A stretch of DNA of 64,000 bases from Collimonas silvisoli (GTDB taxonomy: Bacteria; Pseudomonadota; Gammaproteobacteria; Burkholderiales; Burkholderiaceae_D). How positions within the stretch are numbered: the first letter of the stretch is position 1; every line of letters begins with the position of its first letter. A program made the translations under genes and the position numbers. The DNA is taken from positions 1 to 64,000 of the forward strand of contig NZ_JAGQEG010000002.1 in assembly GCF_018305005.1 (NCBI RefSeq), in the 5' to 3' direction. Under the pieces are notes generated by a model, which saw only the letters and a list, made by a program, of their open reading frames with translations, searched no databases and was not told the DNA's origin. Positions 1 through 64,000 of the stretch are shown piece after piece.

Positions 1-607
1 CACCCGCCATTTTTGGCGTGGCGGCAGCATCTTTGGCGTCCTTGTCGGACGGTCGTTTGATGCCGACATTGACAGTGAACGCGAAGACACGCTTGCTATC
101 GCGGCCGGTAACGCCGATATTCGCGGAACGAATTTCAATCAGATCGGGACGTTCCAGCCAAGCCGAGTTATTCCCCAAATTACGCAGCAACTCGGATACC
201 CGCTCATTCGACTGCGCATAACCGTTCAATGCCACCCGCTGCCCTTCCTGCTTGAGTGAATTCAGGTAGACACCCTCCGGCACCTGCTTGACCAGTTCAT
301 CCATCAGATACACCGGCTGATTGCGGTCGCTTTGCAAATCCTCAACGGCTTGCTGGCGCGCCTTCAATGCCTCGATTTCCTGCTTGAGCGTGGCGACTTC
401 CTTGATTTCGCCGTCAAGACGGGTGTTTTCCGCCGTGATAAAACGATTGCGCTCGGCCTGGTTAGCAATACTGTTCGCGAAAAATGCGCCGACCAGCAGC
501 ACCACGACCAGGCCGATAATTGCAGACAGCACCAACATGGCGAAATAGGCATTCTTGCGCTGCTTACGCTTGGCTTCGCGATGCGGCAGTAAATTAATTT
601 TGATCAT
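1..607 (-). CDS. pilN: Type IV pilus assembly protein PilN (3' end outside window)
   Basis: Inner-membrane platform protein that binds PilM in the cytoplasm and pairs with PilO in the periplasm to align the type IV pilus machine. The frame is open for 202 codons to the window edge. It starts MIKINLLPHR, the conserved PilN tail that docks into PilM, followed by a basic stretch, one membrane helix at about residues 23-45, and a coiled-coil-like segment (about 55-85). The ATG overlaps the pilM stop as TGATG, so translation is probably coupled. The C-terminus, and presumably pilO, pilP and pilQ, lie outside the window. Confidence 0.93.
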   Translation of the reverse strand, partial: MIKINLLPHREAKRKQRKNAYFAMLVLSAIIGLVVVLLVGAFFANSIANQAERNRFITAENTRLDGEIKEVATLKQEIEALKARQQAVEDLQSDRNQPVYLMDELVKQVPEGVYLNSLKQEGQRVALNGYAQSNERVSELLRNLGNNSAWLERPDLIEIRSANIGVTGRDSKRVFAFTVNVGIKRPSDKDAKDAAATPKMAG

Positions 608-1692
608 CAGCCAAACCTCCGCATGGCCAGCCCGCAAGCAACCAGATAAGACGGCGCATCTATGCGCAATTGTTTTTCCCGCACGTTCGGCCCCAGTTGC
701 ATGCCGGTAAACGGACTGACCACCGAGGTGGAAATCTTGGCCCGTCCAGCCACTACTTCAACCAGGCCGGGGATGGTGGCGCAACCGCCAGCCAGGAATA
801 ACTGGTCGAGGCGGGTATAGGGAGTCGAGGTAAAGAAAAACTGGATCGCTCGCGTGACTTCCAGTGCGGCGCTCTCCAGGAAGGGAGTGAGGACCTCTTG
901 CTGGTAGCCTTCAGGCAAATCAGTGCCACGTTTTTTGGCGTCTGCCTCCTCATACGAGAGGCCGTAGGCACGCACAATATCCTGGGTCAGCTGGTTGCCG
1001 CCAAACGGCTGCTCCCGCTCATAAATCAGCTGGCCATCCAGTAACGCCGATACATGCGTGGTTTGAGTGCCGATCTGGAACAGACCGACAATCTGCCCCT
1101 GCCCGGCTTTCGGCAATTGTTCGATGATGCGATTGATCGCCGCGCGCGCCGCGTAGGATTCGATGTCCATCACGGTCGGCTTGAGACCGGCCGCCTCTGC
1201 CACCGCCACACGGTCTTCCACCTTTTCCTTGCGTGTCGCCGCCAGCAGCACTTCAACATCCTCCGGCGAATGCTGCGCGGGCCCGATAACGTCAAAATCA
1301 AGGCTGACCTCATCCAGCGCAAACGGAATATATTGGCTGGCTTCGGATTCGACCTGCATCTCCAGCTCTTCTTCCAGCATGCCGCTGGCCAGAATGATCT
1401 TTTTGGTAATCACCGACGCCGGCGGCATGCCCAGAGCCACCAGCTTGGCGCTCGAGCCGCTTTTTTTCCACAGCCGCCGGACTGCCTCCGTGACTTGCTC
1501 GATATTTTCGATATTGCCATCCACTACCGCGCCGCGCGGCAACGGTTCCGAGGCATAGCGGTCCAGACGCAATTGATCCTTGCCCGTCTCCGACAGCTCA
1601 ACCAGCCTGACGCCAGACGTACTAATATCAATCCCCACCAGAGGCGGGTTCTTCTTACCGATCAGCGATCCAAGATCTAATGCCAAGAGCAT
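607..1692 (-). CDS. pilM: Type IV pilus assembly ATPase-fold protein PilM
   Basis: Actin-like cytoplasmic protein (361 aa) that recruits PilN to the inner face of the membrane. The N-terminus reads LLALDLGSLIGKKNPPLVGI, with the phosphate-1-type GIDIS loop at about residues 21-25. A later GLFQIGTQTTHVSALLDG segment matches the phosphate-2 region and LAGGCATIPG matches the adenosine motif. I chose ATG at 1692 because homologues begin there; an in-frame TTG at 1734 would add 14 residues and is less likely. It is the first gene of the pilMN operon and diverges from mrcA. Confidence 0.95.
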   Translation of the reverse strand: MLLALDLGSLIGKKNPPLVGIDISTSGVRLVELSETGKDQLRLDRYASEPLPRGAVVDGNIENIEQVTEAVRRLWKKSGSSAKLVALGMPPASVITKKIILASGMLEEELEMQVESEASQYIPFALDEVSLDFDVIGPAQHSPEDVEVLLAATRKEKVEDRVAVAEAAGLKPTVMDIESYAARAAINRIIEQLPKAGQGQIVGLFQIGTQTTHVSALLDGQLIYEREQPFGGNQLTQDIVRAYGLSYEEADAKKRGTDLPEGYQQEVLTPFLESAALEVTRAIQFFFTSTPYTRLDQLFLAGGCATIPGLVEVVAGRAKISTSVVSPFTGMQLGPNVREKQLRIDAPSYLVACGLAMRRFG

Positions 1693-2060
1693 TTCTCCCG
1701 AGTATGTATTATGTGGGGAACATTCTGCCTGCAAGGCGGTCGCATATGCGGTATACCGTCTCGAAGTTAGGAAAAACCTGTAAAACAGGGCTTACAGCAA
1801 TGTTAAATTTTATAAGGTGAAATCGTAGCAATAAGAGTGCGGTACTGTAAAGAAATTTTCCACACAGCAATTGTTCAAGTGCTACCAACTTCAGCTCCAC
1901 AGCCACTCCATTCATGCTAATTTTGATTTTTGCGACGATTTCTGTCTGGATTTCGCAACGCAGTTTGCTGCTCATCAAGAACGCATGATGCAGAGCAAGT
2001 TTTGAGCCAAGCCCTGTGCCGCTATAATGCGGGGCATCCATCTTTCATAAAACGCATCGA
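1693..2060. promoter_or_regulatory. Divergent control region between pilM and mrcA
   Basis: A 368-bp region with no convincing ORF, AT-richer than its flanks. It must carry the leftward pilM promoter and the rightward mrcA promoter. It holds an inverted repeat CTGTAA-n8-TTACAG at 1778-1797, about 85 bp upstream of the pilM start. I see no unambiguous sigma-70 or sigma-54 promoter for pilM. Confidence 0.5.
2001..2028 (+). promoter_or_regulatory. Candidate sigma-70 promoter of mrcA
   Basis: A perfect -10 hexamer TATAAT (2023-2028) with a weak TTTGAG/TTGAGC -35 element 15-16 bp upstream. It would give a short leader of about 25 nt before the mrcA ATG at 2061. Motif match only. Confidence 0.5.
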
Positions 2061-4430
2061 ATGACGCCCCCAGACACAGCCAGCGACACCCAGCCCTCTC
2101 TTCCTTCGCGCCGTCGCATGCCGCTGTTGCTGCGGCTGGCGCTTGGCTTTTTTGGCATTGTTATCGGCCTGACAGTTATCGGCTGCCTGACTTTTTTCCT
2201 GATGCTGGCGATGGCTTACCCGAATTTGCCGGAACTGGATTCGCTGACCGACTACAAACCCACAATTCCGTTGCGCATTTTTTCGGCCGACGGCGTGCTG
2301 ATCGGCGAGTTTGGCGAAGAACGGCGCAGCCTGGTGCACATCAGCGAGATTCCCGACGTGATGAAGAAAGCTGTGCTGGCAATTGAAGACGATCGTTTTT
2401 ACCAGCATGGCGGAGTCGACTACCAAGGCATCCTGCGCGCCAGTTTTTCCAACCTGACCGGCGGCGGCGGCGGCGCCAGCACGATTACGCAGCAGGTCGC
2501 CCGCAATTTTTTCCTGACCAGCAACGAGCCGACCTTCTTCCAGAAAGCCTCGCGCAAATTTCTGTATGAGATTCCCTTGGCATGGAAAATCGAACGCAAC
2601 CTGAGCAAGGACCAGATTCTTGAGGTTTACATGAACCAGATTTATCTGGGCCAGCGTGCCTACGGCTTTGCCTCGGCGGCGCAAATCTATTTTGGCAAGC
2701 GGCTGCAGGACATTACCACCGCAGAAGCCGCGATGCTGGCCGGTTTGCCGAAAGCGCCGTCGGCCAACAATCCGGTGGTCAATCCGAAGCGTGCAACGGT
2801 ACGCCAGCAATATATTTTGCTGCGCATGCTGCAACTCGGCTACATCAACGAAGCGCAGTACGAACAAGCCAAGAACGAAACCCTGCACATCAAGACCGGC
2901 GCCAGCGAATTTGGCATCCATGCCGAATTCGTCTCTGAAATGGCGCGCCAGCTGGTGTATGAGCAGTTCAAGGAAAACACTTACACGCGCGGCCTCAATG
3001 TCTTCACCACCATTACCAAGGCGGACCAGGATGCGGCGTATATAGCGCTGCGCCGCGGCGTCATGGATTACGAGAAGCGGCGCGGCTATCGCGGCCCCGA
3101 AGGTTTTATGGAGATCCCTGACGGCACCAAGGAAGAGGCTGAAGATGCGATCGAAGTAGAACTGGCCGACCATCCCGACAGCGATGAAATCGTCGCGGCG
3201 GTGGTGCTGGAGGCAAGCCCGAAACTGGTTCGCGCCGTACTATCGTCGGGCCAGGAGATCAGCGTCAGCGGCGCCGGCCTGAGCATCGCCACCAATCTGC
3301 TGAGCGACAAAGCGCCGCCGCAGCGCAAGGTCAAACGCGGCGCCATCATCCGCGTCATGCTGGATGGAAAAAACTGGAGCATCACGCAAATGCCTGCGGT
3401 GGAATCGGCTTTTGTCGCGGCCGACACCCAGGACGGAGCGATCCGCGCCCTGATCGGCGGCTTTGATTTCAATCGCAATAAATTCAATCATGTGACCCAG
3501 GCGTGGCGCCAGCCGGGTTCGTCGTTCAAGCCCTTCATTTATTCCGCCTCGCTGGAAAAAGGCTTGTCGCCGGCCACGATCATCAACGATGCGCCGCTTA
3601 CTTACGGCGGCGGCCAGACCGGCGGCCAGATCTGGCAACCCAAGAACTACGGCAATAAATACGAAGGGCCGATGAGCATGCGCCGTGCGCTCACCAAGTC
3701 GAAGAACGTGGTCTCGGTACGTATCCTGGACAAGATCGGTGCCAAATACGGGCAGGAATATGTGACGCGTTTTGGCTTCGATGCTGACAAAAATCCGCCA
3801 TACCTGACGTTGGCCCTGGGCGCCGGCGCAGTGACGCCGCTGCAAATGGTCGGCGGTTACGCGGTATTTGCCAACGGCGGTTATAAAATCAGCCCTTACA
3901 TCATCAGTAAAATCACCGACGCCGACGGCAACGTGTTGTCGCAAGTGCATCCGGAAACCGCCGGCGACGAAACCAATCGCATCATCGATCCGCGCAATGC
4001 CTACTTAATGGATAGCATGATGCGCGACGTGGTGCGCTACGGCACCGCAGTCAAGGCGCTGTCGCTCAACCGCACGGATCTGGCCGGCAAGACCGGCACC
4101 ACCAACGATTCGCTGGACGCCTGGTTTGCCGGCTACCAGCCGTCGCTGGTAGCCGTCGGCTGGATGGGCTACGACCAGCCGCGCAGCCTGGGCGACAAGG
4201 AAACCGGCGGCGGCCTGGCGTTGCCGATCTGGATCAGCTTCATGCAACAGGCGTTGAAAGGCGTGCCGATGGAAGACCGCACGGTGCCGGACGGCCTGGT
4301 TCATTCCGGCGGTGAATATTATTACGCGGAATATCCGCCGGGAATCGCAACACAAAGCCTTGGCGGTGGCAGCACGGCGCCGACGGAAGAAGAAAAAGCC
4401 CGGGATGAGGTGAAGAACGAATTGTTCTGA
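2061..4430 (+). CDS. mrcA: Penicillin-binding protein 1A (bifunctional transglycosylase/transpeptidase)
   Basis: Class A PBP (789 aa) that polymerises and cross-links peptidoglycan from lipid II on the outer face of the inner membrane. There is one N-terminal membrane anchor (about residues 23-50). The GT51 domain shows EDDRFYQHGG (about 108) and GASTITQQVARN; an OB-like insert follows. The transpeptidase domain shows the SxxK serine in GSSFKP (about 485), an SKN motif and KTGTTN (about 676). Its position next to divergent pilM is the common proteobacterial arrangement. No strong Shine-Dalgarno precedes the ATG. Confidence 0.97.
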   Translation: MTPPDTASDTQPSLPSRRRMPLLLRLALGFFGIVIGLTVIGCLTFFLMLAMAYPNLPELDSLTDYKPTIPLRIFSADGVLIGEFGEERRSLVHISEIPDVMKKAVLAIEDDRFYQHGGVDYQGILRASFSNLTGGGGGASTITQQVARNFFLTSNEPTFFQKASRKFLYEIPLAWKIERNLSKDQILEVYMNQIYLGQRAYGFASAAQIYFGKRLQDITTAEAAMLAGLPKAPSANNPVVNPKRATVRQQYILLRMLQLGYINEAQYEQAKNETLHIKTGASEFGIHAEFVSEMARQLVYEQFKENTYTRGLNVFTTITKADQDAAYIALRRGVMDYEKRRGYRGPEGFMEIPDGTKEEAEDAIEVELADHPDSDEIVAAVVLEASPKLVRAVLSSGQEISVSGAGLSIATNLLSDKAPPQRKVKRGAIIRVMLDGKNWSITQMPAVESAFVAADTQDGAIRALIGGFDFNRNKFNHVTQAWRQPGSSFKPFIYSASLEKGLSPATIINDAPLTYGGGQTGGQIWQPKNYGNKYEGPMSMRRALTKSKNVVSVRILDKIGAKYGQEYVTRFGFDADKNPPYLTLALGAGAVTPLQMVGGYAVFANGGYKISPYIISKITDADGNVLSQVHPETAGDETNRIIDPRNAYLMDSMMRDVVRYGTAVKALSLNRTDLAGKTGTTNDSLDAWFAGYQPSLVAVGWMGYDQPRSLGDKETGGGLALPIWISFMQQALKGVPMEDRTVPDGLVHSGGEYYYAEYPPGIATQSLGGGSTAPTEEEKARDEVKNELF

Positions 4431-4456
4431 TCGAACCGAGCAAGCAGTTGGTCAAA

Positions 4457-4495
4457 CAAAAAGGCTTCCCTGATAGATACAGGGAAGCCTTTTTT
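4457..4495. terminator. Bidirectional Rho-independent terminator
   Basis: A near-perfect hairpin with arms AAAGGCTTCCCTG and CAGGGAAGCCTTT and loop ATAGATA, flanked by an A-run on one side and a T-run on the other, so it can stop transcription from mrcA and from the leftward DUF2827-like operon. The stop codon of the last operon gene sits in its right flank. Confidence 0.85.
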
Positions 4496-5630
4496 AATTC
4501 GAATACAGATCCAGCAAGCGCCGGGTGTAGATCTCGATATTCTCCGGCAAGCTCACATCCAGCGTACGCAGCAAGGTCTGCGCATTGCGCCGGTAATCCT
4601 CCAACTGCGCATCATGCGTGGCAAACGCCTGTAACACCGCCTGGCCGCCGGCATAGGAATCGAACTCCGGATAGTAATACCCGTAACCCTTGATAAATTC
4701 CGAGTTGTGGATCAAGGGATAAGCGCCGTACAAGGCCTCGTAGTACAGATAGTTCTGGCCGTTTTCCCAGTGATGCGAAATGATGCAATCGCCATAATTG
4801 GCCATGAACTCGTACACCGCAAAGCGCCCTTCAAAAGACGCCAGGCCGTGATTCACGACATCAAGCGAACGCGCGAATTGCGAAAACTTCAAATGCTCTT
4901 TCAGATGCAAGGTATTGCACACGCGCAGATGTTGCAGGAATGCCGGTTGCGCGCGATATGCTTCTTCGCAAGCCAGCATCGGCAGCAGTGAGGTTTTCAC
5001 CATGCAGACATTGGGTTCGAAACTGCATACCCGCCAGCGCGGTTTGCCCGGCTCATAACCATAGCTGAGATGGCTGGGCAAGGTGGCGATGCCTTTTGCA
5101 AAAAACAGCGGCGTCCACAAATGCGGCACGATATGCACCGGCGCCCGTGCAGTGAGGCCAAAGTAATCTTTGCAGCTGCGCAGGTACTCCGGCAGGGTCC
5201 ACACCGCGTCGTAAGGCTTGTCGCTGCATAAACCGCCGTGCGGTTTGTTGAACATGGCGCGCTCGATGTCGATCACATAATCGTTGCCGACCCGCATCCA
5301 GGCATAACGCCCGCCGCGCTCGCGGAATCTCCTGACCCAATCTTCGTTCAGCTGGGCGCTCATTTCAATCACCACATCCAGGGTTTCCATGGCCTGATCC
5401 AGGCCGATCATATCGATCCCCAGATCGCCCAGCATCATGGCGTCATTGACCTGGTTGGTCTGGCCGTCCAGCACCAGCACGGCACGCTCGACCGCCGGCG
5501 ACTGGTTGAACAATTGCACCAGGAATGCGCAATTCTGGAAGATGCCGTTTTCCCAGATAGATTGCGGCCCCGGCCGCACATACAGGGTTACGCCGACGCG
5601 CAATTTACGTTGTGGCAAAGGGTGGCTCAT
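4494..5630 (-). CDS. DUF2827-like protein, paralogue 3 of 3 (possible glycosyltransferase fold)
   Basis: 378 aa, soluble, no signal peptide. Clearly paralogous to the next two genes upstream: shared SIWENGIFQN near the N-terminus, LDVVIEM at about 85, VPHLWTPLFF at about 170, FEPN...VK at about 205, and SHHWE-x3-NYLYYEALYGAYPLIHN at about 285. These match what I remember as DUF2827, which is of unknown function. The Rossmann-like beginnings of both halves and the E/H-rich C-terminal motif suggest a GT-B glycosyltransferase, but that is inference. The start overlaps the previous stop as ATGA, so it is translationally coupled. Confidence 0.75.
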   Translation of the reverse strand: MSHPLPQRKLRVGVTLYVRPGPQSIWENGIFQNCAFLVQLFNQSPAVERAVLVLDGQTNQVNDAMMLGDLGIDMIGLDQAMETLDVVIEMSAQLNEDWVRRFRERGGRYAWMRVGNDYVIDIERAMFNKPHGGLCSDKPYDAVWTLPEYLRSCKDYFGLTARAPVHIVPHLWTPLFFAKGIATLPSHLSYGYEPGKPRWRVCSFEPNVCMVKTSLLPMLACEEAYRAQPAFLQHLRVCNTLHLKEHLKFSQFARSLDVVNHGLASFEGRFAVYEFMANYGDCIISHHWENGQNYLYYEALYGAYPLIHNSEFIKGYGYYYPEFDSYAGGQAVLQAFATHDAQLEDYRRNAQTLLRTLDVSLPENIEIYTRRLLDLYSN

Positions 5631-6772
5631 ACCTGCCCCCCCACGGTGTGTTGAAGTCTTTTCACGAATGCATCCACATTGTCAGGGTGTGCCGGATCTA
5701 GCCTGCGCAAGTACGCGGCGCCCGCCTTTTTATAGTCGTCCCAGAATTCCGGCTCCTGGCGCCAGGCGTCGAGCAAGGCGTGGCCGCCGGCGCTGGCCTC
5801 AAAATCAGGATAATAAATACCGACGCCGCCAGCCTTCAGATATTCCGAATTGTGGATCAGCGGATAACCGCCGTAGAGCGCGTCGTAGTACAGATAATTC
5901 AAACCGCATTCCCACTGATGCGAAACCACCGCATCCATCTTTTGCTGCGCCATGCATTCGACAAACGCTACCCGCGGTTCATAAGTGGCCTTGTGATGTT
6001 GCGTCAGATCGAGATTGATGGCGAAACGATTGAAGGTTGGATGCTCTTTCATCTGCACCGTATTCATCACCATCATCGTGCTCACCGAGCGCTGATCTAG
6101 GCGATATGCCTGCTCGCATACCAGCATCGGAATAAAGCAGCTTTTGACGACAGATATATTCGGTTCGAAAATCGCCGTGCGCCAGCCCGGCCGATCGGCG
6201 CCGCTGCTGGCTTGATAGCCGAAATGGTGACCGTCTTTTTCAACCCGCTCGACCTGCCCTTGGATAAACAGCGGCGACCAGATGTGCGGCACCGCAAACA
6301 CCGGCACCCGCGACACGGTGCGCAACAACGGTCCGCTGCTTTTCATGTGATGCGGCAGCGTCCATATTTCATGCCACGGCGTGCCATTGAAAATCTGGCC
6401 GCTAGGGCCGTCGAACATCGGCGCTTCGGCGTTGTCGGCATAAGTGTGGCCGACAAAGAAGGTAATGATCTTGACGCCCAAAGCGCGTACATGACGCAAC
6501 CATTCCAGCGGCAATTGCGCTCCCATTTCGATCACTATATCAAGCTCGAAAGTGACGTCGTCAGGTTTCACCAGAGGCACATCAAGATCGTCCAGTCCCA
6601 TTGCTTCGGGCATATGATCAAGGTCGCCGCCGTTCAATAGAAATACGCGGCCGACTTGCGGGCTGTGCCGCAACAGCATTACCAGAAATGCCAGATTCTG
6701 ATTGAGGCCGTTGGACCAAAGCTGCGCGCCGTGCACTGCAAAGACGGAGATACCTACATTGATTTTTTTCAT
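5627..6772 (-). CDS. DUF2827-like protein, paralogue 2 of 3
   Basis: 381 aa, cytoplasmic by sequence. Carries the same signature blocks as its neighbours: QLWSNGLNQNLAF, LDIVIEMGAQL, VPHIWSPLFI, FEPNISVVKS, CEQAYR and ECGLNYLYYDALYGGYPLIHN. It is visibly closer to the third paralogue than to the first. It is the middle gene of a three-gene minus-strand run, with a 28-bp gap upstream and an ATGA overlap downstream. Function unknown; a sugar-transfer role in a surface glycan is only inferred from the fold-like pattern. Confidence 0.75.
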   Translation of the reverse strand: MKKINVGISVFAVHGAQLWSNGLNQNLAFLVMLLRHSPQVGRVFLLNGGDLDHMPEAMGLDDLDVPLVKPDDVTFELDIVIEMGAQLPLEWLRHVRALGVKIITFFVGHTYADNAEAPMFDGPSGQIFNGTPWHEIWTLPHHMKSSGPLLRTVSRVPVFAVPHIWSPLFIQGQVERVEKDGHHFGYQASSGADRPGWRTAIFEPNISVVKSCFIPMLVCEQAYRLDQRSVSTMMVMNTVQMKEHPTFNRFAINLDLTQHHKATYEPRVAFVECMAQQKMDAVVSHQWECGLNYLYYDALYGGYPLIHNSEYLKAGGVGIYYPDFEASAGGHALLDAWRQEPEFWDDYKKAGAAYLRRLDPAHPDNVDAFVKRLQHTVGGQV

Positions 6773-6800
6773 GGGTTAGGAGAGATTAAAAACCATTCGA

Positions 6801-7940
6801 TCATACAATCGGCTGTTGCAGCAAAGCAGTCAATAACCGCTCATACTCAGCCGTGACTTGCGCACAGCCAGGCAGGTAACGGCTCAGCACTTGCCGCTGG
6901 CGCGTCAGATAATCCTGCCAGCTGCCGTCGTGCGTAGTCAGCACTTCAAGCAATCTGCGGCAACCGTCTTGCACATTATTTCCCTCGTAGTAGTAACCAA
7001 GATCGCTGCACATATAGGCGTTATGCACCAACGGATAACCCTGCCAGCAAACGTCGAAATAAAAATAGTTCAACGCATTCTCTATCTGGTGGGAAATCAC
7101 TACATCAGTCATCTGGCTCAGGAACTGCGGCGTGTCGAAACGCCCCAGGAACACCGCCTTGTGCTGACGCACGATATCTAGCTGGTTCATCACCGCAATG
7201 AATTCCTTGCTCTCGCGCGCCAGCCGCTCGGCGTTGGTCACCTGCAGAATCTCGATGTCTTGCGGCCGCTGCCGATAGGCTTCTTCTGCAATGAACGCCG
7301 GGTACATGCAGAATTTCACAATGTCGTTATTCGGCTCCATCACCGTCAGCCGCTTGGGGCCAGGGCGCGGGCGATATTCACCGTGATGCTCGAAACCCTG
7401 GCTGCGCTGATCGACGAAGATCGGATCCCATACAAACGGCACCACCTGCGCCGGCCGGCGACGTAAAGTCTCGAAATAGGACTGGCTGTTGGTAGCAACC
7501 TGGGGCACCATCCAGATCGCATCGTAGCGCTGGTTGACGAACAGATCGTAACCCCACAGCGGCCGATTGAATAATACCGATTGCATCACATGCACATACT
7601 CAAACCCGCAGCAGTAGGATATCAAACGACATCCTTGCGTCTTCAGGTAAGCGGTCTGGTCTGCATTGATCTGACCGCCAAGTTCGATCAGCACATCCAG
7701 GTTGTCCTTGGCTTGCTCGAAGGTCACCGTCGGCCAACGTGTCTGATCCCATGGCAGTGCCGCGGTGATGGCGATTGCGGTGGTATTCACCAGATGCATC
7801 GAACCCACGCTCGGACATTGTTTTAACGTCTCGGCCAGGTACACGGCGTTTTGCTTGATGCCGTTATTCCATAGCGATTCGTTTTCCTGATGCAAACCGA
7901 TGGTGATGCCGATACGCAAAGCGCCGATTGAAGAAGTCAT
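6801..7940 (-). CDS. DUF2827-like protein, paralogue 1 of 3
   Basis: 379 aa, the first and most divergent of the tandem trio. It keeps SLWNNGIKQNAVYLAE, LDVLIELGGQI, VPFVWDPIF, MEPNNDIVKF, EEAYR and IENALNYFYFD-x4-GYPLVHN. No membrane segments or signal peptide. The 54-bp gap upstream contains a short direct repeat (TTCATTTGCGC twice) at the end of the preceding gene and no clear terminator, so it may be read through from that gene. Function unknown. Confidence 0.75.
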   Translation of the reverse strand: MTSSIGALRIGITIGLHQENESLWNNGIKQNAVYLAETLKQCPSVGSMHLVNTTAIAITAALPWDQTRWPTVTFEQAKDNLDVLIELGGQINADQTAYLKTQGCRLISYCCGFEYVHVMQSVLFNRPLWGYDLFVNQRYDAIWMVPQVATNSQSYFETLRRRPAQVVPFVWDPIFVDQRSQGFEHHGEYRPRPGPKRLTVMEPNNDIVKFCMYPAFIAEEAYRQRPQDIEILQVTNAERLARESKEFIAVMNQLDIVRQHKAVFLGRFDTPQFLSQMTDVVISHQIENALNYFYFDVCWQGYPLVHNAYMCSDLGYYYEGNNVQDGCRRLLEVLTTHDGSWQDYLTRQRQVLSRYLPGCAQVTAEYERLLTALLQQPIV

Positions 7941-7994
7941 GTCTTGGATTCAAATCTAAAGTAAGGGGGATACACGGTGTATTTCATTTGCGCT

Positions 7995-8657
7995 TCATTT
8001 GCGCGCCGGCGCCGCCATTTTTGTCTGCTCGGTCCAGTTGTACTGCACATAGCGCCGGATGATCAGGCAACCCGGCGGTGAATCCACCAGCGAGACCGAG
8101 CCGCCCGGCTCGGCAGGCGATACATATACCGTGAAGGTCGGCAGCAAAGGCGTAGCGCTATATCCTTTCAATTCGGTATCGGCAATGCTCTTGCATGAAT
8201 ACGGTGCGATGGAGATACGCTCGGCGGCAACCGAACACGCGCCGCCATCCTGAGGCACAGCGGTAATGGATACCGCCGCCGAGGCGCCGGCATATTCGAT
8301 CCCTGTGAGCGAAAAGAACGGTCCGCGATCAGGATGGGCGCGATCCCAATCCACCAGCACATCGTGGGCGCCGGTGCCATTGATGGCCAGCGCCGACAAA
8401 CGCGTAATAGCCGGCTGGCACTGCTTGACGCCGACGCCGCGCGCCGCTTCTGCCAGCAGGTTTTTCGGTGCTGCCGCAGCCGCCTTGGCGCCGGGTAAAT
8501 CGGCACGCATCTGGCCATGCGCGGCTGGCGTCAGCCAGAATAAAAGAATCACGCAAAGCAATCCCGGCAGCCATGGTTGCCGGTATGCGCTTGATGCTAG
8601 TAAGCCCTTTGAGTCGCTTGGTTCGGTTGTTGCATAAATATGTGGTGCATGCTTCAT
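7995..8657 (-). CDS. Uncharacterised exported protein
   Basis: 220 aa, not recognised. A hydrophobic stretch LLCVILLFWLTPAAHG (about residues 34-49) preceded by R/K looks like a signal peptide ending AHG-Q, with an unusually long n-region. The mature part has scattered cysteines (QCQP, ACSV, SCKS, GCLI) that could form disulphides, and no repeats. The ATG overlaps the stop of the MORN gene as TGATG, so the two are coupled and probably work together in the envelope. Confidence 0.6.
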   Translation of the reverse strand: MKHAPHIYATTEPSDSKGLLASSAYRQPWLPGLLCVILLFWLTPAAHGQMRADLPGAKAAAAAPKNLLAEAARGVGVKQCQPAITRLSALAINGTGAHDVLVDWDRAHPDRGPFFSLTGIEYAGASAAVSITAVPQDGGACSVAAERISIAPYSCKSIADTELKGYSATPLLPTFTVYVSPAEPGGSVSLVDSPPGCLIIRRYVQYNWTEQTKMAAPARK

Positions 8658-9628
8658 CAGCTAAATCCGTTTTTAGTAAGTAGTGTGCCGAATCCCGCAT
8701 CCGAGGTAACAGGTAGCGCAGCCTCCGGTTCCACAGCAGGCTTGGCGTCAGGGACTGCCGGCTCCAGAACAGGCAATTCAGGTGGCAGTGTGGTTGCCGG
8801 TTTCGGAGCCGGCAACTCCGGTGCTGGCGTTGCAGCTGCTGGGGCGGGCATCGCGGCGGCGGCTTGCTCGCGCTGCGTCAACGCTACCACGGCCTTTTCA
8901 CATTCTTCTTCGCTATCGCACGGAATCACGAAGGTTTTGCCCTCCCACCAGCCGCGCAGCACATAAACGCCGTTCTCGGCCTTCCTGCCTTTGCCTTCGT
9001 TCAGCATCTCTTGATATTGCGGATGGGCAGGGGGAAACGTCATGATCCCATAGCCCAGCTGGCGGCCGCGATGCCACTCGCCGCTATAGGTCGAGCCGTC
9101 GGCAAAGCTGGCCTTGCCCTCGCCTTCCGGCAGGGAGTCGATAAACATGCCGTCAAAGCGATTGCCCGGTTCCTCGACGCCGGTGGTGTGGCCGCGTATT
9201 TTTCCCTGCTCCATGTTGCCGGTCAGTTCTGCTACCTGCTTGTTGTTGCTCAACCAGCGCACCGTTCCCGGGCCTTGCGCCAGATCCTTGTCGCAGCGCC
9301 CGCTCCAACGCACTGTAATGTCATTGGCAATCGGTTCCGGGCTCCAGATCTTACAGCCGTTGCTGGTATCCGCTGCCCAGTGCCTGGGCGCTTCGGTGGC
9401 GCCACCGCTCGTCGGATTGTTCAGGGTAGCCGCGCCGACAACAGCGGGAGTGTTGACGGCCGCTGCCGGTTCGATTGCGGATAGGAATACGCTTGTCAGG
9501 AAAAGGCTCTGTATCAAACTCAGACTCAGACTCAACCTCAAACGAAGTCGATAGCCGATTGCCTCGCCGTTAGCCGAGCCGTCACGCCAATCACTTGTGT
9601 CTTCCGAACCCCTGATTATTATGTTCAT
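8657..9628 (-). CDS. MORN-repeat-containing exported protein
   Basis: 323 aa. The N-terminus carries a strange run of alternating residues (RLRLRL then SLSLSL) leading into a hydrophobic signal segment ending about residue 57 (EPAAAV). The central part has MORN-type repeats, e.g. GPGTVRWLSNN, NRFDGMFIDSLPEGEGKASF and STYSGEWHRGRQLGYGIMTF. The last 80 residues are rich in Ala/Pro/Glu and look disordered. MORN repeats usually mediate membrane or protein contact. The start is uncertain, as no Shine-Dalgarno is visible. Confidence 0.65.
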   Translation of the reverse strand: MNIIIRGSEDTSDWRDGSANGEAIGYRLRLRLSLSLSLIQSLFLTSVFLSAIEPAAAVNTPAVVGAATLNNPTSGGATEAPRHWAADTSNGCKIWSPEPIANDITVRWSGRCDKDLAQGPGTVRWLSNNKQVAELTGNMEQGKIRGHTTGVEEPGNRFDGMFIDSLPEGEGKASFADGSTYSGEWHRGRQLGYGIMTFPPAHPQYQEMLNEGKGRKAENGVYVLRGWWEGKTFVIPCDSEEECEKAVVALTQREQAAAAMPAPAAATPAPELPAPKPATTLPPELPVLEPAVPDAKPAVEPEAALPVTSDAGFGTLLTKNGFS

Positions 9629-9749
9629 TGGTGGCTATCGATAGTTGAGAAGCGTTGAACAACTCTCCTTGATACCGTTCTTGCGAACATTGAAAACAAG
9701 CCCATGATCCAGCCGATATGCAGTCGGTAAGCAAGCGTATCAAAACAAT

Positions 9750-10076
9750 TTACAACGTTACAGGTACGCCACCCTGGGCGCTGACCATCGCCGCCAATGC
9801 CGTAAAAAACTCTGAACCGTCACGCGTATTGAGCCAGATACCGCCCTTTTGTTTGTAGTGGAAACCGCCGGATTTGGCGGCAATCCACAATTCCTGCATC
9901 GGCGCCTGGCTGTTGACGATAATCTTGCTGCCGTTGTCGATAAACTCGATTTCCAGCACATTGCCGCTACGCTTGCACTCTACGTCCAGATCGGTGCTCT
10001 CCGCTGCCTGCTCCAACGCCGCCTCGATCTTGCCCAGCGCAGCTTCCGCTGCGGCCAGGAATTCTGATTCCGTCAT
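9750..10076 (-). CDS. cyaY: Iron donor / frataxin homologue CyaY
   Basis: 108-aa frataxin fold protein that binds iron and regulates IscS-dependent Fe-S cluster assembly. Acidic helix 1 (ESEFLAAAEAALGKIEAALE), then beta strands with VLEIEFIDNGSKIIVNSQ, the frataxin signature PMQELWIAAKSGGFHY and WLNTRDGSEFF. Start set at the ATG at 10076, which has GGAG seven bases upstream; a TTG four codons earlier is rejected. It diverges from the lipoprotein/lysA pair, the usual arrangement. Confidence 0.95.
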   Translation of the reverse strand: MTESEFLAAAEAALGKIEAALEQAAESTDLDVECKRSGNVLEIEFIDNGSKIIVNSQAPMQELWIAAKSGGFHYKQKGGIWLNTRDGSEFFTALAAMVSAQGGVPVTL

Positions 10077-10117
10077 GCTACACTCCAATCCGTTTCGTTA
10101 AACTGTGATTCTAATCC

Positions 10118-10348
10118 GTGAAGCCCATTTTTGATTTGTCGCGTATTGCCATGATCCCGGTCACGCTCAGCCTGGCGGCATGCGGCCAAAAAGGCCCGCT
10201 GTTCATGCCGGCCAAGCTACCGCCGCCTATCGTCAGAACCGCGCCGGCGCCGGCCAAGCCAAATGTTGCTCCGGCGACACCTGATGGCGCCGCTGCTCCG
10301 GCACAGCCGGCAACCGTAGACATTCCAACAACACCCGCTACCAAATAA
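10118..10348 (+). CDS. lptM: Small lipoprotein of the YifL/LptM type
   Basis: 76 aa with a lipobox LSLAAC followed by GQKGPL, the hallmark of the LptM/YifL family, which assists LptD maturation in E. coli. The tail is Pro/Ala-rich and low-complexity. The start is either GTG at 10118 or ATG at 10151; neither has a clear Shine-Dalgarno, and the ATG gives a very short signal peptide. It ends 9 bp before lysA and is likely co-transcribed with it. Confidence 0.8.
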   Translation: MKPIFDLSRIAMIPVTLSLAACGQKGPLFMPAKLPPPIVRTAPAPAKPNVAPATPDGAAAPAQPATVDIPTTPATK

Positions 10349-10357
10349 GCTGCCCCT

Positions 10358-11644
10358 ATGTCGTATTTTTCATACAAGAATGGCGTCCTGCACGCTGAAA
10401 ACGTCGCGTTAACCGCTATTTCGCAACAATTCGGCAGCCCTACTTACGTCTATTCCAAAGCCGCATTGGTCGCCAATTTTTCAGCTTACGCCAATGCCTG
10501 CAAACAACACAGCCCTGAGCCGGATGGCACGCTGATCTGTTATTCGGTCAAATCCAACTCCAATCTGGCGGTGCTGCAATTGCTGAACCAGCTTGGCTCC
10601 GGTTTCGATATCGTCTCGGGTGGCGAATTATTACGTGTAATCGCCGCCGGCGGCGATCCCGCCAAAGTAATTTTTTCCGGCGTCGGCAAATCGCGCGAGG
10701 AAATGCGCCTGGCCTTGTCGCACGACATTCTTTGCTTCAACGTTGAATCGATTCCGGAACTGCATCGCCTGAATGACGTTGCCGGCAGCATGGGCAAACG
10801 CGCGGCCATCTCGTTGCGCGTCAATCCCAACGTCGACGCCAAGACCCATCCTTACATCTCGACCGGCCTCAAGGAAAACAAATTCGGCGTGGCTTATGAC
10901 GAAGCGCTGTCTTGCTACCGTACCGCTGCCGCGCTGCCGCATATCGATGTAGCCGGGATCGATTGCCATATCGGTTCGCAGCTGCTGGATGACGCGCCCA
11001 TGCTGGAAGCATTGGACAAGCTGATTGAGCTGGTCGACCAGCTGGCCAGCGAAGGCATCGAGTTGCACCACCTGGATATCGGCGGCGGCATCGGCATTAC
11101 TTATGACGATGAGCAGCCGGTCGCGATTGGCGACTACCTGGGCCGCTTGTTTGCCCGCATCAATGCCTGGCGCCAGGAAAAATATCAGGGCGTACCGATC
11201 AAGGTGATGTTTGAACCCGGCCGTTCGATTGTCGGCAATGCCGGCGTTCTGTTGACCGAGATTCAGTATCTGAAGCATTCGGAAGCCAAGAATTTTGCGG
11301 TGGTCGATGCCGCCATGAATGACTTGATGCGGCCGGCATTGTATGAAGCCTGGCATGAGGTGAAGACCGTCAACCAGCGCAGCACAGCCGCGCAAACCTA
11401 TGACGTGGTCGGCCCGGTATGCGAATCAGGCGACTGGCTGGCGCGTTCCCGTTCGCTGGCGGTCGAAGCCGGCGATTTGCTGGCGCTGATGTCGGCCGGC
11501 GCTTACGGCATGACGATGTCTTCCAATTACAACACGCGCGGCCGCGCGGCCGAAGTGATGGTGGACGGTGCGCAGGTGCATCTGATCCGGCAGCGCGAGA
11601 ATCCGGCTGATCTCTTCGCTCTGGAATCGCTCATATCGCCTTGA
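10358..11644 (+). CDS. lysA: Diaminopimelate decarboxylase
   Basis: 428 aa, PLP-dependent fold-III enzyme converting meso-diaminopimelate to L-lysine. The PLP lysine sits in YSVKSNSN (about residue 65), the glycine loop in [10 protein letters not shown] (about 240), and the second-subunit active-site cysteine in VCESGDWLA (about 355), followed by [15 protein letters not shown]. Length and motifs are complete. Directly behind the small lipoprotein gene; no lysR regulator is adjacent. Confidence 0.97.
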
Positions 11645-11651
11645 GCTAAAG

Positions 11652-12434
11652 ATGAACAGGAAGACCATGCGACGGCTCTTGCCCACTGCCGTATTTTCCT
11701 GTTTACTGATCCAGGCGGCGCATGCCAACCATCCACTGGTGACCGATGATACGAGCACTCAGGACAAAGGCAACCATCAGCTTGAACTGAACACCGACTG
11801 GCTGCGCCAGAACGACGTGCACACGCATGTCGCCAACTTTACCTACAGCTACGGTTTGCTGAAAAATCTCGATATCTATGTCAATCCGCCGGCAACGCTG
11901 TCGCAGCCGTCGGGCATCAACGATATTGCATTGGGGGTGAAGTGGCGGCTGCTGGAACACAATGACTTTAGCCTCGGCGTGAAACCTGAGATAACGTTTC
12001 CGAGCGGAGATCCCAACCGCGGCCTGGGACATGGCACCGCCAGCATGTCGCTGACACTGATCAGCAGCTATCAAAGCGGCGACTGGGCTTTCAGCGGCAA
12101 CCTGGCCGCGTATTACAACCGGTATCGCCTGGCTAGCGATCAGCAAGCCAACCGCACCGTGCAGTGGCGTTTATCGGCCTATGCCTTGTACGAGCTTAAT
12201 CCCAAGTGGAGCCTGGTCCTGGACGGCGGCATCCTGAATAATACCGAACGCGCCAGTGATACCAGCGGCGACATGCACTCGAGCAGCAATCCCGGCTACA
12301 TCCTGACCGGCACCGTCTATTCGCCGACGCCGAATCTCGACCTCGACCTGGGGCTGAAATTCGGTATCGGCTGCGGCCCTTGCGCGGCCCAGACCCATCG
12401 TCAGGTTGGGGTCGGAGTTACCTGGCGCTTCTGA
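11652..12434 (+). CDS. Outer-membrane beta-barrel protein, phenol MetA-pathway-like
   Basis: 260 aa with a signal peptide ending AAHA-N (about residue 25). The mature protein starts HPLVTDDTSTQDKG and continues with alternating amphipathic strands (ANFTYSYGLLKNLDIYVNPP, INDIALGVKWRLL), ending in an outer-membrane-type WRF C-terminus. This resembles the MetA-pathway/transporter-like barrel family. The substrate is unknown. It starts 7 bp after lysA and its last 34 bp overlap the 3' end of the convergent msrQ gene. Confidence 0.7.
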   Translation: MNRKTMRRLLPTAVFSCLLIQAAHANHPLVTDDTSTQDKGNHQLELNTDWLRQNDVHTHVANFTYSYGLLKNLDIYVNPPATLSQPSGINDIALGVKWRLLEHNDFSLGVKPEITFPSGDPNRGLGHGTASMSLTLISSYQSGDWAFSGNLAAYYNRYRLASDQQANRTVQWRLSAYALYELNPKWSLVLDGGILNNTERASDTSGDMHSSSNPGYILTGTVYSPTPNLDLDLGLKFGIGCGPCAAQTHRQVGVGVTWRF

Positions 12435-13069
12435 ACGGCAGCACGCGATTTGGCAGCGCCATCGCCGCGATTGCACCAGGCAAACCAGACTCGCACCAGC
12501 AATAGCGCAGCGACGATCGCTCCAAACAGAATCGGCTTTTCAAAATTATGCTTGCCGGCGCGCATCCACCAGAAATGCAAGATTCCCAGCATCGCAATCA
12601 GATACAAGCTGCGATGCAGCCATTGCCAGCGCTTGCCGCCCAGGCGGCGGATCATGCCGTTGGTGCTGGTCAGCGCCAACGGCAACAGCAAGACGAAAGC
12701 GATGAAGCCGACTGTGATGAAAGGGCGTTTGACGACATCCTTGAGCATCTCGCTTATATCGAAGAAATGATCGAACCAGAGGAATGTCGTGAAATGCAGG
12801 CTGGCGTAAAAGAAGGCGAACAAACCCAGCATGCGCCGCAATTTGATGAGCCAGTTCCAGTTGCTGACGCGCCGCAACGGCGTTACCGCCAAAGTAATGC
12901 AGAGAAAATAAAGAGTCCAGTCGCCGCTACTGCGCGTGATGAATTCGATAGGGTTGGCACCCAGGCGATCGGTAAATCCGAACAGCAGCAGCCGTGCAGC
13001 CGGCACCAATGCCAGTACAAACAGAATGATTTTAAGGAACTTGAATTGCTTGGGCGTTGGATTAAACAT
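12401..13069 (-). CDS. msrQ: Heme-binding membrane subunit MsrQ of the periplasmic methionine sulfoxide reductase
   Basis: 222-aa integral membrane b-type cytochrome (YedZ family, about six helices) that feeds electrons to MsrP for repair of oxidised periplasmic methionines. Ferric-reductase-like motifs are visible: LRRMLGLFAFFYASLH and WLHRSLYLIAMLGILHFWW with candidate heme histidines. Start set at ATG 13069 (GGAG upstream); the longer upstream frame runs into the end of msrP and has no membrane protein character. It lies 17 bp behind msrP. Confidence 0.93.
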   Translation of the reverse strand: MFNPTPKQFKFLKIILFVLALVPAARLLLFGFTDRLGANPIEFITRSSGDWTLYFLCITLAVTPLRRVSNWNWLIKLRRMLGLFAFFYASLHFTTFLWFDHFFDISEMLKDVVKRPFITVGFIAFVLLLPLALTSTNGMIRRLGGKRWQWLHRSLYLIAMLGILHFWWMRAGKHNFEKPILFGAIVAALLLVRVWFAWCNRGDGAAKSRAAVQKRQVTPTPT

Positions 13070-13086
13070 GCCGGGCGCTCCAGATT

Positions 13087-14067
13087 CTAGAAATACTTTT
13101 TCAAGTCCATGCCTGCATACAACGAGGCAACCTCGTTGTAGCCGTTGAACATCAAGGTCTTGCGCTTCTTGGTGAAGAAGCCGTCTTCGCCGATGCGGCG
13201 CTCGGTCGCTTGCGACCAGCGCGGATGATCGACATCCGGATTCACATTGGAATAAAAACCGTACTCGCGTGCTGCTGCGATATTCCATGCCGTTTGCGGC
13301 TGATCTTTGAGGAAACGAATTTTGACAATCGACTTGGCGGACTTAAACCCATATTTCCAAGGCAGCACCATGCGCACCGGTGCTCCGCTTTGATTCGGCA
13401 ACACCTGGCCATACATGCCCACGCTCAGCAGGGCCAGCGGATGCATGGCTTCATCCATGCGCAAGCCTTCGACATACGGCCATTCCAGCACCGGAGCACG
13501 CAAACCCGGCATCTGGCGGTTATCGGCCAGGGTCGTGAATTCAAGGTACTTGGCGCTGCCGGTCGGTTCCACTTTCTTGATCAGCGCAGACAAGGAATAG
13601 CCGATCCACGGAATCACCATTGACCAGCCCTCGACACAACGCAGGCGGTAGATACGCTCTTCCAGAGGCGCCAGCTTCAGCAAGCTGTCGATATCCAGGG
13701 TCATCGGTTTCTTGACTTCGCCTTCAATCGCTACCGTCCAGGGCCGCGTTTTGAGGCTGCCGGCATTTTCGGCAGGATAGGATTTCTCGGTGCCGAACTC
13801 GTAGAAATTGTTGTAGGTGGTGGCGTCTTTGTAGGGGGTGGCCTTGTCCATCACGACATAGGCCGGATTGGCCTTGGCGGCCAGTTTCTGGGCGCCGCTG
13901 GCCTGGGCCCAGGCATCACTCGTCGACAGCTCCAGCAAGCCACCCGCGCCTGCCGCCCCCACGGCAATTTGCCGCATAAAGCTGCGGCGCGATTCAAATA
14001 CTTCGCGTGGCGTAATTTCAGAGGGAAACGGCAGATCGATTCCGTTGGGGCGACGATAGAGCGGCAT
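13087..14067 (-). CDS. msrP: Periplasmic methionine sulfoxide reductase, molybdopterin subunit MsrP
   Basis: 326 aa. Twin-arginine signal [19 protein letters not shown], so it is exported folded with its Mo cofactor. The oxidoreductase core includes [14 protein letters not shown], whose Cys (about 143) is the Mo ligand, and [19 protein letters not shown]. The ATG at 14067 is preferred over the ATG two codons upstream because GGAG sits six bases before it and directly abuts the other. Forms an operon with msrQ. Confidence 0.95.
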
Positions 14068-14152
14068 GTGCATCTCCGGTTAGGTTGATCAAGCTTAGTC
14101 AAGCGAGTTGACGATTCCTTACAGGAGCGAAAACAAAATCGGCCGAATTGAC

Positions 14153-14815
14153 TTATCCGGCGGCGATATTGATATGTTCGTGCAATTCCGCCAAACGGGA
14201 AATCACGGTGGCCTGCTTCGGCAGTTTCGTTTCGACTTGCTCTGGCTGCAATGCGAACACCTGCATGCCGGCCGCCACGCCTGCTTGCACCCCAGGCAGG
14301 CTATCTTCAACCACCGCGCAGCGGCAAGGTTCGAAGCCCATTTGCGCGGCGGCGTGCAAAAACAGATCCGGCGCCGGCTTCCAGGAGCCGATCTCGTAGG
14401 CGCTAAAGATGCGGCCTTCGAAATACGGCAGCAAGCCGGTCACGCCGAGTGACAATTCGATCTGCTTTAAAGGCCCGTTGGAGGCCATGCAAAACGGCAC
14501 TTTGAGCGATTTAACCAGTTCAAGAGCGCCTTCGATCGGTTGCAAACACTGATGCAAGGCCAGTGCAATCCGCTCGCGCAGCACTTTGGTGAAATCTGCC
14601 GGCAAGGGCTTGCCGCGCATTTGTTCGAGCTCGATCACGCAATCCGCCATCCTGCCGCCTTTGAAGCGGGCCAGAGCGACCTCGGCCGACAGCTGCGTGC
14701 CTAACTCGGCCAGATAGGCCACCAGCACATCGGTGGCGACGGTTTCGCTGTCAACCAGCGTGCCATCGCAATCAAAAATAACCAAATCTACAGGCGAAGT
14801 TTCCGGTTTTGCCAT
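14153..14815 (-). CDS. HAD-superfamily phosphatase (subfamily IA, phosphoglycolate-phosphatase-like)
   Basis: 220 aa. Motif I is FDCDGTLVDSE (nucleophile Asp15, acid/base Asp17), motif II is CMASNGP, motif III Lys is in GSWKPAPDLF, and motif IV is VVEDSLPGVQAG. Likely hydrolyses a small sugar phosphate; the substrate cannot be told. The start at 14815 leaves a 4-bp gap after ccsA; the alternative ATG at 14833 would overlap ccsA by 14 bp. Confidence 0.88.
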   Translation of the reverse strand: MAKPETSPVDLVIFDCDGTLVDSETVATDVLVAYLAELGTQLSAEVALARFKGGRMADCVIELEQMRGKPLPADFTKVLRERIALALHQCLQPIEGALELVKSLKVPFCMASNGPLKQIELSLGVTGLLPYFEGRIFSAYEIGSWKPAPDLFLHAAAQMGFEPCRCAVVEDSLPGVQAGVAAGMQVFALQPEQVETKLPKQATVISRLAELHEHINIAAG

Positions 14816-14819
14816 CGGA

Positions 14820-15965
14820 TCACAGCTCCCCATACGAGTGCAGGCCGGAAAGGAACATGTTCACGCCAAGGAAGGCAAAAGTCGTCACCAGCAAACCGAT
14901 CAGCGCCCACCATGCCGCAACCTGGCCGCGCAAACCTTTCATCAGACGCATGTGCAGCCACGCTGCGTAATTGAGCCAGACGATCAGCGCCCAGGTTTCC
15001 TTCGGATCCCACGACCAGTAGCCGCCCCAGGCTTCGGCAGCCCACAGCGCGCCGAGAATGGTGGCGATGGTGAAGAAGGTGAAGCCAACCGCAATTGCCT
15101 TGTACATCACATCGTCCAGCACTTCCAGCGTCGGCAGGCGATCAACCAGGTGGCCATGCGATTTCAACAGATACGCCAGCGCCACCATCGCCGACAGGGC
15201 AAACGTGCCGTAACCGATGAAATTGGCCGGCACATGGATCTTCATCCACCAGCTTTGCAGCGCCGGCACCAGCGGCTGGATCTCTGCGGCGTCGCGCGAC
15301 ACCATGTACCACAGCAGGAAGCCGACGGCGGCGGAAATCACCAGCAACACGAAAGCGCCGAGCTGACGGGTACGGTAGTGATGTTCGTAGTACAGGTAAA
15401 ACAGGGCGGTAATCAGGCTGAACAGAATAAACACTTCATACAGATTGGAAATCGGGATATGACCGATATCGGCGCCGATCAGGTAGGACTCATACCAGCG
15501 CACCAGCATGCCGGTGAAACCCATCACCACCGCAGCCCAGCACAGCTTGGAACCTATCGATGCGCCAAAATCGGAGCGCGTGATCAAGCCGCCCCAGAAG
15601 AACATGGTCGACAGAAAAAACAGCGTGCTCATCCACAGAATCGCTGACTGGCTGGAGAGCATGTATTTCAGGAAAAACTTCTGGTTGGCCATGTCCAGCA
15701 CGCCGCCATACATGGCGATGGCCGACAACGACAGCACCGCCAGCAAAGCCATCAGCCAGCGCACCGATTTCCAGTGCCAGCCGAGCCAGGAAAATGTCGG
15801 AGCGGCCAGCAGCAGCACGCCTTTTTCGTAGTAGTCCATATGGCTACCGTAGCGATTCAGGGCGAACAGTGAAGCTGCCACCAGCGCGACGGCAAACAGC
15901 CAATCGATCACGGACAGGCGCTTGATAAAGCTGCCGGGCGGGGTATACGTTTGTGTCAGGTCCAT
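14820..15965 (-). CDS. ccsA: Cytochrome c maturation protein CcsA (System II heme channel)
   Basis: 381-aa polytopic membrane protein that, with ResB, exports heme and ligates it to apocytochrome c. The tryptophan-rich heme loop is WGGYWSWDPKETW (about residues 312-324), followed by HMRLM; further His ligands lie in flanking loops. Databases also name it CcsB. ATG at 15965 is chosen because GGAG lies six bases upstream; two upstream ATGs are too close to it. It follows resB across a 92-bp gap with two hairpins. Confidence 0.94.
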   Translation of the reverse strand: MDLTQTYTPPGSFIKRLSVIDWLFAVALVAASLFALNRYGSHMDYYEKGVLLLAAPTFSWLGWHWKSVRWLMALLAVLSLSAIAMYGGVLDMANQKFFLKYMLSSQSAILWMSTLFFLSTMFFWGGLITRSDFGASIGSKLCWAAVVMGFTGMLVRWYESYLIGADIGHIPISNLYEVFILFSLITALFYLYYEHHYRTRQLGAFVLLVISAAVGFLLWYMVSRDAAEIQPLVPALQSWWMKIHVPANFIGYGTFALSAMVALAYLLKSHGHLVDRLPTLEVLDDVMYKAIAVGFTFFTIATILGALWAAEAWGGYWSWDPKETWALIVWLNYAAWLHMRLMKGLRGQVAAWWALIGLLVTTFAFLGVNMFLSGLHSYGEL

Positions 15966-15979
15966 CATTTTCTCCATAT

Positions 15980-16050
15980 CGTTCCGCTACTGCGCCGAAG
16001 GCGCAACGGAACGCTTATCTTGCCTGCCTTGCCCCGCACCTCTGCGGGGC
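15980..16050. repeat. Two adjacent hairpins between resB and ccsA
   Basis: The first has arms CGTTCCG...CGGAACG with an inner TGCGCC-gaa-GGCGCA stem (15980-16013). The second is a perfect GCCCCGCA-cctc-TGCGGGGC stem (16031-16050). Neither has a T-run on the minus strand, so they look like mRNA-stabilising or processing structures, not terminators. Confidence 0.6.
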
Positions 16051-16057
16051 CAACAGC

Positions 16058-18229
16058 CTATGCTTCCGACTGCTTTAATTGTGTTTTCAACACTTCGAAT
16101 TCTTTTTCAAAATCCAGCGTCTTGCGCTGCGAACTCATCGCCATCAATGCATACGACTGCCCTGCCGCATTCTGGTCCGGACGAATCCACACCCACAACC
16201 TGCGTTCACGCACATACAGCATCGAGAACACGCCCAGCACCAACAGCAGGCAGCCCAGATACACCACTTTTTTGCCTGGCGAGCGGGTGACCTGGAACAC
16301 CGATGCCTTGATCTCGTCAAAACCGGTCATTTGCAGATATACAGGCGCATTATAGAAGCTTGCGTCAGACAGCGCATTGGTGCTCAATTGCAAGAAGCGG
16401 GCGCGCTTGTCGTCCGCCTGCAGTTCTTTCAATCCATCTTTTTCACGTGCAACTTGCCATAGATCCCACATGCTGCCGTTGAGGATCTTCATGAAAATGT
16501 CTGCCGCCTTTTCCTGCTCCTGCGGCGGCACTTGTTCCAGGAATTTGGAAATAGCCATGTATCCAGCCCCACCTGCTTGCTTGCCGTCGCCGGCGAACAA
16601 GGACAAGCCGCGTGAGGCCGATTGCTCCAGCTGGACACGCAGTGTCTCAATGCCCTCACGGCTTTCAGGAATCGCACGCTGCGCATAACGATGTGCCGCT
16701 GCCGCGCGCAATTCCGGATTCATCAGTGCGGCCCGCATGCGCATCCACTCTTGCACCGAGTCATTGTCATCGGCGGGAATGCGCAAATAGCGGAACGGCT
16801 CGTCCGGCGCGTCGCGCACCCCAGCCAGGAATACATAGGCGTCATCGACCTTGATCGATTGCATGTAATTGCTGAATTCGCGTGCCTGGCCGGTCTTGTC
16901 GCGCAATTTGTATTGCACGCTAGGGCCGACATTTTTCAAATCCTTCTTGCTGGCGCTTTTCGCCGCATTGCCAAGGTGGCTGCTCAAATCATCGCTCAAA
17001 CGCTGGTTGATGCTCTTGGATTTGGTCACGGCACGCAAATCGTCGCCCGACTGAGCCATATTTTCCACGTTAAACGGGCGGAAACCAGACCATTCAATCG
17101 TATAGTCGGTATTACCGTTACCGGCTAACGCCGGGTTGGCCAAGGGCGTCGCACCGTTGACTTCGCCAGTCACCGGGAAGCTGGTTTCGCCGGCGCCGGC
17201 CATCGGATAGGCGGTCAGCTTGAGCTTGCTGCCGCCATCCTCAAAACTCGATTGATAGACCGCGATGCCCTTGTAGATCAGGGGCTGGTTGACTTTGATG
17301 GTGGCCGGGAAAGTATGGCCGTCAGCATTGTCTCTGATCACGACCTCGCTGGCGAACAGCTTGGGCATGCCAGTGCTATAGAAATCGATAATGAATTTTT
17401 TCAGCTGGATCGTGAACGGCAAATCCTGAATCATCACGCCGTCTTTTTGCGGAATGATGGCGGTGCTGCTGGCCGAACCTTCCGGAATCAGGGTGTTGCC
17501 GCGGAAGGTAGGATTACCCAGCCCCAAGCGATGCTCCTGCGGGATTTCGGCGATGATGCCGTTGCCGTTGAACGGCGTTTTGCCATACAGCCATTGCTGC
17601 GCGCGTATCGGCAAGTCCGAGTCCAGCAAGCCGCCGATGCAGATGATCACGATTGCGCTGTGGGCAAAGATATAACCCCATTTATTGGCGGCGCCTTGCT
17701 TGGCGCTGATCAGGGTCGCATTGTCTTTCGCCACCAGCTTGGTCTTGTAGCCCTTGGCGGCTATCCGCGCTACCAGTTGCTGAGTCAGCACGGCGGGCGC
17801 CGTAGCCGAAGTCCACTCCGCCTTATGATGAAAATTGCGCAGCGATTGCTCGCGCACATGTTCGCGCCAGCTGCGCACGTCTTTCAGCATCTTCGGCGCG
17901 TTACGCGCGATGCACAAGGAGGTCGAGATCACCAGGAAGGTCATGATGAGCAGAAACCACCAGGAAGAATACACCGCGTACAAACCCAGCTTGCTGAAAA
18001 CTTCAAACCAGAACGGGCCGAATTGATTGACGTAGTTCGGCATCGGCTCGTTTTGCTTGAGCACCGTGCCGATCACCGAGGCGATAGCGATAATCGTCAG
18101 CAAGCTGATGGCAAACCGCATGGACGACACCAATTCAACCGCGTCGGCCAGCCAGCGCCGGCTGGTCTTCAGCTGTATTCCTGCCGTAGTAATCTCGTTA
18201 TCCTTGATTTCGTGCTTACTTGTGCTCAT
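16058..18229 (-). CDS. resB: ResB-like cytochrome c maturation protein
   Basis: 723 aa (System II partner of CcsA; also called CcsB in Bordetella). Three N-terminal membrane helices (around FAISLLTIIAIASVIGTVL, SSWWFLLIMTFLVIS and GYIFAHSAIVIICIGG), a large periplasmic domain, and a last helix VVYLGCLLLVLGVFSMLYV followed by the cytoplasmic tail. It holds apocytochrome and takes part in heme transfer. Start at ATG 18229; a TTG two codons upstream is less likely. It lies downstream of cytochrome c4, separated by a terminator hairpin. Confidence 0.93.
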   Translation of the reverse strand: MSTSKHEIKDNEITTAGIQLKTSRRWLADAVELVSSMRFAISLLTIIAIASVIGTVLKQNEPMPNYVNQFGPFWFEVFSKLGLYAVYSSWWFLLIMTFLVISTSLCIARNAPKMLKDVRSWREHVREQSLRNFHHKAEWTSATAPAVLTQQLVARIAAKGYKTKLVAKDNATLISAKQGAANKWGYIFAHSAIVIICIGGLLDSDLPIRAQQWLYGKTPFNGNGIIAEIPQEHRLGLGNPTFRGNTLIPEGSASSTAIIPQKDGVMIQDLPFTIQLKKFIIDFYSTGMPKLFASEVVIRDNADGHTFPATIKVNQPLIYKGIAVYQSSFEDGGSKLKLTAYPMAGAGETSFPVTGEVNGATPLANPALAGNGNTDYTIEWSGFRPFNVENMAQSGDDLRAVTKSKSINQRLSDDLSSHLGNAAKSASKKDLKNVGPSVQYKLRDKTGQAREFSNYMQSIKVDDAYVFLAGVRDAPDEPFRYLRIPADDNDSVQEWMRMRAALMNPELRAAAAHRYAQRAIPESREGIETLRVQLEQSASRGLSLFAGDGKQAGGAGYMAISKFLEQVPPQEQEKAADIFMKILNGSMWDLWQVAREKDGLKELQADDKRARFLQLSTNALSDASFYNAPVYLQMTGFDEIKASVFQVTRSPGKKVVYLGCLLLVLGVFSMLYVRERRLWVWIRPDQNAAGQSYALMAMSSQRKTLDFEKEFEVLKTQLKQSEA

Positions 18230-18252
18230 AGACAATTTATCTTTTTCAAAAG

Positions 18253-18277
18253 AAAAAGGGGTGGCCTAGGCCACCCC
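18253..18277 (-). terminator. Rho-independent terminator after cytochrome c4
   Basis: A perfect 20-nt palindrome GGGGTGGCCTAGGCCACCCC followed on the minus strand by TTTTTCTTTT. It lies between the cytochrome c4 stop (18302) and resB (start 18229) and would stop or attenuate transcription from the cytochrome gene into resB. Confidence 0.85.
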
Positions 18278-18301
18278 TGAATTCGCGAATTATTATTATT
18301 G

Positions 18302-18967
18302 TTATCTCAATCCAGCGATGTAATCGGCGACAGCCTTGATTTCATCATCCGACATGTCCCGCGCAATTGTCGCCATCTGCGGACTATTCTTGCGAATGCG
18401 GTCGCGGAAATTATTCAACTCGGTCACGGTGTAATCCTGATGCTGGCCGCCAATGCGCGGGAACAGGGCCGGAATGCCGGCGCCGTTCGGGCTATGGCAA
18501 CCGGCGCAGGCCGGAATGTTCTTTTCGGCGATGCCGCCGCGATAGATTTTTTTACCCAGCTCCAGCGTGTCCTTGTTCTTGGCGGCGCCCGGCTTGACCG
18601 CTTGCGCTTCCAGATAGGCGGCGATGTTTTTCATTTCATCGTCGGTCAACACCTTGGCCAGCGGCGACATGATTGGATTATTCCGGTCGGCGCCTTGGAA
18701 ATTCGTCAATTGCTTGTGGATATATGCGGCGTGCTGGCCGCCCAGTTTCGGGTTGACGCTGATGGTCGAAGCGCCGGCCGTGCCGTGGCAGGAAACACAG
18801 GCGGTAATGTTGCGCGCCGCGTCGCCGTTGGTATACAGTGCTTCGCCCTTGGCTGGATCCGCTTTGGCAGGCCCGGCTTTTGGCGCATCCGCTGCATGGG
18901 CAACGGAGGAAAGCGCAAGCACTGCAACGAAGAAAGATGTCACTACTGGAAAAAACGCACGGTTCAT
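18302..18967 (-). CDS. Periplasmic diheme cytochrome c4
   Basis: 221 aa with a cleavable signal peptide (MNRAFFPVVTSFF...VAHA-A). Two class I cytochrome c domains carry heme sites CVSCH (about 57-61) and CAGCH (about 153-157), with Met ligands probably in MSPLAKVL and in MATIARDMS. It passes electrons to terminal oxidases. It lies directly upstream of the resB/ccsA maturation genes that make it functional, as in many betaproteobacteria. Confidence 0.95.
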   Translation of the reverse strand: MNRAFFPVVTSFFVAVLALSSVAHAADAPKAGPAKADPAKGEALYTNGDAARNITACVSCHGTAGASTISVNPKLGGQHAAYIHKQLTNFQGADRNNPIMSPLAKVLTDDEMKNIAAYLEAQAVKPGAAKNKDTLELGKKIYRGGIAEKNIPACAGCHSPNGAGIPALFPRIGGQHQDYTVTELNNFRDRIRKNSPQMATIARDMSDDEIKAVADYIAGLR

Positions 18968-19165
18968 TCAAACACCCTGAGACTTGATTTTAGAATTCGG
19001 TGGCGACGAAGCTGACCGGCACAGCCACAGCAATTGATGGCCTGGCTCCCAAAGGCTATCGATAGCGTATAAGGCAAAGCTAAGCGGAACAGCAGTACAT
19101 AACCCCTTATTGTACAATAGCTTTCCGGCATTTTTGCCTCCCCTTACCGCATTTTCTGCTCACCC

Positions 19166-19885
19166 ATGTCCCTACTCTGGCAAGCCCGCTTCTTTACTAC
19201 GGTCAATCATCTTCGAGACTTGCCAACTTTGCAAGTCCCCGAGATAGCGTTCGCCGGTCGTTCCAACGCCGGCAAATCGACCGCCATCAATCTTTTGTGC
19301 AATCAGAAGAAGCTGGCTTTTGCGTCTAAAACACCCGGCCGCACCCAGCATATCAATTATTTTTCCATAGGCGGCGCCCACGTTGCGCAGCATCGCAAGG
19401 ATGAAACCAAGATCGACGAAATCCGGGCCTTGCTGGTCGACCTGCCCGGCTACGGCTATGCGGAAGTGTCCGGTTCGGCTAAATTGCACTGGCAGCAATT
19501 GCTCGGCGATTACGTACGCCGCCGCCAGCAGCTGGCGGCGCTGGTGCTGATTGTCGACTCGCGCCGCCCGTTCACCGAACTGGATGTGCAAATGGTGGAA
19601 TGGTTTGCGCCTACCGGCAAGCCGATTCATTGCATCTTGAGCAAATCCGACAAGCTCAACCGCAACGATGCTACCAATGCGCTGCGCCAGGCCCGTACAT
19701 TTTTGGCAAGTTATGTCGATGAAAATAACCAGACGTTGCCGTTCACCGCGCAATTATTTTCAGCGTTGAATCGTAGCGGGCTGGAAGAAGCCAACGACCG
19801 CATCCTGGAATTGGCCGGCCTGACAACTGCGGCCGATGACGAGACTGATGCGGAATCTGCGGCAAAGCCGGACAGCGAAGAATAA
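19166..19885 (+). CDS. engB: Ribosome biogenesis GTPase EngB (YihA/YsxC)
   Basis: 239-aa TRAFAC GTPase needed for late 50S assembly. G1 is GRSNAGKST (about 31-39), G3 is DLPGYGYA (about 91), G4 is SKSDK (about 158) and G5 is the FSAL region. A short acidic C-terminal tail after residue 215 and a His/Lys-rich insert ([10 protein letters not shown]) are mild deviations. It is divergent from cytochrome c4, with a candidate -10 (TACAAT, 19113-19118) upstream. Confidence 0.95.
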
Positions 19886-19894
19886 GCAAGACGT

Positions 19895-19930
19895 AAAAAA
19901 GCCCTGGAGAAAGGGGAATATCTCCAGGGC
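19895..19930 (-). terminator. Terminator-shaped hairpin reading on the minus strand
   Basis: A perfect 10-bp stem GCCCTGGAGA / TCTCCAGGGC (19901-19930). On the minus strand it is followed by TTTTTT, the canonical order. On the plus strand it follows engB but has no T-run behind it. No minus-strand gene is recognised upstream of it. Confidence 0.6.
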
Positions 19931-20080
19931 AGAATGCCTTATCACTAAAAGCGATACGGCCCCGCTCAGGGAGGGAAGCGGGAGGCGAATGATGCACCTA
20001 TTGCTAGGAGAAGGACTGGCCAGAAAAAGTTCACGACTTTTTTTATTTTCAGCGAAAATATTAGCGAAGCACTACGCTAA

Positions 20081-21130
<1,050 letters not shown>

Positions 21131-21220
21131 GCAAGCCCAAGTCATACGCGCCGATGACCGCAAATAGGAAAGGTGTTGCAGGCAGTACCTTTCCCATTAC
21201 TTGACCACAGAAGTACCGAT

Positions 21221-21246
21221 TTTTTGCGCCATGCTAGGCGCAAAAA
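21221..21246. repeat. Inverted repeat downstream of hemB
   Basis: Perfect 10-bp arms TTTTTGCGCC / GGCGCAAAAA with loop ATGCTA. T-runs lie inside the 5' arm on both strands, so it is not a standard terminator. A second, shorter stem GGAAAGGT...ACCTTTCC lies at about 21167-21193. Confidence 0.5.
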
Positions 21247-21391
21247 GCAACGCTTATGAGGTTTTCATCATTTGCGAAACACGCCACTAGACCCTATTCT
21301 CTAATCCAAGCACTCCCTCCTGTTCCGCCCAGGCTTTCAGTTACCATGCAAAGCTACAACATCGATCGCCGCCAGGCGACAGGAGACAAAT

Positions 21392-22648
21392 ATGCAAGAG
21401 AAGGTGATCACCCTGGCGACGCCAGTTTTCTTTTTATTGATATTCATCGAGCTGATCGTCGGCCTGCTGCGACGACGCAATACCTATCGCCTCAACGACG
21501 CGATCAATAGCATCAGCCTGGGCGTCCTGAGCCAGGTCTCGGGCGTCTTCTTGCAAGTGCTGCGGATCGGCATCTACGCTTGGCTCGTGAATCACATCGG
21601 GCTGTATAAGCTGGCTGCCGACAGCATCTGGGTATGGCTGTCCGGCCTGCTGCTCTACGATTTTTGCTATTACTGGCTGCATCGCTGCGGCCATGAGGTC
21701 AATATCTTGTGGGCAGCCCACGTGGTGCACCATCAAAGCGAAGACTACAATCTGTCCACCGCTTTGCGGCAGACCAGCAGCGGCCCGATTCTGGGCTGGA
21801 TTTTTTATGTGCCGATGGCGGTGCTTGGTTATCCGGTGGAAGTATTCGCCGCGCTGGCGCTGATCGATCTGCTCTATCAATTCTGGGTGCACACCCAGCA
21901 GATCGGTAAATTGGGGTGGCTGGACCGGGTGTTCGTCACGCCGTCGAATCATCGCGTGCATCACGGCGTCAACGATATCTATCTGGATAAGAATTACGGC
22001 GGCATCCTGATTCTGTGGGACCGCCTGTTCGGCAGCTTCATCGAAGAGCGCGACCAGGACCCGGTAGTCTATGGCACCCGCAGTCCCTTGCGCAGCTGGA
22101 ATCCGATCTGGGCTAATTTCGAAGTGTATAAAGTGCTCTGGCTGGATGCCTGGCACGCGCGGCGCTTCGGTGACAAATTGCGGGTCTGGCTTGCCGCGCC
22201 GGGCTGGCGTCCCGCCGATGTTGCTGCAAAATGGCCGAGCGCGCCTTTCGATATCGCCCGGCCGCTGTATCATCCGCAACTAAGCCGCGCCGCTCAGGTC
22301 TATTGCTTGCTGCAATTCGCCATCGTGTTGCTGATCACCACCCATTTCCTGGCGGCCCAGGTCAGCATGCCTTGGCTGGAGGGTCTGGCTTACGCCGGCT
22401 GGCTGGTCGCCGCACTGTGGATTATCGGCGGCCTGATGGAGATGCGGCCGCACTATATCGCGCTGGAAGCATTACGGCTGGCGGCAACCAGCGCCGGCGT
22501 GGTGATCGGCAAAATCTGGTTTGGCGCGGTATTCTTATCACCGCTGATGCAGGGCGCCGTCATCATCGTATCACTGGTCTCGATGATAGGCCTCTGGTTT
22601 ATATTTAAACGCTTATCGACAATGCATGGACATCTTTCTCATCAGTGA
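21392..22648 (+). CDS. Sterol desaturase / fatty acid hydroxylase family membrane protein
   Basis: 418 aa. The diiron histidine clusters of the superfamily are present: HRCGH (about 98), HVVHH (about 110-114) and NHRVHH (about 187), with membrane helices before, between and after them, plus about four further helices at the C-terminus. It presumably hydroxylates or desaturates a lipid at the membrane; the substrate is unknown. ATG preceded by GGAGACAAAT. Its last 23 bp overlap the corA start, implying co-transcription. Confidence 0.85.
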   Translation: MQEKVITLATPVFFLLIFIELIVGLLRRRNTYRLNDAINSISLGVLSQVSGVFLQVLRIGIYAWLVNHIGLYKLAADSIWVWLSGLLLYDFCYYWLHRCGHEVNILWAAHVVHHQSEDYNLSTALRQTSSGPILGWIFYVPMAVLGYPVEVFAALALIDLLYQFWVHTQQIGKLGWLDRVFVTPSNHRVHHGVNDIYLDKNYGGILILWDRLFGSFIEERDQDPVVYGTRSPLRSWNPIWANFEVYKVLWLDAWHARRFGDKLRVWLAAPGWRPADVAAKWPSAPFDIARPLYHPQLSRAAQVYCLLQFAIVLLITTHFLAAQVSMPWLEGLAYAGWLVAALWIIGGLMEMRPHYIALEALRLAATSAGVVIGKIWFGAVFLSPLMQGAVIIVSLVSMIGLWFIFKRLSTMHGHLSHQ

Positions 22649-23804
22649 CAATCAGGTTAGCGAAAGCAAGGAAATCCCAGACACCGTACCGGTCAAAGGT
22701 TTCCTGTGGATCGACGCCACCCACGAAGAAGTAAGCGCCGATCCGGAAGCCTGGCGCAACGCCATTGCCCGCGCTACCGGCGTCCAGATCTACGATCCGC
22801 ACATGACGGATACGCAGAATCCGAATCATCCCTCGTATTTCGATTCGACTCAGGATTACGGCATGGTGGTATTTCGCAAGCTGATGCTGAACGGCGCGAG
22901 CGGCGGTAATGGAAACGGCAATTCTCATCCAACTGAAAACGGCACACCAGATACCGCCGACAAAAGTGCGGCGCCACCAATAGCTGCCCCCGAAAGCGAA
23001 GGCAGCAAGCGCCGGATCCCCGCCGCGTTGAGCAAGCTGGCGACGCAACCGGTGACTTTCCTGATCATGGACCATGCGCTGGTCACGGTCCACGAACGCT
23101 ACAGCCGCACCATCGAGGCCGCGCGCACGCGCCTGCTCGATCTTTGCAACAAACCGGAAAAAACGCCGCACTCGACGCGTCCGCCAACATCGCCGGAAGA
23201 TCTGTTGCTGCGCCTGATCAACGCCATGGTCGATCAATATCTGGATCTGCGCCAGCCGCTGACGACGCAGCTGGATCGCTGGCAGCATACGCTGCTCGAT
23301 CCGCGCCGGCCGTTCAAGGATTGGATGGCGCTGCTGGATGCGCGGATTGAATTGCGCAAACTGGAAAACCTGTGCGAAGAACAGCATGATGCGATACAAG
23401 AATTGCGCGATTACTTCGTCGATATCGACGACGGCGTCGAACTCAGCCGCGCCAAGGATCTGCTGCTGGTGCGCATCCATGACGTGATGGAACATATCAC
23501 GCGCGTGTTGAATCACGCGCGCCGGCTGGAGTCATCGATCGAATCAGCGGTGCAAATCCATTTTTCCGCAGTCGCTCACCGCACCAATGAAATCATGCGC
23601 ACGCTCACCGTCATCACTGCGCTGTTCATGCCGCTGACGCTGATTACCGGGATTTTCGGCATGAACTTTATCGAGATGCCGCTGCTAAAGAACAATGCCG
23701 GATTCTGGATCGCGATGGGCAGCATGGTGGCGATCGTGATCGGCATGCTGGTATTTTTCCAACGGCGCCGTTACCTGGAAAGCCAGGCATTGGATCGACG
23801 CTGA
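22626..23804 (+). CDS. corA: Magnesium/cobalt transporter CorA family
   Basis: 392 aa. Large N-terminal cytoplasmic domain, long helix, then two C-terminal membrane helices with the selectivity motif GMN in TGIFGMNF (about 345) and a basic cytoplasmic end QRRRYLESQALDRR. An Asn/Gly/Ser/Pro-rich insert at about residues 93-135 looks disordered and is not typical of short CorA proteins. It overlaps the upstream desaturase-like gene. Confidence 0.92.
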   Translation: MDIFLISDNQVSESKEIPDTVPVKGFLWIDATHEEVSADPEAWRNAIARATGVQIYDPHMTDTQNPNHPSYFDSTQDYGMVVFRKLMLNGASGGNGNGNSHPTENGTPDTADKSAAPPIAAPESEGSKRRIPAALSKLATQPVTFLIMDHALVTVHERYSRTIEAARTRLLDLCNKPEKTPHSTRPPTSPEDLLLRLINAMVDQYLDLRQPLTTQLDRWQHTLLDPRRPFKDWMALLDARIELRKLENLCEEQHDAIQELRDYFVDIDDGVELSRAKDLLLVRIHDVMEHITRVLNHARRLESSIESAVQIHFSAVAHRTNEIMRTLTVITALFMPLTLITGIFGMNFIEMPLLKNNAGFWIAMGSMVAIVIGMLVFFQRRRYLESQALDRR

Positions 23805-23826
23805 GCATCACCTGTTTGCAATAAAC

Positions 23827-23859
23827 AAAAGCCCCGTCATAAAAAAAACGAGGCTTTTT
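23827..23859. terminator. Terminator between corA and the peroxiredoxin gene
   Basis: Arms AAAAGCC-CCGT and ACGA-GGCTTTTT around an A-rich loop, one internal mismatch, with a T-run on the plus side and A/T symmetry that lets it serve both convergent genes. Confidence 0.75.
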
Positions 23860-23893
23860 ATTCAGAGCTGCCGACTTCGATGCGGCAGCAAAA

Positions 23894-24535
23894 TCAGTCG
23901 CGGTTAGGCTGCGGCGTCAAGCGCAGATAAGGACGAATCGCCTTGTAACCCTTGGGAAATTTTTGCTTGAGTACAGCCTCATCCTGCAGCGAAGGAACGA
24001 TCACGACATCTTCGCCATCCTTCCAATTTCCCGGCGTGGCGACCGAATAATTATCGGTCAGCTGCAAGGAATCGATGACGCGCAGGATTTCGTCGAAATT
24101 GCGGCCGGTGCTGGCAGGATAAGTGATGATCAGCCGCACTTTCTTGGCCGGATCGATCACGAACAGCGAGCGCACGGTTGCTGTTGCGCTGGCATTCGGA
24201 TGGATCAGATCATACAGCTCGGACACTTTGCGATCGGCATCCGCGATGATGGGGAAACCAACCACGGTATTCTGCGTTTCATTGATATCCTTGATCCACT
24301 CCTGATGCCTGTCAGCCGGATCCACAGACAGCGCAATCACTTTGACGCCGCGTTGTTCAAACTGCGATTTCAATTTGGAAGTCAAACCAAGTTCGGTGGT
24401 GCAGACCGGCGTGAAGTCTGCCGGATGCGAAAACAGCACCACCCAGGAAGCGCCGGCCCAATCATGAAAATTGATCTTGCCGAGCGAAGAGTCCTGCTCA
24501 AAATCGGGGGCGACATCGCCAAGGCGTAAAGTCAT
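23894..24535 (-). CDS. 1-Cys peroxiredoxin (Prx6 type)
   Basis: 213-aa thiol peroxidase. The peroxidatic Cys is in FTPVCTTE (about Cys45), and no second cysteine occurs in the protein, which defines the 1-Cys Prx6 class. A long C-terminal domain (GNWKDGEDVVIVPSLQDE) is typical. Start at ATG 24535 with AAAGGAG seven bases upstream; the longer frame to 24568 is not supported. Convergent with corA. Confidence 0.95.
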   Translation of the reverse strand: MTLRLGDVAPDFEQDSSLGKINFHDWAGASWVVLFSHPADFTPVCTTELGLTSKLKSQFEQRGVKVIALSVDPADRHQEWIKDINETQNTVVGFPIIADADRKVSELYDLIHPNASATATVRSLFVIDPAKKVRLIITYPASTGRNFDEILRVIDSLQLTDNYSVATPGNWKDGEDVVIVPSLQDEAVLKQKFPKGYKAIRPYLRLTPQPNRD

Positions 24536-24657
24536 TTCAGTCTCCTTTAAATTGCACAGGGTTTGCAAAATAGATAGAGCTGAAACTATAGCGTTGCCGC
24601 GGCCATAGCCTAAAGAATTTTATCGACTATCGACATAAGCTGCAGTTAGAAGCAAGA

Positions 24658-26526
24658 TCAGGCGGCTGGTTTAGCGATTATTTTTGCATCCAGAACCGAT
24701 AACGACTGCAGGAATTTATCGGCGTTCTGATAACCGATGACGCGGCCATGCGGCACTTCCTGCCCCTGTCCGTCAAACAATATGATGCCAGGCGGGCCGA
24801 ATAAATTGAAGCGCTTGAGCATCGCCTTGTCGTCCGCATTGTTGCCGGTGACATCGATTTGCAGCAATATCATTTCACCAAAGCGTGCCTGGATACGCGG
24901 GTCGGTAAAAGTGAGCTTTTCCATTTCCTTGCAGGACACGCACCAGTCGGCATAAAAATCCAGCAATGCCGGTTTGCCGTTGGTTTGGGCCAATGCCGCG
25001 TCCAGTTCCGCCACTGATTTAACCTTGATGAATTGAGTGCGAATGCTTTCCTGCGCTCCCCCCAGGTGCGCCAGCGGCGCCAGCACATCGCGCCCGCCAG
25101 TGATACCGCCGACCAGCTGCACCGCACCGCACACCATGAATACCACGCCGAATGCCCTGGCGAACCAGGCGGACGATTTTCCCCACAGCAGAAATGCGCC
25201 ATAGCCGATGCCCAAGGCGGCCCAGCCTAGCATCTGTGCCAATGCCGGGATAACCGGCGCCACCATCCACAACGCCACCGCCAGCATCAGCACGCCAAAG
25301 AAGCGCTTGACCGATTCCATCCAGACGCCGGCGCGCGGCAACAGGGAGCCGGCAGAAATACCGACCAATATCAACGGCACGCTCATGCCGACTGCCATTG
25401 CGAACAACGCGCTGCCGCCAATCACCACGTCACGCGTCTGGCTGATATACACCAGCGCCCCCGCCAACGGCGCCGCCACGCAAGGCCCGACGATCAATGC
25501 CGAAATCGCACCCATGACAAACACGCCGACCAGCTTGCCGGCCGATTGCTGACCGGAAGCCTGCGTCAATTTGGTTTGAAATGCCGCTGGCAACTGCAAT
25601 TCATAGAAGCCGAACATGGACAACGACATCAGCACCATCAACAAGGCAAACGCCGACAACACCCAGGGATTCTGCAGGGTGGCAGCCAGCCCTTCGCCCG
25701 CCAGCCCGGCGGCTACGCCAAGCGCGGTGTAGACCAATGCCATCCCCAACGCATAGGTCACGGAGAGCAGGAAACCTCGACGGCGGCTAGTCTTGGCGCC
25801 CTCGCCGACAATAATCGACGACAGGATAGGTACCATCGGCAAAACACAGGGAGTAAAGGCGAGGCCCAGGCCGAGCAGCAGGAACAGCGGCATGATCACC
25901 AGCAGTTTGCCGCCCTTCAGCGACGATTCGATACGGCCGCTTTCTGTATCTGCCGGGGTGGATAAAATCGCGTTTCCTGACACCTGAGGAGTAACCGCAG
26001 CTGCGTTAATGGCAGCCGCAGACCTGGCTCGCGGCGTATCAACGGCAGCAGCGCCGCCTTTGGCAATACCCATCGCGCTCAACAAGCCTCCAGACGTGCT
26101 GCCAGCGACCGTAGAGAGGCTGATACGCGAATCCATAGGCGGGTAGCACAAGCCCTTGTCGGCGCAACCCTGACCGGTGGAAATCAGCGTGAAACTGCCG
26201 TTCGCTTCGACCGGCAGGCGGATGATGACACTGTGATGATAGGTCTCGACATTCTTGTTGAAGGTCTGGTCGAACTTGACGGTGCCGGCCGGAATCTGCG
26301 CTTCGCCCAGCGTCGCGCCTTCGGCCTTGAAGTGGAACCGCTCGCGATACATGTAATAACCATCGGCGATCGCATAGGTCACTTCAGCAGTCTTGGCATC
26401 GGCCATGCGTGCCGAAAACTTGAACGCCACTTCCGGCGCCAGGTAATCGTCGTCGTCGGCATGCGCCAGGCAAAACACAAACAGCATGGCAAACAACACA
26501 GACAATTGCTTGAGAGACTTAAACAT
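24658..26526 (-). CDS. dsbD: Thiol:disulfide interchange protein DsbD
   Basis: 622 aa; carries reducing equivalents from cytoplasmic thioredoxin to the periplasm. Order: signal peptide (ending AHA-D), N-terminal immunoglobulin-like domain with the Cys pair in GCADKGLCYPP (about 118/124), eight-helix membrane core with FTPCVLP (about 224) and VGPCVAAP (about 350), then a thioredoxin domain with WCVSCKEM (about 527). It reduces partners used in cytochrome c maturation, so it fits with resB/ccsA nearby. The ATG overlaps cutA by 8 bp. Confidence 0.96.
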   Translation of the reverse strand: MFKSLKQLSVLFAMLFVFCLAHADDDDYLAPEVAFKFSARMADAKTAEVTYAIADGYYMYRERFHFKAEGATLGEAQIPAGTVKFDQTFNKNVETYHHSVIIRLPVEANGSFTLISTGQGCADKGLCYPPMDSRISLSTVAGSTSGGLLSAMGIAKGGAAAVDTPRARSAAAINAAAVTPQVSGNAILSTPADTESGRIESSLKGGKLLVIMPLFLLLGLGLAFTPCVLPMVPILSSIIVGEGAKTSRRRGFLLSVTYALGMALVYTALGVAAGLAGEGLAATLQNPWVLSAFALLMVLMSLSMFGFYELQLPAAFQTKLTQASGQQSAGKLVGVFVMGAISALIVGPCVAAPLAGALVYISQTRDVVIGGSALFAMAVGMSVPLILVGISAGSLLPRAGVWMESVKRFFGVLMLAVALWMVAPVIPALAQMLGWAALGIGYGAFLLWGKSSAWFARAFGVVFMVCGAVQLVGGITGGRDVLAPLAHLGGAQESIRTQFIKVKSVAELDAALAQTNGKPALLDFYADWCVSCKEMEKLTFTDPRIQARFGEMILLQIDVTGNNADDKAMLKRFNLFGPPGIILFDGQGQEVPHGRVIGYQNADKFLQSLSVLDAKIIAKPAA

Positions 26527-26851
26527 TCACGTCCTTTTGGGTTTCTGCAGTAATCCAGTCAAGATAGGCCGGCAAACCGGCCGCAATCGGTAAAGCAATT
26601 ATTTCTGGCAATCCATACGGATGGATCGCCTTGATCGCACTTTCCAGCTCCGCGTAGCGGCTGGCGACAGTCTTGATCAGCAAGGTCACCTCGCTGGCCT
26701 GCTCCACCACGCCTTGCCAGCGATACACCGACTGTACCGCCGGCAGGATATTGACACAGGCGGCCAGTTTGCGTTCCACCAGTTGCCGCGCCAAAGCCTG
26801 CGCGCTGAGCGCGTCAGGCAAGTTGGTGAATATAAGCAAGGCGTCTGACAT
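26519..26851 (-). CDS. cutA: CutA-family divalent-ion tolerance protein
   Basis: 110 aa, trimeric ferredoxin-like fold related to PII. Conserved LVERKLAACVNILP, SVYRWQG and HPYGLPEIIALP are all present. Named for copper tolerance in E. coli, although its real role is unclear. Start at ATG 26851 (GGGA upstream); the longer frame back to 26932 has no family support. It shares 8 bp with dsbD, the classic cutA-dsbD pairing. Confidence 0.95.
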   Translation of the reverse strand: MSDALLIFTNLPDALSAQALARQLVERKLAACVNILPAVQSVYRWQGVVEQASEVTLLIKTVASRYAELESAIKAIHPYGLPEIIALPIAAGLPAYLDWITAETQKDVNV

Positions 26852-26930
26852 AGTCGATTCCCGAGAACGATCCTTACAGCAGGCGCCTCCAAGTGACGGC
26901 CAGAAGGCCAGGGAATAGCGCCCGGAACGC

Positions 26931-26957
26931 AAAAAAGCCAGGCTAGGCCTGGCTTTT
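26931..26957 (-). terminator. Terminator at the end of the alpha operon
   Basis: A perfect 11-bp stem AAAAGCCAGGC / GCCTGGCTTTT with a three-base loop, then TTTTTT on the minus strand, 29 bp behind the rplQ stop. It is the natural end of the S10-spc-alpha transcript and separates it from cutA. Confidence 0.9.
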
Positions 26958-26985
26958 GATTGTAACGCAGCTTGGCTGGTTAAGC

Positions 26986-27381
26986 TTAGTCCGCTGTCGG
27001 CACTTCAGCAGCGTCGCTGATTTCCGGACGGTCCATCAGCTCGATGTAAGCCATAGGAGCGTTATCGCCAACGCGGAAACCCATTTTCAAGATGCGCAGG
27101 TAGCCGCCGTTGCGGTTTGCATAACGTGGACCCAGTTCAGCGAACAGCTTCAAGACCATTTCGCGGTCGCGCAGACGGGCGAATGCCAGGCGCTTGTTTG
27201 CCAATGTGTCGGTCTTGCCCAATGTCAGGATAGGTTCGATCACGCGACGCAGCTCTTTTGCCTTTGGCAATGTGGTCTTGATTGCTTCGTGACGCAGCAG
27301 CGAAACAGTCATGTTGCGCAACATGGCGAGGCGGTGGGAAGAAGTACGATTTAACTTACGAAGACCGTGACGATGACGCAT
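26986..27381 (-). CDS. rplQ: 50S ribosomal protein L17
   Basis: 131 aa. Starts [17 protein letters not shown], the L17 signature, and continues with the conserved block [18 protein letters not shown]. It binds 23S rRNA near the exit tunnel. Last gene of the alpha operon; separated from rpoA by a 171-bp gap that contains a stable hairpin (27511-27537). Confidence 0.98.
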
Positions 27382-27510
27382 GGTAATTCCTTTCAGTTTT
27401 TGAGTTTACATCCAGCTCTTCGATCGACTTTGGCGTGTCGCCTGGGTCGCGGGCCGGTTGAAATTAGGTACAACAATAAATACAACAAAGGTAGAGCGGC
27501 AAAACAAGCT

Positions 27511-27537
27511 CAGGGGCGAGATTCTATCTCACCCCTG
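27511..27537 (-). repeat. Hairpin between rpoA and rplQ
   Basis: Arms CAGGGGTGAGAT and ATCTCGCCCCTG (one mismatch) with loop AGA as read on the minus strand. A TTTT tract follows only after seven bases, so it could be a weak attenuator or a processing site. Confidence 0.5.
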
Positions 27538-27552
27538 GCCTAACAACAAATA

Positions 27553-28530
27553 TTACTTTTCCAGACCTGCAGGCGGCCAGTTTTCCAGCTTCATACCCAG
27601 GGTCAAACCACGCGACGCCAGAACTTCCTTGATTTCATTCAAGGACTTGCGGCCCAGGTTTGGCGTCTTCAGCAGTTCATTTTCGCTACGTTGGATCAGA
27701 TCGCCAATGTAGTAAATGTTTTCTGCTTTGAGGCAGTTGGCCGAACGTACTGTCAGCTCCAGGTCGTCGACCGGACGCAACAGGATAGGATCGACTTGCG
27801 GTGCGCGCGATGGGGCTTCAGCAGCAGCTTCGGTGCCTTCCAGTGCAGCGAACACGTTCAGTTGATCAACCAGCACGCGTGCCGATTGGCGAATCGCTTC
27901 TTCCGGAGTGATCACGCCATTGGTTTCAATGTTGATGACCAGCTTGTCCAGGTCGGTACGTTGTTCCACACGCGCCGATTCAACAGCGTAGGAAACACGG
28001 CGTACAGGCGAGAACGATGCATCCAAAATGATGCGGCCGATAGTCTTGTTGGCATCTTCCGTCAAACGACGGACGTTGCCCGGCACGTAGCCACGGCCCT
28101 TTTCAACCTTGATCTGCATGTCGAGTGCGCCACCGGCGGTCAGGTGGGCAATCACGTGTTCCGGATTCACCAGTTCGACGTCATGCGGCAGATCGATGTC
28201 GGAAGCCAGCACTGCGCCTTCACCATCTTTTTTCAAAGTCAGCGTGACTTCGTCACGGTTATGCAATTTGAATACGACGCCCTTCAGGTTCAGAAGAATA
28301 TCGACTACGTCTTCTTGCACGCCGTCGAGCGACGAGTATTCGTGCACCACACCGGCGATCGTCACTTCAGTCGGCGCGTAGCCAACCATCGACGACAGCA
28401 GCACGCGACGCAGCGCATTGCCAAGGGTGTGGCCGTAGCCACGTTCAAACGGTTCCATCACGACTTTAGCGTGGCCGGAACCCAGTGCTTCTACTTCGAT
28501 AATACGTGGCTTCAACAAGCTGTTTTGCAT
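27553..28530 (-). CDS. rpoA: RNA polymerase alpha subunit
   Basis: 325 aa. N-terminal dimerisation domain ([20 protein letters not shown], about 29-48) that scaffolds beta and beta-prime, a linker with an Ala/Glu-rich segment (about 235), and the C-terminal domain that contacts UP elements and activators ([18 protein letters not shown] and [13 protein letters not shown]). Full length. A 154-bp leader with two hairpins precedes it. Confidence 0.98.
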
Positions 28531-28585
28531 GAAATGTCCTTTTCAATACCCTCGGCTCGTTACACCGATAAGGCTGATGGCATTA

Positions 28586-28670
28586 AGGGTGGCGCAGATA
28601 ATCGTGAAGATTGCCGGCGCCACCCTGATGAAAAAGCCCCGCCTGCGGAAAAAATAACTGCGGGCAGGGC
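28586..28670 (-). terminator. Terminator-like hairpin and second hairpin between rpsD and rpoA
   Basis: At 28631-28670 a GC-rich stem (GCCCTGCCCGC / GCAGGCGGGGC, one mismatch) is followed on the minus strand by TTTTTC. At 28586-28626 a perfect 10-bp stem AGGGTGGCGC / GCGCCACCCT follows. The first has the form of an intrinsic terminator inside the alpha operon. Confidence 0.65.
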
Positions 28671-28684
28671 CGGAAAAACTAAAA

Positions 28685-29308
28685 TTAACGCGAGTACAGT
28701 TCGACGATCAGCGATTCGTTGACATCGTTAGCGATTTCGTTGCGGTCTGGCAGGGACTTGAAAGTGCCTTCCATTTTCTTCGCATCAACCGAAACCCACG
28801 ATGGCATGCCGCCTTGTTCTGCCAACGACAGAGCTTCAACGATACGTACTTGCTTCTTGGCTTTTTCACGAACGGCAACAACGTCGCCTGGCTTCACTTG
28901 GTAAGACGCGATGTTGACTACGTTGCCGTTGACGGTGAACGCCTTGTGCGAGACCAATTGACGGCCTTCAGCACGGGTCGAACCGAAACCCATACGGTAA
29001 ACAACGTTGTCCAGACGCGCTTCCAGCAAACGCAACAGCGTTTCACCGGTGTTGCCCTTGCGACGGTCGGCTTCAGCGAAATAACGACGGAACTGACGTT
29101 CCAGAATGCCGTACATACGCTTGACCTTTTGCTTTTCGCGCAATTGGTTACCGTAGTCGGAGGTACGTGCACCGGATGTGCGGCCGTGTTGACCTGGCTT
29201 GGAATCCAGTTTGCACTTGGAATCCAGCGAGCGGCGTGCGCTCTTCAGGAACAGGTCCGTACCTTCACGGCGGGAAAGTTTTGCTTTAGGTCCGATATAA
29301 CGTGCCAC
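28685..29308 (-). CDS. rpsD: 30S ribosomal protein S4
   Basis: 207 aa; nucleates 30S assembly on 16S rRNA and in E. coli represses the alpha operon. Shows [16 protein letters not shown], the basic stretch [20 protein letters not shown] and the S4 RNA-binding domain [20 protein letters not shown]. It lacks the four-Cys zinc site, so it is the zinc-free type. Unusually, it is bracketed by terminator-like hairpins. Confidence 0.98.
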
Positions 29309-29411
29309 GATGCTTCCTTTTAAAAATATGACGCCGAGTCGCGACTATCAACCGAAGTTGCAGTGACACGGCGCTAGTCTGATCTGCGTTCAATCAGACG
29401 GTGGGCTTAAG

Positions 29412-29440
29412 AACAAAACCCGCCAAGGTCATTGGCGGGC
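29412..29440 (-). terminator. Terminator-like hairpin between rpsK and rpsD
   Basis: A perfect stem CCCGCCAA / TTGGCGGG with a five-base loop, followed on the minus strand by TTTTGTT. It lies 45 bp behind the rpsK stop, within a 177-bp gap. It could cause partial termination before rpsD. Confidence 0.65.
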
Positions 29441-29485
29441 TACTTGCATACGCTATTGCCAGGCAACAGCGAAATCTGTACAGAT

Positions 29486-29890
29486 TTAGATACGACGACG
29501 CTTTGGAGGGCGGCAACCGTTATGCGGCACTGGTGTAACGTCTTGAATCTGGGTAATCTTGATGCCCAGGTTGTTCAAAGCGCGAACCGCGGATTCGCGA
29601 CCAGGACCTGGGCCCTTGATGCGCACTTCCAGATTCTTGACGCCACATTCCACAGCCACTTTACCGGCGGCTTCGGCGGCAACCTGCGCTGCAAATGGAG
29701 TCGACTTGCGGGAGCCTTTAAAGCCAGCGCCACCAGATGTCGCCCACGACAACGCGTTACCTTGACGATCGGTAATCGTGATGATGGTGTTGTTGAAAGA
29801 CGCGTGGATATGCGCGATACCTTCAGCAACGTTCTTTTTAACTTTTTTACGCACACGTGCTGCTGCGGCGTTATTTGGGGACTTTGCCAT
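29486..29890 (-). CDS. rpsK: 30S ribosomal protein S11
   Basis: 134 aa. Conserved [19 protein letters not shown] and the C-terminal [10 protein letters not shown] typical of S11; part of the mRNA exit platform of the 30S subunit. It follows rpsM by 66 bp. Confidence 0.98.
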
Positions 29891-29956
29891 AATAATTTCC
29901 TTGAATCCGACTACCTAAATGAAACAATCAGTTGCCACGGTGAAATGGCAGCCTAA

Positions 29957-30322
29957 TTATTTCTTCAGCGATTGAGCGGCTTTGCGCGGGCCCTTGCGGG
30001 TACGTGCATTGGTGCGAGTACGTTGACCACGGCAAGGCAAGCCTTTGCGATGACGCATACCACGATAGCAACCCAGATCCATCAAACGCTTGATGTTCAT
30101 CGACAGTTCACGACGCAGGTCACCTTCGACGACGAATTTTGCAATTTCGTCGCGCAGCTTTTCCAGCTCGTTATCGTCGAGATCTTTGATCTTCTTCGTA
30201 GTCAAAATACCCGTTGCGTCGCAAATTTCTTGTGCGCGTGGGCGGCCAACACCGTAGATGGCTGTCAAGCCGATGACGGTGTGCTGATGATTGGGGATGT
30301 TGACCCCTGCAATACGTGCCAT
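29957..30322 (-). CDS. rpsM: 30S ribosomal protein S13
   Basis: 121 aa. Starts [20 protein letters not shown] and contains the S13 signature [16 protein letters not shown] with a basic tail [13 protein letters not shown] that reaches the P-site tRNA. First gene of the alpha group, 27 bp behind rpmJ, with no separate promoter visible. Confidence 0.98.
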
Positions 30323-30349
30323 TCGTTATTCCTCGATCAATAACGTTAA

Positions 30350-30463
30350 TTAACCTTGGCGCTGTTTATGGCGCGGTTCTGTACAAATGACGCGAACAAC
30401 GCCTTTGCGCTTAATGATCTTACAGTTGCGGCAGATCCGCTTGACTGATGCGAGCACTTTCAT
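30350..30463 (-). CDS. rpmJ: 50S ribosomal protein L36
   Basis: 37 aa, [20 protein letters not shown] at the start, ending HKQRQG. Cys11, Cys14, Cys27 and His32 form the zinc ribbon, so this is the zinc-containing (C+) form. It sits between infA and rpsM, the normal betaproteobacterial order. Confidence 0.97.
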
Positions 30464-30488
30464 TTTCGTCTTCTTTCTATACTAAAAG

Positions 30489-30707
30489 TTACTTGGTACG
30501 GAACACAATCCGTGCCCGGCTTAAATCATAAGGTGTCAATTCTACCGTCACCTTATCTCCTGGCAGAATGCGAATATAGTTCATGCGCATCTTGCCAGAA
30601 ATATGACCGAGGACGATATGTCCGTTTTCCAACTTGACTCTAAATGTTGCATTGGGGAGATTCTCAAGAATCTCGCCTTGCATCTGGATAACGTCGTCTT
30701 TTGCCAT
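30489..30707 (-). CDS. infA: Translation initiation factor IF-1
   Basis: 72-aa OB-fold protein. [20 protein letters not shown] and [20 protein letters not shown] are diagnostic. It blocks the A site during initiation. Start at ATG 30707; the longer frame runs into secY. It lies between secY and rpmJ in the spc region. Confidence 0.97.
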
Positions 30708-30744
30708 TCGGTCTACTGGTTCCTTTGGTCGTTCATTTCTACAC

Positions 30745-32076
30745 TTAGCGTGTCGAAACGCCGCCCTTGAAATTAGCCTTGCGCAGCAGCGAATCATATT
30801 GCTGCGACATCACGTAATTCTGTACTTGCGCCATGAAATCCATGGTGACCACTACGATAATCAACAGCGATGTACCACCAAAATAAAACGGCACCTTCCA
30901 GCGAGCGATCAAGAATTCCGGAACCAGGCACACAACCGTAATATAGACCGCGCCAACCAGAGTCAAACGCATCAAAATCTTGTCGATATAACGTGCCGTC
31001 TGCTCACCCGGACGAATTCCTGGTACAAACGCCCCGCTTTTCTTCAGGTTGTCAGCTGTTTCCTTGCTGTTGAACACCAACGCGGTGTAGAAAAAGCAGA
31101 AAAACACAATCGCAATCGCATACAGCAAAGCATGAATCGGTTCGCCTGGCGCCAACGAAGCCGCCATGTCCTTCAGGAAGTTGACTACCGGATTGGTTGA
31201 ATCACCGGAAGTAAACCAACTCGTGATTGTCGCAGGAAACAGGATGATCGAGGAAGCGAAAATTGGTGGAATTACACCAGCCATGTTCAGCTTCAACGGC
31301 AAATGACTGCTTTGACCGCCATAAATCTTGTTGCCCACTTGACGCTTGGCATAATTCACCAGAATCTTGCGTTGACCGCGTTCGATAAATACCACCAGGA
31401 ATGTCACGCCGGCTGCAATCAAACAAATCAGAATCGCCGACAAGGCACTCATGGAACCGGTGCTTACCTGACCGAACAAACCGCCGATCGCATTTGGCAA
31501 ACCAGCTGCAATACCCGCAAAAATGATGATCGAGATACCATTACCAAGACCACGCTCGGTAATCTGTTCGCCCAACCACATCAAAAACATCGTTCCTGTC
31601 ACCAGCGTCACAACTGTTGTGAAGCGGAAGGCCAAGCCGGCATCCAACACCAGGCCAGGTTGTGATTCCAGCGCTACCGCGATCCCCAGAGCCTGAAAGG
31701 TCGCTAGCAACAGCGTACCGTAACGGGTGTATTGAGTAATCTTGCGGCGACCGGATTCGCCCTCTTTCTTCAACGCTTCCAGCTGAGGCGACACAATCGA
31801 CATCAATTGCATCACGATCGATGCCGAGATATACGGCATGATCCCCAGCGCGAACACGGTGAACCGCGACAACGCACCACCAGAGAACATGTTGAACATG
31901 CCCAAAATACCGCCCTGGTGCTGCTTAAACAATTGCGCCAACTGCGACGGGTCAATTCCCGGTACGGGAATATGTGCACCGATACGATATACAACCAATG
32001 CAGCAAGCAAGAACCACAGACGGCCCCATGGGAAGCCGCTCGCAGCACTCTTTGCAAGTTGGGGAGAAGTCGCCAC
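30745..32076 (-). CDS. secY: Protein translocase channel subunit SecY
   Basis: 443-aa, ten-helix membrane channel for Sec export. Contains [13 protein letters not shown] near the first helix, the plug and pore segments [23 protein letters not shown], and the cytoplasmic loops [20 protein letters not shown] and [17 protein letters not shown] that bind SecA and the ribosome. It lies directly behind rplO, as usual. Confidence 0.98.
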
Positions 32077-32110
32077 TTATTGCTCCATTGCTACGAGTTA
32101 GAACGACAAA

Positions 32111-32542
32111 TCAAGCAACCGATCCGCCGGCAGCTTCAATCGCAGCTTTTGCACCTTTAGTAGCGATCAAACCTTTGAGCGTAACCTTTTTAGTGACTTC
32201 GCCCGACAGGATGACGCGTACTACACGTGCCAGCTCGCCGATCACGCCAGCTTGCTTCAACACCAGGATATCCACTTCAGTTACAGGCAGGTTTTCCAGG
32301 TCCGACAAGCGAACTTCAGCTTTGTACGGGGTTGCCATCGACTTGAAGCCGCGTTTTGGCAAACGACGTTGCAAAGGCATTTGACCGCCTTCAAAGCCGA
32401 CTTTGTGGAAACCGCCCGAACGCGATTTTTGACCCTTGTGACCGCGGCCGGCTGTCTTACCCAGGCCCGAGCCGATACCACGACCAACGCGACGCTTGTA
32501 ATGCTTGGCGCCATCTGCAGGTTGAATAGTATTCAATTCCAT
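32111..32542 (-). CDS. rplO: 50S ribosomal protein L15
   Basis: 143 aa. Starts [20 protein letters not shown], with the Gly/Arg-rich [19 protein letters not shown] typical of L15. The start at 32542 replaces a longer frame beginning 18 bp upstream, where no homologue starts. Last r-protein gene before secY. Confidence 0.97.
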
Positions 32543-32568
32543 AATTTGCTCCGTTCGCAAGCGTAAGC

Positions 32569-32748
32569 TTACGACACCACTTTCACAAGATAGGACACTT
32601 TATTGATCATGCCGCGCACAGCTGGTGTGTCTTGCAATTCGGAAACCGAATTAACGCGACGCAGGCCCAGACCGCGAACTGTCGCACGATGAGTTTCGCG
32701 CGTGCCGATCAAACCCTTGATCAATTGTACTTTTACAGTTTTTGTCAT
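32569..32748 (-). CDS. rpmD: 50S ribosomal protein L30
   Basis: 59 aa: [20 protein letters not shown], then [12 protein letters not shown] and the C-terminal IKGMI-like block [13 protein letters not shown]. Normal length for L30 (58-60). Start at 32748; the upstream extension overlaps rpsE. The gap to rpsE is 10 bp. Confidence 0.97.
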
Positions 32749-32758
32749 TTTGATCACC

Positions 32759-33277
32759 TTAGCCCAGAATTTCTTCAACGGACTTGCCGCGCTTGGCAGC
32801 GATTTCCGATGGAGTGTTCATTTTTGACAAGCCGTTCAAAGTAGCACGAACCATGTTGTACGGATTGGTGGAACCTGTGGACTTGGCCACAACGTTCGTC
32901 ACACCCAGCACTTCAAAAATTGCGCGCATTGGACCGCCGGCAATAACACCAGTACCGTCTTTAGCTGGCAGCATCAAAACCGATGACGCGCCGTGCTTGC
33001 CGGAAATAGCGTGTTGCAGAGTACCGTTCTTGAGCGTTACCTTGATCATCTTGCGACGGGCTTCTTCCATAGCCTTCTGCACAGCAACTGGCACTTCCTT
33101 GGATTTGCCCTTGCCCATGCCGATACGGCCATCGCCATCACCAACAACAGCCAATGCTGCGAAACCCATGATACGACCACCCTTGACCACTTTGGTCACA
33201 CGGTTGACCGCGATCATTTTTTCGCGCATGCCATCATCCGGCTTATCGCTTTGCATTTTCGATTGCATTTTTGCCAT
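32759..33277 (-). CDS. rpsE: 30S ribosomal protein S5
   Basis: 172 aa. The double-stranded-RNA-binding part has [20 protein letters not shown] and the C-terminal domain has [20 protein letters not shown]. The region where spectinomycin-resistance changes occur (VTKVVKGGR) reads wild type. Helps decoding fidelity at the A site. Confidence 0.98.
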
Positions 33278-33289
33278 GACGATTCTTCC

Positions 33290-33652
33290 TTAGAACTTCA
33301 GACCGGCTTCGCGGGCGGCATCTGCCAGCACCTTGACGCGGCCGTGGTAACGGAAACCGGAGCGATCAAACGCAACTTCGGTAACTCCAGCTTTCAGTGC
33401 CTTCTCGGCAACGCGCTTGCCAACCAGAACTGCAGCTGCTGTATTGCCGCCTGCACCGGACTTGCCGGCCAGTTCTGCACGTACTTCAGCTTCCAGTGTG
33501 GAGGCCGAAGCCAACACTTTAGCGTCAGGGCCGATGATGCTGGCGTAAATGTGCAAGTTGGTACGATGCACTGCCAGGCGGTTCACCTTTAACTCTGCGA
33601 TCTTGGCACGCGTTTGGCGTGAACGGCGCAGACGTGATTGTTTCTTATCCAT
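33290..33652 (-). CDS. rplR: 50S ribosomal protein L18
   Basis: 120 aa, [20 protein letters not shown] then [16 protein letters not shown]; binds 5S rRNA with L5. ATG 33652 is chosen over a TTG two codons upstream. It lies between rplF and rpsE. Confidence 0.97.
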
Positions 33653-33664
33653 CGTCAACCCCTA

Positions 33665-34198
33665 TTACTTCTTCTTGGTTTCTTTAAGGATTACCACTTC
33701 GTCCGAGTAACGAACGCCCTTGCCCTTATAAGGCTCAGGTTCGCGGTAAGCACGAACTTCTGCAGCAACCTGACCAACACGTTGCTTGTCGATACCCTTG
33801 ATCAGGATCTCGGTTTGCGTCGGGGTTGCCACGGTCACGCCTTGCGGCATTTGGTGAACCACCGGATGCGAGAAACCGAGCGACAGATTCAACTTGTCAC
33901 CTTGTGCTTGCGCACGAAAACCAACGCCTACCAGGTTCAGCTTCTTTTCGAAGCCCTTGGTAACGCCATTGACCATGTTGTTGACCAGAGCACGCAGGGT
34001 GCCTGACATCGCATTGGCTTCACGGCTGTCGTCAGCGGCAGCGAAATTCAGCGTGCCGTTGTTGTTTTCGATTTTTACCAGGCCATTCAAAGCCTGGGAA
34101 AGCGAGCCCAGCGGGCCCTTAACTGTGATCTGCGCTGCTGTAATGGTCGCTTCCGCGCCAGTTGGCAGTGCAATCGGCATTTTACCTACACGAGACAT
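33665..34198 (-). CDS. rplF: 50S ribosomal protein L6
   Basis: 177 aa, the usual length. [20 protein letters not shown] at the start and [20 protein letters not shown] near the end, the L6 signature next to the sarcin-ricin loop contact. Start at 34198; 15 extra codons upstream in the open frame are non-homologous. Confidence 0.98.
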
Positions 34199-34208
34199 GT
34201 TGCACTCC

Positions 34209-34604
34209 TTAGGCGACGTAGCAAATAACTTCGCCACCGACACCGGTTGCGCGCGCTTTGCGGTCCGTCATGACACCAGCAGGTGTCGAAATAATTGCCA
34301 CACCTAAGCCGTTCATCACGTTAGGGATGTCATCTTTGCCCTTATAGATACGCAGCCCTGGACGGGACACGCGATCAAGACGTTCGATAACAGGACGGCC
34401 GGCGTAATACTTCAAACCGATTTTGAGTTCCGCTTTGCCGCCTTCTTCTGCGACAGCGAAATCTTCAATGTAACCCTCGTCCTTGAGGACGTTGGCAATC
34501 GCAATCTTGACCTTCGACGATGGCATTGCCACGGTTGTCTTGTGAACTACTTGCGCATTGCGGATACGGGTCAGCATATCGGCGATAGGATCGCTCATAC
34601 TCAT
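34209..34604 (-). CDS. rpsH: 30S ribosomal protein S8
   Basis: 131 aa; [20 protein letters not shown] and the C-terminal [21 protein letters not shown] key 16S rRNA binder and, in E. coli, the translational repressor of the spc operon through a site at rplE. I did not identify an equivalent site here. Confidence 0.98.
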
Positions 34605-34618
34605 TGCATATTCTCCTA

Positions 34619-34924
34619 TTACCAGCTTGCTTTAGTCATACCCGGAATTTCGCCACGCATGGCGATTTCACGGAGCTTAATACGGCCCAGACCGAACTTG
34701 CGGAAAGTGCCACGTGGACGACCAGTCAGGGAGCAACGATTACGTTGACGGGTCGGAGCCGAGTTACGTGGCAGCGCTTGCAATTTCAAGCGAGCTTCGT
34801 AGCGCTCTTCTTCCGACTTCGATTGGTCATCAATGATTGCCTTTAACTCGGCACGCTTGCCGGCGTATTTCTTTACCAGGTCAGCGCGCTTTTGTTCACG
34901 GTTAATCAGTGCCAGTTTTGCCAT
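34619..34924 (-). CDS. rpsN: 30S ribosomal protein S14 (zinc-free long form)
   Basis: 101 aa: [20 protein letters not shown], and the C-terminal [20 protein letters not shown]. Only one Cys is present, so the CxxC zinc ribbon is lost; this is the long C-minus form normal in proteobacteria. It lies 7 bp behind rplE. Confidence 0.98.
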
Positions 34925-34931
34925 GGCAACC

Positions 34932-35471
34932 TCAGTTTCTGAACGGAAATTTAAATGCGGCGAGAAGCGATTTTGCTTCGTCGTCGGTCTTTGCAGTCGT
35001 CGTGATACTGATATTCATACCACGCAACACATCAATCTTGTCGTACTCAATTTCGGGGAAAATGATCTGCTCTTTCACGCCGATATTGTAGTTACCACGA
35101 CCGTCAAATGCACGACCGGAGACGCCACGGAAGTCACGCACGCGCGGCAGCGCGACAGTGATCAGGCGATCCAGAAACTCGTACATATGAGCGCCACGCA
35201 ATGTAACCATGCAACCGATTGGATAGCCTTCACGGATTTTGAAACCCGCGATAGCTTTCCGTGCCTTGGTCACGACTGGCTTCTGACCTGCAATCTTGGT
35301 CAAATCACCAACAGCGTGTTCAATGATCTTTTTGTCCGCAATCGCTTCCGACAGACCCATGTTCAGGGTGATCTTCAGGATGCGCGGCACTTCCATCACG
35401 GACTTGTAAGCGTATTTCGCTGTCAAGTCAGCAACGACTTTTTCTTTATAGAATTCTTGGAGACGGGCCAT
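34932..35471 (-). CDS. rplE: 50S ribosomal protein L5
   Basis: 179 aa; [20 protein letters not shown], with the L5 signature around [16 protein letters not shown] and a C-terminal [16 protein letters not shown]. Binds 5S rRNA and contacts P-site tRNA. It is 6 bp behind rplX. Confidence 0.98.
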
Positions 35472-35477
35472 GATCTC

Positions 35478-35792
35478 TTAAACCTTAACAACTTCGCCAC
35501 TGGACTTGAAAACGCGGACTTTCTTGCCGTCCACATCTTTAAAACCAACGCGATCTGCCTTGCCAGTTGCAGCGTTGAACAACGCAACATTTGACACGTG
35601 AATTGGCATCAACTTGTCAATGATGCCACCAGTTACACCAGTCATCGGGTTTGGCTTGGTCGCTTTTTTAGCAACGTTGACACCCTCTACGATGACGTGT
35701 TCAGCATCAACGCGTTGCTTTACAACACCGCGCTTGCCCTTGTCTTTACCAGCCAGGACGATTACTTCGTCGCTTTTCCGAATCTTATCCAT
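35478..35792 (-). CDS. rplX: 50S ribosomal protein L24
   Basis: 104 aa with a KOW motif: [20 protein letters not shown] (about 6-25), then [19 protein letters not shown]. An assembly initiator at the tunnel exit. Nine bp behind rplN. Confidence 0.98.
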
Positions 35793-35801
35793 CTCGACTC
35801 C

Positions 35802-36170
35802 TTACAGCACTTCAGGCGCGAGCGACACAATCTTCATGAAGCGCTCAGTGCGCAGTTCACGAGTGACTGGTCCAAAAATACGCGGACCAATTGGCTCAAG
35901 CTTCGCGTTCAGCAGCACTGCTGCATTGCCATCGAACTTGACCAACGAACCATCTTGACGACGAACACCTTTAGCGGTCCGTACGACAACGGCGTTATAG
36001 ATCTCGCCTTTTTTGACGCGACCACGTGGCGCTGCCACTTTGACGGTAACCTTGATCACATCACCAATGCTGGCATAGCGACGCTTGGAACCACCCAGAA
36101 CTTTGATACACATAACTTCGCGTGCACCAGTGTTGTCGGCTACTTCGAGCCGGCTTTCCGTTTGAATCAT
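35802..36170 (-). CDS. rplN: 50S ribosomal protein L14
   Basis: 122 aa: [20 protein letters not shown] and [18 protein letters not shown]-like block ([20 protein letters not shown]). At the subunit interface. It is unusual in standing 235 bp behind rpsQ, whereas most other genes here are packed within about 40 bp. Confidence 0.98.
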
Positions 36171-36405
36171 AATATTTTCTTTCCCAACTTAACTCGCTGC
36201 CGCACGATGCGGATTTACGGTCAGTCTTGGTCCTGTCAGAGCAACTCTGCTGAGCGCACTGCTTAGGTGGACGACTTCCAAAACTTCTTGCTAGTACAAA
36301 AATTTACTGCAGGGTGGTGCTATTTTTCTGTATCGCTCTCATCGGAAGCCAACAAGAGCGAAGCCAAGCATTATTACATCAAAATGCTTGGCTCGCAACA
36401 AATAC
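36171..36405 (-). promoter_or_regulatory. Structured gap between rpsQ and rplN
   Basis: 235 bp without an ORF. Holds a strong inverted repeat GCCAAGCATT...AATGCTTGGC (36363-36392) near the rpsQ end and a small CAGAG-CTCTG stem (about 36237-36249). There is no good T-run behind the large stem. No convincing sigma-70 promoter was found, although the position suits a spc-operon promoter or attenuator. Confidence 0.45.
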
Positions 36406-36678
36406 TTACAGGACTTGTGCCACTTGTACCACACGTGTCACGCTCCAAGCTTTGGTCTTGGAGATTGGACGTCCTTCTTGGATCTCGACTACGTCGCCTT
36501 CCTTGGCCTGATTGGTTTCGTCATGTGCATGGTACTTGTTAGTACGCACGATGATTTTGCCATACAGAGGATGCTTGACGTGGCGTTCGATCAGGACGGT
36601 AACAGTCTTGTCCATTTTATCGGACACAACTTTACCAACCAGCGTGCGCTTGAGCGCTTGTTTCACTTGATCGTTCAT
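36406..36678 (-). CDS. rpsQ: 30S ribosomal protein S17
   Basis: 90 aa OB-fold protein: [20 protein letters not shown] and [19 protein letters not shown] are diagnostic. The ATG overlaps the rpmC stop (TAATG), so translation is coupled. Last gene before the 235-bp gap that divides the S10 and spc groups. Confidence 0.98.
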
Positions 36679-36869
36679 TACAGGGCGCCCTTCGAATTGA
36701 TGACGGTCTTGACCCGTGCTATATCGCGACGAACTTTCTTCAATTGCGACGTATTGCTCAATTGCTGAGTTGCGATTTGCATGCGAAGGCTAAACTGCGC
36801 CTTCAGCAACTCGTTCAGCTCTTTCGTCAAGGCCGCTTGATCTTTGTCGCGGAGTTCAGATGCTTTCAT
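36678..36869 (-). CDS. rpmC: 50S ribosomal protein L29
   Basis: 63 aa, two-helix protein: [20 protein letters not shown] and [18 protein letters not shown]. Lies near the tunnel exit beside L23. Overlaps rpsQ by one base in TAATG. Confidence 0.98.
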
Positions 36870-36881
36870 GATTCACTCCAA

Positions 36882-37301
36882 TTATTGGCCAACTTGACGC
36901 ACGACGAACGTGGTCAAAAGCGGCAATTTAGCTGCAGCCAAACGGAATGCCTCACGCGCCAGAGCTTCGTCGACGCCATCCATCTCGTACAGCACCTTAC
37001 CTGGCTGGATTTCAGCCACGTAGTACTCGGGATTACCTTTACCGTTACCCATCCGGACTTCAGCAGGCTTTTGCGAAATTGGCTTATCCGGGAAAATGCG
37101 AATCCAGATACGACCACCCCGTTTGATATGACGGGTCATTGCGCGACGAGCTGCTTCAATCTGGCGCGCGGTGATACGACCGCGGCCAATCGCCTTCAAG
37201 CCAAATTCGCCGAACGACACGGCAGTGCCGCGCGAATGCGAAATGCCTTTGTTGCGGCCCTTTTGCTCTTTACGATATTTTCTGCGTGCTGGTTGCAGCA
37301 T
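36882..37301 (-). CDS. rplP: 50S ribosomal protein L16
   Basis: 139 aa: [20 protein letters not shown], then [20 protein letters not shown] and [20 protein letters not shown]. Organises the A-site region. Two bp separate it from rpsC. Confidence 0.98.
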
Positions 37302-37303
37302 GA

Positions 37304-38149
37304 TTATTCTCCTGCTTTCTCAGCCGGCGCAGCAACAGCAGCAACACCTTCAGCAGCGCCATCCGGCTTCTTGGCACGGACTGGACGCGCAGCTGGCGCT
37401 CCTGGACCTGCCGTTGTAGTTTTAGCACGTGGACGACCAGCTGGTTTGCCATCATCACGACGTGGACCACGGCGTTTCTTGTCATCGTCGCTAGGTACGT
37501 CGATTACCGGCGCTTCGCCGTTAGCCAGACGATCGCCCTTGTAAACCCAGACTTTGATGCCGATAATGCCGTATGTGGTTTCAGCTTCGCCGAAACCGTA
37601 GTCGATGTCAGCGCGCAGTGTGTGAAGTGGCACGCGACCTTCGCGGTACCATTCGGTACGTGCGATTTCGATACCGTTCAGACGACCGGACGACATGATC
37701 TTGATCCCTTGCGCGCCCAGACGCATTGCGTTCTGCATCGCGCGTTTCATCGCGCGGCGGAACATGATGCGTTTTTCGAGCTGTTGCGCGATCGAATCAG
37801 CGATCAGTTGTGCGTCGATTTCAGGTTTACGAATTTCTTCGATATTAACGTGAACCGGCACACCCATCAGCTTGGTCAACGACGACTTCAATACTTCGAT
37901 GTCTTCGCCTTTTTTACCAATAACAACACCAGGACGCGAGCTGTAAATCGTGATGCGTGCGTTCTTTGCAGGACGCTCGATAACAACGCGGCCGACCGAT
38001 GCGTTCTTCAGTTTTTTCTTGAGGAAAGCGCGTACTTTCAGATCTTCGCCGAGCATTTGGGCAAAATTGCTATTGCCTGCATACCAGCGGGATCCCCAGT
38101 TACGTGTAACCGCAAGGCGAAAACCGGTTGGATGAATCTTCTGTCCCAT
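37304..38149 (-). CDS. rpsC: 30S ribosomal protein S3 with long C-terminal tail
   Basis: 281 aa against 233 in E. coli. [20 protein letters not shown], a KH domain ([20 protein letters not shown]) and the C-terminal domain ending [12 protein letters not shown] are normal. After about residue 220 comes a Lys/Arg/Pro/Ala-rich disordered tail ([11 protein letters not shown]...AEKAGE). Such tails are known in betaproteobacterial S3. Forms the mRNA entry site with S4 and S5. Confidence 0.98.
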
Positions 38150-38158
38150 CGTGACTCC

Positions 38159-38488
38159 TTAGTTTCCGACAGTCACGTAAATGTGACAGGATTGCTTCGA
38201 GATACGATCGCCACGGCCTTTAGCACGCGCTGTGAAGCGCTTGAGGACCGAACCTTTTTCCACGTATATCGTCGTGACTTTCAGCTCGTCGATGTCAGCA
38301 CCGTCATTGTGTTCGGCATTCGCAATTGCGGATTCCAGAACACGCTTGATGATAGCTGCACCTTTCTTAGGACTGAAAGTCAGGATGTTAAGCGCGTGAT
38401 CAATTTTTTTGCCGCGAATCAGGTCGGCGACCAGACGGCCCTTTTGGGCCGAAAGGCGCACACCGCGGAGGGTAGCTTTAGTTTCCAT
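38159..38488 (-). CDS. rplV: 50S ribosomal protein L22
   Basis: 109 aa: [20 protein letters not shown], and [20 protein letters not shown], the L22 signature by the exit tunnel. Two adjacent ATGs exist; the second (38488) has better Shine-Dalgarno spacing from AAGG. Confidence 0.97.
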
Positions 38489-38497
38489 CATCGGACC

Positions 38498-38773
38498 TTA
38501 TTTCTTAGCCTTTTTATCAGCAGCATGACCCTTGAACGTACGGGTCAGCGCGAATTCGCCGAGCTTGTGACCAACCATGTTCTCGGATACATATACCGGG
38601 ACGTGTTGTTTGCCGTTATGCACAGCAATCGTCAGACCGATAAAATCCGGCATGATGGTCGAGCGACGGGACCAAGTCTTGATTGGCTTTTTGTCTTTGA
38701 CTGCTTGCGCGGTTTCGACTTTTTTCACCAGATGGGCGTCGCAGAACGGCCCTTTTTTCAATGAACGTGTCAT
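38498..38773 (-). CDS. rpsS: 30S ribosomal protein S19
   Basis: 91 aa: [20 protein letters not shown] and the signature [20 protein letters not shown]. In the 30S head, contacts S13. Ten bp behind rplB. Confidence 0.98.
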
Positions 38774-38783
38774 GTGTTACCCC

Positions 38784-39611
38784 TTATTTCTTGCCACGGC
38801 GCGAGACGATCATGGAAGTAGTACGCTTGTTGCTGCGTGTCTTCTTACCCTTAGTCTGTTGGCCCCATGGCGAAACTGGATGACGACCAGCTGCGGTCTT
38901 GCCTTCACCACCACCGTGAGGATGGTCAACCGGGTTCATGACCACACCGCGAACGGTAGGACGAACACCACGCCAACGCATCGCACCCGCTTTACCGATC
39001 TTGCGCAGGCTGTGCTCGGCATTGCCGACTTCGCCTACGGTTGCACGGCATTCGATGTGAACGCGGCGAACTTCACCGGAACGCAAACGAATTTGAGCGT
39101 AAGTACCTTCACGAGCCATCAACACCACGCCGGCGCCGGCGGTACGGGCCATTTGGGCACCCTTACCTGGCAGCATTTCAACGCAATGCAGAATCGTACC
39201 AACCGGAATGTTGCGGATTGGCAGGCAGTTGCCGGATTTGATCGGCGCTTCCGAGCCGCTCATTACCTGGTCGCCTACAGCCATGCCTTTAGTGGCGATG
39301 ATGTAGTGACGTTCGCCGTCGGCGTAGCACAACAGAGCGATATTCGCGGTGCGGTTTGGATCGTATTCGATACGTTCCACTTTCGCAGGAATGCCATCCT
39401 TGGTGCGCTTGAAGTCGATCAGACGGTAATGTTGCTTATGACCACCGCCGATGTGGCGAGTAGTGATATGACCGTTGTTGTTACGACCGGCTGTTTTCGA
39501 TTTCTTCTCAACCAGGGCAGCGAATGGACGGCCTTTGTACAGGTCGGGATTAACGACCTTGACCATGCCACGGCGGCCCGGCGAGGTTGGTTTAACTTTA
39601 ACGAGTGCCAT
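38784..39611 (-). CDS. rplB: 50S ribosomal protein L2
   Basis: 275 aa: [40 protein letters not shown], and the peptidyl-transferase-proximal [15 protein letters not shown]. The ATG overlaps the rplW stop as TAATG. Confidence 0.98.
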
Positions 39612-39928
39612 TATTTAGCCTCCTCGGTGAAGTTGATCTCTTGACCCGGCTTCAAGCATACGAATGCGCGACGGGTATGGTTGCGGCGGCCCATCGACTT
39701 GCCGCTACGCTTTTGCTTACCCAGACGATTGGCAACTTGTACCGACTCAACCTGAACTTTGAAGAGCAGTTCGACAGCAGCCTTGACTTCCAGCTTGGTA
39801 GCGTCTGGTGCGATACGGAAAACGACTTGCTCGTTTTTCTCCGCAACCATCGTTGCCTTTTCGGAAATGACCGGCGCCAGCAGCACTTTCATCAAGCGCT
39901 CTTCGCTATGTTTAACTAATGCGTTCAT
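39611..39928 (-). CDS. rplW: 50S ribosomal protein L23
   Basis: 105 aa: [20 protein letters not shown] and the C-terminal [20 protein letters not shown]. Docking site for trigger factor and SRP. Overlaps rplD by 4 bp (ATGA) and rplB by one base. Confidence 0.98.
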
Positions 39929-40545
39929 GCCAGCATCTCCTCAATCTTAGCCAAAGCTTGCTTGGTGATCAGGATCTTCTTGTAGAACACCAGAGAAACC
40001 GGATCAGCGTGACGCGGCTCGACGATCAATACGCCTGGCAGATTGCGCGACGCCAGCAACAGGTTGTCTTCCAGGTTGTCGGTAATTACCAACACGGAAT
40101 CCAGACCCATGCTCTTCAGCTTTTGCGACAGCAGTTTGGTCTTTGGCGCTTCGACCGAGAAATTCTCGACGACCGACAAACGACCTTCGCGCGCCAACTG
40201 AGACAGGATCGAGCAGACACCTGCGCGATACATCTTCTTGTTGACTTTGTGGGTGAAGTTTTCATCAGGCGAGTTCGGGAAAATCCGACCACCGCCGCGC
40301 CACAGAGGCGAAGACGACATACCGGCGCGAGCGCGGCCAGTACCCTTTTGGCGCCAAGGCTTTTTAGTCGTGTGATGAACTTCTTCACGGTCTTTTTGCT
40401 TACGGTTACCGCTACGAGCGTTAGCCTGATAAGCAACTACGACCTGGTGAATCAGAGCTTCGTTGTAGTCGCGGCCGAAAATGGTATCCGGAGCAGCAAC
40501 GTTCGAAGCAGCTTGACCTTGGTCATTCAGGAGCTTGAGTTCCAT
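39925..40545 (-). CDS. rplD: 50S ribosomal protein L4
   Basis: 206 aa: [20 protein letters not shown], the extended tunnel loop [20 protein letters not shown], and [20 protein letters not shown]. In E. coli L4 autoregulates the S10 operon by leader-dependent attenuation; here the candidate leader lies just before rplC. Three bp behind rplC. Confidence 0.98.
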
Positions 40546-40548
40546 GAA

Positions 40549-41205
40549 TTAGGCTCCCTTCTTAGCTTTGATTTTGATCGCAGGGCTGACCACAACTTGG
40601 CCGTTCTTGGCACCTGGAACCGCGCCCTTGACCAGCAGCAGTTGGCGCTCAGCGTCAACACGTGCGATTTCGAGGTTTTGCGTGGTTACAGTAACGTCAC
40701 CCATGTGACCGGTCATGCGCTTACCAGGGAAAACGCGACCTGGATCCTGCGCCATACCGATGGAACCTGGGACATTGTGCGAACGGGAGTTACCGTGGGT
40801 AGCACGACCGGACGAGAAGTTGTGACGCTTGATGGTACCAGCGTAACCCTTACCGATCGAGACACCTTGAACGTCAACCTTTTGACCGACTTCGAACAGG
40901 CTTGCAGCGATAACTTCGCCGGCCTTCAGCTCGGAAGCCTTGGTTGAATCAATGCGGAATTCTCTGAGGATGGTACCAGCCTCGACGCCAGCTTTGGCGT
41001 AGTGACCAGCAGCAGCTTTAGTCACGCGTGAAGCGCGACGCTGACCGAATGCAACTTGAACAGCGGTATAACCGTCTGTTTCAGGCGTTTTGATTTGGGT
41101 CACGCGGTTGTTCGACACGTCCAGCACGGTTACAGGGATCGAATCCCCATCTTCCGTGAAGATGCGCATCATACCAACCTTGCGACCAACAAGGCCTAAG
41201 CTCAT
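40549..41205 (-). CDS. rplC: 50S ribosomal protein L3
   Basis: 218 aa: [20 protein letters not shown], and the peptidyl-transferase loop [20 protein letters not shown]. Shine-Dalgarno GGAG seven bases before the ATG. First gene after a dedicated promoter and leader, so it heads the S10 operon here in place of rpsJ. Confidence 0.98.
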
Positions 41206-41219
41206 TGTTTTTCTCCATT

Positions 41220-41239
41220 CCCGCCTACGATTGGGCGGG
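41220..41239 (-). promoter_or_regulatory. Leader hairpin just upstream of the rplC ribosome-binding site
   Basis: Stem CCCGCC / GGCGGG with an 8-base loop, ending a few bases before the rplC Shine-Dalgarno. Within a leader of about 100 nt predicted from the promoter upstream; a place where autogenous control could act. Confidence 0.4.
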
Positions 41240-41311
41240 GCTGATGTTTGTACAACTAAAATAAGTGCGACTGCTTAGACGAAAACCGCCGCAATCGCAC
41301 CGAAGCCGATC

Positions 41312-41340
41312 AGTATAACCGGGTAAATTTTTATTTGCAA
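41312..41340 (-). promoter_or_regulatory. Sigma-70 promoter of the S10 operon (before rplC)
   Basis: On the minus strand TTGCAA (41335-41340), 17-bp AT-rich spacer, TATACT (41312-41317). Predicted start near 41305, about 100 nt before rplC. Together with the rpsJ hairpin terminator upstream it separates rpsJ from the rest of the S10 operon. Confidence 0.7.
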
Positions 41341-41401
41341 GACCATCTTTGTCGTGGTATGTCAAACCCTATCCGGTTAAGCCTGATTTACAACACTCGC
41401 C

Positions 41402-41453
41402 AAAAACTGGGGCAGACCATTTGCCGCGCTGCCGCGGCTCCTGAAGTCTGCCC
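41402..41453 (-). terminator. Two-tier hairpin terminator behind rpsJ
   Basis: Outer stem GGGCAGAC / GTCTGCCC enclosing a perfect inner GCCGCG-GCAG-CGCGGC stem, then CAGTTTTTGG on the minus strand. It starts 19 bp behind the rpsJ stop and would end the str operon transcript, completely or in part. Confidence 0.75.
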
Positions 41454-41471
41454 ACAATTATTGCGAATTTA

Positions 41472-41789
41472 TTACTGCAGCTTGATTTCTACGTCCACGC
41501 CAGCTGGCAGATCCAGCTTCATCAACGCATCGACAGTCTTGTCGGTTGGATCAACGATGTCCATCAGGCGTTGGTGAGTACGGATTTCGAACTGATCGCG
41601 CGATGTCTTGTTGACGTGCGGCGAACGCAGTACGTCAAAACGCTGGATACGTGTTGGCAGTGGTACCGGACCCTTGACAACTGCACCGGTGCGCTTGGCT
41701 GTATCAACGATTTCCTGCGCGGATTGATCGATCAGTTTGTAATCGAACGCTTTCAGGCGGATACGGATTTTTTGGTTAGGAGCTGACAT
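41472..41789 (-). CDS. rpsJ: 30S ribosomal protein S10 / NusE
   Basis: 105 aa: [20 protein letters not shown] and the S10 signature [20 protein letters not shown]-like block. Also acts as NusE in antitermination with NusB. Start at ATG 41789 with AGGAG upstream. Here it is the last gene of the str operon behind tuf, not the first gene of the S10 operon. Confidence 0.98.
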
Positions 41790-41893
41790 GATTTTCCTTA
41801 AAAGAACGAACCGTGAATGACTGCCACCCACGGCATATTGTTACATTGACAGCAAACCGCCGGAGCGGCTTGCTTATTGCACTACAACTACTA

Positions 41894-43087
<1,194 letters not shown>

Positions 43088-43140
43088 TTTATTCTTCCTT
43101 CAAAAAGAACGATGTCGTTAAACAATGAGTGAAACATTTC

Positions 43141-43171
43141 AACCTTTGCCCGCTCGTGGCGGGCAAAGGTT
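43141..43171 (-). repeat. Intercistronic hairpin between fusA and tuf
   Basis: A perfect 13-bp stem AACCTTTGCCCGC / GCGGGCAAAGGTT with a five-base loop, 11 bp behind the fusA stop. No T-run follows on the minus strand. Probably protects or processes the mRNA so that tuf is expressed more strongly than fusA. Confidence 0.65.
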
Positions 43172-43181
43172 ACTTACCTGA

Positions 43182-45287
43182 TTACTTGGCCTTGGACGTT
43201 ACGATTGCATCAATAACGTTCTTCGGCGCCTCGGAGTAATGCTTGAATTCCATCGAGTAAGTTGCACGGCCTTGAGTAGCCGAACGCAGCGAAGTCGAGT
43301 AACCGAACATTTCCGACAGAGGCACTTCGGCCTTGATGATCTTGCCGCCACCGCCGGCGATTTCATCCATGCCTTGCACCATGCCGCGACGCGACGACAG
43401 ATCGCCCATCACGGTACCGGCGTAGTCTTCTGGAGTTTCGACTTCAACCGCCATCATTGGCTCCAGAATAACCGGGCTGGCTTTACGGCAGCCGTCTTTA
43501 AACGCCATCGAAGCGGCCATGCGGAACGCATTTTCGTTCGAGTCGACATCATGGTAGGAACCGAAGAACAGGGTTACCTTGACGTCTACCACTGGGTAGC
43601 CGGCCAGGACACCGGTGTTCAATGTTTCGCGCACACCCTTTTCAACTGCAGGAATGTATTCGCGTGGCACGGTACCGCCCTTGATCGCGTCAACGAACTC
43701 AAAGCCTTTGCCTGGTTCTTGCGGTTCGATCTTCAGCACCACGTGACCGTATTGACCACGACCACCGGATTGCTTGACGAACTTGCCTTCAATTTCTTCG
43801 CAAGTCTTGCGGATGGTTTCGCGATATGCAACTTGTGGCTTACCGACGGTCGCTTCAACGTTGAATTCACGCTTCATACGATCGACGATAATATCCAGAT
43901 GCAGTTCACCCATACCGGCGATGATGGTTTGCCCCGATTCTTCGTCAGTACGCACGCGGAAAGAAGGATCTTCCGCAGCCAGGCGGTTCAAGGCCAAGCC
44001 CATTTTTTCCTGGTCAGCCTTGGTCTTAGGCTCAACTGCCTGCGAAATCACCGGCTCAGGGAATACCATGCGTTCCAGAATCACGAATGCGGCTGGATCA
44101 CACAAAGTATCGCCGGTTGTCGTGTCTTTCAAACCAACCACAGCGGCGATGTCGCCGGCCAGAACTTCTTTGATTTCTTCGCGCTGGTTAGCATGCATCT
44201 GCACGATACGGCCGATACGCTCTTTCTTGCTCTTGACCGAATTCAGAACGGTATCGCCCGAGTTCAAGGTACCGGAGTAGCAACGCACGAAGCACAATTG
44301 ACCAACGAACGGATCGGTTGCGATCTTGAACGCCAACGCCGAGAACTTCTCGCTGTCTTCTGCTTTACGCACGATAGGTTCGTCGTCTTCATCCAGGCCT
44401 GGCACCGGAGGAATATCCGATGGCGACGGCAGGTATTCGATCACGCCGTCCAGCATGGCTTGCACGCCCTTGTTCTTGAACGCGGTGCCGCACATCATTG
44501 GCACGATTTCGCTGGCCAGGGTACGTTGACGGATCGCAGCCTTGATTTCGGCTTCGGTCAGATCGCCCTCTTCCAGATACTTGTTCATCAGTTCTTCCGA
44601 TGCTTCAGCAGCGGCTTCAACCATGTTTTCGCGCCACTTGGCAGCATCGGCAGCCAACTCAGCAGGAATATCACGGTAGTCGAACTTCATGCCTTGGGTA
44701 GCGTCGTCCCAGTAGATCGCCTTCATCTTGACCAGATCGATCACGCCTTCGAACTTGTCTTCGGCGCCGATAGGCACTTGCATAGGGACAGGGTTCGCTT
44801 TCAGGCGAGCACGCATCTGCTCGAAAACCTTGAAGAAATTCGCGCCGGTACGGTCCATCTTGTTGACGAACGCCAGACGTGGAACCTTGTACTTGTTGGC
44901 TTGACGCCATACTGTTTCCGATTGCGGCTGCACGCCGCCGACTGCACAGTAAACCATGCAGGCGCCATCCAGAACACGCATCGAGCGCTCGACTTCAATC
45001 GTGAAGTCAACGTGGCCCGGGGTGTCGATGATGTTGATATGGTGCTCAGGGAAGTTACCCGCCATACCCTTCCAGAAACAGGTGGTTGCAGCGGAAGTAA
45101 TGGTAATACCGCGCTCTTGCTCCTGCTCCATCCAGTCCATGGTGGCGGCGCCATCATGCACTTCACCGATTTTATGATTCACGCCGGTGTAAAACAGAAC
45201 GCGTTCGGTAGTCGTGGTTTTACCTGCATCGATGTGAGCGGAGATACCGATGTTGCGATAGCGCTCAATGGGGGTCTTGCGAGCCAT
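43182..45287 (-). CDS. fusA: Elongation factor G
   Basis: 701-aa translocase GTPase. G1 [11 protein letters not shown] (about 17), G3 DTPGHVDF, G4 NKMDRTGA, and domain [20 protein letters not shown] at the tip that enters the A site. Complete. The second str-operon factor, with a hairpin in each flanking gap. Confidence 0.99.
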
Positions 45288-45318
45288 GATTTATTCCTAA
45301 GTCTTTTAATGCACGAAA

Positions 45319-45352
45319 CCGAGCGCCATTTTTTATAAAAATATGCGCTCGG
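45319..45352 (-). repeat. Hairpin between rpsG and fusA
   Basis: Stem CCGAGCGC / GCGCTCGG around an AT-rich loop in the 125-bp gap. The S7 repressor site of the E. coli str operon lies in the gap between rpsL and rpsG, so a similar role here is not implied. Confidence 0.45.
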
Positions 45353-45412
45353 CTCGAACAAATTTCAGATGCGGACAGACGTCTCGATTCAGGGAGGCGA
45401 CTGCCCAGTCTA

Positions 45413-45883
45413 TTAGAAGCGGAAGTGCGAGAACGCCTTGTTCGCTTCTGCCATACGGTGAACTTCGTCACGCTTTTTCATTGCGCCGCCGCGGCCTTCT
45501 GCGGCTTCCAGCAATTCGCCACCGAGACGTTGCGGCATCGATTTTTCGCTGCGCTTGTTAGCTGCTTCACGCAACCAGCGCATCGACAACGCCATACGAC
45601 GGACAGGACGAACTTCAACCGGCACCTGGTAGTTTGCACCACCAACGCGACGCGACTTAACTTCAACCAATGGCTTGCAGTTGCCGATAGCAAGTGCGAA
45701 CACTTCCAGCGGATCTTTGCCGGACTTGGTTTGAATGTGCTCGAAGGCACCGTAAATGATGTTTTCTGCGACCGATTTCTTACCGGACAACATCAGGACG
45801 TTGACGAACTTCGCAACATCAACATTACCGAATTTTGGATCCGGCAGAATCTCCCGCTTGGGAACTTCACGACGACGTGGCAT
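45413..45883 (-). CDS. rpsG: 30S ribosomal protein S7
   Basis: 156 aa: [20 protein letters not shown] and [20 protein letters not shown]. Initiates assembly of the 30S head and in E. coli represses the str operon. Start at 45883; a five-codon upstream extension is not supported. Confidence 0.98.
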
Positions 45884-46020
45884 TTCGATTCCTTTCAATC
45901 TTCAGTTGAGCACGCAGACCTTTTGTTTCTGCATACTCGCGGACAGCCATCATAGCCACCCACTTACTCGGCCCATTGGGGACCGACACTTATCGCTTGG
46001 CTTGCGCCTTACGAAAACTA

Positions 46021-46404
46021 TTATTTCTTTGCAGCCTTAGCACGCTTTGCACCGTACTTCGAACGTGCTTGCTTACGATCCTTGACGCCCTGGGTATCCA
46101 GTGCACCGCGAACCATGTGGTAACGCACACCCGGCAAGTCTTTTACACGGCCGCCGCGCAACAGCACGACACTATGTTCTTGCAGGTTATGGCCTTCACC
46201 GCCGATGTACGAAATGACTTCGAAACCGTTGGTCAGGCGAACTTTGGCAACTTTACGCAGAGCCGAGTTTGGCTTCTTTGGAGTTGTCGTATAAACGCGG
46301 GTGCAAACGCCGCGTTTTTGCGGGCTGTTTTCCAGCGCTGGTGATTTGCTCTTTACGACCGCAGAAACGCGCGGCTGGCGAATCAATTGATTGATGGTTG
46401 GCAT
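46021..46404 (-). CDS. rpsL: 30S ribosomal protein S12
   Basis: 127 aa: [20 protein letters not shown], then [18 protein letters not shown] (the Lys43 region) and [13 protein letters not shown] (the Lys88 region), both wild type, so no streptomycin-resistance change is visible. First gene of the str operon. Confidence 0.98.
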
Positions 46405-46813
46405 CGTTATATATCCAACAAAATTACGACGTTAATAACAACAATCCCGAAATCGGTTGTCCGGGATTGGACAGATACTTGCGCTAGAAAAAATCATACA
46501 ATTCGCGCACAATTCGATTCAGCAGTAGAGGAGAAACGCGCCATAGAAAGCGGAAGCAGACCAAAGAACGTTCGGCCCATAGAGCCTACAATCGAGAACC
46601 CGCGAGTATATCCCTATGATGCCCCGCGGTCAACCGCAGTCTTAAATGCCCGCCCCGTAAACGCAACAGATTGCAACACTTCCGGCCGGTTGGCGGCTTG
46701 CTTGTCTTTCCACCAGCACAATAAGCTACTGCCAATGTGCGTGTTTATCTCGTACCGCGCAGTTACCCGTGGCGGCTTTGCGGGATAATGAGATTCGACT
46801 ATTTTTCTCCACG
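46405..46813. promoter_or_regulatory. Divergent region between rpsL and the phosphoethanolamine-transferase-like gene
   Basis: 409 bp. Near rpsL lies a leader hairpin CAATCCCG...CGGGATTG (46442-46469) followed by AT-rich sequence. A TATGAT hexamer (minus strand, 46493-46498) could be the rpsL -10, but its -35 is poor. The distal half is GC-mixed with no convincing ORF; an open frame from 46387 has no recognisable protein character. Confidence 0.5.
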
Positions 46814-48619
46814 ATGATGCCCGCCTTGTTTCGCCGCAACAACCTGTTCGTGCTGGTCACCTATCTAGCCCTCTCTCTGGTCCCCTTCGTGCCCCTGCTG
46901 TTCGGCCAGGCGATAGATCATCCGCTCCGCATCATCGTCACCGAAGTTGTGCTCTGGCTGGTAATCTGGTCCATCTTTAAGCGCCCCGCCTGGTTTCACT
47001 GGCTGCTGATCCCCGCCTTTCTTGCCTTGCCGACCGAGCTCTATCTGCGCAAGTTTTACGGTCAGGGGATTTCCACCCATCACCTTGGCATCATCGCAGA
47101 AACCAGTCCGGGCGAAGCGATGGAATTTCTGGGAGACAAAGTCTGGTGGCTGGCATTGATTCTTGCGCTAGTCGTGCTGTGGTGGGCGCTCAGTTGGCTG
47201 GCGGCCAGCCGCACCCGCGACCTGGATCTGGAGGGGCCGTCTCGATGGTGTGGTTGGTTAGTGCTCGCTGTTGGCTTATGCGTTTGGCTATATGGACAGG
47301 AAATCGGCATTCAAGCAGCTCCGACAGCTGTCGCAAGCAGCAAGGCGGGCTCCCTGCCCGCTCTGGAAACGCCGGGCATGCATCTCGGCAAGCTGCCCAA
47401 ATGGGCGGCAACGCCGCTGGAAGCGGAACCGGTCAGCCGCACTTGGCCATTCGGACTGGCGGTGCGCGGCTACGATTTCTGGAAAGAGCGGGAATACCTG
47501 GACGATCTGGAGCACAAGAACAGCCAGTTCCACTTCGGCGCCCATCAGGCCAGTCAGCAAAACACGCCGCAAATCGTGGTGATGGTGATCGGCGAGTCCT
47601 CCCGCTATGATCGCTGGAGCCTGAATGGCTATCAGCGCGAGACCAATCCCTTGCTTGGCAAAGAGACAAATCTTGTCAGCTTTTCCGATATCGTCACGCC
47701 GGTATCGGCTACCCGCCTGTCGGTTCCCGTCATGGTGTCGCGCAAGCCGGCCACCGACAGCCTGAAAGCCGGCTTCTCCGAGAAATCCTTTATTACCGGC
47801 TACAAGGAGGCAGGCTTCAAGACTTACTGGATTTCGAACCAGATGTCATATGGCAAGTTCGATACCCCGGTCTCGGTATTCGCCAACGAAGCCGATGTGG
47901 TGCAATTCCTCAATCTGGGCGGCTTCACTGATACTTCCAATCTGGACGCCATCCTATTGCCGCAATTGCAAAAGGCGATGCAGGATCCGGCGCCCAGGAA
48001 GCTGATCGTGCTGCACACCCTCGGCAATCACTGGAACTATAGCCATCGCTACCCCCAGCCGTTCGATAAATGGCAGCCGTCGCTGTTCGGCATTGAGCAC
48101 CCGGCCTACACCAACCTGGCAAACAAGCAAGCGCTGAGCAACAGCTACGACAATTCGATCCGCTATGTAGACTGGTTCCTGGCCCAGGTCATAGACAGAC
48201 TCAGGGACTCCAGGCAATTGACCGCAATGATGTATTTCTCCGATCACGGCCAAACGCTGTACGACGGCAGTTGCAAGGTCGCCTTTCATGGCCACAACAC
48301 TCAGTTTGAATTCCATATCCCGGCCTTGATGTGGTATTCCGATTTGTACCGGCAAGCCTATCCGGACAAAGTGGAGCAGCTGCAACGCCACAAACGCGCC
48401 AGGATGACCACCGAGAACGTGTTCCATTCGCTGCTGGACCTGGCCGATATACGCTATCCGGATGAACACCTGGAATGGAGTTTTCTGAGCAGCAAGCTGC
48501 GCCCGCACAAGCGTTATGTCGACAGCTACGGCTGGACAGATTACGACAACTCCACCTTCAAAGGCGACTGCAGGGAGGTGATCGACAACGGCAAGCCTAT
48601 GCGCCAGCAGCGCGATTGA
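46814..48619 (+). CDS. Phosphoethanolamine transferase family protein (EptA/CptA-like)
   Basis: 601 aa, alkaline-phosphatase-like fold anchored by five N-terminal helices. Metal-site and nucleophile motifs are visible: VMVIGESSRYDRWSLNGY (about 256), VSATRLSVP with the likely nucleophile Thr (about 299), and YFSDHGQTLYDG with FHGHNTQF (about 474-495). It adds phosphoethanolamine to lipid A or core sugars in the periplasm, often lowering polymyxin sensitivity; the exact acceptor is not determinable. The start could be GTG at 46769 instead. It stands alone on the plus strand between two ribosomal operons. Confidence 0.85.
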   Translation: MMPALFRRNNLFVLVTYLALSLVPFVPLLFGQAIDHPLRIIVTEVVLWLVIWSIFKRPAWFHWLLIPAFLALPTELYLRKFYGQGISTHHLGIIAETSPGEAMEFLGDKVWWLALILALVVLWWALSWLAASRTRDLDLEGPSRWCGWLVLAVGLCVWLYGQEIGIQAAPTAVASSKAGSLPALETPGMHLGKLPKWAATPLEAEPVSRTWPFGLAVRGYDFWKEREYLDDLEHKNSQFHFGAHQASQQNTPQIVVMVIGESSRYDRWSLNGYQRETNPLLGKETNLVSFSDIVTPVSATRLSVPVMVSRKPATDSLKAGFSEKSFITGYKEAGFKTYWISNQMSYGKFDTPVSVFANEADVVQFLNLGGFTDTSNLDAILLPQLQKAMQDPAPRKLIVLHTLGNHWNYSHRYPQPFDKWQPSLFGIEHPAYTNLANKQALSNSYDNSIRYVDWFLAQVIDRLRDSRQLTAMMYFSDHGQTLYDGSCKVAFHGHNTQFEFHIPALMWYSDLYRQAYPDKVEQLQRHKRARMTTENVFHSLLDLADIRYPDEHLEWSFLSSKLRPHKRYVDSYGWTDYDNSTFKGDCREVIDNGKPMRQQRD

Positions 48620-48691
48620 TAAGGCATTAATAAGCTACTAAGAAGCCAGCCAGGCGCCGCCAGCCAGAATCAGGGCTAATCTTCAAGACAT

Positions 48692-48728
48692 AAAAAAACG
48701 GCAGCGGATTTTCATCCACTGCCGTTTT
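48692..48728 (-). terminator. Terminator of the rpoBC operon
   Basis: Long stem AAAACGGCAG-c-GGAT / ATCC-a-CTGCCGTTTT, loop TTTC, one mismatch, then TTTTTTT on the minus strand, 25 bp behind rpoC. Its symmetry lets it also stop the convergent gene on the plus strand. Confidence 0.92.
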
Positions 48729-48752
48729 GCACTGCTGATCCGGATTAGCGGA

Positions 48753-52988
<4,236 letters not shown>

Positions 52989-53096
52989 GTATCACTCCAG
53001 TTGGCGTGAAGAAACTAAAATTCTTTACTGTTGCTGCGTAGGGCAGGCTGCTATGCCCACCCTACTACTCTGTCTTGCTGCAATCAGGCCGAAGGA

Positions 53097-56000
53097 TTAT
53101 TCGCGGTCGAGGTCCATGTCGATACCAAGCGAGCGGATTTCTTTCAACAACACATTGAAAGATTCCGGCATGCCAGCGTCGATCACATGGTCACCCTTGA
53201 CCAGGTTTTCATACACTTTGGTACGACCGTTCACGTCATCCGACTTCACTGTCAGCATTTCCTGCAGCACGTACGATGCACCGTAAGCTTCCAATGCCCA
53301 AACTTCCATCTCACCGAAACGCTGACCGCCGAACTGCGCTTTACCACCCAGCGGCTGCTGGGTAACCAGCGAGTATGGACCGGTAGAACGTGCATGCATC
53401 TTGTCATCGACCAGATGGTGCAGCTTCAGGTAATGCATGTAGCCGACGGTGACACTGCGCTCGAAAGCTTCGCCGGTGCGGCCGTCATACATCGTGACCT
53501 GATTCTTCGATGGCGTCATGCCCAGTTGCTTGGCGATGGCGTCTGGATAAGCCAGGTCCAGCATGCGGCGAATTTCTTCTTCGTGCGCACCGTCGAACAC
53601 TGGCGTTGCGAATGGCACGCCGGCCTTCAGGTTGCTGGCCAGATGCAGGATCTCGTCGTCCGACAGGTTGTCCAGATCTTCCGATTTACCCGACTCGTTA
53701 TAGATCGTGGTCAGGAACTTGCGCAGCTCGGCAATCTTGGTTTGCGCCTTCAGCATTTCGCCGATACGCAGCCCCAGACCCTTGGCAGCCCAGCCCAGAT
53801 GCACTTCCAGAACCTGACCGATGTTCATCCGCGATGGCACGCCCAACGGGTTCAGCACGATGTCTGCCGGTGTACCGTCGGCCATGTGCGGCATGTCTTC
53901 GATCGGCAGGATGCGCGAAACCACACCCTTGTTACCGTGACGGCCGGCCATCTTGTCGCCTGGTTGCAGACGGCGCTTAACAGCCAGGTAAACCTTGACC
54001 ATTTTTTGTACGCCAGGCTGCAGCTCATCGCCTTGGGTCAGCTTCTTGCGCTTTTCTTCAAATGCCAGATCGAACTGATGACGCTTTTCGGCGATCGATT
54101 CCTTGATCGCTTCCAGCGCTACCGCTGCATCGTCGTCCGCCGGGCGGATGTCGAACCAGTGGTATTTATCCAGGTCTGCCAGGTATTCCTTGGTCAGCTT
54201 GGTGCCCTTGGCCAGTTTCTTCGGACCGCCGTTGACAACCTTGCCGATCAACATACGTTCCAGACGTTCGAAGGCATCTCCTTCAACAATCCGCAACTGG
54301 TCATTCAGGTCCAGACGATAGCGTTGCAGTTCGTCGTCGATGATCTGTTGTGCACGTTTGTCGCGTTGGATGCCTTCGCGGGTAAACACTTGCACGTCGA
54401 TCACGGTACCGACCATGCCCGAAGGCACGCGCAGCGATGTATCTTTTACGTCCGATGCTTTTTCACCGAAGATCGCGCGCAGCAGCTTTTCTTCTGGCGT
54501 CAGCTGGGTTTCACCCTTCGGTGTCACTTTACCGACCAGCGTATCGCCGGCTTCGACTTCAGCACCGATGTAGACGATGCCGGATTCATCCAGACGCGCC
54601 AACTGGTTTTCGGCCAGATTGGAGATGTCGCGGGTGATTTCTTCAGCGCCCAGCTTGGTGTCGCGAGCAACCACCGACAACTCTTCGATATGGATCGAGG
54701 TGTAGCGATCGTCAGCAACAACTTTTTCCGAGATCAAAATCGAATCTTCGAAGTTGTAGCCGTTCCATGGCATAAACGCCACCAGCATGTTCTGACCCAG
54801 AGCCAGTTCGCCCAGATCGGTCGATGCGCCATCGGCGATCACGTCATGCTTGGCGACGCGGTCACCAACTTGCACGATTGGCCGCTGGTTGATGTTGGTG
54901 TTCTGGTTGGAACGTGTGTACTTGATCAGGTTGTAGATATCGACACCGACTTCGCCTGCAGTCGCTTCTTCGTCATTCACACGAATCACGACACGGCCTG
55001 CATCGACGTAATCAACGATACCGCCACGCAGTGCCTGCACGGTGGTGCCGGAGTCAACTGCCACGGTACGTTCGATACCGGTACCGACCAATGCCTTTTC
55101 CGGACGCAAGCAAGGAACTGCCTGGCGTTGCATGTTGGCGCCCATCAACGCACGGTTCGCATCATCGTGTTCGAGGAACGGGATCAGCGATGCCGCAACC
55201 GAAACCACCTGGCCTGGCGCCACGTCCATGTACTGCACGCGCTCTGGCGATACCAGGATGGTTTCGCCGGCTTCACGCGCCGACACCAGTTCATCGGACA
55301 GCTTGCCGGATTTGTCGATCGTCGCATTCGCCTGAGCGATGATGTAACGGCCTTCTTCAATCGCCGACAGATAATCGATCTGGTCGGTGACCTTGCTGTC
55401 TTCAACTTTACGATAAGGGGTTTCGAGGAAACCGTATTCGTTCAGGCGAGCATACAAAGCCAGCGAGTTGATCAGACCAATGTTCGGACCTTCCGGGGTT
55501 TCGATCGGGCACACGCGGCCGTAGTGGGTCGGATGCACGTCGCGGACTTCAAAGCCAGCGCGCTCACGGGTCAAACCGCCCGGTCCAAGTGCCGATACAC
55601 GGCGCTTGTGGGTGATTTCCGACAGCGGGTTGGTCTGGTCCATAAACTGCGACAACTGCGACGAACCGAAGAATTCACGGATAGCAGCCGAAATCGGCTT
55701 GGAATTGATCAGGTCATGCGGCATCAGGTTATCCGCTTCGGCTTGGCCGAGACGTTCCTTGACTGCGCGCTCAACCCGCACCAGACCGGCGCGGAACTGA
55801 TTCTCGGCGAGTTCGCCGACGCAACGCACACGACGGTTACCCAAGTGATCGATATCGTCCACTTCGCCGCGGCCGTTACGCAATTCAACCAGGATCTTGA
55901 TCACTGCCAGCACGTCTTCGTTCGACAGCGTCATGGCGCCAGTCAGTTCGTCGCGGCCGATGCGGCGATTGAACTTCATGCGGCCGACAGCCGACAGATC

Positions 56001-57203
56001 GTAACGATCAGCGTTGTAGAACAGACCGTTGAACAACGCCTCGACCGAATCTTCGGTTGGCGGTTCGCCAGGACGCATCATGCGATAGATCGCTACGCGG
56101 GCAGCCATCTGGTCGTTGGTGTCATCACTGCGCAGCGTTTGCGAGATGTAACTACCCTGGTCCAGATCGTTGGTGTACAGAGTCTGGATATCGGTCACGT
56201 CTGCTTCGCGCAGCTTGGCCAGCAACTCTTCCGTCAACTCGTCGTTAGCGTTGGCAACTACTTCGCCGGTATCGCCGTCAACGATGTTGCGCGCCAGGAC
56301 GCGGCCCAGCAGATAGTCTTCCGGTACCGAGATGTGCTTGATGCCGGCAGCGTCAACGTCGCGCACGTGCTTGGAATTGATACGCTTGTCTTTCGCGACC
56401 AGTACCTTGCCCGATTTGTCGGTGATGTCGAAACGCGCAACTTCACCGCGCAGGCGTTCTGCGACGAATTCCATTTCGGCGCCTTCGCTGCGCAACGCGA
56501 AGTTGTCGAAGACGAAGAAATTAGCCAGAATCTGTTCGACCGACATGCCGATCGCTTTCAGCAGGATCGTGACAGGCATCTTGCGGCGACGGTCGACGCG
56601 GAAGAACAGGATGTCTTTCGGATCGAACTCGAAGTCGAGCCAGGAACCACGGTAAGGAATGATCCGGGCCGAGAACAGCAATTTGCCGGACGAGTGCGTC
56701 TTGCCGCGGTCATGTTCAAAGAACACGCCTGGCGAGCGATGCAGCTGCGATACGATGACGCGCTCGGTGCCGTTGATCACGAACGAGCCGGTAGTTGTCA
56801 TGAGCGGCAATTCGCCCATGTAAACTTCTTGCTCTTTCATTTCCTTGACGACCGGCTTGGTCGGCGATTCTTTATCCAGAATCACCAGACGTACCTTGGC
56901 ACGCAATGGCGACGCGAACGTCAATCCGCGCTGTTGGCATTCCTTGACGTCAAACGGCGGATCGCCGAGCACGTAGGACAGGAATTCGAGACGCGCAAAA
57001 CCATTGTGCGAAACGATAGGGAAAATAGAAGTGAAAGCCGACTGCAGGCCCTCGTTCTTACGTTGTGACGGTACTTTGTCTTGTTGCAGAAAGCCAAGAT
57101 ACGACTCGAGCTGGGTCGCCAGCAGGAACGGAACGTGGTGAACGTTAGCGCGTTTCGCAAAAGATTTACGAATACGCTTCTTCTCAGTAAATGAGTAGTG
57201 CAT
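53097..57203 (-). CDS. rpoB: RNA polymerase beta subunit
   Basis: 1368 aa. [20 protein letters not shown] start; rifampicin pocket [20 protein letters not shown] then [10 protein letters not shown], which reads as wild type; catalytic [20 protein letters not shown]-like block; and the beta flap and C-terminal [20 protein letters not shown]. Complete. It lies behind the damaged rplL gene across a 311-bp gap. Confidence 0.99.
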
Positions 57204-57514
57204 TGAACACTCCGTGAGTGACAGGAAGGATAGAGAATTCAGGATTCGCCGGATCTTTCAGCCAGATTCAAGTCAAACTTTTTACTTCGCGTCGTTAGAC
57301 AAAACTTCTGTACTAACTCAACTGATTTGACTAAGCTGTCTTATCCAACAATTCCTCAAGTCTCAGCCCTTCGAGCTTGATGGCAACGGACGCTTAATAA
57401 AACAACAAGCGTTAAACAAAATCGAAAACGACAAAGGAGCCAAAGCCGAACTCTCCTTTTCGAGAGTTCTGCACTTTGACTCCAGCGCAATGAATGCGCT
57501 CTAAAAAGCTGAAA
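57204..57514 (-). promoter_or_regulatory. Gap between rplL and rpoB
   Basis: 311 bp without an ORF, AT-rich. Contains a perfect stem GAACTCTC / GAGAGTTC (57448-57469) shortly behind rplL, without a T-run. In E. coli the equivalent gap holds a partial terminator and an RNase III site that lower rpoBC expression relative to rplL; the same role here is inference. Confidence 0.5.
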
Positions 57515-57861
57515 TTACTTGATTTCAGCTTCTGCGCCGGCCTCAACCAATTTCTTGGCTGCTGCATCAGCGTCGGCTTTCGAAACGCCTTCTTTAACTG
57601 CCTTCGGTGCGCCGTCAACCAGATCCTTAGCTTCTTTCAAGCCCAGGCCGGTGATTTCGCGGACAGCCTTAATCACGCCAACCTTGTTCGCGCCGATGCC
57701 CTTCAGCATAACGGTGAACTCGGTTTGCTCTTCAACCGCAGCAGCTGCGCCGCCGCCTGCGCCGCCGGCAACTGCAACTGCAGCTGCGGAAACGCCAAAC
57801 TTCTCTTCAAAACGGTCAGGGCGCCAACTGCGTCCAGGATTGCGTCTTTGTCAAGTGCCAT
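57515..57861 (-). pseudogene. rplL: 50S ribosomal protein L7/L12, frameshifted in the N-terminal domain
   Basis: The ATG at 57861 starts [17 protein letters not shown], the normal L7/L12 beginning, but the frame then reads LKRSLAF and stops at 57703 after 52 aa. The rest of the family sequence ([16 protein letters not shown], then [40 protein letters not shown] and so on) continues in the -1 frame to the stop at 57515. Against L7/L12 relatives about ten residues (LELNDLVKAF-like) are replaced by two bases, i.e. 28 nt are missing. An internal ATG at 57709 would give only the 64-aa C-terminal factor-binding domain. Confidence 0.9.
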
Positions 57862-57939
57862 GTGAAACTCCTAATTTTTTACAATAAATACATCTGATTG
57901 GTATTAACGCTAAAAAAGCGCCGAGTACGTGCTCAATAA

Positions 57940-58443
57940 TTAAGCAGCAGTGCTTTCGGCTTCTTTTTTCGCTGCCAGAGCAGCCAGACCACGCACAAAT
58001 CCAGCCAGCGGCGCCTGCATCATGCCCACAACTTGGGCCAGCAGAACTTCGCGACTTGGAATGTTTGCCAACGCTTGCACAGCCGCCTTATCCAGCGACT
58101 TACCAGCGAAGTTACCTGCCTTGACGACCAGTTTGTCGTTGGTTTTTGCAAAGTCGTTGATGACTTTTGCAGCAGCAACGGCGTCCTCGGAGATCGAATA
58201 GATCAACGGGCCGGTCATTTGCGAGGCGAGGTCGGCAAACGCGGTACCTTCAACGGCGCGACGTGCCAATGTATTTTTCAATACACGCAAGTACACACCC
58301 TGGGTACGCGCATTAGCGCGCAGTTGGGTCAAGTGACCAACCTGGATGCCACGATATTCGGCCACGACGATGGTCTGTGCATTTGCAACTTTTGCAGAGA
58401 CTTCGGCGACTACGGCCTTTTTGTCATTCAGATTGAGACTCAA
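57940..58443 (-). CDS. rplJ: 50S ribosomal protein L10
   Basis: 167 aa, stalk base that holds L7/L12 dimers: [40 protein letters not shown], and a C-terminal Ala-rich helix. The start is TTG at 58443, with GGAGG six bases upstream; no ATG or GTG fits. A weak start codon plus a long leader suits the known L10 autoregulation. Confidence 0.96.
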
Positions 58444-58780
58444 GATCAACCTCCAAAAATGATGCTCGGAAACTACACAACCGCAAATGGCTGCTTACCT
58501 CACATCGGTTCGAACACGGCGTCCGAAGTTAGGAGTTCAGAACTTGCGCATGATTACTCAGAGTGAATCAGCACGCAGCGATGAGACTACAAAACTTGTT
58601 CGGGTACACCATCTGCGTTGGGTTACTTGCGCGGTTTAACTTTGTGTCGCAGTTTATAAGCACTTGCCACACGCCGCCCAACGGTCTTTGATTGTCTGAA
58701 CCTGCATCATTACCGCCAATACAGGTCCAGCCCAAAGATTCGCCTGGCTGCGCAATGCACAGTCAGGACTTGATTCAGTA
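58444..58780 (-). ncRNA. Probable L10 leader (autoregulatory region between rplA and rplJ)
   Basis: 337 bp with no ORF. In E. coli this gap carries the leader bound by L10(L12)4. Candidate stems include ACCTG...CAGGT at about 58700-58725 and GC-rich hairpins closer to the rplJ start. I could not fold the region by hand with confidence, so the call rests on position and length. Confidence 0.4.
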
Positions 58781-59476
58781 TTACGCAGCCAATGTCGTTT
58801 GATCGACACGAACGCCGGCACCCATTGTCGACGACAAGGAGATCTTGCGCAGGTATACACCCTTGCTGGTGGCTGGCTTGGCTTTGCTCAATGCGTCGAT
58901 CAGTGCCAACAAGTTGGACTTCAGTTCTGCATCGCTAAACGATTTGCGACCGATAGTTGCGTGAACGATACCGGCTTTGTCGGTACGGTATTGCACTTGA
59001 CCGGCTTTTGCGTTCTTGACGGCAGTAGCAACGTCAGCAGTCACGGTACCGACCTTCGGATTCGGCATCAGGCCGCGTGGCCCCAGGATCTGGCCCAGGG
59101 TACCGACGATACGCATGGTGTCTGGCGATGCGATCACGATGTCGAAAGGCATGTTGCCGGCTTTGATTTGCTCAGCCAGGTCTTCCATGCCAACGATGTC
59201 AGCGCCGGCAGCTTTAGCTTGTTCAGCTTTTTCGCCGGAAGCAAATACCGCAACGCGAACGGTCTTGCCGGTGCCAGCTGGCAACACGACGGAACCACGA
59301 ACCACTTGATCCGACTTCTTGGCGTCAACGCCCAATTGGACGGAGACGTCGATCGACTCATTGAATTTTGCAGTTGCGCATTCCTTGATCAACGCTACAG
59401 CGTTATCAAATGGATATACCTTGGTACGATCAACTTTAGCTTTGATCGCTTTTGCGCGTTTAGTTAACTTAGCCAT
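58781..59476 (-). CDS. rplA: 50S ribosomal protein L1
   Basis: 231 aa: [20 protein letters not shown] and the signature [20 protein letters not shown]. Forms the mobile L1 stalk at the E site and in E. coli represses the L11 operon. The ATG overlaps the rplK stop as TAATG. Confidence 0.98.
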
Positions 59477-59907
59477 TACAGACCCTCCACCGTGATGCCC
59501 ATCGAACGAGCAGAACCAGCGATAGTACGTACGCCGGCTTCCAGATCAGCACCAGTCAAATCGGGCTTCTTCAGGGTAGCGATTTCTTCTGCTTGCTTAC
59601 GGGTGATCGAACCGACTTTGTCGGTGTGCGGCTTAGCCGAACCCTTGGTGATGCCAGCAGCTTTCTTGATCAGAATCGTTGCCGGAGGAGTCTTCATCAC
59701 GAAAGTGAAAGACTTGTCGGCAAACGCTGTGATCACGACTGGAATTGGCAGACCTGGCTCAACACCTTGGGTCTGGGCATTAAATGCCTTACAGAATTCC
59801 ATGATGTTCAGACCGCGCTGACCCAGTGCTGGACCAATTGGAGGGGATGGGTTTGCTTTACCAGCTGGAACTTGCAGCTTGATAAAACCAATGATTTTCT
59901 TTGCCAT
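59476..59907 (-). CDS. rplK: 50S ribosomal protein L11
   Basis: 143 aa: [20 protein letters not shown], the thiostrepton-region [13 protein letters not shown], and the C-terminal [17 protein letters not shown]. Needed for stringent-response sensing by RelA. Start at ATG 59907 (GGAG upstream); the longer frame is not homologous. Confidence 0.98.
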
Positions 59908-59932
59908 GATGGCTCCTATGTGTGTGAGTAGT

Positions 59933-60023
59933 AGCGCCGTTTCGATCAAGCTGCAATCTAATAGGGCTCCTCTTACTGCTCCGGATTCCATGAGGTTTAA
60001 TTCATGACGCTCCGAACGGCGCT
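59933..60023 (-). promoter_or_regulatory. Long-range stem in the rplK leader
   Basis: AGCGCCGTT (59933-59941) and AACGGCGCT (60015-60023) are perfectly complementary and close a domain of about 73 nt that contains a further CATGA...TCATG hairpin. It lies directly upstream of rplK, where L1 autoregulation is expected. The assignment as an L1 target is inference. Confidence 0.4.
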
Positions 60024-60073
60024 TAATTTCTTGCTATGGCTATGTATTCCGGCAAATCGAGGTCTGACTCAAA

Positions 60074-60673
60074 TCAGACTTTCTCGACCTTGTCGAATTC
60101 CAGTTCAACCGGAGTAGCACGACCGAAGATGGTCACCGTCACGCGCACGCGCGATTTTTCGTAGTTCACTTCTTCAACATTGCCGTTGAAATCAGTGAAC
60201 GCACCTTCCTTGATACGCACCAGCTCGCCAACTTCATACAAGACCTTAGGCCGCGGCTTCTCGATGCCGTCTTGCATCTGTTGCATGATCTTGTCGACTT
60301 CATGCTGCGGAATCGGAGTAGGCTTGTTCGACTTGCCGCCGATGAAACCGGTTACCTTGTTGGTGTTCTTTACCAGATGCCAGGTTTCGTCGGTCATTTC
60401 CATCTCAACCAGTACATACCCTGGGAAGAAACGACGTTCGGTAACGGCTTTCTGGCCATTCTTGACTTCAATCACTTCTTCAGTCGGCACCAGGATCTGG
60501 CCGAACTGCTCTTGCATTCCGGCGCGATCGATGCGCTCGGTAAGCGCGCGTTGCACGCTCTTTTCCATACCGGAATAAGCATGCACCACATACCAGCGCT
60601 TTTTGCCCGCTGCCGCCGAAGGCGTTACAGCAGGCGGCGTTGCTTGCGCATCGTTTTGTGTGCTATCGCTCAT
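60074..60673 (-). CDS. nusG: Transcription elongation/antitermination factor NusG
   Basis: 199 aa. NGN domain ([34 protein letters not shown]) and KOW domain ([20 protein letters not shown]). An N-terminal extension of about 23 Ala/Pro/Thr-rich residues is longer than in E. coli. The ATG overlaps the secE stop (TAATG). Confidence 0.98.
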
Positions 60674-61056
60674 TATTGTTTCCAGCCCAAAATCACGTCG
60701 TATAACAAAACCTCAAGGAGCTTATCGGTGCCCCACAGGAAAATCGCCATTACCAGCACAAATACGAAAACGATGGCAGTGATCTGCATCGCTTCCTTGC
60801 GGGTCGGCCAAACAACTTTTTTTGTCTCACGCACTGCTTCTTTGGCGAAACCAAGGAATTCACGGCCTTGAGTAGATGTCCAGGCGCAGGCAACTGCCAC
60901 CACCAACCCGGCAACCAGAGCGCCAGCGCGCACCAGACCAGACTGGCCCGACAAAAAATAAAAGCCGACAACGCCGGCAACGACAGCCAAAACTGCCAGT
61001 ATTACTTTGAGCTTGCTGCCGGATTCGCCGACAGTTTGCACAGGGTGGTTAGACAT
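60673..61056 (-). CDS. secE: Protein translocase subunit SecE
   Basis: 127 aa with three membrane helices, as in E. coli. The conserved cytoplasmic stretch is [20 protein letters not shown], followed by the essential last helix ([20 protein letters not shown]). Clamps SecY. Coupled to nusG. Confidence 0.97.
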
Positions 61057-61101
61057 ACGCGGCTTACTTTCAGTAACTTCAGTACCCTACACCTGAATCG
61101 G

Positions 61102-61177
61102 TGGCAGGGGCGGAGGGCATCGAACCCCCAACCTCCGGTTTTGGAGACCGGCGCTCTGCCAATTGAGCTACACCCCT
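61102..61177 (-). tRNA. trnW: tRNA-Trp (anticodon CCA)
   Basis: 76 nt with an encoded 3' CCA. The acceptor arms AGGGGTG / CGCCCCT pair (G-T allowed), the anticodon stem CCGGT / ACCGG encloses CTCCAAA, and the T loop TTCGATG is present. Between tuf and secE, the usual place. Confidence 0.97.
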
Positions 61178-61292
61178 ACGCTTAAAACACTTGTCTGAAC
61201 GGCTTGGCTAGCTAACTTAATGCATACCATTCAGACATCAACGCCGCGAGGCGGGAATTTCCCGGGTCGCGGCGATTACAGCTTTTTTCTTA

Positions 61293-62486
<1,194 letters not shown>

Positions 62487-62629
62487 CTTAGACTCCTAAA
62501 GATTTGATGAGAATGTTCAGGCACGCGCCCGACCGTCTTACAGTTTGAAAACTCGTATCGGTCATGCAGACCGACCTTATGATATCCAGCTTCTACAGCG
62601 CCCGATGCAGACACCGGAACAACTAAATC

Positions 62630-62705
<76 letters not shown>

Positions 62706-62796
62706 ATGCTGTATGCGCGCTTTATTGGTAACTACCTTCTTTATTGGCAACTACACCAACAACACGCCCAACTTAAACTATTCCTGCAAAATCTAC

Positions 62797-62870
62797 TGGA
62801 GCGGGTGAAGGGAATCGAACCCTCGTCATAAGCTTGGAAGGCTTCAGCTCTACCATTGAGCTACACCCGC
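62797..62870 (-). tRNA. trnG: tRNA-Gly (anticodon TCC)
   Basis: 74 nt, CCA encoded. Acceptor GCGGGTG / CACCCGC perfect, anticodon loop CTTCCAA, T loop TTCGATT. The outermost anticodon-stem pair is G-A. Confidence 0.97.
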
Positions 62871-62942
62871 GAGATCAACGAATTATCTCTTCAACCGCTA
62901 CAACAATTTTGTACTGCACATGCTTTTTACTTCTTCCCAAAA

Positions 62943-63028
62943 TGGTGGAGAGGGCTGGATTCGAACCAGCGTACTCGTAAGAGGGCAGATTTACAGTCTG
63001 CTGCCATTAACCACTCGGCCACCTCTCC
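62943..63028 (-). tRNA. trnY: tRNA-Tyr (anticodon GTA)
   Basis: 86 nt class II tRNA with long variable arm and encoded CCA. Acceptor GGAGAGG / CCTCTCC, anticodon loop CTGTAAA, T loop TTCGAAT. First gene of the tRNA-tuf operon. Confidence 0.97.
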
Positions 63029-63042
63029 GCAGGGAACCCCAG

Positions 63043-63071
63043 ATTATAGTAAAGCACCCCTTGAGTGTCAA
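63043..63071 (-). promoter_or_regulatory. Perfect consensus sigma-70 promoter of the tRNA-tuf-secE operon
   Basis: On the minus strand TTGACA (63066-63071), exactly 17-bp spacer, TATAAT (63043-63048), followed by a GC-rich discriminator CTGGGG. Initiation about 10 bp before tRNA-Tyr. A GC-rich discriminator is typical of stringently controlled stable-RNA promoters. Confidence 0.92.
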
Positions 63072-63197
63072 CCATGAAAACCGATTTCTTCTAAAAAATT
63101 CTTAGTTTTTCAATTTCGCGGTCGAATCGCTATCGGGCCTGGCCGGAATCGGGAAAATCTGGGAAAAACACTTTACCGGCCAAGGGGCGAAATAATA

Positions 63198-63992
63198 TCA
63201 GAAACGCGTCTCGCGCGCAGCTCTTAGAAAACCATCGAGTATCGGCGTGCAATCCAGCAATTGCGGACCGCCGGCGCGATGAAATTCCGGATGCCATTGC
63301 AAACCCATGACGAAAGCTGCCTTGCGGTAACGTATTGCCTCAACGATATTATCGCTGCCGGAGATCGCCTCTACCGTCAGATCGCGCCCCAAATCCCGCA
63401 CCGCCTGGTGATGGATGGAGTTGACCACCCATTCGTTATGCTCGCTGCCATGGTTAGGGAACAAGGTTGCCAGCGAGGAGCCAGGTGGAAACTGGATCGC
63501 ATGATGCAGGCGGTCATATTCGTCGTTCACGTGCTTGATCGAGGTGGGGACGTCAGTCGCGATGTCTTGGTACAACGTGCCGCCGAAGGCGACATTGATC
63601 AACTGGCAGCCGCGGCAAATCCCCAGCACCGGCTTGCCTGCCTCGATGAATTCATGCAGCAGCTCCAGCTCGTACATGTCGCGCACCCGGTCGCCGCCCC
63701 ATTCCGGCCGGGTGGCGGCCTGCGCATAGCTCTGCGGCGAGACGTCGGCGCCGCCTTGCAGCACCAGGCCGTCCAGATGCTTGGCGTAGTCGCGCAGCCG
63801 GATTGAACTGGGATGGACCAAGCCGTTGGTGTTGACGGTAGGAATCATGAACACCAGCACGTCGCGCGACATGACCCACTGCGCGATCGATTCCTCCAGA
63901 TATTGCAGAGTCCGCCCGCGCAAGCCTTTGGCGCCCTCTTCCGGATGAAAAATCCGCGCTGAAATGCCAATCTTCAAGGTCCGCTGCATCAT
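63198..63992 (-). CDS. Gamma-glutamyl-gamma-aminobutyrate hydrolase family protein (class I glutamine amidotransferase-like, PuuD type)
   Basis: 264 aa. Nucleophile Cys in GICRGCQLIN (about 124) and catalytic His/Glu in QWHPEF (about 234); GLVLQGGADVSP near the oxyanion strand. These are peptidase C26 features; the reaction in putrescine catabolism is cleavage of gamma-glutamyl-GABA. The frame is open to the window edge, so the true start may lie a little upstream of the ATG at 63992. Confidence 0.85.
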   Translation of the reverse strand: MMQRTLKIGISARIFHPEEGAKGLRGRTLQYLEESIAQWVMSRDVLVFMIPTVNTNGLVHPSSIRLRDYAKHLDGLVLQGGADVSPQSYAQAATRPEWGGDRVRDMYELELLHEFIEAGKPVLGICRGCQLINVAFGGTLYQDIATDVPTSIKHVNDEYDRLHHAIQFPPGSSLATLFPNHGSEHNEWVVNSIHHQAVRDLGRDLTVEAISGSDNIVEAIRYRKAAFVMGLQWHPEFHRAGGPQLLDCTPILDGFLRAARETRF

Positions 63993-64000
63993 GCGCCGGC

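Follow-up and report, generated by a model that had tools for sequence, protein, structure and literature searches.

DUF2827 proteins of Collimonas silvisoli as predicted glycosyltransferases of Ser/Thr-rich trimeric autotransporter adhesins

The DUF2827 trio and its neighbours

The window analysed here is a 64,000-nucleotide stretch of the Collimonas silvisoli genome in which three paralogous minus-strand genes of almost equal length lie in tandem (Table 1), as an earlier note on this DNA had described. All three proteins match PF10933 (DUF2827) along the whole model (positions 1-362) against a cut-off of 25 bits, which confirms the family assignment by the profile search proposed in that note, and this genome has no further DUF2827 match. 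No other Pfam family was found above its own cut-off in the three proteins, Glyco_transf_9 gave no match at E ≤ 1 in the Pfam search, an NCBIfam search returned nothing at E ≤ 1, and the phage collection searched for DUF2827 yielded no match. The ordered motifs listed earlier are aligned in all three proteins (W-x-NG-x2-QN, VP-x2-W-x-P-x-F, EPN-x4-K and YPL-x-HN), except that LDV-x-IE has to be relaxed to LD[VI]-x-IE. The second and third genes share 40% and 33% identity with the class A gene, respectively. Given that the end of B and the start of A overlap by four bases (ATGA) and that 28 bases separate C from B, a single C-B-A transcript is likely.

Table 1. Genes of the trio and its surroundings in the window.
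Feature	Coordinates	Strand	Remarks
mrcA (name from the earlier note)	2061-4430	+	789-aa frame, tail to tail with the trio
DUF2827 class A, predicted GT-B glycosyltransferase, last of the three genes	4494-5630	-	378 aa; PF10933, 546.9 bits
DUF2827 class B	5627-6772	-	381 aa; PF10933, 516.8 bits
DUF2827 class C	6801-7940	-	379 aa; PF10933, 508 bits
P220, possible accessory protein	7995-8657	-	220 aa; signal-peptide-like start by eye; no Pfam match at E ≤ 1
MORN-repeat protein	8657-9628	-	PF02493; upstream, same orientation

Using a quick tree, with branch support given by SH-aLRT alone, we assigned DUF2827 members to classes. Class A forms a clade of 34 members (SH-aLRT 98) and class C a clade of 24 members on a long stem (SH-aLRT 100), while class B comprises everything outside A, C and D, that is, two clades of 18 and 17 members that are not shown to be a single group. 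Each gene of the trio falls in a different branch spanning several genera, in agreement with the old duplication and specialisation proposed earlier. Among the loci compared, for which the best 80 of 282 were kept in the locus search, 72 of the 81 A genes have a full-length B gene as their immediate upstream neighbour.

Homologues of P220 occur in 18 of 86 DUF2827 loci and in two of four further stretches; judging by coordinates, at least 11 of the 18 are placed just upstream of class C, and five homologues immediately follow class A and have no C gene next to them. The P220 model has a pLDDT of 76.8, with residues from about 65 to 211 mostly above 90, and its best Foldseek match in the PDB has an E of 0.08, so we name no fold for it; a profile comparison with DUF2827 gave nothing. 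The MORN-repeat protein has homologues in four Collimonas loci and one further stretch of the same genus only, and its membership of a DUF2827 system is doubtful. In the 90 stretches searched, mrcA and cyaY adjoin the trio in five Collimonas loci and two further same-genus stretches only. We therefore dropped this neighbourhood as a functional clue, and the suggestion that mrcA and envelope genes point to a surface-sugar role did not hold up: the partner found across genomes is a Ser/Thr-rich adhesin. TPR proteins found as neighbours were considered as glycosyltransferases and left out of the model, since the sole Glyco_transf_9 match among the five scanned was below the cut-off.

Co-occurrence with SLST-stalk adhesins

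The presence of DUF2827 follows that of YadA-type trimeric autotransporter adhesins whose coiled-coil stalks are Ser/Thr-rich ('SLST' stalks). Two samples of genomes were compared. All 13 genomes with full-length DUF2827, which represent 7 genera and 4 families and are not independent, encode a YadA-anchored frame in which at least 198 residues fall in Ser/Thr-rich windows, against none of the 39 genomes that have YadA anchors but no DUF2827, where no frame exceeds 65 Ser/Thr-rich residues. All 32 frames with at least 100 such residues, out of 144 examined, belong to DUF2827-positive genomes; some frames contain masked bases, read as X (G061, G452). Scoring in the sample of 399 genomes covered, per genome, up to 15 first-look candidates in the YadA search and up to 10 in the stalk search, and adhesins may thus be missed. 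A stalk-only search of the 399 genomes reached E < 1e-6 in 7, one of them the query's own, and these are identical to the 7 with DUF2827 above the cut-off; the query has the wording of a Collimonas stalk, and differently worded stalks could escape it. Weak stalk matches in G166, G380 and G511 (E 1.6e-4 to 3.2e-4, 22-34% identity) were scored as misses, and G421, whose DUF2827 match is below the cut-off, as lacking the family. Internal stops were observed in two of the three weak stalk matches.

The genome of the window encodes one SLST adhesin of 3685 residues, 1986 of them Ser or Thr, whose C-terminal YadA_anchor (PF03895, E 3e-8, 36.5 bits, cut-off 22.7) identifies it as a YadA-type trimeric autotransporter. 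Within the same genus, G130 (2 contigs) carries a single trio together with 12 SLST adhesins that are spread across 5.6 Mb, and G083 has neither DUF2827 nor an SLST adhesin. The 1.7-Mb genome G102, which has no YadA anchor, shows only a 40-residue DUF2827 match that is barely over the cut-off (25.8 bits) and was treated as a fragment and left out of the 13. DUF2827 and SLST adhesins thus appear to have been lost together in G083 and G102. A home-made pattern for ESPR-like N-termini was found in 11 of 30 Ser/Thr-rich and 18 of 114 other frames; nothing is built on these counts because contig ends truncate many frames and variants escape the pattern.

A frame with at least 100 Ser/Thr-rich residues lies within the fetched DNA at 62 of the 86 DUF2827 loci. 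Of the 24 others, 20 and L036 were traced into genomes, and L072, L096, L101 and L110 were left out. Among these 21 whole genomes, with no complete stalk gene at the DUF2827 locus, 12 have a stalk of at least 100 residues elsewhere and one more a stalk of 93 residues; five showed no such stalk in the adhesins that were read, and the remaining three, all metagenome bins, lack YadA anchors altogether. In one of the latter, L036, an RTX-like Ser/Thr-rich protein adjoins DUF2827.

In Burkholderia and relatives DUF2827 genes often adjoin the adhesin, whereas in Collimonas they are unlinked, yet co-occurring. Of six plasmid stretches, four come with gene tables, and there the genes close to DUF2827 code for adhesin, OmpA, TPR and H-NS proteins. 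Burkholderia plasmids typed as conjugative carry DUF2827 and adhesin linked, as would be expected if the two merely shared islands and plasmids without working together. We consider such hitch-hiking very improbable, given that the trio and the SLST adhesins stay together in G028 and G130, both of the genus of the window, although megabases apart, and that YadA-type adhesins without SLST stalks go without DUF2827 even inside one genus (G014 against G054).

Predicted fold and donor-site-like residues

The AlphaFold2 model of the class A protein (pLDDT 95.6, pTM 0.92) displays two Rossmann-like domains and gave 122 Foldseek matches to solved structures with E ≤ 0.001, GT-B enzymes among them. 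The pneumococcal O-GlcNAc transferase GtfA ranks 36th (E 3e-7), and the GtfA/B complex is also among the matches. Compared by VIA, the model aligns with BshA over 327 residues (Z 24.9, rmsd 3.9) and gives Z values of 23.7 with TarM and 20.2 with both SdgB and a bacterial O-GlcNAc transferase. These matches support the prediction of a two-Rossmann GT-B fold for class A, extended to classes B and C by homology, and bear out the glycosyltransferase fold guessed earlier. The first strand of the model starts at residue 10, which would be too early for a signal peptide to precede it.

The GT4 family motif is EX7E. Across 94 diverse DUF2827 members Lys212 is kept in 93, and position 298, which we take to correspond to the second Glu in this motif, is acidic in all 94 (Glu throughout class A, Asp in class B with 34 of 35, either in class C). 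The first Glu is replaced by Asn in 86 of the 94, so the family does not carry the GT4 motif as defined. An hhalign comparison of DUF2827 with nine Glycos_transf_1 proteins encoded by the genome of the window gave the expected register without significance (E 0.096, probability 0.6%), and a 94-member DUF2827 profile against the sequences of solved structures returned two matches, the best with an E of 1.5, taken as chance.

In Gram-positive bacteria GtfB is a non-catalytic partner of GtfA, and the DUF2827 proteins could in the same way be adaptors or chaperones for the Ser/Thr-rich stalks, with catalysis elsewhere. The placement of B directly upstream of A and the loss of the first Glu of EX7E in most members fit such a role; the retention of Lys212 and of the acid at 298 across classes speaks against it, as does the finding that the remaining members of the presumed operon in the window, the genes for P220 and the MORN protein, match no glycosyltransferase family in Pfam. 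We regard the adaptor role as improbable. Little probability also attaches to DUF2827 proteins being surface polysaccharide or LPS glycosyltransferases with an indirect link to adhesins, as hinted earlier. The GT-B fold would suit them, and several of the closest structures are of enzymes for small-molecule, wall teichoic acid or LPS glycosides; yet the genes track SLST adhesins in both genome comparisons (13/13 against 0/39; the same 7 of 399), and the four plasmid gene tables hold no polysaccharide cluster, and one of them lists a single sugar-nucleotide-binding protein at a distance of about 10 kb.

Proposed role and comparison with known systems

Considering that intact members and stalks are found together or not at all in two genome sets, the DUF2827 trio likely adds sugars to adhesin stalks. 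We put at roughly four in five the probability that the DUF2827 family consists of GT-B glycosyltransferases that specifically serve SLST trimeric autotransporter adhesins, with activity, sugar and linkage inferred. The Ser/Thr-rich client suggests O-linkage. The enzymes would act in the cytoplasm, ahead of Sec export, and would O-glycosylate the stalk from a nucleotide sugar; B and A, usual neighbours, may work as a pair adding the first sugar, and class C, joined in some species by a GT34-like neighbour, may extend or diversify the glycan. Such a glycan could stiffen and protect a coiled-coil stalk with very few charged residues. More tentatively, and in our judgement slightly short of an even bet, we propose an undescribed Gram-negative protein glycosylation system in which a multi-sugar O-glycan is assembled along the SLST stalks by a set of two to four DUF2827 enzymes, each of a fixed class, with help from the secreted-looking P220 and, in some species, from GT34-like enzymes, as a counterpart of serine-rich-repeat glycosylation in which one unlinked trio serves up to a dozen clients per genome.

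SLST repeats are known from the Burkholderia pathogen adhesins BoaA and BoaB (PMC2955633) and BCAM2418 (PMC7142374). Their O-glycosylation was suggested in 2020, in a paper whose part available to us names no enzyme (PMC7142374), and glycosylation terms are absent from the available part of another (PMC3404963). Literature searches, in which subscription journals were mostly outside the scope, found no paper for PF10933, one for DUF2827 and, for O-glycosylation of serine-rich coiled coils, one on an unrelated subject. In Collimonas pratensis PMB3(1), three autotransporter adhesins are strongly induced on biotite (PMC12542777). DUF2827 offers a concrete candidate enzyme for the modification of SLST repeats. 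If true, the proposal would assign a function to a Pfam family without one and show how Ser/Thr-rich coiled-coil stalks thousands of residues long stay soluble and stable.

The GtfA/GtfB system works with an accessory Sec system and a serine-rich wall-anchored adhesin. It shares with DUF2827 the GT-B fold, two partner genes and a long Ser/Thr-rich surface adhesin as client. DUF2827, unlike this system, is Gram-negative, its presumed client forms a trimeric coiled coil of the YadA type that carries SLST repeats, and both B and A retain donor-site-like residues. The staphylococcal GT-B enzymes SdgB, which modifies Ser-Asp repeats of adhesins, and TarM resemble DUF2827 in fold, but sequence identity in the structural alignment is 10% and the clients differ. 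HMW1C/NGT N-glycosyltransferases modify their adhesin in the cytoplasm before export, as proposed here; unlike them, DUF2827 matches no other Pfam family above cut-off, and its Ser/Thr-rich client points to O-linkage. The autotransporter heptosyltransferases (TibC) are likewise enzymes dedicated to Gram-negative autotransporter adhesins (PMC4358343), but DUF2827 proteins lack Glyco_transf_9, and the TibC-type clients TibA and AIDA-I are not trimeric coiled coils.

Paralogue classes of the DUF2827 trio

The three minus-strand genes are the sole PF10933 (DUF2827) matches in a genome-wide search of the 5.66 Mb genome that holds the window. Genes B and A overlap by 4 bases and a gap of 28 bases separates C from B; among the matches listed, the closest named relatives of the class A gene belong to Collimonas (92-96% identity) and Glaciimonas soli (95%).

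Features of the window and of related loci
Feature	Coordinates	Strand or direction	Remarks
DUF2827 class A	4494-5630	minus	PF10933, full-length
DUF2827 class B	5627-6772	minus	PF10933, full-length; 40% identity to class A gene
DUF2827 class C	6801-7940	minus	PF10933, full-length; 33% identity to class A gene
P220 (220-aa protein)	7995-8657	as trio, upstream	signal-peptide-like start; no Pfam match
MORN protein		as trio, upstream	Pfam scan
YadA-type adhesin of the window's genome	L115:7179-18236 (G000 contig C170)		near contig end
458-aa Glyco_transf_34-matching protein	L041:11121-12497		cluster in 17 loci, one member scanned
627-aa TPR protein	L095:12893-14776		cluster in 19 loci; scanned member has Glyco_transf_9 match below cut-off

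Using the best 80 of the 282 loci found, plus the window, we collected 253 DUF2827 members (246 full-length), and a quick tree was built from the 94 rows left after reduction at 85% identity. The window's genes lie in three separate branches: class A (34 rows, SH-aLRT 98), class C (24 rows, SH-aLRT 100, on a long stem) and class B, a set in which two clades of 18 rows (SH-aLRT 92) and 17 rows (SH-aLRT 100) were joined by us and not by the tree. A further type, D, is a single row (locus L060). Assigned by best match, the full-length members comprise 81 A, 76 B, 63 C and 26 D. A full-length B gene stands directly upstream of 72 of the 81 A genes, and three of the other nine (L038, L042, L088) are preceded by an incomplete DUF2827 frame close to the end of a contig. 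The separate branches and the retained B-A order bear out the old duplication and specialisation proposed in the earlier note and indicate that DUF2827 comprises specialised genes that have stayed together across a broad range.

P220 is small and looks secreted. Its homologues occur in 18 of 86 DUF2827 loci and two of four further stretches, and they stand directly upstream of a class C gene in 11 or more of the 18 loci; four cysteines are invariant across 17 aligned rows, and a structure search with P220 turned up no known fold. Among other recurring neighbours, a cluster of OmpA-family proteins lies near DUF2827 in 33 loci, and the 458-aa protein could perhaps be a further glycan-building enzyme. 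Four TPR neighbours other than the tabulated one, when scanned, gave no Glyco_transf_9 match.

Predicted fold and donor-site-like residues

AlphaFold2, given an alignment of 94 sequences, returned a class A model with a pLDDT of 95.6 and a pTM of 0.92. A PDB sequence search with DUF2827 found no relative; with the model, Foldseek gave 122 PDB matches at E<=0.001, headed by GT-B glycosyltransferases such as BshA, and VIA gave Z scores of 24.9 for BshA, 23.7 for TarM, and 20.2 each for SdgB and a bacterial O-GlcNAc transferase. The GT-B assignment first suggested from sequence alone is supported, and DUF2827 proteins very likely form a family of GT-B enzymes. GT4 enzymes carry an EX7E motif, and we take position 290 to be the place of its first Glu. 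Asn occupies this position in 86 of the 94 rows, Lys212 is present in 93, and an acid stands at 298 in all 94; a GT4 profile alignment, itself insignificant, places 290 and 298 in the same register. We infer that all DUF2827 classes would be able to bind a nucleotide sugar.

Partition of genomes by Ser/Thr-rich adhesin stalks

The proposed clients are SLST adhesins, YadA-type trimeric autotransporters with SLST repeats in Ser/Thr-rich coiled-coil stalks. The window's genome has one YadA_anchor match only, on a different contig from the trio. This adhesin has 3685 aa, 53.9% Ser+Thr (1986 residues) and 209 SLST motifs; charged residues are very rare in its stalk, and hydrophobic residues recur at spacings of 7, 11, 14, 18 and 25, a periodicity suggestive of a coiled coil of heptads and hendecads.

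Two partly overlapping samples, one of 145 genomes from the family and one of 399 from the order, were searched for DUF2827 and YadA anchors; the anchors were present in 13 and 41 genomes, respectively (52 combined). In 143 fetched anchor-bearing frames and the window genome's own, we counted the residues within 40-aa windows at least half Ser/Thr. All 13 genomes with full-length DUF2827 have a frame with at least 198 such residues, compared with none of the 39 without it, where the largest value is 65 (Fisher p 1.6e-12 assuming independent genomes, which these are not). The positives span seven genera in four families and the negatives 26 genera, and genus g15 holds genomes of both kinds, each obeying the rule. 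Three or more SLST motifs were found in 12 of the 13 versus 0 of the 39, the lone exception (G251) having a Ser/Thr-rich stalk in other wording. In the converse search, a 144-aa piece of the window-genome stalk, the sole query against the 399 genomes, matched at E<1e-6 in seven, its own included, which are exactly the seven with DUF2827 over the cut-off; this search may miss differently worded stalks in DUF2827-negative genomes, which would show in the Ser/Thr-window measure if their YadA anchor was found. Three weak stalk matches in other genomes were dismissed as chance-like in appearance. This partition is the strongest evidence for the reading that DUF2827 is most likely the dedicated set of putative glycosyltransferases for SLST trimeric adhesins.

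In a same-genus genome of 1.7 Mb (G102, locus L011), DUF2827 is reduced to a 40-residue match, of class B wording by eye, and no YadA anchor was found, an apparent joint decay of the two.

Linked and unlinked adhesins, and earlier literature

A YadA-anchor frame is present in 58 of the 86 DUF2827 loci and a Ser/Thr-rich anchor frame in 49; 62 have in the fetched DNA a frame of any kind with 100 or more Ser/Thr-rich residues, of which only part were inspected by eye and one (L036) is RTX-like. Many of the contigs end within the repeats; in many draft Burkholderia contigs (L045, L047, L049, L050, L060, L062, L071 and others) the break falls inside the SLST adhesin gene beside DUF2827, so draft genomes probably under-annotate this adhesin. 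Whole genomes were searched for 21 loci that lack a complete stalk gene: 18 have YadA anchors, with stalks of at least 100 Ser/Thr-rich residues in 12 and of 93 in another; in five no such stalk was seen among the adhesins read, and in three, all metagenome bins, no YadA anchor was found. Bins labelled Verrucomicrobia or Alphaproteobacteria may, at a guess, be mis-binned. In a Verrucomicrobia-labelled bin, the RTX-like, partly Ser/Thr-rich protein (L036:6380-8476) sits beside a DUF2827 pair in place of a YadA-type adhesin. Six plasmid stretches were examined, four of which carried gene tables: three have a YadA-like adhesin gene near DUF2827, and in the fourth its place is taken by a hypothetical protein of 2573 aa that contains 15 SLST motifs.

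In seven sampled genomes (G014, G058, G251, G374, G395, G400 and G452) DUF2827 and an anchor are no more than about 2.5 kb apart. Same-genus genomes keep both though far apart: in the single contig of G028 the trio lies at 0.54 Mb, with SLST adhesins located at 2.6 and 4.37 Mb, and G130 has 12 SLST adhesins against one trio, which argues that the two work together rather than travel together. Two same-genus genomes (G143, locus L026; G117, locus L027) carry a fourth DUF2827 gene apart from the trio, whose closest type is D (L060, 63% identity); about 1.5 kb on each side of it was searched and no SLST motif was found.

In the literature searched, no paper mentioned PF10933 and a single one named DUF2827. 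The available passages of the BCAM2418 paper raise a possible link between the abundance of Ser/Thr in the repeats and putative O-linked glycosylation, and name no enzyme for it (PMC7142374). SLST repeats are reported in BoaA/BoaB (PMC2955633). The most-induced genes of Collimonas pratensis on biotite are described as including three autotransporter adhesins (PMC12542777).
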